A DNA stretch of 64,000 bases from Aquabacterium sp. OR-4 (GTDB lineage: Bacteria > Pseudomonadota > Gammaproteobacteria > Burkholderiales > Burkholderiaceae_C). The DNA lies in assembly GCF_025290835.2 (NCBI RefSeq), contig NZ_JAOCQD020000001.1:2108001-2172000 (forward strand), in the 5' to 3' direction. The notes under the pieces are model-generated. The model worked only from the letters and a program-made list of their open reading frames with translations, had not been told where the DNA came from and did not search any database. Below, one piece after another: positions 1 to 64,000 of this stretch; the first letter of the stretch is position 1, and each line of letters opens with the position of its first letter. Made by a program: the position numbers and the translations under genes.

Positions 1-403
1 TGGTGGACCCGACGTGCGACTCGCAGAGTTCGAGCGGCAGTCCATCGGGATCAGCGAAGAACGTGAAGCGCCGACTGGTGTATTCATCGACGCGTACGGG
101 CTCGACCGCAACCCCTTTCGACTCGAGCCAGGCCTTGGCATGCGCCACGTCGTCGACGGCAAACGCCAGGTGCCGCAGCCCCTGCGCCTCCGGGCGCGAT
201 GGGCGTGGGGGTGGGGACGGGAACGAAAACAATTCGATCTGGCTGCCATCCGGCATGGCCAGATCGAGCTTGTGCGATTGGCGTTCCACGCGGTGTTGCT
301 CGGCCACCACGCGCAAGCCCAGCAGGTTCACGTAGAAGGCCTTCGACCGCTCGATATCCGAGCAGATGATGGCGACATGGTGGATACGGCAGAGCTGGAG
401 CAT
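1..403 (-). CDS. VOC-family (glyoxalase/bleomycin-resistance fold) protein, YaeR-like, 3' end outside window
   Basis: Read on the minus strand from the ATG at 403, the frame is open to the window edge and gives about 134 residues beginning MLQLCRIHHVAIICSDIERS. The family signature is clear: a His early in the first beta-alpha-beta unit (IHHVAII), ELFSFP in the middle, GLRHLAFAVDD at the start of the second unit and FFADPDGLPLELCE near the end, closely matching E. coli YaeR (129 residues), a small metal-binding VOC protein of unproven reaction. Length suggests only a few C-terminal residues are missing. The start lies 9 bases after the stop of the yellow-family gene, so the two are probably co-transcribed. 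The substrate cannot be told from sequence. Confidence 0.85.
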   Translation of the reverse strand, partial: MLQLCRIHHVAIICSDIERSKAFYVNLLGLRVVAEQHRVERQSHKLDLAMPDGSQIELFSFPSPPPRPSRPEAQGLRHLAFAVDDVAHAKAWLESKGVAVEPVRVDEYTSRRFTFFADPDGLPLELCESHVGST

Positions 404-412
404 GGCGTTCTG

Positions 413-1669
413 TCAGTTCACAGGATTGCCCGCCCTGCCAAGAGCGGTCTGTTTGCTTCCAAGGCGGATGCGCATGATGCGGAAGTTGGGCTCGGCCTTG
501 TCGAAGTCCATGCGGCCCGAGAAGGCATGGTTGAGGTGGTTGGTCGAGACCCAGAGCGCGCCTTCATGGTCGAACGCCATCGTATCGGGCCAGATCCACT
601 CGGGGCCTTCGGCCACCGTGCTCACGGCCAGGCTGCGGGGGTCGATGCGCTGCACACGGCTCAGCGTCACGTTGGTGGCGTAGACGGCGCCATCACGACC
701 TACCGCGATGCCGTCCGAGCCACCGCCGATCCGGATCGGGCCCGTGACCCGCTTGGCGATATCAGCGTCGCGCAGCGCGCCATCGAGCAGGTGCCGGGTC
801 TCGACACGGTAGACCGCATCGCCCGTGGTGATCGACCAGTACAGGCGCTGGCCGTCCGGACTGAGCGCGATGCCGTTGACGCCGACCTTGAGCGCCACGC
901 CGGGGAGGGCCGGCTCGCCATTGACCTGCAACGGGCGCTCCGGGTCGTCGCCCGTCAGCGGCGAGCGGTCGAGCACGCGGCGGGCGGCGCCGGTCTTCAG
1001 GTCCAGCACGATGATGCCGCCAGCGACGCCGCCTTCGGCGCGGCTGCCGCTGTCGCTGAGGTAGGCCACCTGACGGCGCTCATCCAGGGCGATGTCGTTC
1101 AGGAAGCTCGTGGCGGGATCGGCCACGGCATCGGGCAGCGCAAAGCGCCGCAGTTCGCGGCCGCTGTCGAGGTCGAACACCACCACCTTCTGGCCACCCG
1201 CCGCGGCGCGCGTCTCGCCGCCGGTGTAGCCCATGTCCAGCGCCCAGAGGCGGTTGTGGCTGTCGATGGTGAAGCCGAGCACGCTGCGCAAGCCTTCGGG
1301 CCGGGTGGCGTCGTTGGCCTCCCAGGTCGGGAAAGGCTGCAGCACCGATTGGCCGTTCTTCGTCACCACGAGATTGAGCGTGGCCGGTACGCGCGGGTCC
1401 AAGATGCGGGCCACGCTGGCGAACACACGGCCCCGGCGATCGACCTTGATGCCGTACAGCGGCGCCTTGGTGTAGAGCCGCGCGGCGTTGTAGGCATCGG
1501 CTTGCAATGGGGTGGGGAAGTCCCACTGCGTGCGCGTCCAGGCGTGGCGCACCTCCACGGTGGGCAGGGGCGCGCCGGGTTGCGCCAGCGCGAGGGTCGT
1601 GGCGCTGAGCAGCGCGAACAGGCTGACGGCGCTCCAAGCCGCCGAAGAGGCAAATTGTCGAAGGTTCAT
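413..1669 (-). CDS. Secreted yellow/major royal jelly protein-like beta-propeller protein
   Basis: 418 residues. An N-terminal signal peptide (charged MNLRQ, hydrophobic core, likely cut after ALA-Q near residue 29) predicts export to the periplasm. The body has the repeated blade pattern of the yellow/MRJP and SMP-30-type propellers: YGIKVDRRGRVFASV, GFTIDSHNRLWALDMG, FLNDIALDERRQVAYLSDSG, GVNGIALSPDGQRLYW, GSDGIAVGRDGAVYATN and DTMAFDHEGALWVSTN. Bacterial members are mostly uncharacterised; some propeller relatives are lactonases, but no catalytic metal site can be assigned by eye. It lies 87 bases after the ene-reductase gene and 9 bases before the VOC gene. A 12-base direct repeat (GTCGAAGGTTCA) covers the start codon region and recurs 26 bases upstream. 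Confidence 0.8.
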   Translation of the reverse strand: MNLRQFASSAAWSAVSLFALLSATTLALAQPGAPLPTVEVRHAWTRTQWDFPTPLQADAYNAARLYTKAPLYGIKVDRRGRVFASVARILDPRVPATLNLVVTKNGQSVLQPFPTWEANDATRPEGLRSVLGFTIDSHNRLWALDMGYTGGETRAAAGGQKVVVFDLDSGRELRRFALPDAVADPATSFLNDIALDERRQVAYLSDSGSRAEGGVAGGIIVLDLKTGAARRVLDRSPLTGDDPERPLQVNGEPALPGVALKVGVNGIALSPDGQRLYWSITTGDAVYRVETRHLLDGALRDADIAKRVTGPIRIGGGSDGIAVGRDGAVYATNVTLSRVQRIDPRSLAVSTVAEGPEWIWPDTMAFDHEGALWVSTNHLNHAFSGRMDFDKAEPNFRIMRIRLGSKQTALGRAGNPVN

Positions 1670-1756
1670 GATGGCAGGTTGACGTCGAAGGTTCAGGAGG
1701 GAGGGTTGAGCGCCATCGGGGTGTGGCGATGGCGGCGTGGGTGATGAAGGGAGGGA

Positions 1757-2863
1757 TCACCGGCCAGCGCTGGGGCGGTAGCGCTCGAGCCAGTGGGCAT
1801 AGGGTGGCGGCAGCACCCAGGCGGCCTGGGGTTGGCCGAGCGCCTGCGCCGCGGCATAGGGCCAATGCGGGTTCGCCAGGTGGGCGCGGCCGACGAGCGC
1901 CAGGTCGAGCTGACCCTGGGCGATGGCTGCTTCCGCCACCGCCGGGTCCTCGAAGCCCCAAGCCGACGACACCGGAATGCTCGCCTCGCGGCCGATGCGG
2001 GCCGCCACCGGGCCCAGGAAGCCAGGGCCCCAGGGCACCTGCGCCTTCGGCGTGGAGAAGCCGACGCTGACGCTGAGCAGGTCCAGCCCTTCCGCCTTGA
2101 ACTGGCGGGTCAGCGTGATCGATTCGGCCAAGGTGCGTTCGTCGTCACCGTCGTACTCGATGACACCGAAGCGGGCGGTCAGCGGCAGCCGCTCGGGCCA
2201 GACGCGGCGCACCGCGCGCAGCGTGTCCAGCAAGAAGCGGCTTCGGTTCTCGAGGCTGCCGCCGTAGGAATCGTCACGCGCGTTGGCATGCGTGGAGAAG
2301 AAGCTCTGGCCCAGGTAGCCGTGCGCGAAATGCAGTTCCAGCCATTCGAAGCCGGCATCGCGCGCGCGGCGGGCCGCGGCCACGAAGTCCTGCTGCACGC
2401 GCTGGATGTCGTCCAGGCTCATCGCCCGCGGCACGCGGTCAAGGTGGGCACCGAAGGCGATCGCCGACGGCGAGATCGGCTGCCAGCCGGTGGCGTCACC
2501 CGCGGGAATGTGGTCATCGCCTTCCCAGGGGCGATGGGCGCTGGCCTTGCGGCCCGCGTGCCCGATCTGGATGCCGGGGACGGCACCGGCCTGGCGGATG
2601 GACTGTGCGATGGCCGCCAAGGGCTCGGCCTGGGCGTCGTTCCACAGGCCCAGACAAGCCGGCGTGATCCTGCCTTCGGGCGACACCGCGGTGACCTCGA
2701 CCGTCACCAGCGCGGCACCGCCGCGGGCCAGTGCGGCGTAGTGGGTCTGGTGCCAGTCGTTGGCCAGGCCGTCCTGGGCCATGTACTGGCACATCGGGGG
2801 CACGCCGATGCGGTTGCGCAGGACCACGTCCTTCAAGCGCAGGGGTTCAAAGAGGAATGCCAT
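1757..2863 (-). CDS. xenA: NADH:flavin oxidoreductase / old yellow enzyme, xenobiotic reductase A type
   Basis: 368 residues, full length for the class. FMN-dependent ene-reductase of the YqjM/XenA branch, which reduces activated C=C bonds of enones and nitro compounds with NAD(P)H. Visible signatures are the N-terminal FEPLRLKDVVLRNRI, the redox-tuning cysteine in PPMCQYM (residue about 25), the substrate-binding pair in IQIGHAGRKAS, the active-site stretch ELHFAHGYLGQSF and the C-terminal arginine finger region in HWLERYR. The whole chain resembles Pseudomonas XenA from end to end. The start ATG has only a weak upstream purine stretch. It lies 48 bases downstream of the quinone-reductase gene, so two oxidoreductases probably form one electrophile-detoxification transcript. 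Confidence 0.93.
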   Translation of the reverse strand: MAFLFEPLRLKDVVLRNRIGVPPMCQYMAQDGLANDWHQTHYAALARGGAALVTVEVTAVSPEGRITPACLGLWNDAQAEPLAAIAQSIRQAGAVPGIQIGHAGRKASAHRPWEGDDHIPAGDATGWQPISPSAIAFGAHLDRVPRAMSLDDIQRVQQDFVAAARRARDAGFEWLELHFAHGYLGQSFFSTHANARDDSYGGSLENRSRFLLDTLRAVRRVWPERLPLTARFGVIEYDGDDERTLAESITLTRQFKAEGLDLLSVSVGFSTPKAQVPWGPGFLGPVAARIGREASIPVSSAWGFEDPAVAEAAIAQGQLDLALVGRAHLANPHWPYAAAQALGQPQAAWVLPPPYAHWLERYRPSAGR

Positions 2864-2911
2864 GAAAAATCCAAGTGTTGGTGGGCAGGGGTGGCTGTGT
2901 CGACAGCCTGC

Positions 2912-3892
2912 TCAGAGGCGGATCACCACCTTGCCCTGGTTCAGTCCGGCGCCGGTGTCTCGCAGCGCGTCGGGTGTCTCGGCCAGCGAGATCACACGCG
3001 TCACCTGCGGGTCCAGGCGCCCGTCGGCCACCCACGCGGCCACCGTCTCGCCGGCGCGACCGATGTCGTGCAGGCTCTCGCCGTCCCCGTGCTGGTACGC
3101 AAAGCCCAGGGCTACGTCATGCAGGGAAATGGCCTTGCCCCAGGCCGGCAGATCGGCCTCCTTGGGGCGACCGACCACGCACACCATGGCCCCGTTGTGG
3201 CGCAGCAGCGGCAGCAAGGACGTGGCCGACACTGCCGATACCAGGTCGATCACGGCATCCACACCCCGCCCCTGGGTGAGGGTCATGGCCTGCGCCGCCA
3301 CGTCACCTTGCCGATAGTCGATGACGGCCTCGGCGCCAAGCGCTCGAACGCGCTCGCCCGACCGTGCCGTGGTGCCGATGACGCGCGCACCCTGTTGCCG
3401 GGCCATCTGCACAACATACCCGCCAACACCACCGCCCGCACCCGAAACGAGGACCGTCTGGCCGGGCCGCAGATTCAACTTCAGGTGCACCGCTTGCCAA
3501 GCCGTCAGGCCTGCACACGGGATGGCGGCGGCCCGCTCGAACGACAACGACTCAGGCAAGCGGCTGAGGACGCGCGCATCGACGATGACCTGCTCGGCAA
3601 AGCCGCCCCATCGGTACAGGTTGGTCAGCGCCATCACGCGGTCGCCCAGATTCCAATCATGGACGCCCGGACCGAGCGCGTCGATTTCGCCGGCCGCATC
3701 AATGCCCAGGACATGGGGCAGCGTCAAGCCCGCCCCGCTGCGCGCGAACTTGTGGTCCACCGGGTTGATGCTGGAGGCGCGCACGCGCAGGCGGACTTCG
3801 CCGGGGCCCGGGCTTGGCGTGGGTACGTCGGCCAGCGTCAACGCATGGTCGTCGCCGGGTCTGAGCAGGAGCAGTGCTTTCATGGCGGTCAT
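2912..3892 (-). CDS. Zinc-independent medium-chain dehydrogenase/reductase, NADPH:quinone reductase type
   Basis: 326 residues from the chosen ATG. GroES-like N-terminal half (ADVPTPSPGPGEVRLRVRASSINPVDHK, then GIDAAGEIDALG) and a Rossmann half with the glycine-rich dinucleotide motif VLVSGAGGGVGGYVVQMARQQGARVIGT. The structural and catalytic zinc cysteines of alcohol dehydrogenases are absent, as in quinone oxidoreductases and zeta-crystallins. The frame stays open to an ATG at 3949, but family members begin at the MKALLLL stretch, so I prefer 3892 (or 3883). First gene of the minus-strand redox group; the next gene upstream on this strand, dps, ends 88 bases away with a hairpin between. Confidence 0.87.
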   Translation of the reverse strand: MTAMKALLLLRPGDDHALTLADVPTPSPGPGEVRLRVRASSINPVDHKFARSGAGLTLPHVLGIDAAGEIDALGPGVHDWNLGDRVMALTNLYRWGGFAEQVIVDARVLSRLPESLSFERAAAIPCAGLTAWQAVHLKLNLRPGQTVLVSGAGGGVGGYVVQMARQQGARVIGTTARSGERVRALGAEAVIDYRQGDVAAQAMTLTQGRGVDAVIDLVSAVSATSLLPLLRHNGAMVCVVGRPKEADLPAWGKAISLHDVALGFAYQHGDGESLHDIGRAGETVAAWVADGRLDPQVTRVISLAETPDALRDTGAGLNQGKVVIRL

Positions 3893-3953
3893 CGCTGGTG
3901 TCGGCCTCGGTCCGGCTGGTGACCCGAGGCACGTGGTTGAGTCGATCACCCGA

Positions 3954-3975
3954 GGCTCGGCGCGAACGCCGAGCC
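3954..3975 (-). terminator. Hairpin after dps
   Basis: A perfect 9-base stem GGCTCGGCG/CGCCGAGCC with a CGAA loop starts 6 bases after the dps stop codon. There is no U-tract on the minus strand, so it would be a stable 3' end or a Rho-assisted terminator rather than a textbook intrinsic one. Confidence 0.5.
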
Positions 3976-3980
3976 CGAGT

Positions 3981-4499
3981 TCACGTCTCGAGCAGACTGC
4001 GCAGCATCCACGCGGTCTTCTCGTGGCTGTCCAGGCGCTGGGTCAGCAGGTCTGCGCTGGGCTGGTCACCGGCCTTCTCAACCACGGAGAAGATGCCGCG
4101 CGCGGTGCGGGCCACCGCTTCATGGCCTTGCATCAGGATGCGAACCATCTCGAGCGCCTTGGGCGACTGGCTCGGGGCGTCGGGCACCGAAGTCAGCGCC
4201 TGGAACTGCCCGTAGCTGCCGGGCGCCTTGGCCCCCAGTGCGCGGATTCGCTCAGCGATGGGATCGACGGCATTCCACAACTCGGTGTACTGGGTCTGGA
4301 ACATCGCGTGCAAGCTGCTGAACATCGGACCCGTCACGTTCCAGTGGAAGTTGTGCGTGGTCAGGTAGAGCGTGTACGTGTCCGCCAGAAGCCGTGACAG
4401 GCCTTCTGCGATGGCGACGCGGTCTTGCTCGCTGATGCCGATGCCGGTGCCGGTGCCGATCTGGGGGCTGTGCATCATGGTGGCGTCCTTCGCGCTCAT
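3981..4499 (-). CDS. dps: Dps/ferritin-like DNA-protection protein
   Basis: 172 residues, usual Dps length. The ferritin-like four-helix core is clear: [42 protein letters not shown] carries the ferroxidase His and Asp/Glu positions (HNFHWN, then a [18 protein letters not shown] helix). Dps dodecamers oxidise and store iron and protect DNA during starvation and peroxide stress. The start ATG overlaps the stop of the upstream DJ-1/PfpI gene in an ATGA arrangement, so the two are translationally coupled. The N-terminal tail is glycine/threonine-rich (TGTGIGI) rather than lysine-rich, so direct DNA binding through the tail is uncertain. Confidence 0.94.
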
Positions 4500-5188
4500 G
4501 CTTGCCTCAGCGCCTTGAGCAGCTCTTGCGCCACCAGGTGCGATGACTGCGGGTTCTGGCCCGTGATCAGCTGGCCGTCGCGGACTGCGAACGCTTGCCA
4601 GTTGCCCGCGCCTTCGAAGCGGCCGCCCAGCTCACGCAGGCGCGTCTCCAGCATGAAGGGCACCACCTTCTCCAGACCGACGGCCACCTCCTCGGCATCG
4701 GTGAACGAGTTGACGCGCAGGTCCTTCACGATGGATTGACCATCGGGGCGCTTGGCCGTCACGAGGCCGGCAGCACCGTGGCAGACCGAGGCGATCAGCT
4801 TCTTGGCCGCGAAGGCGCGCTCGACGGCACGGGTCACGCCAGCGTCCACCGGCAGATCCCACATCGTGCCGTGGCCGCCCGGGAAGAAGATGGCGTCGAA
4901 CTGGGCACCGTCGAACTCCGAAGCCTTGGGCGTCGCCGCGATGCGCGCCTGCAGGGCGGTATCAGCCAGGAAGCGCTCGACCACCGGGTCGTTCTGGCCG
5001 ACCGGCTTGATGCTGCCCGGGTCGACGGGCGCGGGGCCACCGGCCGGAGAGGCCAGCGTCACCTCGACGCCGGCATCGGCGAGCGCGTAGTACGGCACCG
5101 CCAGCTCCTCGGCCCACAGGCCGGTGGGCTTGCCGGTGGCACCCATGCGGGCGTTGGAGGTGACGATCATCAGGATGCGGGAAGTCAT
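4496..5188 (-). CDS. DJ-1/PfpI superfamily (type 1 glutamine amidotransferase-like) protein, Hsp31-like
   Basis: 230 residues from the ATG at 5188, chosen because AAAGGA lies six bases upstream and the conserved strand [12 protein letters not shown] follows at once; the frame itself extends 24 codons further. The nucleophile elbow [11 protein letters not shown] supplies the catalytic Cys and His, [14 protein letters not shown] supplies the glutamate, and [13 protein letters not shown] is the oxyanion region. This subgroup includes glyoxalase III/deglycase and chaperone members; the exact activity cannot be fixed from sequence. Coupled to dps by a 4-base overlap and divergent from a LysR gene, which suggests a stress- or carbonyl-responsive pair. 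Confidence 0.88.
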
Positions 5189-5303
5189 GGAGAGTCCTTT
5201 CTTCGGTGAATGCGCCAAGCGGCGCGATGGAAAGAACTGTATTGATTCGTCGCCTGCCAATAAACTGGCGCCATGGAACTATGTTGATTACCTGGATGAA
5301 CAA
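5189..5303. promoter_or_regulatory. Divergent control region between the DJ-1/dps pair and the lysR gene
   Basis: This gap is noticeably more AT-rich than its surroundings (ATTGATT, CAATAAA, ATGTTGATTA) and separates a LysR gene from a divergent operon, the classic arrangement in which the regulator binds between the two genes. No single palindrome stands out, so operator positions are not assigned. Confidence 0.4.
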
Positions 5304-6233
5304 ATGGCACGCACCTTTGAGCCCGTGCAGTTGGGCAGCATCGAACTCTTCTGCAAGGCCGCCGAACTCGGCAGCTTCACCGGCGCTTCTGAGGCGCTGG
5401 GCCTGACACCGGCCTCGGTGAGCCGCTCCATCGGACGGCTCGAAGCGCGGCTGGGCGTGCGGCTGTTCAACCGCACCACGCGCAGCGTGCGGCTCACCGC
5501 GGGTGGCGAGCTCTACCACGCGCAGTGCCAGCAGGCGCTGGAGCAGATCGCCGAGGCCGAGCGCGCCCTCACCGGCCAGCAGGCCGAGCCCAAGGGGCTG
5601 GTGCGCGTGAGCGTGGGCACCGTCTACGGCCACCACCGCGTGGTGCCGGCGCTGCCGGGCTTCATGGCCGCTTACCCCGGCGTGGACATCGAGCTCAATG
5701 TCTCCAACCGCAATGTCGACTTCGTCGAGGACGGCTACGACCTGGCCATCCGCCTGGGTGAGCCACGCGACTCGCGCCTGGTCTCGCGCAAGCTCGAGGA
5801 GGCCACCGTGGGCATCTTCGGCTCACCGACCTACCTGCGGCGCCACGGCAAGCCGAAGACGCTGGACGAACTGCGGCAGCACGACCTGATCCAGTTCGTC
5901 GTGCCCAGCACCGGGCGGCCGATGCCCTGGATCCTGCGCACGCCCGAAGGCGAGGACATCGACTTCAACTTCAAGAGCCGCCAGCGCGTGCACGAGGACG
6001 TACTGGCCGGTGTGGGCTGGGCCGCGGCGGGCGGCGGGCTGTTCCAGATCTACCACTTCGTGGCGCGCGAGGCTGTGAAGGCGGGCCGGCTCGTGGAGTT
6101 GATGCAGGGCCACGGAGGCCGGTCGCGGCCGTTCCATGTGCTGTACCCGCAGAACCGCCACCTCTCGGCGCGGGTGCGGGCCTTCGTGCAGTACCTGGCC
6201 GAGACCGTCGCGCCGTCGGCGCGCCAGGCGTGA
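5304..6233 (+). CDS. LysR-family transcriptional regulator
   Basis: 310 residues from the ATG at 5304, the usual LysR length; the frame extends upstream but conserved sequence begins only at LGSIELFCKAAELGSFTGASEALG. The N-terminal winged helix-turn-helix continues as LTPASVSRSIGRLEARLGVRLFNRTTRSVRLTAGGELY. A substrate-binding-type effector domain follows from about residue 90 (RVSVGTVYGHHRVVPALPGFMAAYPGVDIEL). It is the CrgA/PA-type branch in which many members respond to aldehydes or phenolics. Divergent from the DJ-1/dps pair, its most likely target. The effector is unknown. Confidence 0.92.
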   Translation: MARTFEPVQLGSIELFCKAAELGSFTGASEALGLTPASVSRSIGRLEARLGVRLFNRTTRSVRLTAGGELYHAQCQQALEQIAEAERALTGQQAEPKGLVRVSVGTVYGHHRVVPALPGFMAAYPGVDIELNVSNRNVDFVEDGYDLAIRLGEPRDSRLVSRKLEEATVGIFGSPTYLRRHGKPKTLDELRQHDLIQFVVPSTGRPMPWILRTPEGEDIDFNFKSRQRVHEDVLAGVGWAAAGGGLFQIYHFVAREAVKAGRLVELMQGHGGRSRPFHVLYPQNRHLSARVRAFVQYLAETVAPSARQA

Positions 6234-6793
6234 GTATGAGGCTGCGGCTCTGACACCGCCCATGGCTTGCGGAGCCAGTGCGCCTCGATGAGGGCCAGAC
6301 GCCGATGCGCTGCACGAACTCTTGACGAAGCGCTGCTGGAGTGCCTTTGGCGACCGCTTCAGCCACGGCATCCATCGACGCCCTCGTCCGTCCAGCAGGT
6401 TATGGACGTGGCCCAGCCGCCGTATTGCCATCCGTTCCGTGGGCGTCGCGCAGCATGGGGTCGTCATGCCGAAATGGAGTCATTCGGAACGTCAGGCCGG
6501 TCGACTCGCACGGGTCGAGTCCGGCAGTGGCCCCGCAGTGGCCCCCCCCCTGCAGGAACAATTGTTCAATGTGCCGCCGAGCCAAACGCTCTGCCCTGCT
6601 GCCACCATCGCGGCGCACAAAGCGACGGCCGCGGTTTCCACAGATGCCGAGGTCGATCGAGTAGGCGTTCAATGCCTCGCGCCGCCGCAACCCATACTGC
6701 ACGGTGAAGGTCTCGACGCTCGTTGACGATGCGGCCGCGTCATCAATAGGGGAACTTATCCTATTGATTTTCAACGACTTTTTGTCCCGCCCG
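6234..6793. other. 560-base gap without a supportable gene; possible decayed insertion
   Basis: No frame shows a credible complete protein. The sequence differs in texture from its neighbours: lower GC, a run of nine C at 6542-6550, a repeated CAGTGGCCCC, and an AT-rich perfect inverted repeat near its right end. On the minus strand around 6666-6540 a frame reads AYSIDL followed, partly in a shifted frame, by residues that resemble the first helix-turn-helix of IS630-type transposases. That resemblance is short and needs frameshifts, so I give it as a hint only. Confidence 0.4.
6742..6768. terminator. AT-rich perfect inverted repeat between lysR and guaA
   Basis: ATCAATAGG and CCTATTGAT face each other across 9 bases. 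On the plus strand the second arm is followed by TTTTCAACGACTTTTTG, so it can act as an intrinsic terminator for rightward transcripts approaching guaA. A further CGTTGA...TCAACG pair (6721-6726 and 6771-6776) flanks it. It could also be the terminal repeat of a decayed element. Confidence 0.45.
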
Positions 6794-8401
6794 TCATTCC
6801 CACTCGATGGTGGCCGGCGGCTTGCTGCTCACGTCGTAGGCCACGCGGTTGATGCCGCGCACCTCGTTGATGATGCGCCCGCTCACCTTCTTCAACAGCG
6901 CATACGGCAGCTCGGCCCAGTCGGCGGTCATGAAGTCGCTGGTCTGCACGGCGCGCAGCGACACCACCCATTCGTAGGTGCGGCCGTCGCCCATCACGCC
7001 CACGCTCTTGACCGGCAGAAACACCGTGAAGGCTTGGGATGTGAGCTCGTACCAGCTCTTGCCCGACAGCGGCTCGATGGTCGAGCGCAGTTCCTCGATG
7101 AAGATCGCGTCAGCGCGGCGCAGCAGGTCGGCGTACTCCTTCTTCACCTCGCCCAGGATGCGCACGCCCAGGCCCGGCCCAGGGAACGGATGGCGGTAGA
7201 CCATGTCGTGCGGCAGGCCCAGCGCCACGCCCAGCTCGCGCACCTCGTCCTTGAACAGCTCGCGCAGCGGCTCCAGCAGCTTCAGGCCCAGCTGCTCGGG
7301 CAGGCCACCCACGTTGTGGTGGCTCTTGATGGTGGTGGCCTTCTTGGTCTTGGTGCCGCCGCTTTCCACCACGTCGGGGTAGATGGTGCCCTGGGCCAAA
7401 AAGGTGGCGCCCTGGTGGCCGCCATCGCCGGCCTTGAGCTTGGCCGCCTCGGCCTTGAAGACATCGACAAACAGGCCGCCGATGATCTTGCGCTTCTTCT
7501 CGGGGTCGCTCACGCCGGCCAGCTGGCCGAGAAACAGCTCGGAGGCATCCACGCGGATCACCTTGGCATGCAGGCGGCCGGCAAACATCTCCATCACCAT
7601 GTCGCCCTCGTTCAGGCGCAGCAGGCCGTGATCGACGAACACGCAGGTCAGTTGGTCGCCGATGGCGCGGTGGATCAGCGCCGCGGCCACGCTCGAATCG
7701 ACGCCGCCCGACAGACCCAGGATCACCTCCTCGTCGCCCACCTGCTGGCGGATCTTCTGCACCGCCTCGTCGATGTAGTTGCCCATGATCCAGTCGCCGC
7801 GGCAGCCGGCGATGCCGCGCACAAAGCGCGTCAGCAGCTCGGCGCCCTGCACCGTGTGCGTGACCTCGGGGTGGAACTGCACCGCGTAGTAGCGCCGGCT
7901 CTCGTCGGCCATGCCGGCGATCGGGCAGCTGGGCGTGCTGGCCATCAGCTTGAAGCCCGGCGGCAGCGCGGTCACCTTGTCGCCGTGGCTCATCCACACC
8001 TTGAGCATGCCGTGGCCTTCGGGCGTGCTGAAGTCCTGCAGGCCCTGCAGCAGCTCGGTGTGGCCGTGCGCGCGCACCTCGGCGTAGCCGAACTCGCGGT
8101 GGTCGCTGGCTTCCACCTGGCCGCCCAGCTGCACCGCCATCGTGAACATGCCGTAGCAGATGCCCAGCACCGGCACACCGGCGTCCCACACGGCCTGCGG
8201 CGCGCGCAGCTCGTGGTCCTCGTAGGTGCTGGCATGGCTGCCGCTGAGGATGATGCCCTTGGCGCCATAGCTGCGGATGAACTCGTCCGACACGTCGTTC
8301 GGATGGATCTCGCAATACACCTGGGCTTCGCGCACGCGGCGCGCGATGAGCTGGGTGACCTGCGAGCCGAAATCGAGGATCAGGATCTTGTCGTGTTGCA
8401 T
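6794..8401 (-). CDS. guaA: GMP synthase (glutamine-hydrolysing)
   Basis: 535 residues from the ATG at 8401 (GAGAG 9 bases upstream); E. coli GuaA has 525. Converts XMP, ATP and glutamine to GMP in the last step of guanine nucleotide synthesis. The class I amidotransferase domain comes first, with catalytic Cys82 in GICYGMF and the His-Glu pair in QFHPEVTH. The ATP-pyrophosphatase domain has the PP-loop [15 protein letters not shown], and the C-terminal dimerisation domain ends KPPATIEWE, as usual. It lies 33 bases after an MFS gene that itself follows guaB, so guaB-MFS-guaA is probably one transcript. Confidence 0.98.
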
Positions 8402-8434
8402 GGCAAAGCTCTCAGGCCGCACCGGCGGCCACTT

Positions 8435-9700
8435 TCAGGCAGAAGCCGCGGCAGCCTGCAGCGCGCGGCGGCGGAAGAAGCGGTACGCCACCGTGGCACC
8501 CACGGCCTGCAGCGCAGCGCAGAAGAAGAAGGGCAGGCCCATCAGCACGTCGCCGGCCTGCAGGTGCGACACCACGCCCAGCAGCGGCGTGGCCACCATG
8601 GGCGCCAGCACCGCCATCAGGCCGTTCAGCGAGGCCACCGAGCCGGCCGTGGCGCCCTGCTCATGGGCCGGCGCGGCATTCGAGATCAGGCTCTGGATGG
8701 CCGCCTGCGCGCCACCGCCGAGGATGCCGCCCAGCACGATCACCACGTACATCATCCAGCCCTCGGTCACCAGGCCGAAGCCCAGGTAGCTCAGGGCGCT
8801 GGCGGTGAGGCCCACCGTGGCCAGCACGCGGGTCGAGAAGCGCACCAGCATGTGCTTGAGCAGCCAGCCCTGCACCAGCGCGGCAATGGCACCCACGGTG
8901 AACAGCGACCAGCCCACCTCGGCCGGCCCCCAGCCGAACTTGAAGTGCGTGTACAGCACCCAGCTGGTGTGCAGCGTGAACTGCGCCAGCGCGGCCAGCG
9001 CCACCACCCACACCAGCGGACCCACATCGGCCAGCCGGGCCAGGCCCGACAAGGCCGCGAACGGGTGCACACGGCGCCAGGCGAAGGGCTGGCGCTTTTC
9101 AGGCGGCAGCGATTCGGGCAGCACGAACCAGCCGTACAGCCAGTTCAGCACCGCCAGCGTGCCGGCCGCAAAAAACGGCAGCCGGATGTCGATGGCGCCC
9201 AGCAGGCCGCCGCTGGCCGGCCCGAGGATGAAGCCGATGCCGAACATCGCACCCAGCATGCCGAAGCGGCGCGCACGCTCCTCGGGCGCCGAGATGTCGG
9301 CCACATAGGCACTGGCCACCGCGGCATTGGCCTGCATGGCGCCCGAGAACACCCGCACCGCGATCAGCATCCACAGCGCCGTGGCCAGGCCGGTGACGAA
9401 GAAGCTCAGCGCCAGGCCCGAGAAGCCCAACAGCAGCACCGGCCGCCGGCCAAACGCGTCGCTCAGCGCGCCGAGCACCGGCGAGGCAAAGAAGTTGGCC
9501 AGGCCGAAGGTGATGGTGACCACCCCGTACCACCAGGTCTGCTCGGTGGGCGAGCTGGTGAAGGTGCCCACCACCAGCGGCAGCACGGGGATGATCAGGC
9601 CGATCGACACCATGTCGATCAGCACCGTGATCATGATGAAGGCCATGCTGGCCCCCCGCCCGCCGGGTACGGCGGTCGGCCCGCTCTCGCGCTCAGTCAT
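8435..9700 (-). CDS. MFS transporter, TCR/Tet-like, inserted between guaB and guaA
   Basis: 421 residues with twelve predicted membrane segments. The hallmark loop 2-3 motif of the family is present as GALSDAFGRRPVLLLG, with a central loop near residue 205 (PESLPPEKRQPF) dividing the two six-helix halves. Motif C-like GIGFILGPASGGLLG in helix 5 is typical of drug/proton antiporters of the tetracycline-resistance group. The start ATG lies 12 bases past the guaB stop; a later ATG (9646) directly before TM1 is an alternative. The position between two purine-biosynthesis genes suggests, but does not show, a nucleobase, nucleoside or analogue as substrate. Confidence 0.88.
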   Translation of the reverse strand: MTERESGPTAVPGGRGASMAFIMITVLIDMVSIGLIIPVLPLVVGTFTSSPTEQTWWYGVVTITFGLANFFASPVLGALSDAFGRRPVLLLGFSGLALSFFVTGLATALWMLIAVRVFSGAMQANAAVASAYVADISAPEERARRFGMLGAMFGIGFILGPASGGLLGAIDIRLPFFAAGTLAVLNWLYGWFVLPESLPPEKRQPFAWRRVHPFAALSGLARLADVGPLVWVVALAALAQFTLHTSWVLYTHFKFGWGPAEVGWSLFTVGAIAALVQGWLLKHMLVRFSTRVLATVGLTASALSYLGFGLVTEGWMMYVVIVLGGILGGGAQAAIQSLISNAAPAHEQGATAGSVASLNGLMAVLAPMVATPLLGVVSHLQAGDVLMGLPFFFCAALQAVGATVAYRFFRRRALQAAAASA

Positions 9701-9712
9701 TGCAGGCCTGGC

Positions 9713-11185
<1,473 letters not shown>

Positions 11186-11205
11186 GGGAGAAGCTCCAGA
11201 CGCAA

Positions 11206-11240
11206 AAGCGGATTATACGGAGCCGCGCCACACCGGCCAC
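11206..11240 (-). promoter_or_regulatory. Promoter of the guaB operon
   Basis: On the minus strand a perfect TATAAT lies at 11217-11212, with transcription expected to begin near 11205, about 20 bases before the guaB ATG. The -35 is poor (TGGCCG at 16 bases). GGAG precedes the ATG at good distance. Confidence 0.6.
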
Positions 11241-11310
11241 TGGCCACCCGTGCGGAGCCCTGTTCTGTCCAGCAACGCACACGGCGCGCGCCGGGCAGGG
11301 CTCTCCCCGG

Positions 11311-11339
11311 TGCCTGCGGCCGGGGGCCGCCGCTACACT
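11311..11339 (+). promoter_or_regulatory. Possible promoter of the DUF4124 gene
   Basis: TACACT at 11334-11339 is a good -10; the matching -35 position holds TGCCTG with a 17-base spacer, a weak match. The leader would be about 40 bases. Confidence 0.35.
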
Positions 11340-11386
11340 GCGGCGCCATCCGTTCTGCCACCGCCCCGCCAGAGGAGCGCCCCACC

Positions 11387-11899
11387 GTGAGTCCTGCCCG
11401 TCACCGCCCTGCCCTGCTGCTGCTCGGGGCCCTGAGCTTGGCGCTGCTGGCCCCGGCGGCCCAGGCTCAGTACAAGTGGAAGGACAGCCGCGGCCAGGTG
11501 CATGTGAGCGACCGGCCGCCGCCGCGCGAGGTGCCCGACAAGGACATCCTGCAGCGCCCGCCCAGCCGCAACGGCAAGGCCCAGCCGGCCGCACCGGCCG
11601 CCGAGGCCAGCGCACCGGCCGCCTCGGCGCCGGCACGCCAGGCGCTGGACCCCGAGCTGGAAGCGCGCCGCAAGAAGCAGGAGCAGGACAGCCGCAACCA
11701 GCAGCGCGCCGACGAGGAGCGCCAGGCCCGCTTGCGCGCCGAGAACTGCAGCCAGGCCCGCCAGCAGATCGCCACGCTGGACAGCGGCCAGCGCATGGTG
11801 CGCATCACGCCCCAGGGCGAGCGCGTGGTGATCGACGACAACATGCGGGCCGCCGACCTGCAGCGCGCCCGCGCCGCCGCCGAGGCCAACTGCCGCTGA
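11387..11899 (+). CDS. Exported DUF4124-domain protein
   Basis: 170 residues starting at GTG, chosen because AGGAG lies 9 bases upstream and the signal peptide follows (SPARHRPALLLLGALSLALLAPAAQA). The mature protein starts with the DUF4124 core QYKWKDSRGQVHVSDRPPP, a short beta-rich domain that recurs near the N-terminus of many exported proteobacterial proteins. A low-complexity Ala/Pro linker and a charged coiled-coil (LEARRKKQEQDSRNQQRADEE) follow, then a C-terminal part with a conserved-looking Cys pair (ENCSQ and EANCR) that could form a disulfide. Function unknown; periplasmic location is inferred. Confidence 0.85.
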   Translation: MSPARHRPALLLLGALSLALLAPAAQAQYKWKDSRGQVHVSDRPPPREVPDKDILQRPPSRNGKAQPAAPAAEASAPAASAPARQALDPELEARRKKQEQDSRNQQRADEERQARLRAENCSQARQQIATLDSGQRMVRITPQGERVVIDDNMRAADLQRARAAAEANCR

Positions 11900-11904
11900 G
11901 CCCA

Positions 11905-11936
11905 GGCTTTGGCCGTGCCAGCGCCCGGCCCAAGCC
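11905..11936. terminator. Inverted repeat between convergent DUF4124 and rnfH genes
   Basis: GGCTTTGGCC and GGCCCAAGCC pair with one mismatch across 12 bases, in the gap between two convergent genes, where a two-way terminator is expected. No U-tract. Confidence 0.35.
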
Positions 11937-11952
11937 AGCGCCTGGCGCGCGC

Positions 11953-12297
11953 TCAGCCCGCCTTCAGGCGCCGCTGCGCCCGCTTCAGGCCATCGCGCCG
12001 GTAGCGCAGGCGCCGCGCCTCCTTCGGATCGACCGTCAGCCCCCGGCTGAGCTCGATGCGGTCGCCGTCGCGCAGCGGCGCATCCAGCGGCGCCGCGCGG
12101 TTCCACACGCTCAGGGCCAGCGCCAGCAACCCGTCAGCGCCCAGGCGCCCGGCCCAGCCGCTGGCGCGCAGCGCATCGGCCACTGTGGCGCCTGCCGGCA
12201 GGCGCAGCGCCAGGCGCCAGACATCGTGCGGCGCCGCGGCGTGGACCAGCAGCACGCCGATCTCGCCGCCCACCGGCACGGCCGGCTCAGCGCTCAC
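11953..12297 (-). CDS. rnfH: RnfH-family ubiquitin-like protein
   Basis: 114 residues from a GTG at 12297 that overlaps the end of ratA by 11 bases (an ATG at 12336 in the same frame is an alternative). The fold is the small beta-grasp RnfH domain: GVLLVHAAAPHDVWRLALRLPAGATVADALRASG, then LSVWNRAAPLDAPLRDGDRIELSRGLTVDPKEARRLR. The DGDRIE and R-L-x-x-DPKEARR stretches are typical. RnfH commonly sits next to ratA (yfjF next to yfjG in E. coli); its molecular role is unclear despite the name. The C-terminus is arginine/lysine-rich. Confidence 0.85.
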   Translation of the reverse strand: MSAEPAVPVGGEIGVLLVHAAAPHDVWRLALRLPAGATVADALRASGWAGRLGADGLLALALSVWNRAAPLDAPLRDGDRIELSRGLTVDPKEARRLRYRRDGLKRAQRRLKAG

Positions 12298-12736
12298 CGT
12301 AGACCTGCTCGGCGCGGCGCACGAACGAATCGACAAAGGTGTTGGCCACCTTGTCGAACACCGGGCTCAGCACGCTCTCGAAGGCGCGGTTGGCAAAGGC
12401 GTAGGTCAGCTCGAACTCCACCTTGCAGGCCGGTGGCTGGCCCTCGGCGCCCAGCGGCGCAAACCGCCACTGGCCATCGAGCAGCGAAAACGGGCCGTCC
12501 ACCAGCTTCATGTCCACCCGCTGGTCGGCCACATGGATGTTGCGCGTGGTGAACGCATGGCGCAGGCCGGCAAACTGCAGGTGCAGACGCACGGTGGGAC
12601 CCTGCGCGTCCTGCGACAGCAGATCGGCACGCTCGCACCAGGGCAAAAAGGCCGGATAGGCCTCCACCTGGGTCACCAGCGCATACATCTCGCTGGCCGA
12701 GTACCACAACAGAACCGACTTCTTCACGTGCTTCAT
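12287..12736 (-). CDS. ratA: RatA/COQ10-family START-domain protein
   Basis: 149 residues from the ATG at 12736. The polyketide-cyclase/START domain is evident: MKHVKKSVLLWYSASEMYALVTQVEAYPAFLPWCERADLL at the start, FTTRNIHVADQRVDMKLVDGPFSLLDGQWRF in the middle and FELTYAFANRAFESVLSPVFDKVANTFVDSFVRRAEQVYG at the end. Homologues are described both as RatA (interferes with ribosome subunit association) and as ubiquinone-binding COQ10; sequence alone does not choose. Divergent from smpB, the standard proteobacterial neighbourhood. No Shine-Dalgarno sequence precedes the ATG. Confidence 0.93.
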   Translation of the reverse strand: MKHVKKSVLLWYSASEMYALVTQVEAYPAFLPWCERADLLSQDAQGPTVRLHLQFAGLRHAFTTRNIHVADQRVDMKLVDGPFSLLDGQWRFAPLGAEGQPPACKVEFELTYAFANRAFESVLSPVFDKVANTFVDSFVRRAEQVYGER

Positions 12737-12748
12737 ACAATGGGGCAA

Positions 12749-12778
12749 ATTCTAGGGGCCGCCCGACGCCACAGTCGC
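12749..12778 (-). promoter_or_regulatory. Possible ratA promoter giving a very short leader
   Basis: TAGAAT on the minus strand (12754-12749) ends 12 bases before the ratA ATG. If it is the -10, transcription would start only about five to seven bases before the start codon, consistent with the missing ribosome-binding site. The -35 is poor. Confidence 0.35.
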
Positions 12779-12800
12779 GCGGCCCTGTTCATTGGCCAAC

Positions 12801-13337
12801 ATGTCCCTGCCCACCCCCTACCGCACCAGCGCGCGCCAAGACCAGCCTCGGGTGAATCCCAAGGATCTGAAGCCCTCGGCGCCGATCGCCGAGAACCGCC
12901 GTGCCCGCTACGACTACCACATCGAAGAGCGGCACGAGGCCGGCATGGTGCTCGATGGCTGGGAGATCAAGGCCATCCGCGCCGGCCAGGTGCAGCTCAC
13001 CGACGGCTATGTGGTCATCAAGAACGGCGAGCTGTTCCTGATCGGCTGCCGCATCAACGCGCTGCGCTCGGCCTCCACCCACGTGGTGCCCGAACCCGAC
13101 CGCACCAAGAAGCTGCTGATGCACAAGCAGGAGATCCGCCGCCTGGTCGGCAAGGTCGAGCAACGCGGCTTCACGCTGGTGCCGTTGAACCTGCACTACA
13201 AGGGCGGGCGGGTGAAGGTGGAGATCGCGCTGGCCAAGGGCAAGGCCCAGCATGACAAGCGCGACGACCAGAAGGACAAGGACTGGAAGCGCGAGCAGGG
13301 CCGGCTGATGCGCCAGCGCGTCGGCACCAGCACCTAG
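12801..13337 (+). CDS. smpB: SsrA-binding protein SmpB
   Basis: 178 residues from the ATG at 12801; a TTG three codons earlier is not needed. Partner of tmRNA in trans-translation, which rescues stalled ribosomes. The OB-fold motifs are complete: [64 protein letters not shown] and [32 protein letters not shown]. The basic C-terminal tail ([14 protein letters not shown]) is the part that enters the decoding centre. It carries about 20 extra N-terminal residues compared with E. coli (160). Confidence 0.98.
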
Positions 13338-13355
13338 CGCCTGTTCACACGAGGC

Positions 13356-14141
13356 TCAGCCCCAGCGGGGCTGGCGCTTGTCGATGAAGGCCTGCACGCC
13401 CTCGAGCGCGCTGTCGTCCATCATGTTGCAGGCCATGGTCTTGACCGCGTCGTCGTAGGCCGCGGCAATGCCGGTTTCGAGCTGGCGATAGAACAAGGCC
13501 TTGCCCATGGCCAGCGCCACGCGCGGCTTGGCCACGATGCTGGCCGCCAGCGCCTGCACCTCGGCGGCCAGCTGCGCGGGTGGCACCACACGGTTGACCA
13601 GGCCGCGCTCGCAGGCCTGGGCAGCACTGATGAAGGCGCCGGTGACCAGCATCTCGAAGGCCTGCTTGCGCGGCAGGTTGCGGCTGAGCGCCACGCTGGG
13701 CGTGGCGCAGAACAGGCCCAGGTTGACGCCGCTGACCGCAAACCGCGCGTCGTCGGCCGCCACCGCCAGATCGCACATGCCCACCAGCTGGCAGCCGGCA
13801 GCGGTGGCAATGCCCTGCACCTGGGCGATCACCGGCACCGGCAGGCGCTGCAGGCTCAGCATCACGCGGCCGCACTGGGCAAACAGGCCCTCGTAGTAGG
13901 CCTGCGAGGGCGCGGCTCGCATCTCCTTCAGATCGTGCCCGGCGCAAAAGGCCTTGCCCGCGGCGGCGATCACCACCACCCGCGCCCGCGCCTCGCCGGC
14001 CACCGCATCCAGCTCGGTCTGCAGCGCCAGCAGCATGGCCTCGCTGAGCGAGTTGAAGGCCTGCGGCCGGTTCAGCGTCAGCGTGATCACGCCCTGGTCA
14101 TCGTCATGGCGCAGCAGCAACGGCTCGTCGGTGGTCAGCAT
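13356..14141 (-). CDS. Enoyl-CoA hydratase/isomerase
   Basis: 261 residues from the ATG at 14141, which has GGGAGA six bases upstream; an ATG at 14162 overlapping the ligase stop is an alternative. Crotonase fold: VITLTLNRPQAFNSLSEAMLLAL, oxyanion hole in GKAFCAGHDLKEM and IATAAGCQLVGMCDLAVAADDARFAV. The usual second catalytic glutamate position is in GVNLGLFCATP, where one expects E in true hydratases (e.g. MPEIxxG); that difference suggests an ECHDC3-like or isomerase-type member. It follows an acyl-CoA ligase on the same strand, so the pair probably activates and processes an acyl-CoA. Confidence 0.85.
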   Translation of the reverse strand: MLTTDEPLLLRHDDDQGVITLTLNRPQAFNSLSEAMLLALQTELDAVAGEARARVVVIAAAGKAFCAGHDLKEMRAAPSQAYYEGLFAQCGRVMLSLQRLPVPVIAQVQGIATAAGCQLVGMCDLAVAADDARFAVSGVNLGLFCATPSVALSRNLPRKQAFEMLVTGAFISAAQACERGLVNRVVPPAQLAAEVQALAASIVAKPRVALAMGKALFYRQLETGIAAAYDDAVKTMACNMMDDSALEGVQAFIDKRQPRWG

Positions 14142-14158
14142 CGCGGGTCTCCCGGGGG

Positions 14159-15832
14159 TCATTCGATGGCGGACGAGGACCTGGCCCGTTCGCGCAGCTG
14201 GAACTTCTGGATCTTGCCGGTGGAGGTCTTGGGGATCTCCTCGAAGCGGATCTCGCGCGGCACCTTGTAGCCGGCCAGCAGGCCCTTGCAGTGCGCCACC
14301 AGGGCTTCGGCAGTGACCGATGCGCCGGCCTTCAGCTCGACATAGGCCACCGGGGTTTCGCCCCACTTGGGGTCGGGCCGGGCCACCACCGCGCAGGCGG
14401 CCACGGCGGCGTGGCGGTAGAGGGCGTCCTCGACCTCGATGGAGCTGATGTTCTCGCCGCCCGAGATGATCACGTCCTTGCTGCGGTCCTTGATCTTCAC
14501 GTAGCGGTCGGGCTCCAGCACGGCCAGGTCGCCGGTGTGGAACCAGCCGCCGGCCAGCGAGGCCGCGGTGGCGGCCGGGTTCTTCAGGTAGCCCTTCATC
14601 ACCACGTTGCCGCGGAACATGATCTCGCCCATGGTCTGGCCATCGGCCGGCACCTCGGCCAGGGTCTCGGGGTGCAGCACGGTCATGCCTTCCTGCAGCG
14701 GATAGCGCACGCCCTGGCGGCCGTTGAGGCGGGTCTGCTCGCTCAAGGTTTCTGCCGCCCACGATGCGCGTTTGGCCGCCACGCCGGCCGGCCCGTAGAC
14801 CTCGGTCAGGCCGTACACATGCGTGATGTCGAACCCGATCTGCGCCATGCCCTCGATCATGGCCGCCGGTGGCGCGGCGCCGGCCACCATGCCGCGAATC
14901 CTGTTCACCGCCCGGCCCGCATCGACAGCGACGCCCAGGCCGGCCAGCAGCTCGGGCGGGGCGTTGTAGATCAGGCTGTGCACGATGGGCGCGGCGCAGT
15001 AATGGTCCACGCCATGCAGGCGCATCGCCTCGAGGATGGCCCTGGCCTCCACGCGGCGCAGGCACACATGGGTGCCGGCCTGCATGGCCACCGTCCACGG
15101 AAAGCACCAGCCATTGCAGTGGAACATCGGCAGTGTCCACAGGTAGGTGGGGAACTGCTTCATCGTCCAGGTGACGGCGTTGCCCACGGCATTGAGGTAG
15201 GCGCCGCGGTGGTGCGTGACCACGCCCTTGGGATCGCCGGTGGTGCCCGAGGTGTAGCTCACCGCAATGGCATCCCACTCGTCGGCCGGGCCGTCCAGAC
15301 GGGCCAGCGGCGCGTGGGCGGCCAGCAGGGCTTCGTACTCGTGCGTGCCCAGGCGATCGCCGCTGCCGGTGTACTCGCTGTCGCAGACATCGATGACGAT
15401 GGGCGTGCGGCCATGCTGCTCGCGCAGCAGCTTGAGCGCCGGGGCCATCACCGGCGCGAACTCGCGGTCGGTGATCAGCACCGTGGCCTCGCAATGGGCC
15501 ATCTGCCACGCGATCAGCGCGGCATCGAGCCGCGTATTCAGGGTGTTGAGTACGGCGTTCAGCGCCGGCACGGCGTAGTGCGCCTCCACCATCTCGGGGG
15601 TGTTGGGCAGCATCACGCTGACCGTGTGCATGCGCTGCACGCCCAGCGCGCGCAGCGCCGCGGCCAGGCGCGCCGAGCGCTCGCGGGTCTGGGCCCAGGT
15701 GTAGCGGCGCTGGCCGTGCAGCACGGATGTCAGGTCGCCAAACACCTCGGCGCTGCGTTCGACGAAGCTCACCGGCGACAGCGCCACGAAGTTGGCCGCG
15801 GTCTTGTCCAGATGCTGGTCGTAGATGCTCAT
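14159..15832 (-). CDS. Acyl-CoA synthetase (AMP-forming), DmdB/medium-chain ligase type
   Basis: 557 residues from the ATG at 15832, with GAAGGA six bases upstream. ANL-superfamily enzyme forming acyl-AMP then acyl-CoA. Motifs: P-loop-like AVSYTSGTTGDPKGVVTHHRG, adenine site VYGLTEVYGPAG, hinge Asp region GWFHTGDLAVLEPDRYVKIKDRSKDVIISGGENISSIEVE, and catalytic lysine in PKTSTGKIQKFQLRE. The HRGAYLNAVGNA and LPMFHCNGWCFPW segments resemble 3-methylmercaptopropionate/medium-chain ligases. Exact acyl chain is not predictable. Ends in contact with the enoyl-CoA hydratase gene and is divergent from the liv-type transporter operon. Confidence 0.92.
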   Translation of the reverse strand: MSIYDQHLDKTAANFVALSPVSFVERSAEVFGDLTSVLHGQRRYTWAQTRERSARLAAALRALGVQRMHTVSVMLPNTPEMVEAHYAVPALNAVLNTLNTRLDAALIAWQMAHCEATVLITDREFAPVMAPALKLLREQHGRTPIVIDVCDSEYTGSGDRLGTHEYEALLAAHAPLARLDGPADEWDAIAVSYTSGTTGDPKGVVTHHRGAYLNAVGNAVTWTMKQFPTYLWTLPMFHCNGWCFPWTVAMQAGTHVCLRRVEARAILEAMRLHGVDHYCAAPIVHSLIYNAPPELLAGLGVAVDAGRAVNRIRGMVAGAAPPAAMIEGMAQIGFDITHVYGLTEVYGPAGVAAKRASWAAETLSEQTRLNGRQGVRYPLQEGMTVLHPETLAEVPADGQTMGEIMFRGNVVMKGYLKNPAATAASLAGGWFHTGDLAVLEPDRYVKIKDRSKDVIISGGENISSIEVEDALYRHAAVAACAVVARPDPKWGETPVAYVELKAGASVTAEALVAHCKGLLAGYKVPREIRFEEIPKTSTGKIQKFQLRERARSSSAIE

Positions 15833-15953
15833 GGGTGAATCCTTCAATGGGCGTCAACCGGCGTCAACGCCCCTGCAATGGGCGGTGCGGGCAATCGTCG
15901 CACACGAAGCCCCCCTTCCAGCTGACTGAATGTCGCGCGTGTGTCAGGGCAAG

Positions 15954-15995
15954 CCCCGCTATCGCCAGCGGGGGGCGGACACCTATAAACGCGGC
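15954..15995 (+). promoter_or_regulatory. Possible promoter and hairpin before the liv-type operon
   Basis: CCCCGCT/AGCGGGG form a 7-base stem with an ATCGCC loop (15954-15973), followed by TATAAA at 15984-15989, 42 bases before the first start codon. No good -35 is visible, so an activator may be needed. Confidence 0.3.
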
Positions 15996-16030
15996 GTCGG
16001 ACGGGCTGCCGCAGCCCGACCTCTGCAACG

Positions 16031-16834
16031 ATGGAACACCCACAGATGGCAGATACCGGTGCCCCCCTGCTCAGCGTGCGAGACGTGACCGTGCGCTTCG
16101 GCGGCATCGTCGCCCTCGACGGCGTGAGCTTCGACGTCACGCGCCACCAGGTCTGCGGCTTGATCGGCCCCAACGGCGCCGGCAAGACCACCTTGTTCAA
16201 CTGCCTGTCGCGGCTGTATGCCTACCAGGCCGGCGACATCCGCTTCGACGGCGAGTCGATCACGGCCATGTCCACGCACCGCATCGCGGCGCTCGGCATG
16301 GGCCGCACCTTCCAGAACCTGGCCATGTTCCGCACCCTGCCGGTGCGCGACAACATCATGATCGGCGCGCACTCGCGCTCGTCGGCGGGCTTCATCGCCA
16401 GCGCGCTGCGCCTGCCCTCGGTCAGTGGTGAGGAGGCCCGGCTGCGCCGCCGTGCCGACGAGATCATGGATTACCTCGAGCTCTCGAGCGTGGCCGACCG
16501 CCCGGCGGGCGATCTGCCCTTCGGCACGCAAAAGCGGGTGGAGATGGGCCGCGCGCTGGCCGCCGATCCCAAGCTGCTGCTGCTGGACGAACCCGCTGCC
16601 GGCCTCAACCACGAAGAGCTGGCCGACCTTGGCCGCCTGATCACCGACGTGCGTGATCGCCTGAAGATGACCGTGCTGCTGGTGGAGCACCACATGAGCC
16701 TGGTGATGAGCGTGTCCGACCACATCGTGGCGCTGAACTTCGGCCGCAAGATCGCCGAGGGCACGCCGGCCGAGATCCAGCGCCACCCCGACGTCATTGC
16801 CGCCTACCTCGGCGCACCGGCGGAGAGCGTGTGA
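16031..16834 (+). CDS. livG: Branched-chain amino acid-type ABC transporter, ATP-binding protein LivG
   Basis: 267 residues; an ATG five codons later is an equally possible start. ABC ATPase of the hydrophobic amino acid transport family: Walker A GLIGPNGAGKTTLFNCLS, Q-loop GRTFQNLAMF, signature LPFGTQKRVEMGRAL (LSGGQ-type, LivG variant), Walker B LLLLDEPAAGLN and H-loop VEHHM. First of two ATPases that energise a periplasmic-binding-protein importer. The stop overlaps the next start (TGATG), giving tight coupling. Downstream genes complete the transporter. Confidence 0.95.
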   Translation: MEHPQMADTGAPLLSVRDVTVRFGGIVALDGVSFDVTRHQVCGLIGPNGAGKTTLFNCLSRLYAYQAGDIRFDGESITAMSTHRIAALGMGRTFQNLAMFRTLPVRDNIMIGAHSRSSAGFIASALRLPSVSGEEARLRRRADEIMDYLELSSVADRPAGDLPFGTQKRVEMGRALAADPKLLLLDEPAAGLNHEELADLGRLITDVRDRLKMTVLLVEHHMSLVMSVSDHIVALNFGRKIAEGTPAEIQRHPDVIAAYLGAPAESV

Positions 16835-17550
16835 TGGCCGCCAAGCTGCTCGAAGCCCAGAAACTGTGCGCCAGCTACGGCGCCACCCAGGTGCTGTTCG
16901 GCATCGACTTCTCGCTCGAACCGGGCCAGATCACCGCCATCCTGGGCGCCAACGGCGCCGGCAAGACCACCACGCTGCGCGCCATCTGCCAGATGGTCAA
17001 GACCTCGGGCAGCCTCACGCTCGACGGCCAGTCGCTGATCGGCAAGGGCACCGAAAGCGTGGTGCGCATGGGCGTGGCCCATGTGCCCGATGGCCGCGGC
17101 ACCTTCACGGCGCTGAGCGTCGAAGACAACCTCAAGCTCGGCGCCTACACCCGGCGTGACCGCCACGAGGTGGCCGGCGACATCGACAAGGCCTACCAGC
17201 GCTTTCCGCGCCTGGCCGAGCGCCGCCACCAGCAGGCCGGCACGCTGTCGGGCGGCGAGCAGCAGATGCTGGCCATCAGCCGCGCACTGATGCTGCGCCC
17301 GCGCCTGCTGCTGCTCGACGAACCCTCGTTCGGCCTGGCCCCGCTGATCGTGGCCGAGATCTTCCGCATCATGCGGCGCATCAACGAGGAAGACGGCGTC
17401 AGCATGCTGGTGGTCGAACAAAACGCCAACCTCGCGCTCGACCTCGCCCACCACGCCTACCTGCTGGAGACCGGCACGGTGGCGCTGTCGGGCCCGGCCG
17501 CCGAGATCAAGCGCGACGAGTCCGTGCGCCGCGCCTATCTGGGCTATTGA
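16834..17550 (+). CDS. livF: Branched-chain amino acid-type ABC transporter, ATP-binding protein LivF
   Basis: 238 residues from the ATG that overlaps the livG stop; a GTG one codon earlier is possible. Walker A ILGANGAGKTTTLRAI, signature TLSGGEQQMLAISRAL, Walker B LLLLDEPSFGLAP, H-loop VEQNA, all as in LivF. The chain ends SVRRAYLGY, the conserved LivF tail. Acts with LivG as the ATPase pair under the LivH/LivM permease. Confidence 0.95.
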   Translation: MAAKLLEAQKLCASYGATQVLFGIDFSLEPGQITAILGANGAGKTTTLRAICQMVKTSGSLTLDGQSLIGKGTESVVRMGVAHVPDGRGTFTALSVEDNLKLGAYTRRDRHEVAGDIDKAYQRFPRLAERRHQQAGTLSGGEQQMLAISRALMLRPRLLLLDEPSFGLAPLIVAEIFRIMRRINEEDGVSMLVVEQNANLALDLAHHAYLLETGTVALSGPAAEIKRDESVRRAYLGY

Positions 17551-17577
17551 GCACATCTCCAAGAGGTACCGACCCGC

Positions 17578-18450
17578 ATGGAAGCCTTTCTCCACCAGAT
17601 CACCTCGGGCCTGGCCAACGGCTGCATCTACGGCAGCGTGGCCCTGGCCCTGGTGATGATCTACCAGGCCACGCACCACATCAATTTCGCCCAGGGCGAG
17701 ATGGCCACGTTCTCCACCTTCATCGCCTGGGCGCTGATCCAGGCCGGCTGGCCCTACTGGGGCGCGTTCTTCGCCACGGTGGCCATCAGCTTCGTGGCCG
17801 GCGTGGCGGTGCAGCGCATCATCCTGCGGCCGGTCGAGAAGGCACCGGTGCTCACCAACGTGATCGTGTTCATCGGCCTGCTGGTGATCTTCAACTCGCT
17901 GGCCGGCTGGATCTTCGAGCACACCATCAAGTCCTTTCCCAGCCCCTTCGAGCAAAAGGGGCCGCTGGCCAACAAGCTGTTCAGCGCACACGAGATGGGC
18001 TCGGCCCTGGTGATGCTGGCGGTGCTGGCGGCGCTGTACGCCTTCTTCCGCTTCACGCCGGTGGGCCTGGCCATGCGCGCCGCGGCGCAGAACCCCGAGT
18101 CGTCGCGGCTGGTGGGCATCCGCGTGAGCTGGATGCTGGCCATGGGCTGGGGCCTGGCAGCGGCCATCGGCGCGGTGGCCGGCATGATGGTGGCGCCGGT
18201 GGTCTACCTCGACCCCAACATGATGAGCGGCATCCTGCTCTACGGCTTTGCCGCCGCGCTGCTGGGCGGCATCGACAACCCCGGCGCAGCGGTGCTGGGC
18301 GGCTTCATCGTCGGCGTGCTCGAGAACCTGCTGGGCGCCTACGTGATCGGCACCGAGCTGAAGCTCAGCGTGGCGCTGGTGCTGATCGTCGGCACGCTCA
18401 CGCTGCGGCCCAACGGCCTGTTCGGCAAGCACGTGGTCACCCGGGTCTGA
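17578..18450 (+). CDS. livH: Branched-chain amino acid-type ABC transporter permease LivH
   Basis: 290 residues, hydrophobic throughout with about eight membrane segments. Conserved LivH features: GLANGCIYGSVALALVMIYQATHHINFAQGEMATFSTFIAW near the N-terminus, the coupling segment FRFTPVGLAMRAAAQNPESSRLVGI, and YGFAAALLGGIDNPGAAVLGGFIVGVLENLLG. Forms the channel with LivM. It starts 27 bases after livF. Confidence 0.94.
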   Translation: MEAFLHQITSGLANGCIYGSVALALVMIYQATHHINFAQGEMATFSTFIAWALIQAGWPYWGAFFATVAISFVAGVAVQRIILRPVEKAPVLTNVIVFIGLLVIFNSLAGWIFEHTIKSFPSPFEQKGPLANKLFSAHEMGSALVMLAVLAALYAFFRFTPVGLAMRAAAQNPESSRLVGIRVSWMLAMGWGLAAAIGAVAGMMVAPVVYLDPNMMSGILLYGFAAALLGGIDNPGAAVLGGFIVGVLENLLGAYVIGTELKLSVALVLIVGTLTLRPNGLFGKHVVTRV

Positions 18451-18463
18451 CGCAGAACCCACG

Positions 18464-18520
18464 TCGCCACGCTCCTGCCCCCCGAGGGGTGCCCGGCCCC
18501 CTGGGGCGGCCCGGCGGCAC
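18464..18520. repeat. GC-rich imperfect palindrome between livH and livM
   Basis: The 103-base gap inside this operon contains CTGCCCCCCGAGGGG followed by GGCCCCCTGGGGCGGCC, two short near-mirror blocks able to fold into adjacent hairpins. Elements of this kind recur between genes in Burkholderiales; whether this one is repeated elsewhere in the genome cannot be seen here. It may lower or protect transcript levels between the two permease genes. Confidence 0.45.
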
Positions 18521-18553
18521 TGAGACCGCCCGCACCACGACGCGAGACACACG

Positions 18554-19531
18554 ATGAACAAGACCCTCAAGATCACCCTGGTGCTGCTGCTGGCCGCCGG
18601 CCTGCTGGTGCTGCCCTTCCTGTTCAAGAACTACCGCGTGTTCCAGTTCAACCTGGTGCTGGTGTACGCGGTGGCGGTGCTGGGGCTGAACCTGCTCACC
18701 GGCTTCAATGGCCAGATCTCGCTGGGCCATGGCGCCTTCTATGCCGTGGGCGCCTACGTGGCCGCCATGCTGATGAGCATGGCCGGCTGGCCCTACTGGG
18801 CCACGCTGCCGATCTCGGCCGTGGTGTGCTTCGTGCTCGGCTTTCTGATGGGTTTTCCGGCACTGCGCCTGGGCGGCCACTACCTGGCGCTGGCCACCTT
18901 TGCCTTTGCGCTGGCCGTGCCGCAGCTGCTCAAGTACAAGAAGATCGAGACCTACACCGGTGGCGTGCAGGGCATCGTGCTGAACAAGCCCGATGCACCG
19001 TTTGAGATGCGCTTTCTCGACCAGCCGCTGTCGGCCGACCGCTGGCTGTACTTCTTCACCCTGGTGGTGGCCGCGCTGATGTTCCTGATCGCCTGGAACC
19101 TGCTGCGCGGGCGCATCGGCCGTGCGCTGATCGCCATCCGCGACCACCCGATCGCCGCCACCGCCATGGGCATCAACCTGCCCTTGTTCAAGAGCATGGC
19201 CTTTGGTGTATCGGCGGCCTTCACCGGCGTGGCCGGCGGCCTGGGCGCGATCTGCGTGGCCTTCGTCTCGCCCGACAGCTTCACGGTGTTCCTGTCGATC
19301 ACCTTCCTGGTGGGCGTGGTGGTGGGCGGGCTGGCGTCGATCCCGGGGGCGATCTTTGGCGCGGCCTTCATCCAGTTCGTGCCCAACATCGCCGACGAGC
19401 TGTCCAAGTCGGCCCCGTGGGCCATCTACGGCGCCGTGCTGATCCTGCTGATGTACCTGATGCCCAGCGGCGTGATGGGCCTGCTGCGCACGCTGTGGCT
19501 GCGCCTGCGCCCGGCACCGGCTCGGGGTTGA
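18554..19531 (+). CDS. livM: Branched-chain amino acid-type ABC transporter permease LivM
   Basis: 325 residues with about nine hydrophobic segments. Typical LivM blocks: AVAVLGLNLLTGFNGQISLGHGAFYAVGAYVAAML, FLMGFPALRLGGHYLALATFAFALAVPQLLKY, the cytoplasmic coupling loop LLRGRIGRALIAIRDHPIAATAMGINLPLFKSMAFGVSAAFTGVAGG, and FLVGVVVGGLASIPGAIFGAAFIQFVP. Second channel subunit of the importer. Separated from livH by the palindromic element. Confidence 0.94.
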   Translation: MNKTLKITLVLLLAAGLLVLPFLFKNYRVFQFNLVLVYAVAVLGLNLLTGFNGQISLGHGAFYAVGAYVAAMLMSMAGWPYWATLPISAVVCFVLGFLMGFPALRLGGHYLALATFAFALAVPQLLKYKKIETYTGGVQGIVLNKPDAPFEMRFLDQPLSADRWLYFFTLVVAALMFLIAWNLLRGRIGRALIAIRDHPIAATAMGINLPLFKSMAFGVSAAFTGVAGGLGAICVAFVSPDSFTVFLSITFLVGVVVGGLASIPGAIFGAAFIQFVPNIADELSKSAPWAIYGAVLILLMYLMPSGVMGLLRTLWLRLRPAPARG

Positions 19532-19649
19532 CCCTGTCGCGCGTGCCGCTGCCGGCGCGTTTCAATGAAGGCGGCGCGAACCTGCAGACATGGCCTGCAC
19601 GTACGCACCGCCACCCACTGACCGATCCCCGCAAAGGAGAACTCGATCC

Positions 19650-20870
19650 ATGACATCCGCCCGCAGAAGCTTCGTGATCCAGGCCACCGCCGTGGTGCTT
19701 GCCGCCACGGCGTTCAGCAGCGCCGCGCTGGCGCAAAAGAAGTACGACACCGGCGCCGATGACAAGGAGATCAAGATCGGCAACATCATGCCGTACTCGG
19801 GCCCGGCCTCGGCCTACGGCGTGATCGGCAAGGCCATGGGCGCCTACTTCGACATGGTCAACGCCCAGGGCGGCATCAACGGCCGCAAGGTCAAGTTCAT
19901 CACGGTCGATGACGGCTACAACCCGGCCAAGACCGTGGAGCAGGCGCGCAAGCTGGTCGAGGAAGAAGAAGTGCTGCTGGTGTTTGCGCCGCTGGGCACA
20001 CCGCCCAACAGCGCGATCCACAAGTACATGAACCAGAAGAAGGTGCCGCAGCTGTTCGTGGCCACCGGCGCCACCAAGTGGGGCGACCCGAAGAACTTTC
20101 CCTGGACCATGGGCTGGCAGCCGGCCTACACCGGCGAGGGCCGCATCTATGCCCAGCACCTGATGGAGACCATGCCCAACGCCAAGGTGGCCATCCTCTA
20201 CCAGAACGACGACTACGGCAAAGACTACCTCAAGGGCTTCGAGGAGGGCCTGGGCGCCAAGGGCAGCATGGTGGTGTCCAAGGTCAGCTACGAGGTCACC
20301 GATCCCACCATCGACAGCCAGATCCTGACGCTGAAGAACTCGGGCGCCAACGTCTTCTTCAACATCACCACGCCCAAGTTCGCGGCGCAGGCCATCAAGA
20401 AGATCCCCGAGGTGGGCTGGAAGCTCGACGCGCACTACCTCAACAGCGTGTCGGCCTCGGTGGGCTCGGTGCTCAAGCCGGCCGGCCTGGACAACGCGGT
20501 GGGCCTGATCACCACCCAGTACCTCAAAGACCCCACCGACCCGGCCTGGGCCAACGATGCCGACTTCAAGGCCTGGACCGACTGGATGAAGAAGTACTAC
20601 CCCGGCGGCGACCTGAGCAATGCCTTCAACGTCACCGCCTGGACCCACGCGCTCACCATGGCCCAGGTGCTGCGCCAGTGCGGCGACAACCTCACGCGCG
20701 AGAACGTCATGCGCCAGGCCGCCAACCTGAACATGCAGAACGTGCCGATGCTGCTGCCCGGCGTGGAGATCAAGACCGGGCCGGACGACTTCTACCCGGT
20801 CGAGAAGGAACAGCTGTCGAAGTTCGACGGCAAGACCTGGGTGCGCTTCGGCAAGGTGTACGGCAAGTGA
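19650..20870 (+). CDS. Periplasmic substrate-binding protein of the liv-type transporter
   Basis: 406 residues from the ATG at 19650, preceded by AAAGGAGAA. A signal peptide (SARRSFVIQATAVVLAATAFSSAALA, cut before QKKYD) is followed by the Peripla_BP_6 fold: EIKIGNIMPYSGPASAYGVIGKAMGAYFDMVNAQGGINGRKVKFITVDDGYNPAKTVEQARKLVEEE. Members of this branch bind aliphatic or aromatic carboxylates, amides and amino acids, so leucine is not assured. The adjoining CoA-transferase and the divergent acyl-CoA ligase make a carboxylic acid ligand more likely. Confidence 0.93.
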   Translation: MTSARRSFVIQATAVVLAATAFSSAALAQKKYDTGADDKEIKIGNIMPYSGPASAYGVIGKAMGAYFDMVNAQGGINGRKVKFITVDDGYNPAKTVEQARKLVEEEEVLLVFAPLGTPPNSAIHKYMNQKKVPQLFVATGATKWGDPKNFPWTMGWQPAYTGEGRIYAQHLMETMPNAKVAILYQNDDYGKDYLKGFEEGLGAKGSMVVSKVSYEVTDPTIDSQILTLKNSGANVFFNITTPKFAAQAIKKIPEVGWKLDAHYLNSVSASVGSVLKPAGLDNAVGLITTQYLKDPTDPAWANDADFKAWTDWMKKYYPGGDLSNAFNVTAWTHALTMAQVLRQCGDNLTRENVMRQAANLNMQNVPMLLPGVEIKTGPDDFYPVEKEQLSKFDGKTWVRFGKVYGK

Positions 20871-22084
20871 TGGACAAACCGGCCGGGGTGGATGTGATGA
20901 AGCCGCTGGCTGGTATCCGCATCATTGACCTGTCGTCGGTGTTCGCCGGGCCGATGGCCACGGCGCTGCTGGCCGACCAGGGTGCCGAGGTCATCAAGGT
21001 GGAGTCGCCCGAGGGCGACACCACCCGCGCCATCGGCCCGGCCAAGGGCGACCTCTCGGCCAGCTTCATCACCGCCAACCGCGGCAAGCGCGGCATTGCG
21101 CTCGACCTCAAGGCGCCCGAGGCACGCGAGATCCTGCTGGCGCTGATCGAGCGCGCCGACGTGCTGGTGGAGAACTTCCGCCCCGGCGTGATGGCGCGCC
21201 TGGGCCTGGCACCGCCGATGCTGGCCGAGCGGTTTGCCCGCCTGGTGCACCTGTCGGTCACCGGCTTCGGGCCCGATGGCCCGCGCGCCGGTGACCGCGC
21301 CTACGACGCCGTGATCCAGGCACTCGGCAGCGTGGCCGCCTCGCAGCGCGACTACGCCACCGGCGCACCGGTGGTGCTGGCCAGCACGGTGAGCGACAAG
21401 GTCACCGCCCTCACCGCGGCCCAGGCCATCACCGCCGCGCTGCTGCAGCGCGAGCGCAGCGGCCGCGGCGCGCGGGTGGAGGTGGCGATGCTCGACGCCA
21501 CGCTGGCCTTCCAGTGGCCCGACGCGATGTACAACCATGTCTTCATGGACGAGCCGCCCGCGCCCTTTCCTGAGTTCGGCGCCACGCAGCGGCCCTGGAA
21601 GACGGCCGACGGCCATGTCACCACCATGGTGCCGCAGCCGGCCGAGTTTCGCGCGCTGTGCACGGTGCTGGGCCAGCCGGCGCTGGCCGACGATCCGCGC
21701 TTTGCCAGCCTGCCGCTGCGCTACCGCCACGGCCAGGCGCTGCGCGCCACGCTCGAGCCGCTGTTTCTGCAGTTCGACAACGCCACGCTGGAAGCCCTGT
21801 GCCGCCAGCATGGTGTGCCCATGGGCGTGATCCACGAGCGGCCGCAGGTGCTCACCGATCCGCAGGTGCTGCACAACCAGGCCGTGGTCACGCTCGAGCA
21901 TGGCGATGTCGGCCGCGTGCGCCTGGCCCGTGCCGGTGCACGCTTCGATGGCCAGCCGATGGCGCCGGCCAGCGGCGGTGCGCGCCTGGGCGAGCACGGC
22001 CGGCAGATCCTGCAGGAGCTGGGTTTCGACGGCGCGCGCATCGATGCGCTGCTCCAGTCAGGTGTGCTGAAGATGCCCGCTTGA
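20870..22084 (+). CDS. Family III (CaiB/BaiF) acyl-CoA transferase
   Basis: 404 residues; the ATG shares one base with the stop of the binding-protein gene (TGATG), which ties this enzyme to the transporter. Family III signature: PLAGIRIIDLSSVFAGPMATALLADQGAEVIKVESPEGDTTR, FITANRGKRGIALDLKAPEAREILLALIERADVLVENFRPGVMARLGL, and the catalytic aspartate in GDRAYDAVIQALGS. Such enzymes move CoA between carboxylic acids without ATP. Probable role: CoA activation of the imported acid or of a breakdown product. Substrate not known. Confidence 0.92.
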   Translation: MDKPAGVDVMKPLAGIRIIDLSSVFAGPMATALLADQGAEVIKVESPEGDTTRAIGPAKGDLSASFITANRGKRGIALDLKAPEAREILLALIERADVLVENFRPGVMARLGLAPPMLAERFARLVHLSVTGFGPDGPRAGDRAYDAVIQALGSVAASQRDYATGAPVVLASTVSDKVTALTAAQAITAALLQRERSGRGARVEVAMLDATLAFQWPDAMYNHVFMDEPPAPFPEFGATQRPWKTADGHVTTMVPQPAEFRALCTVLGQPALADDPRFASLPLRYRHGQALRATLEPLFLQFDNATLEALCRQHGVPMGVIHERPQVLTDPQVLHNQAVVTLEHGDVGRVRLARAGARFDGQPMAPASGGARLGEHGRQILQELGFDGARIDALLQSGVLKMPA

Positions 22085-22137
22085 CGCGGGCCCGCGCAGC
22101 CGCTTCATTCACAAGCTCTCATTGCGGGGACACCCTC

Positions 22138-23451
22138 TCAGCCGGCCGAGGCCGCCAGCGCCTGGTCGATGTCCCACAGGATGTCGTCCACATGCTCCAG
22201 GCCCACCGACAGGCGCACCATGTCGGGCCGCACGCCGGCCGCCAGCTGCTGCGCTTGGCTGAGCTGGCGGTGCGTGGTGCTGGCCGGGTGGATGATCAGC
22301 GTGCGCGTGTCGCCGATGTTGGCCAGGTGGCTCATGAAGCGCGCTGCGCCGATGAAGCGCTCACCCGCCGCCGCGCCCCCCACCACGCCAAAGGCCAGCA
22401 GACCCGAGGCGCCGGACAGCGCGCCCGCCGCACCGTCCAGGCTGCGCATCTGACGCTGCACCAGTGCATGCTGCGGGTGCTCGGGCAGGCCGGGGTAGTT
22501 GACCCAGCTCACCCGCGGGTGCCGCTGCAGGTGCCGGGCCACCGCCAGCGCATTGCGGCAGTGCCGCTCCATGCGCAGCGGCAGCGTCTCGACACCCTGC
22601 AGGATCTGCCAGGCGCTCATCGGGCTCAGCGCCGCGCCGTACACGCGCAGCGTCTCCATGCGGCAGCGCATGGCAAAGCCGAAGTCGCCGAAGGTCTCGT
22701 AGAACTTCACGCCGTGGTAGCCGGGTGAAGGATCGGTCATGCCCGGAAACTTGCCGTTGTCCCAGGCGAAGCGCCCGCCATCCACCACCACGCCGCCCAG
22801 CGTGGTGCCATGGCCGGCCAGGTACTTGGTGGCCGAATGCACCACGATGTCGGCCCCCAGCGCCAGAGGGTTGCACAGAAAGGGGCTGGGCACGGTGTTG
22901 TCGATGATCAGCGGCACGCCGTGGGCATGGGCCACGTCGGCCACCGCGGCAATGTCCAGCACCACCAGGCTGGGGTAGCCCAGGCTTTCGGCAAACACGG
23001 CCCGGGTGTTGGGCCGCATGGCCGCGGCAAAGGCGGCCGCGTCGGTGGCCTCGACGAAGCTGGTCTCGATGCCGAACTTGGCCAGGCTCACCGCCAGCAT
23101 CGTCACCGAGCCGCCGTACAGCGCGCCGGCCGCCACCACATGGTCGCCGGCCTGCAGCAGGGTCATCAGCGCCATGGCCTCGGCGGCCATGCCCGAGGCG
23201 CTGGCCACCGCGGCGCGCCCGCCTTCCAGCGCGGCCACGCGCTCTTCCAGCGCGGCCACCGTGGGGTTGCTCAGGCGCGAGTAGACGTTGCCGAAGGTCT
23301 GCAGATTGAACAGCGCCGCCGCGTGCTCGGCCGAATCGAACACGAAGCTGGTGGTCTGGTAGATCGGCAGCGCCCGCGCGCCGGTCTCGCGGTCAGGAAT
23401 CTGGCCGGCGTGGATGGCCAGGGTTTCGGGGCGAAAGACGCGGTCGCTCAT
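22138..23451 (-). CDS. metY: O-acetylhomoserine sulfhydrylase (PLP-dependent)
   Basis: 437 residues, the longer MetY-type length. Forms homocysteine from O-acetylhomoserine and sulfide, a direct-sulfhydrylation route to methionine. Motifs: ETLAIHAGQIPDRETGARALPIYQTTSFVFD, YSRLSNPTVAALEERVAALEGG, PLP-binding Lys209 in DIVVHSATKYLAGHGTT, and the C-terminal RFMSHLANIGDTRTLIIHPASTTH. Convergent with the CoA-transferase gene; the CoA-binding protein gene lies 31 bases upstream on the same strand. A second, clearly related sulfhydrylase is present at about 58.1 kb. Confidence 0.94.
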   Translation of the reverse strand: MSDRVFRPETLAIHAGQIPDRETGARALPIYQTTSFVFDSAEHAAALFNLQTFGNVYSRLSNPTVAALEERVAALEGGRAAVASASGMAAEAMALMTLLQAGDHVVAAGALYGGSVTMLAVSLAKFGIETSFVEATDAAAFAAAMRPNTRAVFAESLGYPSLVVLDIAAVADVAHAHGVPLIIDNTVPSPFLCNPLALGADIVVHSATKYLAGHGTTLGGVVVDGGRFAWDNGKFPGMTDPSPGYHGVKFYETFGDFGFAMRCRMETLRVYGAALSPMSAWQILQGVETLPLRMERHCRNALAVARHLQRHPRVSWVNYPGLPEHPQHALVQRQMRSLDGAAGALSGASGLLAFGVVGGAAAGERFIGAARFMSHLANIGDTRTLIIHPASTTHRQLSQAQQLAAGVRPDMVRLSVGLEHVDDILWDIDQALAASAG

Positions 23452-23482
23452 GTTCTTCGTTGGGCCAGGTCGGCGCCGCGCA

Positions 23483-24046
23483 TCAGCCGGGCCGCCGCGC
23501 CGAGATCACGCCGGTGTTCACGCCGGCCCAATGCAAGCCGCCGAACAGGCGCGCATGTTCGATCTTCACGCAGCGGTTCATCACGCTGGCCAGGCCGGCG
23601 GCAAGGGCTTCGTCATGCGCCTGCGCATGGACCACACCCAGCTGCTGCCACAGGCAACGGGCGCCCAGCGCAATGGCGCTGCGGGCAATCGGCAGCACAT
23701 CGTCGGTCTTGCGGAACACGTCGACGATGTCCACCGGCTCGGCCAGCTCTTCCAGCCGCGCCACGCAGGGCATGCCCAGTACCTGGCCACCGGCATAACG
23801 CGGGTTCACCGGCAGGATGCGGTAGCCCTTGCCTTGCATGTAGCTGGCGGCAAAAAAGCTCGGCCGGTGCCACTCGGCCGACAGGCCCACCACCGCAATG
23901 CTGCGGGCGCCCCGCAGGATCTGGCGCAGATCGGCTTCGCTCAGGCCGTCACCGGGCCCGGCGGGCGCGGGCGGGGCAGCGGCCGGTTCAGGCTTGGGCT
24001 CGCGCTCGCGCTCGCGCTCGCGATCGGGCTCGAGCTCGGCCGCCAT
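23483..24046 (-). CDS. CoA-binding domain protein (YccU-like) with an Arg-Glu repeat N-terminus
   Basis: 187 residues. From about residue 38 it is a single CoA_binding_2 Rossmann-type domain: LRQILRGARSIAVVGLSAEWHRPSFFAASYMQGKGYRILPVNPRYAGGQVLGMPCVARLEELAEPVDIVDVFRKTDDV, ending with ALGARCLWQQLGVVHAQAHDEALAAGLASVMNRCVKIEHAR. Homologues are about 140 residues; here an added N-terminus contains EPDREREREREPKPEP, encoded by a GCTCGC-type hexamer repeat (complement) that could vary in length. A start nearer residue 34 would remove the repeat. Function of the family is not established. It lies 9 bases after the hybrid kinase gene. Confidence 0.85.
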   Translation of the reverse strand: MAAELEPDREREREREPKPEPAAAPPAPAGPGDGLSEADLRQILRGARSIAVVGLSAEWHRPSFFAASYMQGKGYRILPVNPRYAGGQVLGMPCVARLEELAEPVDIVDVFRKTDDVLPIARSAIALGARCLWQQLGVVHAQAHDEALAAGLASVMNRCVKIEHARLFGGLHWAGVNTGVISARRPG

Positions 24047-24055
24047 GCCCGGCCC

Positions 24056-27000
24056 TCAGCGGCGCAGGCCGGGGTCGGTGGAGTGCAGCGGGCTGCGCGC
24101 CGACAGGCCGTGCAGGCCGCCGGCCAGCAGCACCTCGCGCACACCCACCAGGCGCGAGGCCACGGCGCTGCGCGCGCGCCGCACGGCGGGGTCTTCGCCG
24201 GGCGACACGGTGTCGCGCAGCGCGCGTTCGAGCAGGGCCGATTCTTCGGCCAGTCCGGGCAGGCCCAGCGTGGCGGCCAGCGACTTGAGATCGTGCGCCA
24301 GGCGCTGCGCACGGTCGATGTCGCAGGGCACTGCGTCGATCGAGCGCTCGAGGCGCTGCTCGAACTTCAGCAGCGGCTCGCAGGCCGCTTCGAGCACCCG
24401 GTCATAGAGCTGCACGCCGCCCAGGCGCTGCAAGGCCGAGGGCAGGTCGCTGTCGGGCAGCGCATCGAGCGCGCTGAGCCGCGGGTCGGTGCCCAGCGTG
24501 CTGTCGGGTGATCGGGTGGTGGGGCCGTCGTCCTGCGGCTGCGGCCGGTTCAACAGCGCCAGCAACTGGGCGCGCGAATAGGGCTTGCCCAGGTGGGCGT
24601 CAAAGCCGGCCTCCTTGGCCGCCACCAGGTCAGACGGATCGCTCTGGCCGCTGACGGCCACGATCAGCGCCGGCTTGCGGTGGCGCTTGCGCTCGAAGGC
24701 ACGCATCGCACGCACCGCCTCCAGCCCCGACAGCGCGGGCATGTTCAGGTCGAGCAGCACGATGCGGTAGTTGTCGGCCTCGAAGCGCCGCACCGCACTG
24801 CCACCGTCGTGCACGCCGTCGATGCGAAAACCCGAGCCTTCCACAAAGGCCTGCAGCAGCATCAGGTTGTGCGGGCTGTCGTCGGCCGCCAGCACCGACA
24901 CCACGCTGCGGCCACCACGCGCCATCGCGGTGCCCGGCAGCGGGCCCGAATCGGTGGCCTGCGGCGAGGTGCGCGGCCCCTCGGGCGCCGCGGCGGTGGG
25001 CGGCAGCGGCAGCTCGACATGGAAGCACGAGCCCATGCCCTCGCGGCTGACCACGCCGATCTCGCCCTCCATGGCCTCGGCCAGGCGCTTGCAGATGGCC
25101 AGGCCCAGGCCGGTGCCGCCCAGGTTCTGCGCCAGCGCCGGATCGGCCTGCACATAGGGCGTGAAGATGCGGTGGATGCGGTCGGCCGGGATGCCCACGC
25201 CGGTGTCGCGCACCTCGAAGCGCAGGTGCTGGCGGTCACGCCCGTAGCCCACCAGCAGGGTCACCGTGCCGGCCGGCGTGAACTTGACCGCATTGCCCAG
25301 CAGATTGCGCAGCACCTGGCCCACGCGCATGGCGTCGCCGATCACCGTCTCGGGCAGGTCGGGGTCGGTCTCGACATCGAGCACCAGGCCCTTTTGCTGC
25401 GCCCGGGCCTCGAACAGCGCCACCTGCTGCGCCACCAGGCGCGGCAGCGAGAACGGGTGGCGGGTCAGGGTCAGCAGACCGGCTTCGCTCTTGGACAGGT
25501 CGAGCAGGTCGTTGAGCATATGCAGCAGATCCTGCCCGGCGCTGCTGAACAGGGCCACGTGGCGCTTTTGCTGCACGTCGAGGCGGGTCTGGGCCAGCAT
25601 CTCGGCGGCCCCCAGCAGCGCGTTCAGCGGCGTGCGGATCTCGTGGCTCAGGTGCGCCAGGAAGTCGCTCTTGACCTGGTTGGCGGCTTCCAGCTCGGCG
25701 CGCTGCAGGCGCAGGCGGCGCGTCTCGCGCGCGGCCTCGAACTGCGCATGCCACAGGCCCAGACCGGCCATCGCCAGCAAGGTGGCCAGCGGCGCGCCGA
25801 TGCGGCTGAGCTGGCCATGCCACAGCACCAGCGCGGTGTCGACCACCAGCAGCAGCAGCAGGGACACCGCCACCGCGCCCAGCACCGGCCAGGCACGCGC
25901 CCGGCCGCCGCGCCAGCCCTGCAGCGCCATCGCCAGCCAGGGCAGCAGGCACAGCGCCAGCAGCGCGGCGTCGGTGCCGGCCGCGGGTGGCCGCAGCATG
26001 TGGTCGTACTCGAGCGCGTCGTAGACCGCGGCCAGCGCGGTGGTGGCGCTGCGCAGGCCTTGCGCGGTGAGCACCTCGCCGCCCAGCGCGGCGCTGGCGC
26101 CGAGAAACACCACGCGGCCACGCACGGCATGGGCCAGCGCCTGGGCCTCGTCGGCCGGCAGGCGCCCGGCGGCCGCCGCATCCACCCGCCACAGCGACAA
26201 CGGCGCCGGCGCACTGTCGGCACGCGCCAGCCAGGGTCGCACGCGCTGTTGGTCGTCGAGCGCCCACAGCGGCCCGGCCGGGGTCTGCACCAGCCACTGC
26301 TGCTCGCGCCGGCCGCAGCGCATGGCATCGGCCTGGGCCGGGTGCAGCGCCTGCCACACGGCCATCGGCAACAAGGGCAGGCTCAGATCGCCGGCCTGCT
26401 GCCACAGCGGCAGGTGGCGCAGAACGCCGTCTTCGTCCACCGGCACCGACAGCGCCCCCAGCCGTGCCGCCGGCAAGGCCCCCGGCAAACCGGCCTCGGC
26501 CCAGCGTGGCAGTTGCCAGCCCGCCTGCATGGCTGGCTGGCAGCCGGGCGGCGCCATGCGCATGCCCAGCCGGTCGCCCTCGCCTGGCACGGCTCGCGCG
26601 CCCAGCAGCACCGGTGCCGAGGTGTGGTTCAGCCAGCTGGCAAAGTTTTCGTCACCGTCCTTGGCGTCCACCAGCATCAGGCCGAAGGCCACCGCGCGGG
26701 CGCCGTTGTCCAGCAGCCAGCGGCCGGCCGGCACGTAGGCGTCACGGCGCAGCGGCCAGGCGCCCATGCGGCGCACGCTGTCTTCGTCGACATCCACCAC
26801 CAGGGCCGCATCGGCCGGCGCGCGCGGCGCCAGCAGTGCGGCCTGCAGGTCCTGGCGGCGGTCCAGCCAATGGTCGAGCGGCAGCACCTGCACCACGATC
26901 TGCGCCAGCAGGAGCGCCAGCAGCGCCAGGCCGCTGGCCACCAGCACGCGCCGCCCGCGCCCGAGGCTGCGCCACAGCGCCAGCAGCGACGCGCGCGCGC

Positions 27001-27109
27001 CGGGCTGTGCTGGGGCATGGGCCGCGGTGCGCGACGCTGGCGAGCGGGCAACGGGAAACTGGGCCGACATGGAGAAACGACTGCTTACGGCTGCGAAGAC
27101 GCGCATCAT
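24056..27109 (-). CDS. CHASE2-domain hybrid sensor histidine kinase with receiver and Hpt domains
   Basis: 1017 residues. N-terminal membrane segment (about 55-80), then a periplasmic CHASE2 sensor domain (LLAPRAPADAALVVDVDEDSVRRMGAWPLRRDAY... through GRVVFLGASAALGGEV), three closely spaced membrane segments (about 385-465), and the cytoplasmic kinase: H-box FLAHLSHEIRTPLNALLGAAEML, N-box VLRNLLGNAVKF, G1 DTGVGIP, G2 GGTGLGLAI. A receiver domain follows (phospho-acceptor Asp in IVLLDLNMPALSG) and then an Hpt domain (His in RAQRLAHDLKSLAATLG), giving a full H-D-H relay in one chain. The start is uncertain; ATGs at 27106 and 27070 are alternatives. The ligand and output regulator are unknown. 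Divergent from the glycine riboswitch operon. Confidence 0.9.
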   Translation of the reverse strand: MMRVFAAVSSRFSMSAQFPVARSPASRTAAHAPAQPGARASLLALWRSLGRGRRVLVASGLALLALLLAQIVVQVLPLDHWLDRRQDLQAALLAPRAPADAALVVDVDEDSVRRMGAWPLRRDAYVPAGRWLLDNGARAVAFGLMLVDAKDGDENFASWLNHTSAPVLLGARAVPGEGDRLGMRMAPPGCQPAMQAGWQLPRWAEAGLPGALPAARLGALSVPVDEDGVLRHLPLWQQAGDLSLPLLPMAVWQALHPAQADAMRCGRREQQWLVQTPAGPLWALDDQQRVRPWLARADSAPAPLSLWRVDAAAAGRLPADEAQALAHAVRGRVVFLGASAALGGEVLTAQGLRSATTALAAVYDALEYDHMLRPPAAGTDAALLALCLLPWLAMALQGWRGGRARAWPVLGAVAVSLLLLLVVDTALVLWHGQLSRIGAPLATLLAMAGLGLWHAQFEAARETRRLRLQRAELEAANQVKSDFLAHLSHEIRTPLNALLGAAEMLAQTRLDVQQKRHVALFSSAGQDLLHMLNDLLDLSKSEAGLLTLTRHPFSLPRLVAQQVALFEARAQQKGLVLDVETDPDLPETVIGDAMRVGQVLRNLLGNAVKFTPAGTVTLLVGYGRDRQHLRFEVRDTGVGIPADRIHRIFTPYVQADPALAQNLGGTGLGLAICKRLAEAMEGEIGVVSREGMGSCFHVELPLPPTAAAPEGPRTSPQATDSGPLPGTAMARGGRSVVSVLAADDSPHNLMLLQAFVEGSGFRIDGVHDGGSAVRRFEADNYRIVLLDLNMPALSGLEAVRAMRAFERKRHRKPALIVAVSGQSDPSDLVAAKEAGFDAHLGKPYSRAQLLALLNRPQPQDDGPTTRSPDSTLGTDPRLSALDALPDSDLPSALQRLGGVQLYDRVLEAACEPLLKFEQRLERSIDAVPCDIDRAQRLAHDLKSLAATLGLPGLAEESALLERALRDTVSPGEDPAVRRARSAVASRLVGVREVLLAGGLHGLSARSPLHSTDPGLRR

Positions 27110-27162
27110 CGCCGGTTTGGCCGCCAGCGCCCATCCACCGGGCGCAGGGGCAGCGCGTGCGG

Positions 27163-27191
27163 GTGCCGGCCGTGATTTCGTGCATTACACT
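27163..27191 (+). promoter_or_regulatory. Probable promoter of the glycine-cleavage operon
   Basis: TACACT at 27186-27191 with GTGCCG 17 bases upstream. Transcription would start near 27197, just before the first riboswitch aptamer, which supports the assignment although the -35 is weak. Confidence 0.45.
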
Positions 27192-27199
27192 GGCGCCCT

Positions 27200-27415
27200 G
27201 CCAGGAGAGAGCCCCACCCGGGGCCGCCGAAGGCGCAGAGGCACCCCCTCGAACGCTCAGGCAAAAGGACTGGCAGGCGCGCCGCGCGAGCGGGGCGTTC
27301 CTCACTGGAGAGAGGCGGGCCGGCGCGTTGCGCGTCGATGTTCGTCCACCGAAGGGGCAAGCGGTCGGCGTCATCCACGCGGCTGCCAATCTCTCAGGTA
27401 AAGCGGACAGCGAGG
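27200..27415 (+). promoter_or_regulatory. Tandem glycine riboswitch
   Basis: Two consecutive glycine aptamers precede gcvT. Aptamer I (about 27200-27276) shows CCAGGAGAGAG, the CCGCCGAAGG core and the 3' core CGCTCAGGCAAAAGGACTGG. Aptamer II (about 27300-27415) shows CACTGGAGAGAGGC, CCACCGAAGGGG and the 3' core TCTCTCAGGTAAAGCGGAC. These are the hallmark gcvT-motif cores; glycine binding normally turns the operon on. The outer P1 helix of aptamer II pairs 27300-27307 with 27408-27415 (one A-C mismatch). Confidence 0.96.
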
Positions 27416-27460
27416 GGTCTTTCCCATCCGGCCTTCCGGATGGGTGCCGGAACCCCTCGC
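27410..27460 (+). promoter_or_regulatory. Riboswitch expression platform (competing hairpin before gcvT)
   Basis: GCGAGGGGT (27410-27418) pairs perfectly with ACCCCTCGC (27452-27460), enclosing a second perfect 9-base stem CCCATCCGG/CCGGATGGG with a CCTT loop (27423-27444). The first arm of the outer stem reuses bases 27410-27415 that form the 3' side of P1 in aptamer II, so P1 and this hairpin exclude each other. The hairpin ends four bases before the AAGGA ribosome-binding site. No U-tract follows, favouring control of translation or a Rho-type step. Confidence 0.75.
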
Positions 27461-27478
27461 CGTGAAGGAATGCGCCCC

Positions 27479-28618
27479 GTGTCCGCACCGTCGCCCACCG
27501 CTGTCAGCGCCCCGCTGCTCGCCACCCCGCTGAACGCCCTGCACCTGGAACTCGGTGCCAAGATGGTGCCGTTTGCCGGCTACGCGATGCCGGTGCAGTA
27601 CCCCGCCGGCATCCTGGCCGAGCACCGCCAGTGCCGCGAGTCGGCGGCGCTGTTCGATGTGTCGCACATGGGCCAGCTCAAGCTGCTGGGCAGCGACGCC
27701 GCCGCCGCGCTCGAGACCCTGCTGCCGCAAGACATCTGCGACCTGGGCCCCGGCAAGCAGCGCTACGCGTTTTTCACCAACGCCGCCGGCGGCCTGCTCG
27801 ACGATCTGATGGTCACGCGCCGCGACGATCACCTGTTCGTGGTGGTCAACGCCGCCTGCAAGGACGCCGACACCCGCCACCTGATCACCCACATCGGCCA
27901 CCGCTGCACGGTGCTGCCGCTGCCCGAGCGCGCGCTGCTGGCGCTGCAGGGGCCGCTGGCGGCCACGGCGCTGCGCCGGCTCAACGAGGGGGTGGACAGT
28001 CTCACCTTCATGAGCGGCGGCGACTTCACGCTGGCCGGTGCCGACTGCTTCGTCACCCGCTCGGGCTACACCGGCGAGGATGGCTTCGAGATCAGCGTGC
28101 CGGCCGGCCAGGCCGAGGCGCTGGCGCGGGCGCTGCTGGCGCTGCCCGAGGTCAAGCCCGCCGGCCTGGGTGCGCGCGACACGCTGCGCCTGGAAGCCGG
28201 CCTGTGCCTGTACGGCCACGACATCGACGAGCGCACCACGCCGGTCGAGGCCGGCCTGGGCTGGGCCATCCAGAAAGTGCGCCGCCCCGGTGGCGCGCGT
28301 GCGGGCGGCTACCCCGGCGCCGACGTGATCGGCCCGCAATTCGGCACCCCGCCGGGCGTGCGCCGCGTCGGCCTGGTGGGCCTCGAACGCGTGCCAGTGC
28401 GCGAAGGCGCGCCGCTGGTCGATGCCGATGGCCACCCGCTGGGCCGCGTGACCAGCGGCACGCTGGGCCCCACGGTGGGCCAGCCGGTCGCCATGGGCTA
28501 CCTGGCCGCCAACCACGGCGCCCTGCACCACGAGGTGTATGCCGAGGTGCGCGGCAAGCGCCTGCCGATGCGCGTTTCGCCCATGCCTTTTGCGCCGCAC
28601 CGCTACCACCGCGGCTGA
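27479..28618 (+). CDS. gcvT: Aminomethyltransferase, glycine cleavage T protein
   Basis: 379 residues from the GTG at 27479, preferred because AAGGA lies 9 bases upstream; the ATG at 27470 is only one base from that site. Transfers the methylene group from aminomethyl-lipoyl GcvH to tetrahydrofolate. Family features: TPLNALHLELGAKMVPFAGYAMPVQYPAGILAEHRQCRESAALFDVSHMGQL, ALQGPLA, RSGYTGEDGFEISVP, and the catalytic-loop Asp in LGARDTLRLEAGLCLYGHDIDERTTPVEAGLGWAI. First gene of gcvT-gcvH-gcvP-sdaA behind the glycine riboswitch. Confidence 0.97.
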   Translation: MSAPSPTAVSAPLLATPLNALHLELGAKMVPFAGYAMPVQYPAGILAEHRQCRESAALFDVSHMGQLKLLGSDAAAALETLLPQDICDLGPGKQRYAFFTNAAGGLLDDLMVTRRDDHLFVVVNAACKDADTRHLITHIGHRCTVLPLPERALLALQGPLAATALRRLNEGVDSLTFMSGGDFTLAGADCFVTRSGYTGEDGFEISVPAGQAEALARALLALPEVKPAGLGARDTLRLEAGLCLYGHDIDERTTPVEAGLGWAIQKVRRPGGARAGGYPGADVIGPQFGTPPGVRRVGLVGLERVPVREGAPLVDADGHPLGRVTSGTLGPTVGQPVAMGYLAANHGALHHEVYAEVRGKRLPMRVSPMPFAPHRYHRG

Positions 28619-28667
28619 TTTTTTCCACCCCTTTCCCCCCCATCCCTGGCCCCACGAGAGCGCACCC

Positions 28668-29042
28668 ATGAGCACCAAGTTCACCGCCGAGCACGAATGG
28701 ATCAACATCGAGAACCCGCAGGCCGCCATCGTCGGCATCACGCTGCACGCGCAGGACGCGCTGGGCGATGTGGTGTTCGTCGACCTGCCCGAAGTGGGCC
28801 GCAGCTACGCCCGCGGCGATGTGGCCGGCGTGGTTGAGTCGGTGAAGGCCGCGGCCGACCTGTACATGCCGGTCGACGGCGAGGTGACCGAGGTCAACGA
28901 GGCGCTGCGCGCCGACCCGGCCCTGGCCAACCGCGACCCGATGAGCGAAGGCTGGTTCTTCAAGATGCGGGTCAGCGCCCCGGCCCAGCTGGACACCCTG
29001 CTGGACGCACCGGCCTACGACGCGCTGCTCAAGACGCTGTGA
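28668..29042 (+). CDS. gcvH: Glycine cleavage H protein (lipoyl carrier)
   Basis: 124 residues. Carries the lipoyl arm on Lys60 in GVVESVKAAADLYMPVDGEVTEVN. Start MSTKFTAEHEWINIEN and the tail SEGWFFKMRVSAPAQLDTLLDAPAYDALLKTL match GcvH, including the GWF motif. Shuttles the aminomethyl group among GcvP, GcvT and the lipoamide dehydrogenase (no lpd gene is in this window). It starts 49 bases after gcvT. Confidence 0.97.
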   Translation: MSTKFTAEHEWINIENPQAAIVGITLHAQDALGDVVFVDLPEVGRSYARGDVAGVVESVKAAADLYMPVDGEVTEVNEALRADPALANRDPMSEGWFFKMRVSAPAQLDTLLDAPAYDALLKTL

Positions 29043-29106
29043 GCCCACGGGCGCCGCGCCCACGCCGCCGTGCCCGAACTGCCGCCCCCGACCGACCTGA
29101 ACCCGG

Positions 29107-32055
<2,949 letters not shown>

Positions 32056-32077
32056 GCCACCTCGCCGGAGCCACGCC

Positions 32078-33469
<1,392 letters not shown>

Positions 33470-33499
33470 GCGGGCCCACCCGGCGCTGGCGCCGCCCGC
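33470..33499 (+). terminator. GC-rich hairpin after sdaA
   Basis: Directly after the sdaA stop, GCGGG/CCCGC encloses CGGCGC/GCGCCG with a bulge on the 5' side. Suitable as the 3' end of the gcv transcript, but without a U-tract. Confidence 0.35.
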
Positions 33500-33631
33500 C
33501 GCGCAGGCAGGCGCCATTTGCGCCCGGTTCAGGCACCAGATCGGCGCATTGCGCCGGTGGCCGGTGGCCAAAATGGTGGCGATGCTGGACGGCCTTCTGC
33601 CCGGCATCCGCAAGACCTTTGGAGACCGGCC

Positions 33632-35980
33632 ATGACTTCAAGCGCCCAGCGTTGGCGAATGTCCCCCCTGCGCCCCGGCGTGATGCTGATGCGGCGCCTG
33701 AACATCCCGGTCAAGATGGGCCTGATGGGCCTGCTGCTGGCCGCGCCGATGTTGCTGACCCTGCTCAACGCCGGCCAGCGAGCCGTCGCCGATCTGGCCG
33801 TGGTGCGCCTGGAGCTGGCCGGCGCACGGGTGGTGACGACGATGATCGACGCCGTGACCGCCGTGCAGACCCAGCGCGACCTGAGCATGCGCGCACTCTC
33901 GGGCGACACCACCGCCCGCAGCCGCCTGCCCGAAGCCACACGGGCGCTGGGCGAGGCGCTCGACAAGGTCGACCGCGTGCACGCGCAGAACAACGATTTC
34001 GAGCTGCCGCCGCAGTGGGCCCAGGCCCGCGACGCCGCGCGCACGCTGGCGGCCGGCCCGGGTGACCTGCGCCGCGACGCCGTGTTTGCCCAGTACAGCG
34101 CCCAGGTCGAGGCCATGCGCCAGGCCGTGCTGCATGTGGGCGAGCGCTCGGGCCTGCTGCTCGACCCCGAGGCGGCCAGCTACTACCTGATGGACCTGTG
34201 CGTGCAGCGCATGGTGCCCTGGCTCGAAGGCCTGGCCACCGCCCGCGGCCAGGGTGCGGCGGTGCTGGCGCGCGGCGATGCCGGTGCCGGCGAGCGTGCC
34301 ACCCTGATCGGCCGGGCCGACACGGTGCAGCGCCAGCTCGAGGACGTGGCCTTCAGCATCGGCGCCCTGGTGCGCACCGGCCATGCCGAGCCCGCCAAGT
34401 GGGCCGGCGCCCGCGATGAATCCAAGGTCGTGGCCGAGCGCCTGCGCAAGGTCTTCGGTGCCGAGGCCATCGAAGGCGAACCCGGCCCGTACTTCGATGC
34501 CCTCACCGCCGCCATCGACAGCACCCGCGCGCTCAACGCCGAGGCCGAGGAAGAACTGCAGGCCGCCCTGCTGGACCGCGAAAGCCGGATCAAGCGCGCC
34601 ACGCTGCTGCAGCTGTGCGTGGCAGCGCTGGGCATCGGCCTGACGGCCTACCTGGCGATGGCCTTCTACGTCAGCTTCCACGGCGCGCTGCGCACGCTGC
34701 ACCAGGGTGTGAACACCGTGGCCGAGGGCGACCTGTCGCACCACATCGAGATCCAGGGCCGCGACGAGCTGAGCCAGATCGGCGGCATGGTCGAGCGCAT
34801 GAACAACCGCCTGTCGGCGATGGTGGCCGAGATCCGCAGCAGCGCGGTGCGGGTGGGCATGTCGGGCGAGCAGGTGTCGATGAGCAGCCAGCAGCTGGCC
34901 ATCCGCACCGACGAGCAGGCCGCCAGCCTGCGCCAGGCCGTGTCCACCGTGGGCCAGCTCAGCGAGGCCGTGGCCGGCAACGCCCAGTCGGCCACCCGCC
35001 TCAGCGAGCTGACCGAGCGCCTGCGCACCCAGGCCGAGAGTGGCGGCCAGGCCATGCACCAGGCCATCGGCTCGATGGCCGACCTGGAAGCCGGCTCGCG
35101 CCGCGTGGGCGAGATCATCGGCACCATCGACGGCATCGCCTTCCAGACCAACATCCTGGCCCTGAATGCGGCGGTCGAGGCCGCACGCGCCGGCGAGGCC
35201 GGCCGCGGCTTTGCCGTGGTGGCGTCCGAGGTGCGCAGCCTGGCCCAGCGCTCGGCTGCCGCCGCCGGCGAGGTGCGCACGCTGATCGCCCGCTCGACCG
35301 AGCAGGTCGATGCCTCGGTGGTTCGCACCCGCCAGGTGGGCGATGCGCTGGAGTCACTGGTCAGCGGCGTGCGCGAGGTGTCGAACGCGCTGCGCGCGAT
35401 TGCCGATGCCAGCACCCGCCAGAGTGCCGACCTGAAGGAGATGTCGTCCAGCGTGAACGCGCTCGACGAGATCACGCGCCAGAACGCGGCCATGGTCGAG
35501 GTGTCCACCGTGGCCTCGCACGAGCTGGTCGACCGCGCGCAGCGCCTGTCGGGCGCGGTGGCCTCGATCCGGCTGCGCCAGGGCAGCGCCGACGAGGCGC
35601 GCACCCTGGTGCTGCGGGCGATGGAGCTGCTCAAGGGCCAGGGCCTGGCCGGCGCGTCCAGCGCGCTGCACTCGGCCGAGCAGGGTTTTGTCGACCGCGA
35701 CCTCTACGTGTGGGTGATCGACCGCGAGGGCCGCTACGTGCTGCACGGCGCCAAGCCCGAGAACGAGGGCAAGCGCATCCACGAGATCCCCGGCATCGAC
35801 GGCGACAAGTTCGTGGCCGACCTGTGGTCGGTGCCCGAGGAGGGCGGCTGGATCGAGTACGACATCGTCAACCCGCAGACCGGCGTGGTGCAGCCCAAGG
35901 CCTCGTACGTGCTGCGCTACGACAGTCGCCAGGTGGTGGGCTGCGGCGTGTACCGGCACGAATCCACCGTCGCGGCCTGA
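33632..35980 (+). CDS. Methyl-accepting chemotaxis protein with a C-terminal cytoplasmic Cache-like domain
   Basis: 782 residues from the ATG at 33632 (GGAG 7 bases upstream). Short cytoplasmic start with [19 protein letters not shown]1 about 28-47, a helical periplasmic domain of about 270 residues, TM2 about 322-345, HAMP ([45 protein letters not shown]), then the signalling hairpin with tip [43 protein letters not shown] near residue 510. Unusually, about 120 residues follow (from about 656) with a Cache-2-like pattern: [63 protein letters not shown]. Such domains are normally periplasmic. No CheR-docking pentapeptide is seen. Ligand unknown. Confidence 0.9.
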
Positions 35981-35987
35981 GCCAGCT

Positions 35988-36024
35988 TGGGCCCGGGCCT
36001 GGGCCCGGACCCCGCCCAGGGCCC
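35988..36024. terminator. GC-palindrome cluster between convergent genes
   Basis: CCGGGCC-TG-GGCCCGG (35993-36008) and the palindrome CCAGGGCCCTGG lie in the 53-base gap between the convergent receptor and efflux-pump genes, where a two-way terminator is expected. Confidence 0.35.
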
Positions 36025-36033
36025 TGGCGCGCG

Positions 36034-39000
36034 TCAGTCGCGGTCGGCGGCGGCAAAGGGCGGCAGTGCCGCGCCGGGCAGCACCGGGGCCGCGGGTGCA
36101 TCGGGTGATGTGCCAGACGCGGCGGCGTCGGCGGCCGGCGCCCCGCCCGGCTTGCGCTCGCGCACCAGGTAGCTGTAGAGCACCGGCACCACCACCAGCG
36201 TGAGCAGGGTGCTGGTGATCACGCCGCCGATGATGGCGCGGCCCATCGGCGCCTGCAGCTCGCCACCCTCGTCGAGCGCCAGCGCCAGCGGCAGCATGCC
36301 GAAGACCATTGCGAAGGTGGTCATCATGATCGGCCGCATGCGCGTGTTGCCGGCCATCAGCAGCGCCTCGGTCACCGTGGCACCGGCCTTGCGGGCGTGG
36401 TTGGCAAAGTCGACCAGCAAGATGGCGTTCTTGGTCACCAGGCCCATCAGCATCACCAGGCCGATCATCGAGAACACGTTCAAGGTGCTGCGCCACAGCA
36501 GCAGCGCCAGCATCACGCCGATCATCGCCAGCGGCAGGCTGGCCATGATGGCGATGGGCTGCACAAAGCTGCCGAACTGGCTGGCCAGCACGATGTAGAT
36601 GAAGATCACCGCCAGGCCCATGGCGCCCAGCATGCCGGCAAAGGCCTCTTCCTGCTCCTTGGTCTGGCCGCCCACGTCGAAGCTGTAGCCCGGCGGCAGC
36701 TGGGTGTCCTTCACCAGCTTTTGCACGTCGTTGCCCACCTCGCCCGAGGTGCGGCCCTGCACGCCGGCAAACACCGCCTCGCGGCGCTGCAGGTTCTGGC
36801 GGCGGATGATCTCGGGGTTGAACACCTGCTCGATGGTGGCCACCGATTCCAGCGTGATCGGCGTGCCGTCCTTGGCAAAGGCCACCGGCAGGCCGCGCAG
36901 CTGCTCCACGCGCTCGCGCTGGCTCTGGTTCAGGCGCAGCACCACGTCCACCTGGTTGCCGTCGGGCGTGGTCCAGTAGGTGGCGGTTTCACCGTTGACA
37001 TAGGCGCGCAGGCTCGAGGCCAGCTGCGGCGCGGTGAGCCCCAGCTCGCGCACCGCGGCCGGCTTGAGCCGCACCGCATAGGCCGGGATGCCGGGGCGCA
37101 CCGACACCTCCACGTCCACCGTGCCGGGAATCTTCTTGACCTTCTCGGCAAAGTCGGTGGCCACCTTGGCCAGGCCTTCGGGGTCGCTGCCCAGGATGGC
37201 CACGTAGATCGGCCGGTTGAAGCCCAGTGCCGACTCCACGCCCGGGATGTTGGCCACCTTGGCGCGGATGGCCTCCTCGATCTGCTTCTGGCTGCGCTCG
37301 CGCTGCTTGCGCTCCTTCAGCGCGATGTTCAGCCAGGCCTGGTTGCGCTGGCCGGCGCCGCCCACCCAGGTGGACAGCGACTGCACCTCGGGCATGGCCA
37401 GCACGATCTCCTCGACCTGGCGCACCTTGGCATCGCCGCGCTCCAGGCTCGAGCCCTCGGGCATGCGCAGTGCCAGCTGGGTGAAGCCCTGGTCGACCTC
37501 GGGGATGAACTCGCTGCCCACCAGCGGCGCCAGGCCGATGGCGCCCACGAAGGACAGCACGCCCACGCCCATCACCACGCCGCGCGGCGTGATGGTGGCG
37601 CGGCGCAGGCGCCGCGGCGATTGCTTGTCGCGCCGGTTCTGGGCATCGAAGCCACGGCCCCAGGCCGGCAGCGGCAGGCGCCAGCGGCGCGCCGAGAAGG
37701 CCCAGCGGATCAGCCGGTCGTACACCGTGTGCATGCCGTCCATCATGCGGTCGGTGCCGCGGATCAGGTGGCCCACCACCGGCCAGTGCTTCATCCGGGC
37801 CGAGGGCGGATCGCGCCACACGCTGCTGAGCATGGGGTCGAGCGTGAAGCTGACGAACAGGCTCACCGCCACCGCCACCGCCACGGTGATGCCGAAGGGG
37901 TAGAAGAACTTGCCGATCACCCCGCCCATGAAGGCCACCGGCACAAACACCGCGCAGATGGCAAAGGTGGTGGCCATCACCGCCAGGCCGATCTCCTCGG
38001 TGCCCTCGCGCGCGGCGGTGTGGTGGTCCTTGCCCATGCTCACGTGGCGAACGATGTTCTCGCGCACCACGATGGCATCGTCGATCAGCAGGCCGATGCA
38101 CAGGGAGAGCGCCATCATCGTCATGAAGTTCAGCGTGAAGCCGAAGGCATACACCGCGATGAAGCTGGAGATCACCGCGATCGGCAGCGTCAGCCCGGTG
38201 ATGATGGTGCTGCGCCACGAGTGCAGGAACAGGAACACGATGGCCACGGTGAGCAGCGCGCCCTCCACCAGCGTGCGCTTCAGGCCCTCGAGGCTTTTTT
38301 TCACCCAGTCGCTGTTGGCGTAGATCAGGCGCAGCTCCACGTCGGGCGGCAGGGTCTTCTTCAGCTCCTCCATGGCCGCCTTCACGGCGTCGCCGGCAAC
38401 CACGATGTTGGCGTCCTGCTGCTTGAAGACGTTGAAGGTGACCGCGCGCTGGCCGTTGATGCGGGCCACCGAGTCGGGCTCTTTCTCGCGCTCGACCAGC
38501 TGGCCCAGATCGGCCAGGCGCAGCGCCAGGCCGTTGCGGTGGGCCACCACCATCTGCTCGAACAGGCGCGGATCACGCACCCGGCCTTCGACGCGCAGGA
38601 TGGCGTCCTGCGTGCGGTCACTCAGCAGGCCCACCGGCTGGTCGGCATTGGCCTCGCGCAGCGCGGTGGCCACCTCGGCCGGCGTGACGGCATAGGCGCG
38701 CAGGCGCACCGGGTCCAGATCGATGCGCACCTCGCGCAGCGTCAGGCCCGAGACCTCCAGCCGCGCCACGCCCTCCACCCGCTGCAGGCGCTTTTCAACC
38801 TGCTGCTCGGCCATCAGCGACAGCTCGCGCGCGCTGCGGCTGGCGCTCAGCAGCGCCAGCACCACCACCGGCTGGTTGTTGTCGTTGTTGTAGCGCGCGA
38901 TGGTGGGCGCCTTGGCGTCCTTGGGCAGGCCGCTCTGCATGGCCGACAGGCGGTCGCGCACGTCCTGCATGGCGCGGTTCATGTCGGTGCTGAGGTTGAA

Positions 39001-39282
39001 CTCGACGTTGGTCTCGCTGCGGCCCTCGTAGCTGCGCGACACCACCCGCTTGACGCCGGTGACGCTGTTGAGCGCCTCCTCGATCGGCTTGGTGATCTCG
39101 CGTTCCACCGCCTCGGGGCTGGCACCGGGGTACTGCAGCTGGATGAAGGCGCCTGGCAGCGAGATGTCGGGCATCTGCTCGACGCCCAGACGGACGTACG
39201 AGAACATGCCCAGCACGCACAGCGCCACCATCACCATGGTCGCGAACACCGGGTTCGCGATCGACACTCGGGTGATCCACAT
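36034..39282 (-). CDS. RND multidrug efflux permease, HAE1 type
   Basis: 1082 residues, inner-membrane proton antiporter of the AcrB/MexF class. N-terminal MWITRVSIANPVFATMVMVALCVLGMFSYVRLGVEQMPDI, two large periplasmic loops, the proton-relay pair in TM4 (SLCIGLLIDDAIVVRENIVRHVSMG), and the duplicated second half (GSEFIPEVDQGFTQLALRMPEGSSLERGD; LPLAMIGVMLALLLWRSTLNVFSMIGLVMLMGLVTKNAILLVDFANHARKAG). The C-terminal tail is Ala/Pro-rich. It starts 24 bases after the adaptor gene. No outer-membrane factor lies alongside, so it probably uses a TolC/OprM encoded elsewhere. Confidence 0.96.
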   Translation of the reverse strand: MWITRVSIANPVFATMVMVALCVLGMFSYVRLGVEQMPDISLPGAFIQLQYPGASPEAVEREITKPIEEALNSVTGVKRVVSRSYEGRSETNVEFNLSTDMNRAMQDVRDRLSAMQSGLPKDAKAPTIARYNNDNNQPVVVLALLSASRSARELSLMAEQQVEKRLQRVEGVARLEVSGLTLREVRIDLDPVRLRAYAVTPAEVATALREANADQPVGLLSDRTQDAILRVEGRVRDPRLFEQMVVAHRNGLALRLADLGQLVEREKEPDSVARINGQRAVTFNVFKQQDANIVVAGDAVKAAMEELKKTLPPDVELRLIYANSDWVKKSLEGLKRTLVEGALLTVAIVFLFLHSWRSTIITGLTLPIAVISSFIAVYAFGFTLNFMTMMALSLCIGLLIDDAIVVRENIVRHVSMGKDHHTAAREGTEEIGLAVMATTFAICAVFVPVAFMGGVIGKFFYPFGITVAVAVAVSLFVSFTLDPMLSSVWRDPPSARMKHWPVVGHLIRGTDRMMDGMHTVYDRLIRWAFSARRWRLPLPAWGRGFDAQNRRDKQSPRRLRRATITPRGVVMGVGVLSFVGAIGLAPLVGSEFIPEVDQGFTQLALRMPEGSSLERGDAKVRQVEEIVLAMPEVQSLSTWVGGAGQRNQAWLNIALKERKQRERSQKQIEEAIRAKVANIPGVESALGFNRPIYVAILGSDPEGLAKVATDFAEKVKKIPGTVDVEVSVRPGIPAYAVRLKPAAVRELGLTAPQLASSLRAYVNGETATYWTTPDGNQVDVVLRLNQSQRERVEQLRGLPVAFAKDGTPITLESVATIEQVFNPEIIRRQNLQRREAVFAGVQGRTSGEVGNDVQKLVKDTQLPPGYSFDVGGQTKEQEEAFAGMLGAMGLAVIFIYIVLASQFGSFVQPIAIMASLPLAMIGVMLALLLWRSTLNVFSMIGLVMLMGLVTKNAILLVDFANHARKAGATVTEALLMAGNTRMRPIMMTTFAMVFGMLPLALALDEGGELQAPMGRAIIGGVITSTLLTLVVVPVLYSYLVRERKPGGAPAADAAASGTSPDAPAAPVLPGAALPPFAAADRD

Positions 39283-39306
39283 AACGGCTCCTGCTCGTGG
39301 CGCGGC

Positions 39307-40512
39307 TCAGCGCAGCGCGGTGGCCGACGGGCCGGAAGCTGCGGCCGAGGCCACCGCCGCGGCGCGGCCGGCACTGGCCGCCCCCACCTGGGCCGGCTGG
39401 CCTTCGCGCAGGTTGTCAAAGCGGCTGGCCAGCACCTGGGCGCGCGCGTCCAGGCCGGCCAGCAACTCAACCCGGCCACCGGCCTCGTCGCGCTGGCCCA
39501 GCGTGACCGCGCGGCGCAGCAGCTTGCCGCCGTCAATCACCCACACATGGGCCTGGCCGGCGGTGCTGCCCACCGCGGCCAGCGGCAGCAGCAGGCGCTG
39601 GCGGTCGTCGGCCAGCAGCACGCTGGCCATCGCGTACTGGCCGGCGCGCAGCAGCTCCTTGGGATTGGCCAGCGCCACGGTGACACCGATCGAGCGTGTG
39701 CCCGGCTCGGCCGCCGGCGCGATGCGCACCAGCTTGGCCCCCACCGGATCGGCCACGCCTTCCACCTGCACCTGCACCGCCATGCCCGGCACCAGGCGCG
39801 TGACCTCGTGCGTGCCCACGCTGCCGGCCAGCTCGAGCTGGGCCAGGTCGACGATGGTCACCACCGGCTGCTCCATCGCCAGCTTTTCGCCCGGCAGGGC
39901 CTGGCGCTTGGCCACGATGCCGGCAATCGGCGCCACCACCACCGCATCGCGGCCGGCCACGCGGGTGGTCTCCAGCGCAGCCTGGTTGGCCTGCAGCGCG
40001 GCGCGGGCGGCGTCGAGCGTGGCGCGCGACTGATCCAGCGCCACCGGCGAGATGAAGTTCTGCGCCGCCAGGCGCTCGTTGCTGGCGTGCGTGCGCTCGG
40101 CCTGGGCCAGGCTGGCGCGGGCCGAATCGATGTTGGCACTGCGCTCGGCCAGGCGGCTGGCCAGCTCGGCCTGGTCGATGCGGCCGATGGCCTGGCCGGC
40201 GGCCACGCGCGAGCCCTCGGCCACGCTCAGGCTGACCAGGGTGCCGGACGTCTTGGCCCGCACCACGGCGGTGTTGGGCGCCACCAGCGGGCCGCTGAAC
40301 TCGATGCGCTGCGGCAGGCTGGCCAGCGCCGGCTGCACCACCTCGTTGGCACGGAAGACGAGCGGCGCCGACGCCGCCGCCCCGGGGCCGCTGGCGGCCT
40401 GGGCGGCCTTGGCGGCGGCACCGTCCTGGGTGCGACCCACCGCCACCACGGTGGCCACCACGGCGGCCACCGCCACCACCCCCCCCATGCCGATCAACCA
40501 GGGCTTGCGCAT
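39307..40512 (-). CDS. RND efflux periplasmic adaptor (membrane fusion protein)
   Basis: 401 residues from the ATG at 40512, with AGGAGG eight bases upstream. N-terminal membrane anchor (WLIGMGGVVAVAAVVATVVAVG), lipoyl/biotinyl half-motifs FSGPLVAPNTAVVRAKTSGTLVSLSVAEGSRVAAGQAIGRID and VVVAPIAGIVAKRQALPGEKLAMEQPVVTIVDL flanking an alpha hairpin (ERTHASNERLAAQNFISPVALDQSRATLDAARAALQANQAALE), then beta-barrel and membrane-proximal domains. There is no lipobox. Connects the RND permease to an outer-membrane channel. Confidence 0.95.
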   Translation of the reverse strand: MRKPWLIGMGGVVAVAAVVATVVAVGRTQDGAAAKAAQAASGPGAAASAPLVFRANEVVQPALASLPQRIEFSGPLVAPNTAVVRAKTSGTLVSLSVAEGSRVAAGQAIGRIDQAELASRLAERSANIDSARASLAQAERTHASNERLAAQNFISPVALDQSRATLDAARAALQANQAALETTRVAGRDAVVVAPIAGIVAKRQALPGEKLAMEQPVVTIVDLAQLELAGSVGTHEVTRLVPGMAVQVQVEGVADPVGAKLVRIAPAAEPGTRSIGVTVALANPKELLRAGQYAMASVLLADDRQRLLLPLAAVGSTAGQAHVWVIDGGKLLRRAVTLGQRDEAGGRVELLAGLDARAQVLASRFDNLREGQPAQVGAASAGRAAAVASAAASGPSATALR

Positions 40513-40642
40513 CGTGTTGTCCTCCTGTGTGTCCTGTCCACGCTCTCGTGAAGCGGGGCCAGTGTAGGAGCGCCCCCCGCAAAAACCAGGGGCGGTGCGA
40601 CGAAGCGCTTGGGGGGAACGATGAACTGCAGGCCGGCCCGTT

Positions 40643-40670
40643 GCGCTGCGCCGGACTGCCGGCGCAGCGC
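40643..40670 (-). terminator. Perfect 12-base hairpin after the receptor gene
   Basis: GCGCTGCGCCGG/CCGGCGCAGCGC with a 4-base loop, 9 bases downstream of the stop of the minus-strand receptor gene. It separates the receptor transcript from the efflux operon that follows on the same strand. No U-tract. Confidence 0.55.
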
Positions 40671-40679
40671 CGCAGCGGC

Positions 40680-43046
40680 TCAGGCGGTGGTCAGGGCCGC
40701 CGGGGTGCTGGCGCCGACGGCCTGGCTGCCCTGGCGGTAGACGCCGCAGCCGATGAACATGTCGTCGCTCAGCGCGGCCACGAAGGCGGTCTTGGCCGTG
40801 GGGCGGCCGTCCTGCGGGTGCGGGCCCTCGTACTCGATCCAGCCCGAGCCGGCGTCGAAGGCCTCCCAGGCCACCTTGAGAAAGTGTTCGGCCTGCACGA
40901 AGCTGATGCCCGGCAGCTCGTGCATCACCTTGCCCAGCAGCTCGGGACGGCCGCCGGCCACCCGGTAGCGGTTGCCGCGGTCGAACACGAACAGGAACAT
41001 GTCGCGGTCGACCCACGGCCCGTCGGCGGTGTTGAAGACCTGCATCGCCACCTCCACGCCCACCTCCTGCGCGTGCATCAGCGCGCGCTCGACCATCTCG
41101 CGGGCCTCGTCGGCCGTGCCCTGGCGCAGGCGCATGCTCGACACCGCCAGGCGCAGCGCCTCGGCCTGGCTCGACAAGGTCTTGGCGGCCTGCGCCGAGC
41201 GCTCCACCGCCACCGCGTTCTCGCGCGTGATGTCGTCCAGCGCGGCCACACCCTGGCTCACCGCCTCCAGCCCGTGGCTCTGCTCGACGCTGGCCTCGGC
41301 CATGCTGCGCAGGCGCTGCGACACCTCCTGCGCGCTGCCGGCCATGGTGTCGAGCAGGCCGCTGGCCTCCTGGATGCGCACCGAGGCATCGCCCACCTGG
41401 GTGGTGGTCTGCTCGATCAGCTCGCGCACCTCGGCCGCGGCCTCGGCGCAGCGCTGGGCCAGCTTGCGCACCTCGGCGGCCACCACCGAGAAGCCGCGCC
41501 CGGCCTCGCCGGCCTTGGCCGCCTCGATCGAGGCGTTCAGCGCCAGCAGATTGGTCTGGAAGGCGATGTCGTCGATGACGCCGTTGATCTCGGCCACGCG
41601 CCGGGCGCTGACCTCCAGCGTGCGCACCGATTCCACCGTTTCGCCCATCGCCCGGCCGCCGGCCTCGACATGCTCGCGCAGGTGGTTGGTGAGCGTATCC
41701 AGGGTCTGCGCGGCCTCGGCGTGGGCGCGGGCCTCCTGGCTCAGGCGGTCGACCGCACCCACCGATTCGCGCAGGCTGCTGGCCTGGCGCTCGGTGCGCT
41801 GGGCCAGCGCCTGGCCGTCTTCGGCCACCGCCTGGCCGGCCTGGCCCACGCGCACCGCGCTGCTGCGGATCTCGGCCACCAGCGAGGACAGGCGCTCGCT
41901 CATGCGCTCGACGCGCTGGCCCACCTGGGCCAATTCGTCGGCCCCCTTGACATCGACGGTGTGCGCCAGATCGCCGTCGGCCACGGCGCGCATGCCGGCG
42001 TCCAGCACCGACAGGGTCTGCAGCGTGGACTGCACCAGGGCCATGCCCAGGTAGGCCACCGCCGCCAGCGCCAGCAGGCACAGCAGGCACAGCAGCAGCG
42101 CATTGCGGCGCGCCTGCGCGGCGCGCTCATCGAGCAGGCCGTCCAGGCGCTGGGCCACCTCGGCACCCACGCGCAGCGCGTCGGCCATGGCGGCATCGGC
42201 GGCGGCCAGGAAGGCCGGCCTGGCCTCGGGCGGCGCCGCTTCGGCAAAGGCCTGGGTGGCCAGGCCGGCCAGGCGCTCGCTGCTGGCGCGCCCGGGCTGC
42301 CAGCTGGCGGGCGGCGGCTCGCCAGCGCGGGTCAGTGCCTCCACCTCCACGCGCATGGCATCCAGCTGCCGCTCCAGCGCATGCACCACCCACTGCGTGC
42401 CGGTGCGCGCCTCGGCGCGCTCGGTGCCGGTGGTGGCCAGCAGCGCCGCGCGGGCCTGCACGCCGGCCACGTTGCCCGCCCAGGCGGCGGTGCGCTGCGT
42501 GGCCATCAGCATCAGCTCGTAGGTGTCGGCCTGGGGATCGAGGATCAGGCCCGAGCGCTCGGACACCATCTGCAGCATCTGCATCATGGCCGCCACCTGC
42601 GCCGCGGCGGTGGCTTCGCCGGCCTGGCCGGCGGCCAGCTGGCGCAGACCGTCGCGGTGCGGCTGCCACAGCGTGGCGGCATCGAACAGGCCGGTGGCCT
42701 GCACCTGGCGATCAAGCTCGGCCACGGCCTCGCCCAGGCGGGTGCGGGCCTGGGTGCGGGCGTCGTCCAGGCCGGCCTCGCCAGACTGGCGGCGCTGGTG
42801 CAGCGCGGCCAACTGGTGCAGCGCGGCGCTCACCCGCTGCAGCGGGCCGACCACGCGCACGCCCTGCTGCTCGGACGCCGCGACGCGCGCCACCTCGAAC
42901 TGGCCCATCACCTGCAAGGCCAGCAGCAGCACCAGCGGCACCGCCACCAGGGCGGCGGCAAGGCCCAGCTTGACGCTCAGGCGCATGCGGCGCATCCAGC
43001 GCACGCCGGGCCGCAGCAAACGGGAGCCGCGTCGATTGGACGTCAT
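40680..43046 (-). CDS. Methyl-accepting chemotaxis protein with a C-terminal cytoplasmic Cache-like domain (second)
   Basis: 788 residues from the ATG at 43046 (AAGGA seven bases upstream; the in-frame ATG at 43070 overlaps the preceding stop). N-terminal [19 protein letters not shown] echoes the receptor at 33.6 kb. TM1 about 28-50, a helical sensor, TM2 about 316-338, HAMP ([43 protein letters not shown]), signalling tip [44 protein letters not shown]. The C-terminal extension repeats the Cache-like pattern [53 protein letters not shown]. It follows another receptor gene in the same unit. Confidence 0.9.
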
Positions 43047-43069
43047 GATGTTTCCTTCTGCCGCGGCCA

Positions 43070-45100
43070 TCAGCCGAGCACGAAATGCTGGATCGAGCGC
43101 TTCAGGCTGTCGCCCTGGTCGCGCAGCTCGGCCGAGGCGTCGGACAGCTGGGCCACCACGCGCGCATTGCCACCCACCGTGCCCTCGACATCGCGGGCGA
43201 TCAGCAGCACCTCGCGCGACTGGCCCAGGCCGCTGCGCACCATGGTCACGATCTCGCCGACGATCAGGTTCACGGCCTCGATCTCGCGGTCGGTGCGGCC
43301 CACATGCTCACCCGCCCGCTCGGTGATGCGGCTGCCCTCCTCGATCTCGTCAATCGAGGCGTCCAGGATGCGGCGGATGCGCTGGGCCGCCGCCTCGCTG
43401 CGGTTGGCCAGCGTGCGCACCTCCTGCGCCACCACCGCAAAGCCCTTGCCGGCGGCGCCGGCACGGGCGGCCTCGACCGAAGCATTCAGCGCCAGCAGCT
43501 TGGTCTGGTAGGCCACCGCTTCGACCATGGCCACCACCTGCGCGATCTCGCGGCTCTTGCCCTGCAGCGAGCGCATGCGGGTCTGCAGCTCGGCCATGGT
43601 GCGGCGGCTGCGCTGGGCCTCGATGCGCATGGTGCCCACATGGCCCGAAACCCGCTCGACGGCCACGCCGCACTGGTCCATCGCGTCGGTGAAGCTCTCG
43701 GTGCGCCCGACCACGTTGCCAATGGCGGTGCGGATGTCACCCGAGCTGCCCGACAGGCCGGCATTGCCGGTGGCCACCTCGCGCGAGGCATGCGAGACGG
43801 CTGACACGCCCTGGGTCACGGCCTCGAACATGGCCGACATCTTGGTGGCCGCCTGGCCCAGCGTGTTGAGGGCATGGCCGATCTCGTCGCGGCCATGTCC
43901 GGTGGGGCGGATCGACAGGTTGCCGCGGCCCAGCTCGTCGACCTGCGCGCACAGAAATTTCAGGCCGCCCACCATCACCTTGTACAGGCACACCAGCACA
44001 TACAGCGTGATCAAGATGCCGGCGCCGATGCCCACCCACTCGGCCAGCAGGTGGCGGCGCAGCTCGGCCTCGCGCGCCACCAGCCGGTGCTCGATCTCGC
44101 CCAGGCCCAGGGTGTCGATGTGGGCGCCGGCGTTGAGCGCCAGCTGGCCCAGCTGGCGGTAGCTGGCCAGCGTCATGTCGCCGCTGCCGTGGCGGCTGCG
44201 TGCCACGGCGCCGGTGGCATCGAGCAGGCGGTCGATGACCAGCAGCTGCTCGTCCAGCAGTGCCGCCTGCGCCGGCAGCACGGCGCGGGCGCGCTGGAAC
44301 TGCGGCCGCGCAATGGCCAGCACGGTGCGCGCCTCGACCAGGCGGTCGGCCACCTCGCGCGACAGGCCGCTGCCCGGTGCCTGCGGCCAGTGCAGCAGCA
44401 TGCTTTCGAGCAGGAAGGCCACGCGCAGGGTCAGGTCGGAGGCCGGGTTGATCAAGCCGTCACGCAACAGCCGGCTGCCGGGGTCGCCGTCGACGCTGGG
44501 CGTCCAGTGCGCCACATAGGCCGAGCGCAGCGTGTGCACGGCCTGCGCATAGTCGTGCACCGCCTGGGTGCGGGCGCCGGCCATGCCCGGCTGGGCGGCC
44601 GCCACCGCATGCTTGCGGCGGGCCGTGACCTCGTTGCGGCGCTGCAGCGTCTCCTGCATCTGCGCGGCCAGGGCCGGCACGGTCAACACATCGTCGGCCA
44701 GCAGGCGCTGCACGGCAGCCATGTCGCTGGCCTCGCGCTCGAACGCGGCATCCAGTGTGCGCGAGTCGGCACCGGCTTCGGCCATCAGGGTCAGGCGAGC
44801 AAGGTCGCGCACCGAGCGCTCCAGCACGGCCAGCGTGCGCACATGGCCCACACCCGCCACCGCGGCACTGGCGGTGTGCCAGGACGCGGCTGCCTGCGCC
44901 AGCAGCTGGGCCAGCATGGTGCCCAGCAGGCCCAGCACCAGCACGCTGACCACCAGCGCCTTGACGCGCAGCGGCTGGTTGCGCAGCAGGCGCACGCCGG
45001 GGCCCCACACGCCGTGGTACCGCATCCAGTCGGGCATCTGCAAACACTGCCGCAGCGAGGCGCCCAGCGCAGACCATGAGGGGAGCGGTCGTACAGACAT
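43070..45100 (-). CDS. Methyl-accepting chemotaxis protein, conventional topology
   Basis: 676 residues. Cytoplasmic start [21 protein letters not shown]1 about 48-70, periplasmic helical sensor of about 280 residues, TM2 about 353-378 ([20 protein letters not shown]), HAMP ([33 protein letters not shown]) and a signalling hairpin with [43 protein letters not shown]. It ends soon after the hairpin, without the Cache-like extension. Its stop overlaps the following receptor's frame (TGATG), so the two are co-transcribed, behind a minus-strand sigma-28-like promoter. Confidence 0.92.
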
Positions 45101-45198
45101 CGGCTGTTGTTTCCGTAGAAGAGATCAGTGATCGCCACGGCCCGACAACAGCAAACGGGCACACCCGACCAGGCGGGGGGTGGGGGAGCTCTGCGGAG

Positions 45199-45225
45199 AT
45201 TTCGGCCGGCGCCGCGACAACTTGA
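45199..45225 (-). promoter_or_regulatory. Sigma-28 (FliA)-type promoter for the minus-strand receptor genes
   Basis: On the minus strand TCAAGTTG (45225-45218), 11 bases, GCCGAAAT (45206-45199). The E. coli consensus is TAAAGTTT-N11-GCCGATAA; each half matches 6 of 8 with exact spacing. The leader to the ATG at 45100 would be about 90 bases. The 300-base divergent gap (45101-45400) holds no gene. Confidence 0.55.
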
Positions 45226-45280
45226 ACCGGCGCTCAATGGGGTGCCGCAGGCCGCCGGGCCCAGCCGCCACACGCCTCGC

Positions 45281-45307
45281 TCAACTTCGCCGGACGCCGG
45301 TCGATAA
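45281..45307 (+). promoter_or_regulatory. Sigma-28 (FliA)-type promoter for the che operon
   Basis: TCAACTTC, 11 bases, GTCGATAA: 5 of 8 in the -35 half and 7 of 8 in the -10 half of TAAAGTTT-N11-GCCGATAA, with exact spacing. The leader to the first gene of the operon is about 85 bases. It faces away from the similar minus-strand match, so both arms of this chemotaxis locus appear to be flagellar class-3 units. Confidence 0.65.
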
Positions 45308-45400
45308 CGGGCCGTGACCTCGGGAATCAGGCTGTATCCCGTGCTGTCGCTCCGCCTTGCACCTGTCCGGTGCTTCTGCAATGTTCCGGAGCCACGCCCG

Positions 45401-46585
45401 ATGTCCTCGAGCGAGCAGTACGTCAAAACAGCCTTTGCCGACACCGTGGCCACGCCCACGGCGACCGAACGCTGGCGCAGCCTGCGCATGCCCTTGATCA
45501 TGGCCTGTGCCACCGCGATGCCAGCGCTGCTGCTGCACGCGGTGGGCTGGTGGGCCGCGGGGCCCTCGTGGCTGCTGGCCGGCTGGGCGCTGTGGCGGGC
45601 CCACAGCGCCACGCTGCGCGCCGGGCCGGTGGCCGCCGCCGAGGCCGCCCGCCACCGCGGCGTGGACGACAGCGAATTCGCACGCCTGGCCACCCAGATC
45701 CTGCCGGTCTGGCGGCGCAACCTGGAGGCGGCGCGCAGCCACTCCGAGCGCAGCATGACGCAGATGCTGGAGAGCTTTGCCGGCGTGTCCGGCCAGCTCG
45801 ACGAGGCGCTGTCGATCTCGGACAACGCGCCGACGCTGGAGCTCGGCGCCCATGCCGAGCTGATGGAGACGCACCGCCCGCAGCTCGACGAGCTGCTGAG
45901 TGTGGCGCGCAAGGCCATGGCGGCCAAGACCGCGATGCAGGGCGTGCTCAACGAGTTCTCGCGCGAACTGTCCGAGATGGCCATGCTGACCCGCGATGTG
46001 CAGAACATCGGCCGCGCGACGCACCTGCTGGCGCTGAACACCTCGGTCGAGGCCACGCGCGCCGGCACCAGCAGCGGCGGCTTCATGGCCGTGGCGCAGG
46101 AGGTGCGCACGCTGGCCGGCAACTCGCGCGAGGCCGGCAGCCGGTTGTCGCGCCACGTCACCGTGCTGCAGGAGCGCCTGACCGCGATGCAGCTGGATGC
46201 CCGCCGCGTCGAGGCCGACGACGAGGAGCTGCGCCTGTGCATCGAGCAGGGCGCGCGCAGCCTGGTCACCGCGCTGCTCGACAGCCTGGGCGACGCCACC
46301 CGCGCCACGCGCAACCTGCAGGGCGTGGGCCGGCAGCTGCAGGGCGAGCTCGAGCGCGTGCTGGTGGGCATGCAGTCGCAGGACCGCCAGAGCCAGATGA
46401 TCGAGTCGGTCACCGACGACATGGCGCGGGCCAGCGCCCACCTGCAAGGCGCGCGCGACCCGCTGGTGGCCTCGCCGCCCGACTGGCTGGCCCGCCTGGA
46501 AGAGAGCTACACCATGGAAGACATGCGCAGCAGCCACCACGGCACCACCGCGGTCGACCAGAACAGCAGCGTGGAGTTCTTCTGA
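45401..46585 (+). CDS. Membrane-anchored receptor-like protein with CheZ-like motif, first gene of the che operon
   Basis: 394 residues from the ATG at 45401. Two adjacent hydrophobic stretches (about 30-66) give a membrane hairpin with almost no periplasmic domain. A coiled-coil region carries a degenerate chemoreceptor tip, [44 protein letters not shown] (about 202-246). Further on, LVGMQSQDRQSQMIESVTDDM has Asp328 and Gln332 in D-x-x-x-Q spacing, the pattern of the CheZ phosphatase active site (D143/Q147 in E. coli), and the chain ends SSVEFF, comparable in kind to the aromatic CheY-binding tail of CheZ. It directly precedes cheY and no separate cheZ is present. Phosphatase function is inference; a receptor-only or adaptor role is possible. 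Confidence 0.8.
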   Translation: MSSSEQYVKTAFADTVATPTATERWRSLRMPLIMACATAMPALLLHAVGWWAAGPSWLLAGWALWRAHSATLRAGPVAAAEAARHRGVDDSEFARLATQILPVWRRNLEAARSHSERSMTQMLESFAGVSGQLDEALSISDNAPTLELGAHAELMETHRPQLDELLSVARKAMAAKTAMQGVLNEFSRELSEMAMLTRDVQNIGRATHLLALNTSVEATRAGTSSGGFMAVAQEVRTLAGNSREAGSRLSRHVTVLQERLTAMQLDARRVEADDEELRLCIEQGARSLVTALLDSLGDATRATRNLQGVGRQLQGELERVLVGMQSQDRQSQMIESVTDDMARASAHLQGARDPLVASPPDWLARLEESYTMEDMRSSHHGTTAVDQNSSVEFF

Positions 46586-46682
46586 TGCCGCAGCCCCACG
46601 CCCATGCCCCGCCACGCGCACCGCGTGCGCAACCCCTCTCAATCAACCAGTCAACAAATCCCTGTACCCAAGGAGCCCTGAC

Positions 46683-47048
46683 ATGAGCAAGACCGTGATG
46701 GTGGTGGACGACTCCGGAAGCTTCCGCACCGTGGTCAAGCTGGCGCTGCAGAAGGCGGGCTACGCCGTGGTGGAGGCCTGCGACGGCCAGGACGCCTGCG
46801 GCAAGCTCGGCGGCGCCAAGATCAACCTGATCGTGTGCGACGTGAACATGCCCAACATGGACGGCCTGTCCTTCCTGCGCCATGTGCGGGCCAGCGTGGC
46901 GCACAAGTTCACGCCGGTGATCATGCTCACCACCGAGAGCCAGGAGGCCAAGAAGGCCGAAGGCCGCGCGGCCGGTGCGCGCGCCTGGATCACCAAGCCC
47001 TTCCAGCCCTCGCAGCTGGTGGACGCCGTCAACCGCCTGTGCGTGTGA
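46683..47048 (+). CDS. cheY: Chemotaxis response regulator CheY
   Basis: 121 residues, a stand-alone receiver domain. Acidic pocket Asp9/Asp10, phospho-acceptor Asp53 in LIVCDVNMPNMDG, switch Thr83 in VIMLTTES, Lys105 in WITKPF. AAGGAG lies eight bases upstream of the start. Phosphorylated by the CheA encoded two genes downstream; the output is either the flagellar motor or another CheY-type target. Second gene of the operon. Confidence 0.95.
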   Translation: MSKTVMVVDDSGSFRTVVKLALQKAGYAVVEACDGQDACGKLGGAKINLIVCDVNMPNMDGLSFLRHVRASVAHKFTPVIMLTTESQEAKKAEGRAAGARAWITKPFQPSQLVDAVNRLCV

Positions 47049-47052
47049 TGCC

Positions 47053-47370
47053 ATGCCGGCCACCCTCAGCCTGAGCGGCGAGCTCACCATTGCGCAGGCC
47101 GCGGCCGTGCGCGACCAGCTGCAGGCGGTACTCGACACCGCCCCCGATGGCCTGGCGCTCGACCTGTCGGCGCTGGAGTCCTTCGACAGCGCCGGCCTGC
47201 AACTGCTGCTGGCCACCCGCCACAGCCTGGCCGAACGCGGCATGCCGCTCATCCTGGGCGCCTGCAGCGCCCCGGTGCGCGACGCGCTGCGCGTGTACGG
47301 TCTGCAGGCGCTGGCCGATGGCAGCGCGGCAGCCGCCTCCACACCCACCGACCGAGCGAGCGACGCATGA
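47053..47370 (+). CDS. STAS-domain protein in the che operon
   Basis: 105 residues, starting five bases after the cheY stop and overlapping cheA by four bases. The anti-anti-sigma/STAS fold is seen in LSLSGELTIAQAAAVRDQLQAVLDTAPDGLALDLSALESFDSAGLQLLLATRHSLAERG; Ser46 in FDSAGLQ is the position phosphorylated in SpoIIAA-type proteins. There is no partner serine kinase in the window. STAS proteins accompany a subset of chemosensory operons but their role there is unclear. Confidence 0.88.
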   Translation: MPATLSLSGELTIAQAAAVRDQLQAVLDTAPDGLALDLSALESFDSAGLQLLLATRHSLAERGMPLILGACSAPVRDALRVYGLQALADGSAAAASTPTDRASDA

Positions 47371-49625
47371 GCCACAGCAACGACGACGACGAGATCATCG
47401 CCGCGGCCCGGGTGGGTTTTCTCGACGAAGCGCAGGAAATGCTGACGCAGTTCGAGACCGCGCTGCTGGTGATGGAGGTCAACCCCACCGACAGCGAGAA
47501 CCTGAACGCCGCCTTCCGCGCCGCCCACACCATCAAGGGCAGCGCCGGCCTGTTCGGCTTTGATGCGGTGGTGGCCTTCACCCACGAGGCCGAGACGCTG
47601 CTCGAATCGCTGCGCTCGGGCGAGCTGGCGGTCAACGAGCGGGTCACCGCGCTGCTGCTGCAAAGCCGCGACCAGATGGAGCGCCTGCTCGACGAGGTGC
47701 GCTCGGGCACGCAAGACCCGGCGCTGGCCGCCACCAGCCAGTCGCTGGGCGCCGAGCTGCGGGCGCTGCGCGAGGGCGCCGATGCGCCCGCCGCCGCGGC
47801 AGCCGCCGCCGGCCCGGCCGCCGCGGCCGAGGCCGAGGCGGCCATTGGCGCCGAGGGCGTCTGGCACCTGTCGCTGCGCTTTGGCGGCGATGCGCTGCGC
47901 AACGGCCTCGACCCGCTGTCCTTCATCCGCTACCTCGACACGGTGGGCCACGTGCAGGCCATCCAGCTGCTGGCCGACGCCATTCCGCCGCTGGCCCAGC
48001 TCGACCCCGAGTCCTGCCATGTGGGCGTGGAGATCCGGCTCGACAGCGGCGCCACGCGCAGCGCCATCGAGGACGTGTTCGCGTTCTGCGCCGACGACTG
48101 CGACATCGCCCTGCTGGCGCCCGACGCCAGCCCGGCCGACTACGCCGCCCTGCTCGAGCGCCGCGCCCCCACGCCCGATGCCCACACCGACCTGCTGGCG
48201 CTGTGGGCCGGCATGGGCCTGACGCTGCCGCTGCGCACCGCGGCACCGGCGGCCGGCGCCGGCGGCGCCAGCGCTGCAGCGGTGGCCGCGCCATCGCCGC
48301 AGATCGAGCGCCGCGCCGAGCCGGCCGACCCCGCCGCGGCCGACCGCCGCGACGCCGAGGCCGAGCGCCGCGGGGCCACCAAGGACCGCCGTGTCGGCGC
48401 TGGCGAGGAGGCACGCTTCATCCGCGTGCGGGCCGACAAGCTCGATCGCCTGATCGACCTGATCGGCGAGCTGGTGATCGCCAGCTCGGGCGCCCAGCTG
48501 GTGGCCGAGACCGAGCAGAGCCCGCACTTTGCCGAAGCCGCGCTGCGCATCCACGACCTGGTGCAGGAGGCGCGTGACGGCGCGCTGGGCCTGCGCATGG
48601 TGCCCATCGGCGAAACCTTCTCGCGCTTCAACCGCGTGGTGCGCGATGTCTGCAAGCAGCTGGGCAAGGAGGTCGAGCTGCAGATCACCGGCGGCGAGAC
48701 CGAGCTCGACAAGAGCATGGTCGAGACCATCGCCGACCCGCTGATGCACCTGGTGCGCAACAGCATGGACCACGGCATCGAGACCGCCGAGGAGCGCCTG
48801 GCCGCCGGCAAGCCGGCGCAGGGCCACCTGGTGCTGCATGCCAACCACGAATCGGGCTCGATCGTCATCGAGGTGCGCGACGATGGCCGCGGCCTGAACC
48901 GCGCGCGCATCCTGGCCAAGGCACAGGAGCGCGGCCTGGTGGCCCCCGAGGCGGTGCTCGACGACGACGCCATCTGCCAGCTGATCTTCGCGCCCGGCTT
49001 CTCCACCGCCGCCGCGGTGACCAACCTGTCGGGCCGCGGCGTCGGCATGGACGTGGTCAAGCGCAACATCGAGGCACTGCGCGGGCAGATCCGCATCAGC
49101 AGCGTCGAGGGTGCCGGCACCACGATGCAGATCCGCCTGCCGCTCACGCTGGCCATCATCGACGGCTTTCTCACCAGCGTGGGCGGAGTCAGCTACGTGA
49201 TGCCGCTGGAGCTGGTGGCCGAGTGCATCGAGGTGCCGACCGAGTGCCGCCAGCTGGGCGAACCCGACGACGACGCCGGTGGCCGCGTGGCCGGCCACTT
49301 CGACCTGCGCGGCGAGGTGCTGCCCTTCGTCGACCTGGGCCGCTTCTACCGCCACACGCCGCCCGCCGGCGGCCGGCGCAGTCTCGTGGTGGTGCATGAC
49401 GGCATCACCCGTGTGGGTCTGGTGGTCGACCGCCTGCACGGCGAGCACCAGACCGTCATCAAACCGCTGGGCCAGGTGTTTCAGAACATCCGCGGCCTGG
49501 CGGGCACCACGATCCTGGGCAGCGGCGAAGTTGCGCTGATCCTCGATGTTCCTGCGTTGTTGAACCTGGCCACCGAGCGGCCGAGCCACGGCATGCGCCG
49601 CCTGCCCAGCCGACAGGCGGGCTGA
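47367..49625 (+). CDS. cheA: Chemotaxis histidine kinase CheA
   Basis: 752 residues; the ATG overlaps the STAS stop. P1 (Hpt) with His54 in AAFRAAHTIKGSAGLFGFDAV. At about 165-260 a middle domain (WHLSLRFGGDALRNGLDPLSFIRYLDTVGHV... DDCDIALLAPDAS) takes the place of the classical CheY/CheB-binding P2. An Ala-rich and charged linker precedes P3 (RVRADKLDRLIDLIGELVIASSGAQL), then P4 with N-box LMHLVRNSMDHGIE, G1 DDGRGLN and G2 GRGVGMDVVK, and P5 CheW-like from about 590 (LTLAIIDGFLTSVGGVSYVMPLELVAECIEV). Central kinase of the locus, acting on CheY and CheB. Confidence 0.96.
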   Translation: MSHSNDDDEIIAAARVGFLDEAQEMLTQFETALLVMEVNPTDSENLNAAFRAAHTIKGSAGLFGFDAVVAFTHEAETLLESLRSGELAVNERVTALLLQSRDQMERLLDEVRSGTQDPALAATSQSLGAELRALREGADAPAAAAAAAGPAAAAEAEAAIGAEGVWHLSLRFGGDALRNGLDPLSFIRYLDTVGHVQAIQLLADAIPPLAQLDPESCHVGVEIRLDSGATRSAIEDVFAFCADDCDIALLAPDASPADYAALLERRAPTPDAHTDLLALWAGMGLTLPLRTAAPAAGAGGASAAAVAAPSPQIERRAEPADPAAADRRDAEAERRGATKDRRVGAGEEARFIRVRADKLDRLIDLIGELVIASSGAQLVAETEQSPHFAEAALRIHDLVQEARDGALGLRMVPIGETFSRFNRVVRDVCKQLGKEVELQITGGETELDKSMVETIADPLMHLVRNSMDHGIETAEERLAAGKPAQGHLVLHANHESGSIVIEVRDDGRGLNRARILAKAQERGLVAPEAVLDDDAICQLIFAPGFSTAAAVTNLSGRGVGMDVVKRNIEALRGQIRISSVEGAGTTMQIRLPLTLAIIDGFLTSVGGVSYVMPLELVAECIEVPTECRQLGEPDDDAGGRVAGHFDLRGEVLPFVDLGRFYRHTPPAGGRRSLVVVHDGITRVGLVVDRLHGEHQTVIKPLGQVFQNIRGLAGTTILGSGEVALILDVPALLNLATERPSHGMRRLPSRQAG

Positions 49626-49706
49626 TCCGCTCTCGCGCCCCCTCCCCTCCCCGACCGTCTTCCCTCTCGACCACCCGGCGCATCGCGCACCGGACAGGAG
49701 CCTCCC

Positions 49707-51884
49707 ATGTTCCAGATCAAGACCCAACGCCAGGCCATGCAAGACGCGCAGGCCGAACAGCAACGCATCGAGCATTCGTTCGAGCGTGTCATGGCCGAGG
49801 CCGCCGCCGGCCGCCTTGACGTGCGCATCCAGGCCTCGGCCGTGCCGCCGGCCCTGGCCGGCAGTGCACGCGAGTTCAACCGCCTGCTCGACACGCTGCA
49901 GGGCATGCAGCGCGACATGGGCCGCATGACCGACGAGCACGCCCGCGGCGACATCGACGTGGTGATCGATGCCCCGCGCTACAACGGCGACTTCCGCGCC
50001 ATCGCCCAGGGCATCAACGACCTGGTGGCCGCGCACATCGCCGTCAAGAAGCTGGCCATGGGCGTGGTGGCCGAGTTCGGCCGCGGCAACTTCGACGCGC
50101 CGATGCCCCAGCTGCCGGGCAAGAAGGCCTTCATCAACGACGTCATCGAGACGGTGCGTGGCAACCTCAAGGGCCTGATCACCGAGATGACCCACATGAG
50201 CGCCGAGCATGCGCGTGGCGACATCGACGTGGTGATCGACCCGCAGCGCTTCGACGGCGACTTCCGCACCATGGCCTGCGGCGTCAACGACATGGTGGCT
50301 GCGCACATCGCGGTGAAGAAGCTGGCCATGGGCGTGATCGCCGAGTTCGGCCGCGGCAACTTCGACGCCCCGCTCGAAAAGCTGCCGGGCAAGAAGGCCT
50401 TCATCAACGACACCATCGAGACGGTGCGCGGCAACCTCAAGGGCCTGATCGCCGAGATGAACCACATGGCCGTCGAGCACGACCGTGGCGAGATCGACGT
50501 GGTGGTCAACGCCCAGCGCTTCCAGGGTGACTTCAGCACCATGGCCCAGGGCATCAACGACATGGTGGCCGCCCACATCGGCGTGAAGAAGCTGGCCATG
50601 GGCGTGATCGCCGAGTTCGGCCGCGGCAACTTCGATGCCCCGCTCGAGAAGCTGCCGGGCAAGAAGGTGTTCATCAACAACACCATCGAGCAGGTGCGCA
50701 GCAACCTGCGTGCGCTGATCGACGACACCACCATGCTGTCGCAGGCGGCGGTGGCCGGCAAGCTCGACACGCGCGCCGACGCGTCGCGCCACGGCGGTGG
50801 CTTCCGCCGCATCATCGAAGGCATCAATGGCACGCTGGACGCCATCGTGGCCCCGGTGCAGGACCTGCAGGCCGTGCTGCAGCGCATGGAAGGCGGCGAC
50901 ATCTCGCTGGGCATGACCAACGAGTACCAGGGCGCCTTTGCCGACCTCAAGGCGGTGCTCAACGCCACGCTGGCCCGGCTGTCGTCCACGCTGGCCGATG
51001 TCAATGCCGCGGCACTGGCCCTGACCTCGGCCGCCGGCCAGGTGTCGAGCACCTCGCAGTCGCTCAGCCAGGGCGCCTCAGAGCAGGCCGCCAGCGTGGA
51101 GGAGACCACCGCCTCGCTGCAGGAGATGGCCAGCTCGGTCAAGCAGAACGCCGACAACGCCAACGTCACCGACGGCATGGCCACCAAGGCCGCCCGCGAG
51201 GCCGGTGAAGGCGGCGAGGCCGTGGCGCGCACCGTGGAGGCGATGAAGAGCATTGCCACCAAGGTCTCGATCATCGACGACATCGCCTACCAGACCAACC
51301 TGCTGGCGCTCAACGCGGCCATCGAGGCAGCGCGAGCCGGCGAGCACGGCAAGGGCTTTGCCGTGGTGGCCGCCGAGGTGCGCAAGCTGGCCGAGCGCAG
51401 CCAGGTGGCGGCGCAGGAGATCGGCCAGCTGGCCGGCAGCTCGGTGCGCCTGGCCGAGCAGGCCGGCGACGTGCTGACCCGCATGGTGCCCACCATCGGC
51501 AAGACCAGCGAGCTGGTGCAGGAGATCTCGGCCGCCAGCGGCGAGCAAAGCGGCAGCATCGGCCAGATCACCAACGCCATGGGCCACCTCAACAGCGCCA
51601 CGCAGCAAAACGCCTCGGCCAGCGAGGAGCTGTCGGCCACGGCCGAGGAGCTGTCGGGCCAGGCCGCCCAGCTGCAGGAGATGATGGCCTTCTTCAAGCT
51701 GCAGGGCGACGCCGGCGGTGGCCACGCGCCGCGCGCGGCCGGCCGCAGCGAGAGCGTGCGTCAGGCCGCACCGCGCATGGCCGAGCAGTCCAGCGCGCGC
51801 AGCAGCAGCGGCCAGGGTGGCATGCGCTGGTCGCGTGCCAGCGGCCATGCAGCGGTGGACGAGGCCGCCTTCGGCCGCTTCTGA
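49707..51884 (+). CDS. Soluble methyl-accepting chemotaxis protein with tandem HAMP-like repeats
   Basis: 725 residues, with no membrane segment, so a cytoplasmic receptor. CAGGAG lies seven bases upstream. Residues 71-340 are three consecutive 90-residue units; each contains RGDIDVVID...GDF...GIND and [12 protein letters not shown]...[10 protein letters not shown] blocks that look like two HAMP modules. Single HAMP-like modules also precede (about 30-60) and follow (about 350-430) the repeats. The signalling hairpin starts near 435; its tip is [44 protein letters not shown] (about 522-565). The C-terminus is Ser/Gly/Arg-rich and ends AAFGRF. No PAS, GAF or Cache sensor is visible. It lies between cheA and cheW. 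Confidence 0.92.
49917..50726 (+). repeat. Three 270-base in-frame tandem repeats in the receptor gene
   Basis: Units at 49917-50186, 50187-50456 and 50457-50726 are exactly 90 codons each with no insertions. The second half of each is the most alike, for example GTGATCGCCGAGTTCGGCCG recurs in units 2 and 3. The nucleotide similarity suggests recent duplication or ongoing homogenisation, and copy number could vary by recombination. Confidence 0.9.
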
Positions 51885-51917
51885 ACCTGCCCACCCGGCC
51901 ATCAGGACGCCCAAGCC

Positions 51918-52466
51918 ATGCAGGCAACAACCCACACCCCCACCGCCAGCGCGGCTGCGGCCGCGGCCGCGGCCAGCAGTGGCGCACCCGCCGTGCAGAT
52001 GCTGCGCTTTGCGGTGGGTGAAGAACGTTTTGCGGTGCGCATCGACGCGGTGCGCGAGATCCTGGAGGTGGCGCGCACCACGCCCCTGCCCCTGATGCCG
52101 AGCTTCGTGCGCGGCGTGATGAACCTGCGCGGCGCGGTGGTGCCGGTCATCGACCTGGGCGCCCGCCTGGGCCTGGACCCGTCCACCGTGGGCCGCCGCA
52201 GCTGCGTGGTGATCGTCGAGACCAGCGGCAATGCCGAGGTGCCGGCGATGCGCCTGGGCATGCTGGTGGACGCGGTCTACGAGGTCTTCGATGCCCTGCC
52301 CGACGCGCTGGAATCGGTGCCGCGCCTGGGCACGCGCATCGATCCGGCCTTCATCCGCAGCATGGCCCGGCTGCGCGGCCAGACCACCGCCGAGCTCAAC
52401 CTCGACGCGGTGCTCGAAGCCGGCGCGCTGGCCGCGCTGATCGACGCGCACCAGGGCCTGCACTGA
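51918..52466 (+). CDS. cheW: Chemotaxis coupling protein CheW
   Basis: 182 residues: an Ala-rich leader of about 30 residues, then the CheW double beta-barrel (MLRFAVGEERFAVRIDAVREILEVARTTPLPLMPSFVRGVMNLRGAVVPVIDLGARLGL, later SCVVIVETSGNAEVPAMRLGMLVDAVYEVFDALPDALE). The NLRG-VVPVIDL signature is complete. Links receptors to CheA. It starts 33 bases after the soluble receptor gene. Confidence 0.95.
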   Translation: MQATTHTPTASAAAAAAAASSGAPAVQMLRFAVGEERFAVRIDAVREILEVARTTPLPLMPSFVRGVMNLRGAVVPVIDLGARLGLDPSTVGRRSCVVIVETSGNAEVPAMRLGMLVDAVYEVFDALPDALESVPRLGTRIDPAFIRSMARLRGQTTAELNLDAVLEAGALAALIDAHQGLH

Positions 52467-52497
52467 GCGCCGGGCCGACGCAACCAGGAAGCACGCG

Positions 52498-53292
52498 ATG
52501 ATCTCCAACCGTTCCTTCGAGCTGGTGAGCGGGCTGTTCCACCGCGTCTCCGGCATCCGCCTGACCGACGGCAAGCGCGCGCTGGTGGCCGGCCGGCTGC
52601 AGAAGCTGGCCATGACCCGCGGCCTGAGCGACCTCGACCGCTATGTCGAGCTGCTGGTCAGCGAGAACGACCCCGCCGAGCTGGTGCGCGTGGTCGACAA
52701 GCTCACCACCAACGAGACCTACTTCTTCCGCGAGCCCGAGCACTTCGAGCACCTGAGCCAGCGCCTGGCGGCGCGGCCCAAGGGCGCGGGCGTGTTCCGG
52801 GTGTGGAGCGCGGCCAGCTCCTCGGGCGAGGAGGCCTACAGCATCGCCATGCTGCTGGCCGACAAGATCGGCATCGACGGCTGGGAGATCGTGGGCACCG
52901 ATCTGTCCACCGCGGTGGTCGACACCGCCTGCCGTGGCCTCTACCCGATGGACCGCGCACGCAACATGCCGCCGGTCTACCTCAAGCGCTTTTGCCGCAA
53001 GGGCCAGGGCGAGCACGAGGGCCAGCTGCTGGTGGCGCGCGAGCTGCGCGACCGCGTGGCCTTCGGCTGCGCCAACCTGATGGAGGCACTGCCCGACATC
53101 GGCCTGTTCGACCAGATCTTCCTGCGCAACGTGCTGATCTACTTCGATCCGCCCACCAAGGAGGCCATCGTGCGGCGCGTGGCGGCCAAGCTCAAGCCCG
53201 ACGGCATGCTCTACACCGGGCACGCCGAGTCACTGAACGCGCCGGCCCTGGGGCTGCGCAGCCTGCGACCGGCGGTGTATGCCCTGGCCTGA
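52498..53292 (+). CDS. cheR: Chemoreceptor glutamate methyltransferase CheR
   Basis: 264 residues. N-terminal helical domain (FELVSGLFHRVSGIRLTDGKRALVAGRLQKLAMTRGLSDLDRYVELL), then the S-adenosylmethionine domain with KLTTNETYFFREPEHFEHL, RVWSAASSSGEEAYSIAMLLAD and FLRNVLIYFDPPTKEAIVRRVAAKLKPDGMLYTGHAESL. Methylates receptor glutamates during adaptation; CheB and CheD next door reverse or adjust this. The end overlaps cheD by 14 bases. Confidence 0.96.
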   Translation: MISNRSFELVSGLFHRVSGIRLTDGKRALVAGRLQKLAMTRGLSDLDRYVELLVSENDPAELVRVVDKLTTNETYFFREPEHFEHLSQRLAARPKGAGVFRVWSAASSSGEEAYSIAMLLADKIGIDGWEIVGTDLSTAVVDTACRGLYPMDRARNMPPVYLKRFCRKGQGEHEGQLLVARELRDRVAFGCANLMEALPDIGLFDQIFLRNVLIYFDPPTKEAIVRRVAAKLKPDGMLYTGHAESLNAPALGLRSLRPAVYALA

Positions 53293-53857
53293 GCTGCAGG
53301 TGAGCCCCTTGCACCGCCCCGCGCGGCCCAGCCTGCACCGCGAACCGGACGGCACCACCGCCATGGTGGCGGGCCGCCCGGGCGAGCACCTGACCCTGCT
53401 GCCCGGCCAGTGGCACGTGGGCCGGCATGCGGCGCAGCTGCGCACGCTGCTGGGCTCGTGCGTGTCCATCGTGCTGTGGCATCCGCGCCAGCGCCTGGGC
53501 GCCATGTGCCACTACCTGCTGCCCTCGCGGCGGCGCACGCCGGGCATGGCGCTGGAGGGCCGTTTCGGCGACGAGGCGGTGACGTTGATGGCGCATGCCC
53601 TGCAGCGCCACGGCATCGCGCCGCAGGAGTTCGAGGCCCACCTCTACGGCGGCGCCGACACCATGCCCGACACCGCGGGCGCCAAGTTCAACGTCGGCGA
53701 GCGCAACATCGAGGCCGGCTGGGCCCTGATCGAGCAGCACGGCTTCACCCTGCACGAGGTGGACGTGGGCGACAACATTCCGCGCGCAGTCACGCTGTGC
53801 CTGCGCAGCGGCCAGGTTCAGGTACGCCGCGGCGGCCAGCGCGCGGCCAAGGAGTGA
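53279..53857 (+). CDS. cheD: Chemoreceptor glutamine deamidase CheD
   Basis: 192 residues. Catalytic Cys61 in [14 protein letters not shown] and His78 in [11 protein letters not shown] are 17 apart, as in characterised CheD. Further blocks [10 protein letters not shown] and [47 protein letters not shown] are typical. Deamidates receptor glutamines and can bind CheC/CheY-type partners. The N-terminus is about 30 residues longer than average. Confidence 0.96.
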
Positions 53858-53862
53858 AGGCA

Positions 53863-54966
53863 ATGTCCGTCACCGCATTTGTCATCGACGATTCGGCCGT
53901 GGTGCGCAAGCACCTCACCGAGACCCTGCAGGCCGGCGGCATCGAGGTGCTGGGCAGTGCGGCCGACCCGGTCTTCGCCTGGCCCAAGCTGGCCGCCAAA
54001 TGGCCCGATGTGGTGGTGCTGGATGTGGAGATGCCGCGCATGGACGGCATCACCTTCCTGCGCAAGATCATGGCCGAGCGGCCCACGCCGGTGGTGATGT
54101 GCTCCACGCTCACCGAGCGCGGCTGCGAGACCACCATGCAGGCGCTGGCGGCCGGCGCGGTGGGCTTCGTCACCAAGCCCAAGCTGGGCCTGCGCGAGTT
54201 TCTGTCCGACCGCAGCAACGGCCTGGTGGATGCGGTGCGCGCCGCGGCCCGCGCCAACCTGCGCGCACTGCCGCGCAGCCCGGCCGGGGCCGCGGCCCCC
54301 GCCGCCGGCTCGGCCGCCACGCCCGGCACGCCAGCCGCGGCGCGCGCGCCGGCAGCCGCGGTGCATGGCGCCATGGCCGAGACCACCGACCGCGTGGTGG
54401 CCATCGGCATCTCCACCGGCGGCGTGCAGTCGATCGAGGTGGTGCTGCGCCAGCTCGACCGCACCTGCCCCGGCATGGTCATCGTGCAGCACATGCCCAG
54501 CGGCTTCACCGCCTCGTTCGCAACGCGGCTGAACAGCCTGCTCGAGCTGGAGGTGCTGGAGGCCAAGGACGGCGACCGCGTCATCAACGGCCGCGTATTG
54601 ATCGCCCCGGGCGGCAAGCACATGCAGCTCAAGCGCAGCGGCGCGCAGTACGTGGTGGAGGTGCGCGACGGCCCGCTGATCAACCACCACCGGCCTTCGG
54701 TGGACGTGCTCTTCCGCTCGGTGGCGCAGTGCGCCGGGCGCAACGCCATAGGCGTGGTGATGACCGGCATGGGCGACGACGGCGCCCGCGGCCTGCGCGA
54801 GATGCGCGAGGCCGGCGCCGTCACCGCTGCGCAGGACGAGGCCAGCTGCGTGGTCTTCGGCATGCCCGCCGAGGCCATCCGCCTGGGTGGAGCACGCGAC
54901 GTGGTGGCGCTCAACGGCATTGCCGGCTGGGTGCGCCAGGTGGCCCAGCAGCCGGTGACGCGCTGA
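53863..54966 (+). CDS. cheB: Chemotaxis methylesterase/response regulator CheB
   Basis: 367 residues from the ATG at 53863. Receiver domain with Asp10 and phospho-acceptor Asp54 ([13 protein letters not shown]), an Ala/Pro-rich linker (about 140-170), and the methylesterase domain with catalytic Ser184 (GISTGGVQS), His210 ([10 protein letters not shown]) and Asp306 ([11 protein letters not shown]). Removes receptor methyl groups after phosphorylation by CheA. It starts six bases after cheD and is the last gene of the operon, convergent with an MFS gene. Confidence 0.96.
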
Positions 54967-54982
54967 GCCGGCGGCGGCGGCC

Positions 54983-56233
54983 TCAGCCCGGCGCGCCCGC
55001 CCGGCCGGCAGCCGATTCGCGCGCATCGGCGCGCTCGGCCAGCACCGCGCACAGCAGGCCCAGCGCGGCGCTGGCGGCGGCGGCCCAGAACACCGCGGCG
55101 TACCCGGCGTATTCGATCAGCCAGCCACCGGCCAGGCCGCCCACCAGGCCCGACAGGCCGTAGCCCAGCGCGGTGTACAGCGCCTGGCCGCGGCCGCGCA
55201 GCCGATCAGGAAAGTAGCGCGACAGCAGCGCGATGCAGCCGCCATGGTGGCCGGCAAAGGTGACCGCGTGCGACACCTTGGCCAGCACCAGCACCAGCGC
55301 CGAGCTGCCACCCAGCGCCACCGCGCCAAAGCGCAGCACCGAGACCGCGGCCGCCGCCTTGAACCAGCCATGCGGCGTGAGCAGGCTGCTCCAGCGCCCC
55401 TGGGTGAAAAAGAAGGCCACCTCGCAGACCACCGCCACCGCCCACAGCGCGCCCACCGCGTCCTTGCGGTAGCCCAGCGAATCCAGGTACAGCGACAAGA
55501 ACGCGTACAGGCTCACATGGGCCAGCACGGTGAAGAAGATCGAGGCAAAGAACCAGGCCACCGTCGGCCGGCGCAGCAGCGGCAGCACCGGCGGCACCGG
55601 CGCGGCGTGGCGCTGGGCCGGCGCCCCGGCGGGCAGCTGCAGCGCGGCCAGCAGCAAGGCGGCATTGAGCAGCGCCACGGCCAGCGGAAACAGGCCGGTG
55701 CCGGTGGCCTGCAGCGCCACGCCGGCCAGGCTGACCGAGACGATGAAGCCGATCGAGCCCCACACCCGCACGCGGCCGTAGCGGGCGGTGTCCAGGCCCT
55801 GGCGGGTGACCAGCAGCTGTGACAGCGCCGCCTCGGCCAGCGGCACCACGCCGCCATTGGCCACGAACAGCAGCGCCACGGCCAGCGTCACCGCGGCAGT
55901 GCCGGGCAGCAGCACGGGCCACAGGCCGCTGGCACCGGTCAGGCCCCACAGCCCCAGCGTGGCGGCCAGTGCGCCCGCGGCCGCCCAGCGGATCAGGCCG
56001 GTGCGCTGGCCGCTGTGGTCGGCCATCCAGCTCCAGCCATAGGGTGCAAGCAGCCGGGTCCAGGCCTGCATGGCCGACATGGCGCCGATGGCCAGCGTCG
56101 ACAGGCCCAGCGCCTTGAACCACAGCGGCGCATAGGTGTTGAACAGGCCGATGCCGGCAAAGTAGGTGAACCACAGCAGGCCGAAGCGGCGCAGCGTGGC
56201 GGATGTGGCGGCCGGCGTGGGCTCGGGCACCAC
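54983..56233 (-). CDS. MFS transporter, HcaT/3-phenylpropionate-transporter-like
   Basis: 416 residues from a GTG at 56233 (or 56230), the only reasonable start before TM1 (FGLLWFTYFAGIGLFNTYAPLWFKALGLSTLAIGAMSAMQAWTRLLAPYGWSWMADHSGQRTGLI); no clear ribosome-binding site. Twelve membrane segments; the distinctive MFS_1_like features RVRVWGSIGFIVSVSLAG and GHHGGCIALLSRYFPDRLRGRGQALYTALGYGLSG are present. Relatives are annotated as aromatic acid or nucleoside-type proton symporters; substrate not assignable. It starts 27 bases after the aroC stop and probably shares its transcript. Confidence 0.87.
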   Translation of the reverse strand: MVPEPTPAATSATLRRFGLLWFTYFAGIGLFNTYAPLWFKALGLSTLAIGAMSAMQAWTRLLAPYGWSWMADHSGQRTGLIRWAAAGALAATLGLWGLTGASGLWPVLLPGTAAVTLAVALLFVANGGVVPLAEAALSQLLVTRQGLDTARYGRVRVWGSIGFIVSVSLAGVALQATGTGLFPLAVALLNAALLLAALQLPAGAPAQRHAAPVPPVLPLLRRPTVAWFFASIFFTVLAHVSLYAFLSLYLDSLGYRKDAVGALWAVAVVCEVAFFFTQGRWSSLLTPHGWFKAAAAVSVLRFGAVALGGSSALVLVLAKVSHAVTFAGHHGGCIALLSRYFPDRLRGRGQALYTALGYGLSGLVGGLAGGWLIEYAGYAAVFWAAAASAALGLLCAVLAERADARESAAGRAGAPG

Positions 56234-56259
56234 GCCGGTTTGCGCAGCCGGTGGCGCGG

Positions 56260-57375
56260 TCAGACCACCGGGCCGGGCGCGCCCGGGCCCTCGATCGGCG
56301 GCACCTCGAGCCGCACGTCGCCGCACTGGGCGCGGTGGCGCAGCGCATGGTCCATCAGCACCAGGGCCAGCAGGCTTTCGGCGATGGGCGTGGCGCGGAT
56401 GCCCACGCAGGGGTCGTGGCGGCCGAAGGTCTGCACCTCGGTGGCCTGCAGCGCGCGGTCGATCGACGGCCGCGCGGTGCGGATCGAGCTGGTGGGCTTG
56501 ATGGCGATCGAGACCACGATCTCCTGCCCGGTGCTGATGCCGCCCAGCACGCCGCCGGCGCGGTTGGCGGCAAAGCCGCTGGGGGTCAGCGCATCGCCGT
56601 GTGTGCTGCCACGCTCGGCCACGCTGGCGAAGCCGGCGCCGATCTCGACCCCCTTCACCGCGTTGAGGCCCATCATCGCGTAGGCGATGTCGGCATCGAG
56701 CTTGTCGTACAGCGGCTCGCCCAGGCCCACCGGCACCTGGCGGGCGCGCACTTCGATGCGCGCGCCGCAGCTGTCGCCGTCCTTGCGCAGCGCGTCCATG
56801 TAGGCCTCGAGTGCCGGCACGATGCCGGCGTTGGGCGCATAAAAGGCGTTCAGCGGGATCTGGGCCTCGTCCTCGAACGGGATCGCCACATCGCCCAGCT
56901 GGCTCATCCAGCCGGTGAAGGTGGTGCCGTACTGCGCCAGCAACCACTTCTTGGCCACCGCACCGGCGGCCACGGTGGGCGCGGTCAGGCGCGCCGAGCT
57001 GCGCCCGCCACCGCGCGGATCGCGCAGGCCGTACTTGCGCCAGTAGGTGTAGTCGGCGTGGCCGGGGCGGAAGGTGTCGAGGATGTTGCCGTAGTCCTTG
57101 CTGCGCTGGTCGGTGTTGCGGATCAGCAGGCAGATCGGCGTGCCGGTGGTGCGGCCCTCGTACACGCCGCTCAGGATCTCCACCGCATCGGCCTCGTTGC
57201 GCTGGGTGACATGGCGGCTGGTGCCGGGGCGGCGGCGGTCGAGCTCGGGCTGGATGTCGGCCTCGCTCAGCGCCATGCCGGGCGGGCAGCCGTCGATCAC
57301 GCAGCCGATGGCCGGGCCGTGGCTTTCGCCGAAGTTGGTGACGCGGAACAGTTCGCCGAAGGTGGAGCCGGGCAT
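56260..57375 (-). CDS. aroC: Chorismate synthase
   Basis: 371 residues from the ATG at 57375, where conserved sequence starts ([51 protein letters not shown]). Uses reduced FMN to convert EPSP to chorismate, the last common step to aromatic amino acids. Signature blocks [60 protein letters not shown] and [21 protein letters not shown] are all present. Confidence 0.98.
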
Positions 57376-57530
57376 GGAGCGGGCGGCGCGAGGGCCGACA
57401 TCAATGACAAAGGGTTCGGCGCCCCGCTGGCCGGAGCGCCGAACCCGTGATTCTCGCAAGAAGCGCGCGGCCGGGCCGCAGGGCATGGGCTCGAGGCCCC
57501 GCAGCGGTCATCGCCCCTTGTCTTGCGCCA

Positions 57531-57560
57531 GGCTTGCCAGGCTTGGCGGCCTGGCAAGCC
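57531..57560 (-). terminator. Perfect 12-base hairpin after the CBS-domain gene
   Basis: GGCTTGCCAGGC/GCCTGGCAAGCC with a 6-base loop, five bases past the stop of the CBS gene on the minus strand and upstream of aroC. Very stable; no U-tract. Confidence 0.6.
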
Positions 57561-57565
57561 CAGGC

Positions 57566-58033
57566 TCAGAGCTTGGACTCGGCCGCCGCGCCGTCTTCCT
57601 CGACCGGCCAGTCGCGGATGTAGGCCTTGAGCATGCGGTTCTCGAAATCCTGGCTGTCGACCACGGCCTTGGCCACGTCGTAGAACGAGACCACGCCCAT
57701 CAGCGTGCGGCCGTCGAGTGCCGGCATGTAGCGCGCATGGCGGCCCAGCATCATGCGGCGCACCTCGTCGATCTCGGTCTCGGGCGTGCAGGTCAGCGGG
57801 GCGTCGTCCATCACGGTGCGCACGGTGAGCGAGCCGACCGAGCCGTTGTTCTTCACCACCGCGGCGATCACCTCGCGGAAGGTGAGCATGCCCACCAGGT
57901 CGCCATAGGCCATCACCACCAGCGAGCCGATGTCATGTTCGGCCATGGCCTTGACGGCCTCGGCCAGCGGCTGGTCGGGTGACACGGTGAACAGCGTGTT
58001 GCCCTTGACCCGAAGGATGTCGCTGACTTTCAT
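57566..58033 (-). CDS. Stand-alone CBS-pair protein
   Basis: 155 residues from the ATG at 58033 (AGGAGA upstream). Two CBS domains: MKVSDILRVKGNTLFTVSPDQPLAEAVKAMAEHDIGSLVVMAYGDLVGMLTFREVIAAV and VRTVMDDAPLTCTPETEIDEVRRMMLGRHARYMPALDGRTLMGVVSFYDVAKAVV. Such pairs bind adenine nucleotides or S-adenosylmethionine and regulate partners. The tail ENRMLKAYIRDWP is typical of this small proteobacterial family, whose function is not settled. Divergent from the second sulfhydrylase gene. Confidence 0.92.
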   Translation of the reverse strand: MKVSDILRVKGNTLFTVSPDQPLAEAVKAMAEHDIGSLVVMAYGDLVGMLTFREVIAAVVKNNGSVGSLTVRTVMDDAPLTCTPETEIDEVRRMMLGRHARYMPALDGRTLMGVVSFYDVAKAVVDSQDFENRMLKAYIRDWPVEEDGAAAESKL

Positions 58034-58144
58034 GGCTTGGCTCTCCTGGCGAATTCCGCCCGTCTCCCCCGACGGCGGGTAGGGCAACATAGCACACAAT
58101 GCCGGGCCTCGACAGCCTGCCCGGCGCGCCGCGCCGCACCCGCC

Positions 58145-59455
58145 ATGCCCGGTTACAGCGATCCTGGATTCGACACCCTGGCCCTGCATGCGGGCGCCAC
58201 GCCCGATCCGGCCACCGGTGCGCGGGCCGTGCCCATCCACCTGAGCACCAGCTTCGTGTTCGAGAGCAGCGCGCATGCGGCCTCGCTGTTCAACATGGAG
58301 CGCTCGGGCCATGTCTACAGCCGCATCAGCAACCCGACCAATGCGGTGCTCGAGGAGCGGGTGGCGGCGCTGGAGGGCGGCGTGGGCGCCATCGCCACCG
58401 CCAGCGGCCAGGCCGCGCTGCACCTGGCCGTGGCCACGCTGGCTGGCGCCGGCCAGCACATCGTGGCCTCGGCCGCCCTGTATGGCGGCAGCCACAACCT
58501 GCTCGATTACACGCTGCGCCGCTTTGGCATCGCCACCAGCTTCGTGCCGCCGGGCGACCTGGACGCCTGGCGCGCCGCCATCCGCCCCGAGACCCGGCTG
58601 CTGTTTGGCGAGACCCTGGGCAACCCGGGGCTGGATGTGCTGGACATCCCGGCGGTGAGCGCCCTGGCCCATGAACACGGCCTGCCGCTGCTGGTGGACA
58701 GCACCTTCACGCCGCCCTGGCTGCTGAAGCCCTTCGACCACGGCGCCGACCTGCTGTTTCACTCGGCCACCAAGTTCCTGTCGGGCCATGGCACGGTGGT
58801 GGGCGGCGTGCTGGTGGATTCGGGTCAGTTCGACTGGGCGGCCTCGGGGCGCTTTCCCGAGCTGAGCGAGCCCTACGACGGCTTTCACGGCATGGTGTTC
58901 AGCGAGGAGAGCACGGTCGGCGCGTTCTTGCTGCGCGCCCGCCGCGAGGGCCTGCGCGACTTCGGTGCCTGCATGAGCCCGCACACCGCCTGGCTGATCC
59001 TGCAGGGCATCGAAACCCTGCCGCTGCGCATGGCGCGCCACATCGAGAACACGCGCAAGGTGGTGCAGATGCTGGCCGGGCACCCGATGGTGGCGCGCGT
59101 GGGCTACCCCGAACTGCCGTCGCACCCCAGCCAAGCGCTGGCGAAAGCACTGTTGCCGCGCGGCTGCGGCGCGGTGTTCAGCTTCGACCTGAAGGGCAGC
59201 CGCGCGCAGGGCGTCGCCTTCATCGAGGCGCTGAAGATCTTCTCGCACCTGGCCAATGTGGGCGACTGCCGCAGCCTGGTGATCCACCCGGCCAGCACCA
59301 CCCACTTCCGCATGGACGACGCGGCGCTGGCGCGCGCCGGCATCGGCCCGGGCACGATCCGGCTGTCGATCGGCCTGGAAGATGCCGACGACCTGATCGA
59401 CGACCTGAAGAAGGCGCTGAAGGTGGCCGAGAAGGCGGCGGAGAAGGCCGCATGA
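58145..59455 (+). CDS. metZ: O-acetyl/O-succinylhomoserine sulfhydrylase (second copy)
   Basis: 436 residues. PLP enzyme of the Cys/Met metabolism family; PLP Lys210 in ADLLFHSATKFLSGHGTVVGG. The order of motifs matches the 22-kb enzyme (TLALHAGATPDPATGARAVPIHLSTSFVFE, YSRISNPTNAVLEERVAALEGG, FSHLANVGDCRSLVIHPASTTH), so the two are paralogues, but residues differ widely. The MetY/MetZ split and acyl preference cannot be settled by eye. The C-terminus has an unusual KVAEKAAEKAA tail. It overlaps the next gene by 4 bases (ATGA). Confidence 0.88.
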   Translation: MPGYSDPGFDTLALHAGATPDPATGARAVPIHLSTSFVFESSAHAASLFNMERSGHVYSRISNPTNAVLEERVAALEGGVGAIATASGQAALHLAVATLAGAGQHIVASAALYGGSHNLLDYTLRRFGIATSFVPPGDLDAWRAAIRPETRLLFGETLGNPGLDVLDIPAVSALAHEHGLPLLVDSTFTPPWLLKPFDHGADLLFHSATKFLSGHGTVVGGVLVDSGQFDWAASGRFPELSEPYDGFHGMVFSEESTVGAFLLRARREGLRDFGACMSPHTAWLILQGIETLPLRMARHIENTRKVVQMLAGHPMVARVGYPELPSHPSQALAKALLPRGCGAVFSFDLKGSRAQGVAFIEALKIFSHLANVGDCRSLVIHPASTTHFRMDDAALARAGIGPGTIRLSIGLEDADDLIDDLKKALKVAEKAAEKAA

Positions 59456-60273
59456 AGCTCACCGTCAACGACCGTGCCGCCTACGCCTACACCGGCGGCA
59501 AGCCCTTCGATCCCGCCAGGCCCAGCGTGGTGTTCGTCCACGGTGCGCTGCACGACCACAGCGCCTGGACGCTGCTGGCCCGCTGGTGCGCGCACCACGG
59601 CCACAACGCGCTGGCCGTCGATCTGCCGGGCCATGGCCGCAGTGCCGGGCCGGTGCTGCCCGATGTGCAGTCGCTGGCCGACTGGGTGCTGGCGCTGCTG
59701 GACGCCGCCGGCGCCGCGCCCGGCACACCGGTGGCGGTGGTGGGCCACAGCATGGGCTCGCTGATCGCGCTGGAGTGCGCGGCGCGCGCGCCCCAGCGCA
59801 TCAGCCGGCTGGTGATGGTGGGCACGGCCTACCCGATGAAGGTCTCGCAGGCGCTGCTCGACACCGCCGCCAGCGCACCGCTGAAGGCCATCGACATGGT
59901 CAACAGCTTCTCGATCAGCACGCTGGCCGCCAAGCCCTCGTACCCCGGCCCGGGCATGTGGCTGCACGGCGCCAACCGGGCGCTGATGCGCCGCATCCTC
60001 AACGGCCCCCACGCCACCGGCTGCGCGGTGAACCTGTTCCACCACGACTTCAGCGTGTGCGACCGCTATGCCCATGGGCTGGAGGCTGCCGCGCTGGTGC
60101 GCTGCCCGGTCACCTTCGTGCTGGGTGAGCGCGACCAGATGACCTCACCCAAGGTCACGCGCGAGATCGGTGCGGCGCTGAAGGCGCGCACCGTGATGCT
60201 GCCGACGGGCCACACGCAGATGGCCGAGGACCCGGATGGTTTGCTGGAGGCTTTGCGGTCTGCTTTGGCTTGA
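59452..60273 (+). CDS. Alpha/beta hydrolase
   Basis: 273 residues. Canonical fold: oxyanion/HG motif VVFVHGALHDHSAW, nucleophile Ser in VAVVGHSMGSLIALECA, acid in FVLGERDQMTSP, His in LPTGHTQMAEDP. The start overlaps the sulfhydrylase stop. Many such enzymes are esterases or dienelactone-type hydrolases; coupling to the sulfhydrylase is suggestive of a role with acylated or thioester compounds but does not identify the substrate. Confidence 0.9.
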   Translation: MKLTVNDRAAYAYTGGKPFDPARPSVVFVHGALHDHSAWTLLARWCAHHGHNALAVDLPGHGRSAGPVLPDVQSLADWVLALLDAAGAAPGTPVAVVGHSMGSLIALECAARAPQRISRLVMVGTAYPMKVSQALLDTAASAPLKAIDMVNSFSISTLAAKPSYPGPGMWLHGANRALMRRILNGPHATGCAVNLFHHDFSVCDRYAHGLEAAALVRCPVTFVLGERDQMTSPKVTREIGAALKARTVMLPTGHTQMAEDPDGLLEALRSALA

Positions 60274-60639
60274 GCGTTTGGCGTTCGCTGCTCGCTCGCT
60301 GCCGGCTGCGCGTGGCCAAGGCCGCCGGGTAACCGGCTGGCTCCATGCCAAGGGCCAGAGGCCCTTGGCCTTCGCCAGGCACAAACCGTCCTCAGGACGG
60401 TTTGTGTCCGGGCTCAGTCCCCCGCCAAGGTGCTCCCGCACCTCGGCTCCACCTTCACTTAGGCCGGGCGGTCACCCGCCGTCCTCGTCCCGAGACAGCG
60501 TGGCAGGTCACCCATCGCCGGGCGCTGGCGCCCGGCGTTCACCGCATGCGGAGACCGTGCGGGCACGGCTTGCCTTGCTCTGCCATCTGCACGCCAGCGA
60601 ACAAGCGGCAACGCAACAACGCAACAACCCAACAAGGCG
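60274..60639. other. 366-base hairpin-rich non-coding region
   Basis: No convincing gene. Three perfect inverted repeats lie here: GCCAAGGGCC-AGA-GGCCCTTGGC (60347-60369), CACAAACCGTCC-TCA-GGACGGTTTGTG (60380-60406) and CGCCGGGCGC-TG-GCGCCCGGCG (60516-60537). Towards the right end lies a low-GC stretch with repeats of CAACAA/ACGCAACAAC (60601-60640). The layout looks like a structured intergenic element (REP-like or an untranslated RNA) rather than decayed coding sequence. Confidence 0.5.
60347..60406. terminator. Double hairpin between convergent hydrolase and tdh genes
   Basis: Stems of 10 and 12 bases, each with a 3-base loop, separated by 10 bases. They fall between convergent genes, so a two-way transcription barrier is the simplest reading. 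No U-tracts. Confidence 0.45.
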
Positions 60640-61587
60640 TCAGCCAACGACCAAAGGCCGCAAGTTCGCCAGCATGTCCCCCACCATCGCATCCAGAGAC
60701 CACGAAGGCGACCAGCCCCAATCGCGCCGGGCTGCCGAGTCGTCAATCGCAGCCGGCCAGCTCTGCGCAATCGCCTGGCGGAAGTCCGGCGCACAAGACA
60801 GCTCGAAAGAAGGCAGCGCCCGCTTCAAAGCCAAAGCCGCATCAGCAGGCGACAGGCTGAACGCCGACAGGTTGTAGCTGCCCCGCTCGCGGATGGCATC
60901 GGCCGGTGCGTCCATCAACATCAGCGTGGCGCGGATGGCATCGGGCATGTACATCATGGGCAGCGCCGTGTCGGCGCGCAGAAAGCTTTCGTAGGCGCCC
61001 TGCTTCAAGGCCTGGTGGAAGATGTCCACCGCCCAGTCGGTGGTGCCGCCGCCCGGTGGCGTCTTCCAGCTGATGATGCCGGGATAACGCAGGCTGCGCA
61101 CGTCCACGCCGTGCTTGGCGTGGTACCAGGCGCACCAGCGCTCGCCGGCCAGCTTGCTGATGCCGTACACGGTGCTGGGGTCCATCACCGTGGCCTGTTC
61201 GGCCAGAGCCGGCGTGGTGGGGCCGAAGGCCGCAATGCTGCTGGGCCAGAAGATGCGTTCGAGCCGCGCGGTGCGGGCCAGCTCCAGCACATTGAGCAGG
61301 CCGGTCATGTTGAGGTGCCAGGCCCATTGCGGATGCTGCTCGCCGCTGGCCGACAAGGCCGCCGCCAGGTGGTAGATCTGCGTGACGCCATGGCGCTTGA
61401 CCACGGCCGCCAGCGCGGCGGCATCGGTGCAGTCCAGCGCCTCGTGGGCCACGCCGGGCACCCGACCGCTGGGTGCCAGATCGCTGGTCACCACCGCGTC
61501 GTGGCCGTGGCGTGCGGCCAGGGCTTCGGCCAGCTCGGTGCCGATCTGGCCATTGGCGCCGATGATGAGAATCTTCAGCCGGGCCAT
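60640..61587 (-). CDS. tdh: L-threonine 3-dehydrogenase, short-chain/epimerase-type
   Basis: 315 residues from the ATG at 61587 (GAGG eight bases upstream). Rossmann fold with ILIIGANGQIGTELAEALA, catalytic Ser and the YxxxK motif as FWPSSIAAFGP and VYGISKLAGERWCAWYHAKHGVDVRSLRYPGIISW, the FlaTDH-like pattern; then TTDWAVDIFHQAL and LPMMYMPDAIRATLMLM. This is the extended SDR form of threonine dehydrogenase, not the zinc MDR form of E. coli. Makes 2-amino-3-ketobutyrate for Kbl, encoded just upstream on the same strand. Confidence 0.93.
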   Translation of the reverse strand: MARLKILIIGANGQIGTELAEALAARHGHDAVVTSDLAPSGRVPGVAHEALDCTDAAALAAVVKRHGVTQIYHLAAALSASGEQHPQWAWHLNMTGLLNVLELARTARLERIFWPSSIAAFGPTTPALAEQATVMDPSTVYGISKLAGERWCAWYHAKHGVDVRSLRYPGIISWKTPPGGGTTDWAVDIFHQALKQGAYESFLRADTALPMMYMPDAIRATLMLMDAPADAIRERGSYNLSAFSLSPADAALALKRALPSFELSCAPDFRQAIAQSWPAAIDDSAARRDWGWSPSWSLDAMVGDMLANLRPLVVG

Positions 61588-61627
61588 GTTCAGACCTCGC
61601 CGTTCAGCAGGCTGCGGGCGGCGCGGC

Positions 61628-62848
61628 TCATGGCAGCAGCCCCAGCTCGCGCCCGGCCTGGGCAAAGGCGGCCACGGCGCGGTCGAGTTGCGCCACCGTG
61701 TGCGCCGCGCTCACCTGCACCCGCACCCGCGCCTGGCCCTGCGGCACCACCGGGTAGAAAAAGCCGGTGACATACATGCCCAGCTCGCGCAGACGCGCCG
61801 CCAGCTGCTGGGCCTTGACCGCGTCGTACACCATGATCGGCACGATGGGGTGCGTGCCCGGCTTGATCTCGAAGCCTGCCGCGGCGATGGCCGCGCGAAA
61901 GTGCGCGGTGTTGGCGTGCAGCGTGTCGCGCAGCGAGGTCGAGGCTTCCAGCAAATCCAGCACCGCCAGGCTGGCGCCCACGATGGCTGGCGCCAGCGTG
62001 TTCGAGAACAGATACGGCCGCGAGCGCTGGCGCAGCAGCTCGATCACCGCCCTGGGGCCGGCGGTGAAGCCGCCGCTGGCGCCGCCCAGGGCCTTGCCGA
62101 AGGTGCCGGTGATGAGGTCCACCCGCGAGCGGCCGTCGACCAGCAGGCCGCGGTGCTCGTGCGTGCCGCGGCCGGTGGCGCCCATGAAGCCGGTGGCATG
62201 GCACTCGTCGATGGCCAGGATGGCGCCATGCGCATCGCACAGCGTGCGCATCTCGTCGAGCCGCGCGATGGTGCCGTCCATCGAGAACACGCCGTCACTG
62301 AACACCAGCACCTCGCGGGCACCGGCGGCGCGGGCGGCCTGCAGCTGCGCCGCCAGGTCGGCCATGTCGTCATGGCGGTAGCGGTAGCGCTGGGCCTTGC
62401 ACAGGCGGATGCCGTCGATGATGGACGCATGGTTCAGCGCATCGCTGACGATGGCGTCCTGCTCGCCCAGCAGCGGCTCGAACAGCCCGCCGTTGGCATC
62501 GAAGGCCGCCGCATACAGGATGGCGTCGTCCAGGCCCAGAAAGCGCGCGATGCGCTGCTCGAGCTGCTTGTGGATGTCTTGCGTGCCGCAGATGAAGCGC
62601 ACCGAGCTCAGGCCGAAGCCATGGCTGTCGATGGCCGCCTGCGCAGCCGCCATCACCTGCGGATGAGCCGACAGGCCGAGGTAGTTGTTGGCGCACAGGT
62701 TGATCAGCGGCTGGCCCTGCGGGTCATCGGCCAGGCGCACCTGTGCGCCCTGCGGGCCGGTGATCACGCGCTCGGTCTTGGTCAGGCCGGCGGCATCCAG
62801 CGCCTGCAGCTCGTGGTGCAGGCGGGCAAGAAAGGTCTCGGCAGTCAC
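61628..62848 (-). CDS. kbl: 2-amino-3-ketobutyrate CoA ligase (glycine C-acetyltransferase)
   Basis: 406 residues from a GTG start with AGGAGA nine bases upstream. Alpha-oxoamine synthase family PLP enzyme: LINLCANNYLGLSAHPQVMAAA, SVRFICGTQDIHKQLEQRIARFLG, DECHATGFMGATGRGTHEHRG, and the PLP lysine in LITGTFGKALGGASGGF. Cleaves 2-amino-3-ketobutyrate with CoA to glycine and acetyl-CoA. It forms an operon with tdh and is divergent from an XRE-cupin regulator. Confidence 0.97.
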   Translation of the reverse strand: MTAETFLARLHHELQALDAAGLTKTERVITGPQGAQVRLADDPQGQPLINLCANNYLGLSAHPQVMAAAQAAIDSHGFGLSSVRFICGTQDIHKQLEQRIARFLGLDDAILYAAAFDANGGLFEPLLGEQDAIVSDALNHASIIDGIRLCKAQRYRYRHDDMADLAAQLQAARAAGAREVLVFSDGVFSMDGTIARLDEMRTLCDAHGAILAIDECHATGFMGATGRGTHEHRGLLVDGRSRVDLITGTFGKALGGASGGFTAGPRAVIELLRQRSRPYLFSNTLAPAIVGASLAVLDLLEASTSLRDTLHANTAHFRAAIAAAGFEIKPGTHPIVPIMVYDAVKAQQLAARLRELGMYVTGFFYPVVPQGQARVRVQVSAAHTVAQLDRAVAAFAQAGRELGLLP

Positions 62849-62980
62849 GTCAGGGGTCTCCTGGTGGTGGGGGCTGGGGCTGCCGGCAGGGCGGTTGGCC
62901 GGCCGGCGGCCTGGTGAACATTGATCGTTTTATCGAACGACTCGTGCACTATACTGAACGAAACTTTCAAGAGCAAGCCC
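62849..62980. promoter_or_regulatory. Divergent control region of kbl-tdh and the XRE-cupin gene
   Basis: An AT-rich island (62919-62970) in GC-rich DNA. On the plus strand TATACT (62950-62955) is a good -10 for the regulator. TCGTT-N6-AACGA (62925-62929, 62936-62940) is an inverted repeat, and GAACGA recurs 21 bases on (62935-62940, 62956-62961), two helical turns apart on either side of the -10. On the minus strand TTCAGT-N18-GATAAA (62957-62928) may be the kbl promoter. The layout fits autoregulation and control of kbl-tdh by the adjacent XRE protein. Confidence 0.55.
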
Positions 62981-63598
62981 ATGGCCAAGCCCCCACGCGC
63001 CACCCTCGCACCGGCCCCCACCGGCCCGGCCACGCCGGCCGAGCCGCCCCGCGTGGGCGCCGCGCTGGCCGCGCTGCGCGAGCAGCAGGCCTTGTCGCTG
63101 GACGAGCTGTCGCGCCGCGCGGGCGTGTCGAAAAGCATGCTGTCGCAGATCGAGCGCGCGCAGGCCAATCCCACGGTGGCCGTGGTGTGGCGCCTGGCCA
63201 ATGCGCTGGGCGTGCCGCTGTCCGAGCTGCTGGAGGCCGCGCCGCGCCCGGCGCCACCGGCCATCAGCACCGTGGCCGCCCACGACACGCCCACGCTGCG
63301 CGGGCGCGACCCCGGTTGCGAGCTGCGCATCCTGGGCCCGCTGGCGCTGGCCGGCCGCTTCGAGTGGTACGAGCTCACGCTGCAGCCCGGCGCCGGGCTG
63401 GTGAGCGACGCGCACGAGCCCGGCACGCAAGAGCATGTCAGCGTGCTGGCCGGGCGGCTCACGCTGCAGGCCGGCGAAGCCCAGGCCATGCTGACCGAGG
63501 GCGAGACCGCACGCTATGCCGCCGACACGCCGCATGCGCTGCGCAACGCCGGCAAGCTGCCGGTGCGTGCGCTGCTGGTGGTGATGCACAGCGACTGA
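62981..63598 (+). CDS. XRE-family regulator with C-terminal cupin domain
   Basis: 205 residues from the ATG at 62981; an upstream ATG at 62921 lies inside the promoter region. Helix-turn-helix: GAALAALREQQALSLDELSRRAGVSKSMLSQIERAQANPTVAVVWRLANALGVPLSELL. Cupin: FEWYELTLQPGAGLVSDAHEPGTQEHVSVLAGRLTLQAGEAQAMLTEGETARYAADTPHALRNAG, with His residues in HEPGTQEHV and PHA possibly binding metal. Members of this group sense small molecules and repress neighbouring catabolic genes; threonine or a derivative is a reasonable but unproven effector given kbl-tdh. Confidence 0.93.
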   Translation: MAKPPRATLAPAPTGPATPAEPPRVGAALAALREQQALSLDELSRRAGVSKSMLSQIERAQANPTVAVVWRLANALGVPLSELLEAAPRPAPPAISTVAAHDTPTLRGRDPGCELRILGPLALAGRFEWYELTLQPGAGLVSDAHEPGTQEHVSVLAGRLTLQAGEAQAMLTEGETARYAADTPHALRNAGKLPVRALLVVMHSD

Positions 63599-63680
63599 CC
63601 CGGCCCGGGCGCCCCTGGCCACAGCCCGGCGGGCCTTCACCCCCTGCGGCACAATCGCGCCGCAACATGAATGCTGCCCG

Positions 63681-64000
63681 ATGAGCCTGGTTTTTCCGCA
63701 CACCTTCGTCCCGTGGTTTCGCGCGGTGGCGCCCTACATCCACGCCTATCGCGGCAAGACCTTCGTGGTGGCCGCCACCGGCGAGCTGATCGCCGCCGGC
63801 AAGCTCGAATCGCTGGCGCAGGATCTGTCGATCATGCACGCCATGGGCATCAAGCTGGTGCTGGTGCATGGCTTTCGGCCGCAGGTCAACGAGCAGCTGG
63901 CGCTCAAGGGCCATGCCTCGCGCCACTCGCACGGCAAGCGCATCACCGATGCCCTGACCCTCGATTGCGCGCAAGAAGCGGCCGGCCAGCTGCGCTTCGA
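63681..64000 (+). CDS. argA: N-acetylglutamate synthase, 5' part
   Basis: 106 codons are visible before the window ends. The translation begins MSLVFPHTFVPWFRAVAPYI and continues HAYRGKTFVVAATGELIAAGKLESLAQDLSIMHAMGIKLVLVHGFRPQVNEQLALKG, the amino-acid-kinase-like N-terminal domain of classical ArgA with the FVPWFR.VAPYI.A..GKTFVV signature. First enzyme of arginine biosynthesis in this lineage, normally feedback-inhibited by arginine. The GNAT domain lies beyond the window. Confidence 0.93.
   Translation, partial: MSLVFPHTFVPWFRAVAPYIHAYRGKTFVVAATGELIAAGKLESLAQDLSIMHAMGIKLVLVHGFRPQVNEQLALKGHASRHSHGKRITDALTLDCAQEAAGQLRF

Follow-up and report, generated by a model that had tools for sequence, protein, structure and literature searches.

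Which enzyme would end the signal in a chemosensory operon that encodes neither CheZ, CheC nor CheX? The question is raised by an operon in the window analysed here, a stretch of 64,000 nucleotides from Aquabacterium sp. OR-4. Its genes stand in the order P0001 gene, cheY, STAS gene, cheA, mcp, cheW, cheR, cheD, cheB. For the product of the first gene, P0001, an earlier note had proposed anchored dephosphorylation of CheY-P. The features of the region, all on the + strand, are as follows.

45401..46585 (+): receptor-like protein P0001, 394 amino acids (ORF call, Pfam, homologues, AlphaFold)
45461..45619 (+): two-helix hydrophobic hairpin of P0001, spanning residues 21-73 with no intervening sensor domain (AlphaFold)
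45998..46120 (+): hairpin tip of the receptor type, around residues 200-240 (Pfam, AlphaFold, conservation in 76 rows)
46373..46396 (+): motif Q325-x-x-D328-x-x-x-Q332, in register with the CheZ motif (sequence, alignments)
46475..46582 (+): C-terminal region, made up of helix 359-379 and a low-confidence tail with the end V391-E-F-F394 (AlphaFold, alignments)
46683..47048 (+): cheY, stand-alone receiver, 121 amino acids, proposed substrate (PF00072)
47053..47370 (+): STAS-domain protein, 105 amino acids (PF13466/PF01740)
47367..49625 (+): cheA (Pfam)
49707..51884 (+): MCP, repeated HAMP domains, methylation consensus matched three times (Pfam, consensus scan)
51918..52466 (+): cheW (Pfam)
52498..53292 (+): cheR (Pfam)
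53279..53857 (+): cheD, start uncertain, end AAKE without the ELF/EFF tail (Pfam, C-terminus)
53860..54966 (+): cheB, start uncertain (Pfam)

An alternative in-frame GTG start of P0001 lies at 45314; the six best homologues have 391-397 amino acids. The Rfam scan of 45000-47400 produced no match. Another receptor of the window (40680-43070, - strand) has weak, below cut-off Cache matches behind, not before, its signalling domain.

The observation behind the proposal was confirmed. The sequence QSQDRQSQ occupies residues 325-332, where D328 and Q332 are spaced as in CheZ, the protein ends in SSVEFF, and Pfam identifies the very next gene as cheY. The claim that no separate cheZ, cheC or cheX is present holds for the operon, where Pfam found none of the three among the remaining products, but not for the genome, which contains a canonical cheZ beside a cheY (C2:686766-687338, 199.7 bits). 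A CheX match was also observed in this genome (G000:C3:22210-22518, locus L210, 36.9 bits), and CheC had no match at E 0.01.

A sensor-less relative of chemoreceptors

The only Pfam match in P0001 is MCPsignal (PF00015, residues 180-259, 53.2 bits with the cut-off 34.6), and this domain is matched in all 79 members of set A1 at E up to 10. The single-chain AlphaFold model, built from a 79-row alignment (mean pLDDT 81, pTM 0.50), contains helices 21-48, 50-73, 75-142, 159-220, 226-270, 274-348 and 359-379. Helices 159-220 and 226-270 form the receptor hairpin, the motif sits on the long helix 274-348, and a short break precedes helix 359-379. The pLDDT is under 50 for residues 382-384 and 386-394. 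The membrane hairpin without a sensor domain, as described in the earlier note, is borne out by the model and by Pfam, since MCPsignal is the sole domain and helices 21-48 and 50-73 leave no space between them. A simple hydropathy script recognises one membrane segment in P0001, residues 32-48, the second helix being rich in Trp and Ala. In the 76-row family set described below, the same script finds two segments in 43 members, one in 29, three in two and none in two. The model of a member from a Methylomonas metagenome-assembled genome is weak (pLDDT 75, pTM 0.41, 21 sequences).

The tip and the fold are shared with ordinary chemoreceptors. Comparison of the P0001 model with the PDB placed receptors on top, together with many unrelated long helices; Foldseek gave no match at E 0.001 or better, and the fact that CheZ is not among the matches listed carries no information either way. 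The family profile matched 13 solved sequences, every one a chemoreceptor, and its positions 177-264 correspond to positions 342-429 of receptor I. Unlike chemoreceptors, P0001 has no Pfam match to a sensor domain or HAMP, and the family keeps a fixed spacing between the tip and the motif. The methylation consensus is present in 58 of 79 control receptors versus five of 76 family members (71 lack it), and P0001 has none. Extrapolated from the tip without gaps, D328 falls at the C-terminal methylation helix of Tsr. P0001 is no receptor in the usual sense.

Conservation of the motif and the tail

A protein homologue search yielded 109 proteins, of which 107 were aligned, the long MCPs P0108 and P0109 being excluded. 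Both QxxDxxxQ in the aligned place and the [VI]x[FL]F end were observed in 89 of the 107. The other 18 (P0090-P0107) have neither, although they retain the receptor tip, and no homologue has the motif alone or the tail alone. The 18 proteins, three of them with Sphaerotilus names (P0096, P0099, P0100), form one clade with support 1.0 in a tree of residues 75-324, a region that contains neither the motif nor the tail. Thus the joint absence probably goes back to one event in evolution. Behind the tip, but at another position, 13 of the 18 contain a bare D-x-x-x-Q; therefore the bare pattern is cheap, and it is the fixed place that matters.

A wider alignment of 76 rows, reaching the gammaproteobacteria, combined 40 beta rows, 33 context loci and loci L177-L179. 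Three of the 36 locus candidates were left out, one as partial (L157) and two (L175, L176) with neither motif nor tail. Q325, D328, Q332, F394 and V/I391 are each conserved in 76 of 76 rows, and so are N213, E217 and A218 of the receptor tip. Most neighbours of the three motif residues vary, and positions invariant in the beta members drift; for instance, W104 is retained in 47 of 76, D340 in 44, R343 in 44 and W362 in 47. The tip itself is altered in the beta members while the motif is unchanged. The distance from tip to motif is 111 residues in 64 of 76 members (range 111-117). Hence the prediction that D328 and Q332 might be poorly conserved among orthologues, which would have spoken against the proposal, is contradicted in the close homologues and in the wider set alike.

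Neither the motif nor the tail was found in any of 79 ordinary receptor ORFs. The context loci comprise 1,645 ORFs in any frame, many of them no genes; among these, 32 of 36 family ORFs and seven of ten CheD carry the strict tail, as against none of 1,599 others. The motif is present in 33 of the 36 family candidates. A motif arisen by chance in a coiled coil is thus very improbable and can be dismissed, despite the bare D-x-x-x-Q of the 13 motif-less relatives, given the fixed position, the invariance across beta- and gammaproteobacterial members and the absence of the longer pattern and the tail from the controls.

P0001 belongs to a widespread, conserved family. In this respect the earlier interpretation, partly supported by the conservation, was too narrow, as it concerned one odd gene. 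With the Methylomonas member (L022, motif LQFEDLARQ, end DIELF) as the query, 94 genomes from the class gave matches at 1e-20 in 31 cases, not every match being a member. Distant sampling gave matches in 23 of 150 genomes of the phylum. Of 24 distant loci besides that of the window, scripts found the motif in 14 (13 with the tail) and not in two, and made no call in eight; two of the 14 (L189, L190) are the same places as L161 and L170, already in the 76-row set, and only two (L198, L207) lie outside the class. Named members are annotated as "methyl-accepting chemotaxis protein", "methyl-accepting transducer" or "hypothetical protein".

In many loci the family gene is linked with cheY and cheA. 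Operons annotated as plasmid-borne in Aeromonas (L177) and Pseudomonas (L178) have the gene order of the window, with one extra MCP in Aeromonas, and their members have the motifs SLQFQDRVSQ and TLQFQDRVSQ and TFF ends. The order is presumably also similar to that of P. aeruginosa Che2 and V. cholerae cluster I. In the window and in these two operons cheY directly adjoins the family gene. In Aquabacterium itself there is a paralogue (L016:7839-9092, motif MQFQDINRQ, end RIEFF) 3' of cheA and flanked by cheY genes on both sides. Its cluster includes a triple-CheW protein, and a receptor with two signalling tips is encoded slightly upstream; F9 systems have these two as their signature components according to PMC9321776. 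Family relatives thus occur in F9-type and in CheD-type clusters. The F9-type cluster (G000:C2, about 12-23.5 kb, L008 and L016) encodes a DosM-like double-tip receptor, the triple-CheW protein, CheB, a HEAT-repeat protein and CheY, and continues with CheA, CheY, the paralogue and CheY.

STAS genes stand near the family gene in many clusters. In one of them (L150:9067-11145), a STAS protein comes after the family gene, and next to it a response regulator to which SpoIIE-type phosphatase and kinase-like ATPase domains are fused. This arrangement resembles a partner switch; in other gamma clusters the corresponding position is taken by a STAS gene and a long receiver protein.

Relation to CheZ and CheD

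In CheZ (PF04344), AXXFQ stands directly ahead of DXXXQ, according to PMC7750401, and the family motif aligns in register with this AxxFQ-DxxxQ. As in the family, D-x-x-x-Q of CheZ is on a long helix, in many members after small-x-x-F-[QE], the C-terminus ends in Phe at a similar distance, and the gene is near cheY. The distance from Asp to the C-terminus is 66 residues in all 40 beta rows and 64-70 in 30 CheZ; in the 36 other rows the median is 76.5 (54-93). The pattern [ASG]xxF[QEH]DxxxQ was found in 26 of 76 members (64 with relaxed positions); the context loci have 1,609 other ORFs, and neither any of these nor any of 79 receptors contains it. At position 326 P0001 has Ser, whereas CheZ and 35 of 76 members have Phe. 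The proteins differ in other respects: CheZ of the Aquabacterium genome has 212 amino acids and the end LLASLGF, whereas P0001 combines a membrane hairpin with a receptor tip, and ends of its kind are EFF/ELF. The C-terminus of the family combines a conserved aromatic end and CheZ-like spacing from the motif with a sequence unlike CheZ.

Ungapped comparison of the two profiles placed the six best windows, which overlap, on the diagonal pairing D328 with the CheZ Asp at length 15 (71,540 windows) and at length 21 (68,210). At length 9 the two best windows are on this diagonal, the third to fifth are off it, and the motif-centred window is tenth. The observed maximum was reached by three of 300 column shuffles at length 15 and by none of 300 at lengths 21 and 25; the motif-centred window was reached by 15 of 300. 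However, at length 21 ordinary receptors score 17.48 and the family 19.39. For the beta rows alone, shuffles reach the maximum in 15 of 200 cases (length 15) and 96 of 200 (length 21), and for the gamma rows alone in 18 of 200 and three of 200. The earlier note had suggested profile comparison with CheZ families, and no significant match came of it: one-to-one hhalign of HH-suite gave E 0.34-0.71, and in P0001 the CheZ HMM had no match at E up to 10, subject to the HMMER filters, MCPsignal alone being found. Nor do the three places matched by CheZ in its own genome at E up to 10 include P0001. Because of the receptor scores, the beta shuffles and the HH-suite values, the likeness at the motif level is only suggestive and falls short of proving a common origin; it is equally likely that the two converged on one chemistry. 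That P0001 is a true CheZ orthologue is unsupported by the HMM searches and by hhalign.

Other phosphatases were compared as well. CheC, CheX and FliY share with P0001 the proposed activity and CheD as a companion, and their fold differs from that of P0001. The CheC and CheX HMMs had no match in P0001, MCPsignal alone being found. According to PMC3510030, the motif of CheX is ExxN, unlike that of P0001, and the DxxxQ pair is required for the phosphatase action of CheZ and of NarX. HisKA_3 kinases such as NarX also use DxxxQ for receiver dephosphorylation, but P0001 has no Pfam match to a histidine-kinase domain.

In the earlier note the tail was likened to the CheY-docking end of CheZ. It is indeed conserved, but it is not unique: in gamma clusters CheD often ends in the same [DE][IV]xLF as the family member. 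The [IV]xLF tail, exact or with one residue more, was observed in CheD of L022, L149-L153, L155, L165, L172 and L179, the last from Vibrio. In the context clusters it stands at the very end in seven of ten CheD, and in nine of ten if one further residue is allowed. Among five CheD from genomes with no family match at 1e-20, two have the tail (exact or with one residue more), and in a third it lies five residues from the end. CheD of the window, of Aeromonas L177 and of Pseudomonas L178 are without it. Since CheD shares the tail in many gamma clusters, it need not be specific to CheY, and a role as a dock for CheY only is weakened. Most likely, to judge from these sequences, the tail docks something common to the family protein and CheD. 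CheY as the common partner would explain both tails, and an array protein would do so equally. The tail was also considered as a CheR-binding pentapeptide. The MCP of the operon (AFGRF) and the gamma MCPs (EWEEF) have pentapeptide-like ends of their own, and SVEFF presumably lacks the first aromatic residue of the consensus, so this candidate was rejected.

Two CheZ queries had no match at 1e-6 within the 36 context loci. CheZ is present somewhere in 24 of the 26 genomes examined, out of 31 with family matches. In the other direction, two genomes rated 99% complete each (G098, G112) gave no match in searches for CheZ and CheX, although che clusters of theirs (L166, L172) include a family member. 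The CheZ of the Aquabacterium genome apparently serves another CheY than that of the operon. The simplest picture would be one phosphatase per pathway, with CheZ acting on the flagellar CheY and the family on CheY of other systems.

Candidate functions

We favour, with a probability of roughly 0.6, the reading that P0001 is a CheY-P phosphatase module on a receptor fold, tethered by the membrane hairpin. Firstly, D328 and Q332 would act like the CheZ pair, an acid and an amide that together position the water for attack on the phosphorylated aspartate. Secondly, the flexible C-terminus with its aromatic end would dock a partner, as the C-terminal helix of CheZ docks CheY. Finally, the receptor tip may bring the enzyme to the signalling array or near it, or the hairpin may keep it at the membrane. 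Catalysis, CheY as the partner of the tail and insertion into the array are all three inferred. The reading is favoured by the invariance and joint absence of motif and tail, their absence from the 79 receptors, the orientation of the motif residues away from the hydrophobic face, the windows on the CheZ diagonal, the longer CheZ-like pattern, the distance to the C-terminus, the adjacency of cheY and the two genomes with neither CheZ nor CheX matches. Against this reading stand the HH-suite result, the missing CheZ match of P0001 in Pfam, the receptor scores, the weak signal within subfamilies, the off-diagonal windows at length 9, the commonness of bare D-x-x-x-Q, the frequency of CheZ in the same genomes, the tail of CheD and S326 of P0001. 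In addition, the arrays of the F9-type class, to which the paralogue belongs, are described as cytoplasmic in PMC9321776, which is at odds with membrane tethering of an array enzyme. The phosphatase interpretation is plausible and was strengthened by the conservation test, if unproved.

The best surviving alternative, itself unlikely, is a docking or scaffold protein without catalysis, the motif and the tail making up one binding function for CheY-P or another receiver. Such a protein would gather CheY, possibly together with CheD, at the array or the membrane, or else serve as a phosphate sink. The joint absence of motif and tail fits a single binding function equally well, and CheZ elsewhere in most genomes and the tail common to CheD also agree with it. 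However, binding alone needs no invariant acid-xxx-amide pair in the CheZ register, and Q325, D328 and Q332 are fully conserved amid mostly variable neighbours.

Less probable still is a structural sensor-less receptor, acting as an array scaffold or as an input coupler for the STAS partner, with the motif serving to secure the local packing. The retained tip with its invariant N213, E217 and A218, the exclusively chemoreceptor matches among solved sequences and the nearby STAS genes are consistent with this. On the other hand, the tip is altered in the beta members and the motif is not, and the methylation consensus is rare in the family. Moreover, in a helical projection excluding the motif residues, these face away from the hydrophobic core: Q325 is 127-183 degrees from the hydrophobic face, D328 67-123 and Q332 107-163, depending on the setting. 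The motif is directed away from this face, with D328 on the flank of the helix.

Within the phosphatase reading, a more specific version can be offered only tentatively: an independent array or membrane CheY-P phosphatase on a chemoreceptor coiled coil, with its pair at the place of the methylation sites and, in the gamma members, a tail shared with CheD. In other systems, CheC provides CheY-P feedback on CheD. If the shared-tail reading is true, CheD and the phosphatase would use one partner, in a feedback loop of the CheC-CheD type that does without CheC.

A limited literature search returned no title on a receptor-fold CheY phosphatase and no description of the family; this does not establish absence from print, and the family is undescribed as far as such a search shows. 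With the motif and the tail on a sensor-less receptor relative beside cheY, it may represent an off-switch of bacterial signalling pathways that has been overlooked. If its members are phosphatases, chemosensory clusters seemingly without a signal-ending enzyme have one in a receptor-shaped protein, and the way in which CheY of such clusters is switched off becomes directly testable. The clade without the motif and the tail is a ready natural negative control.
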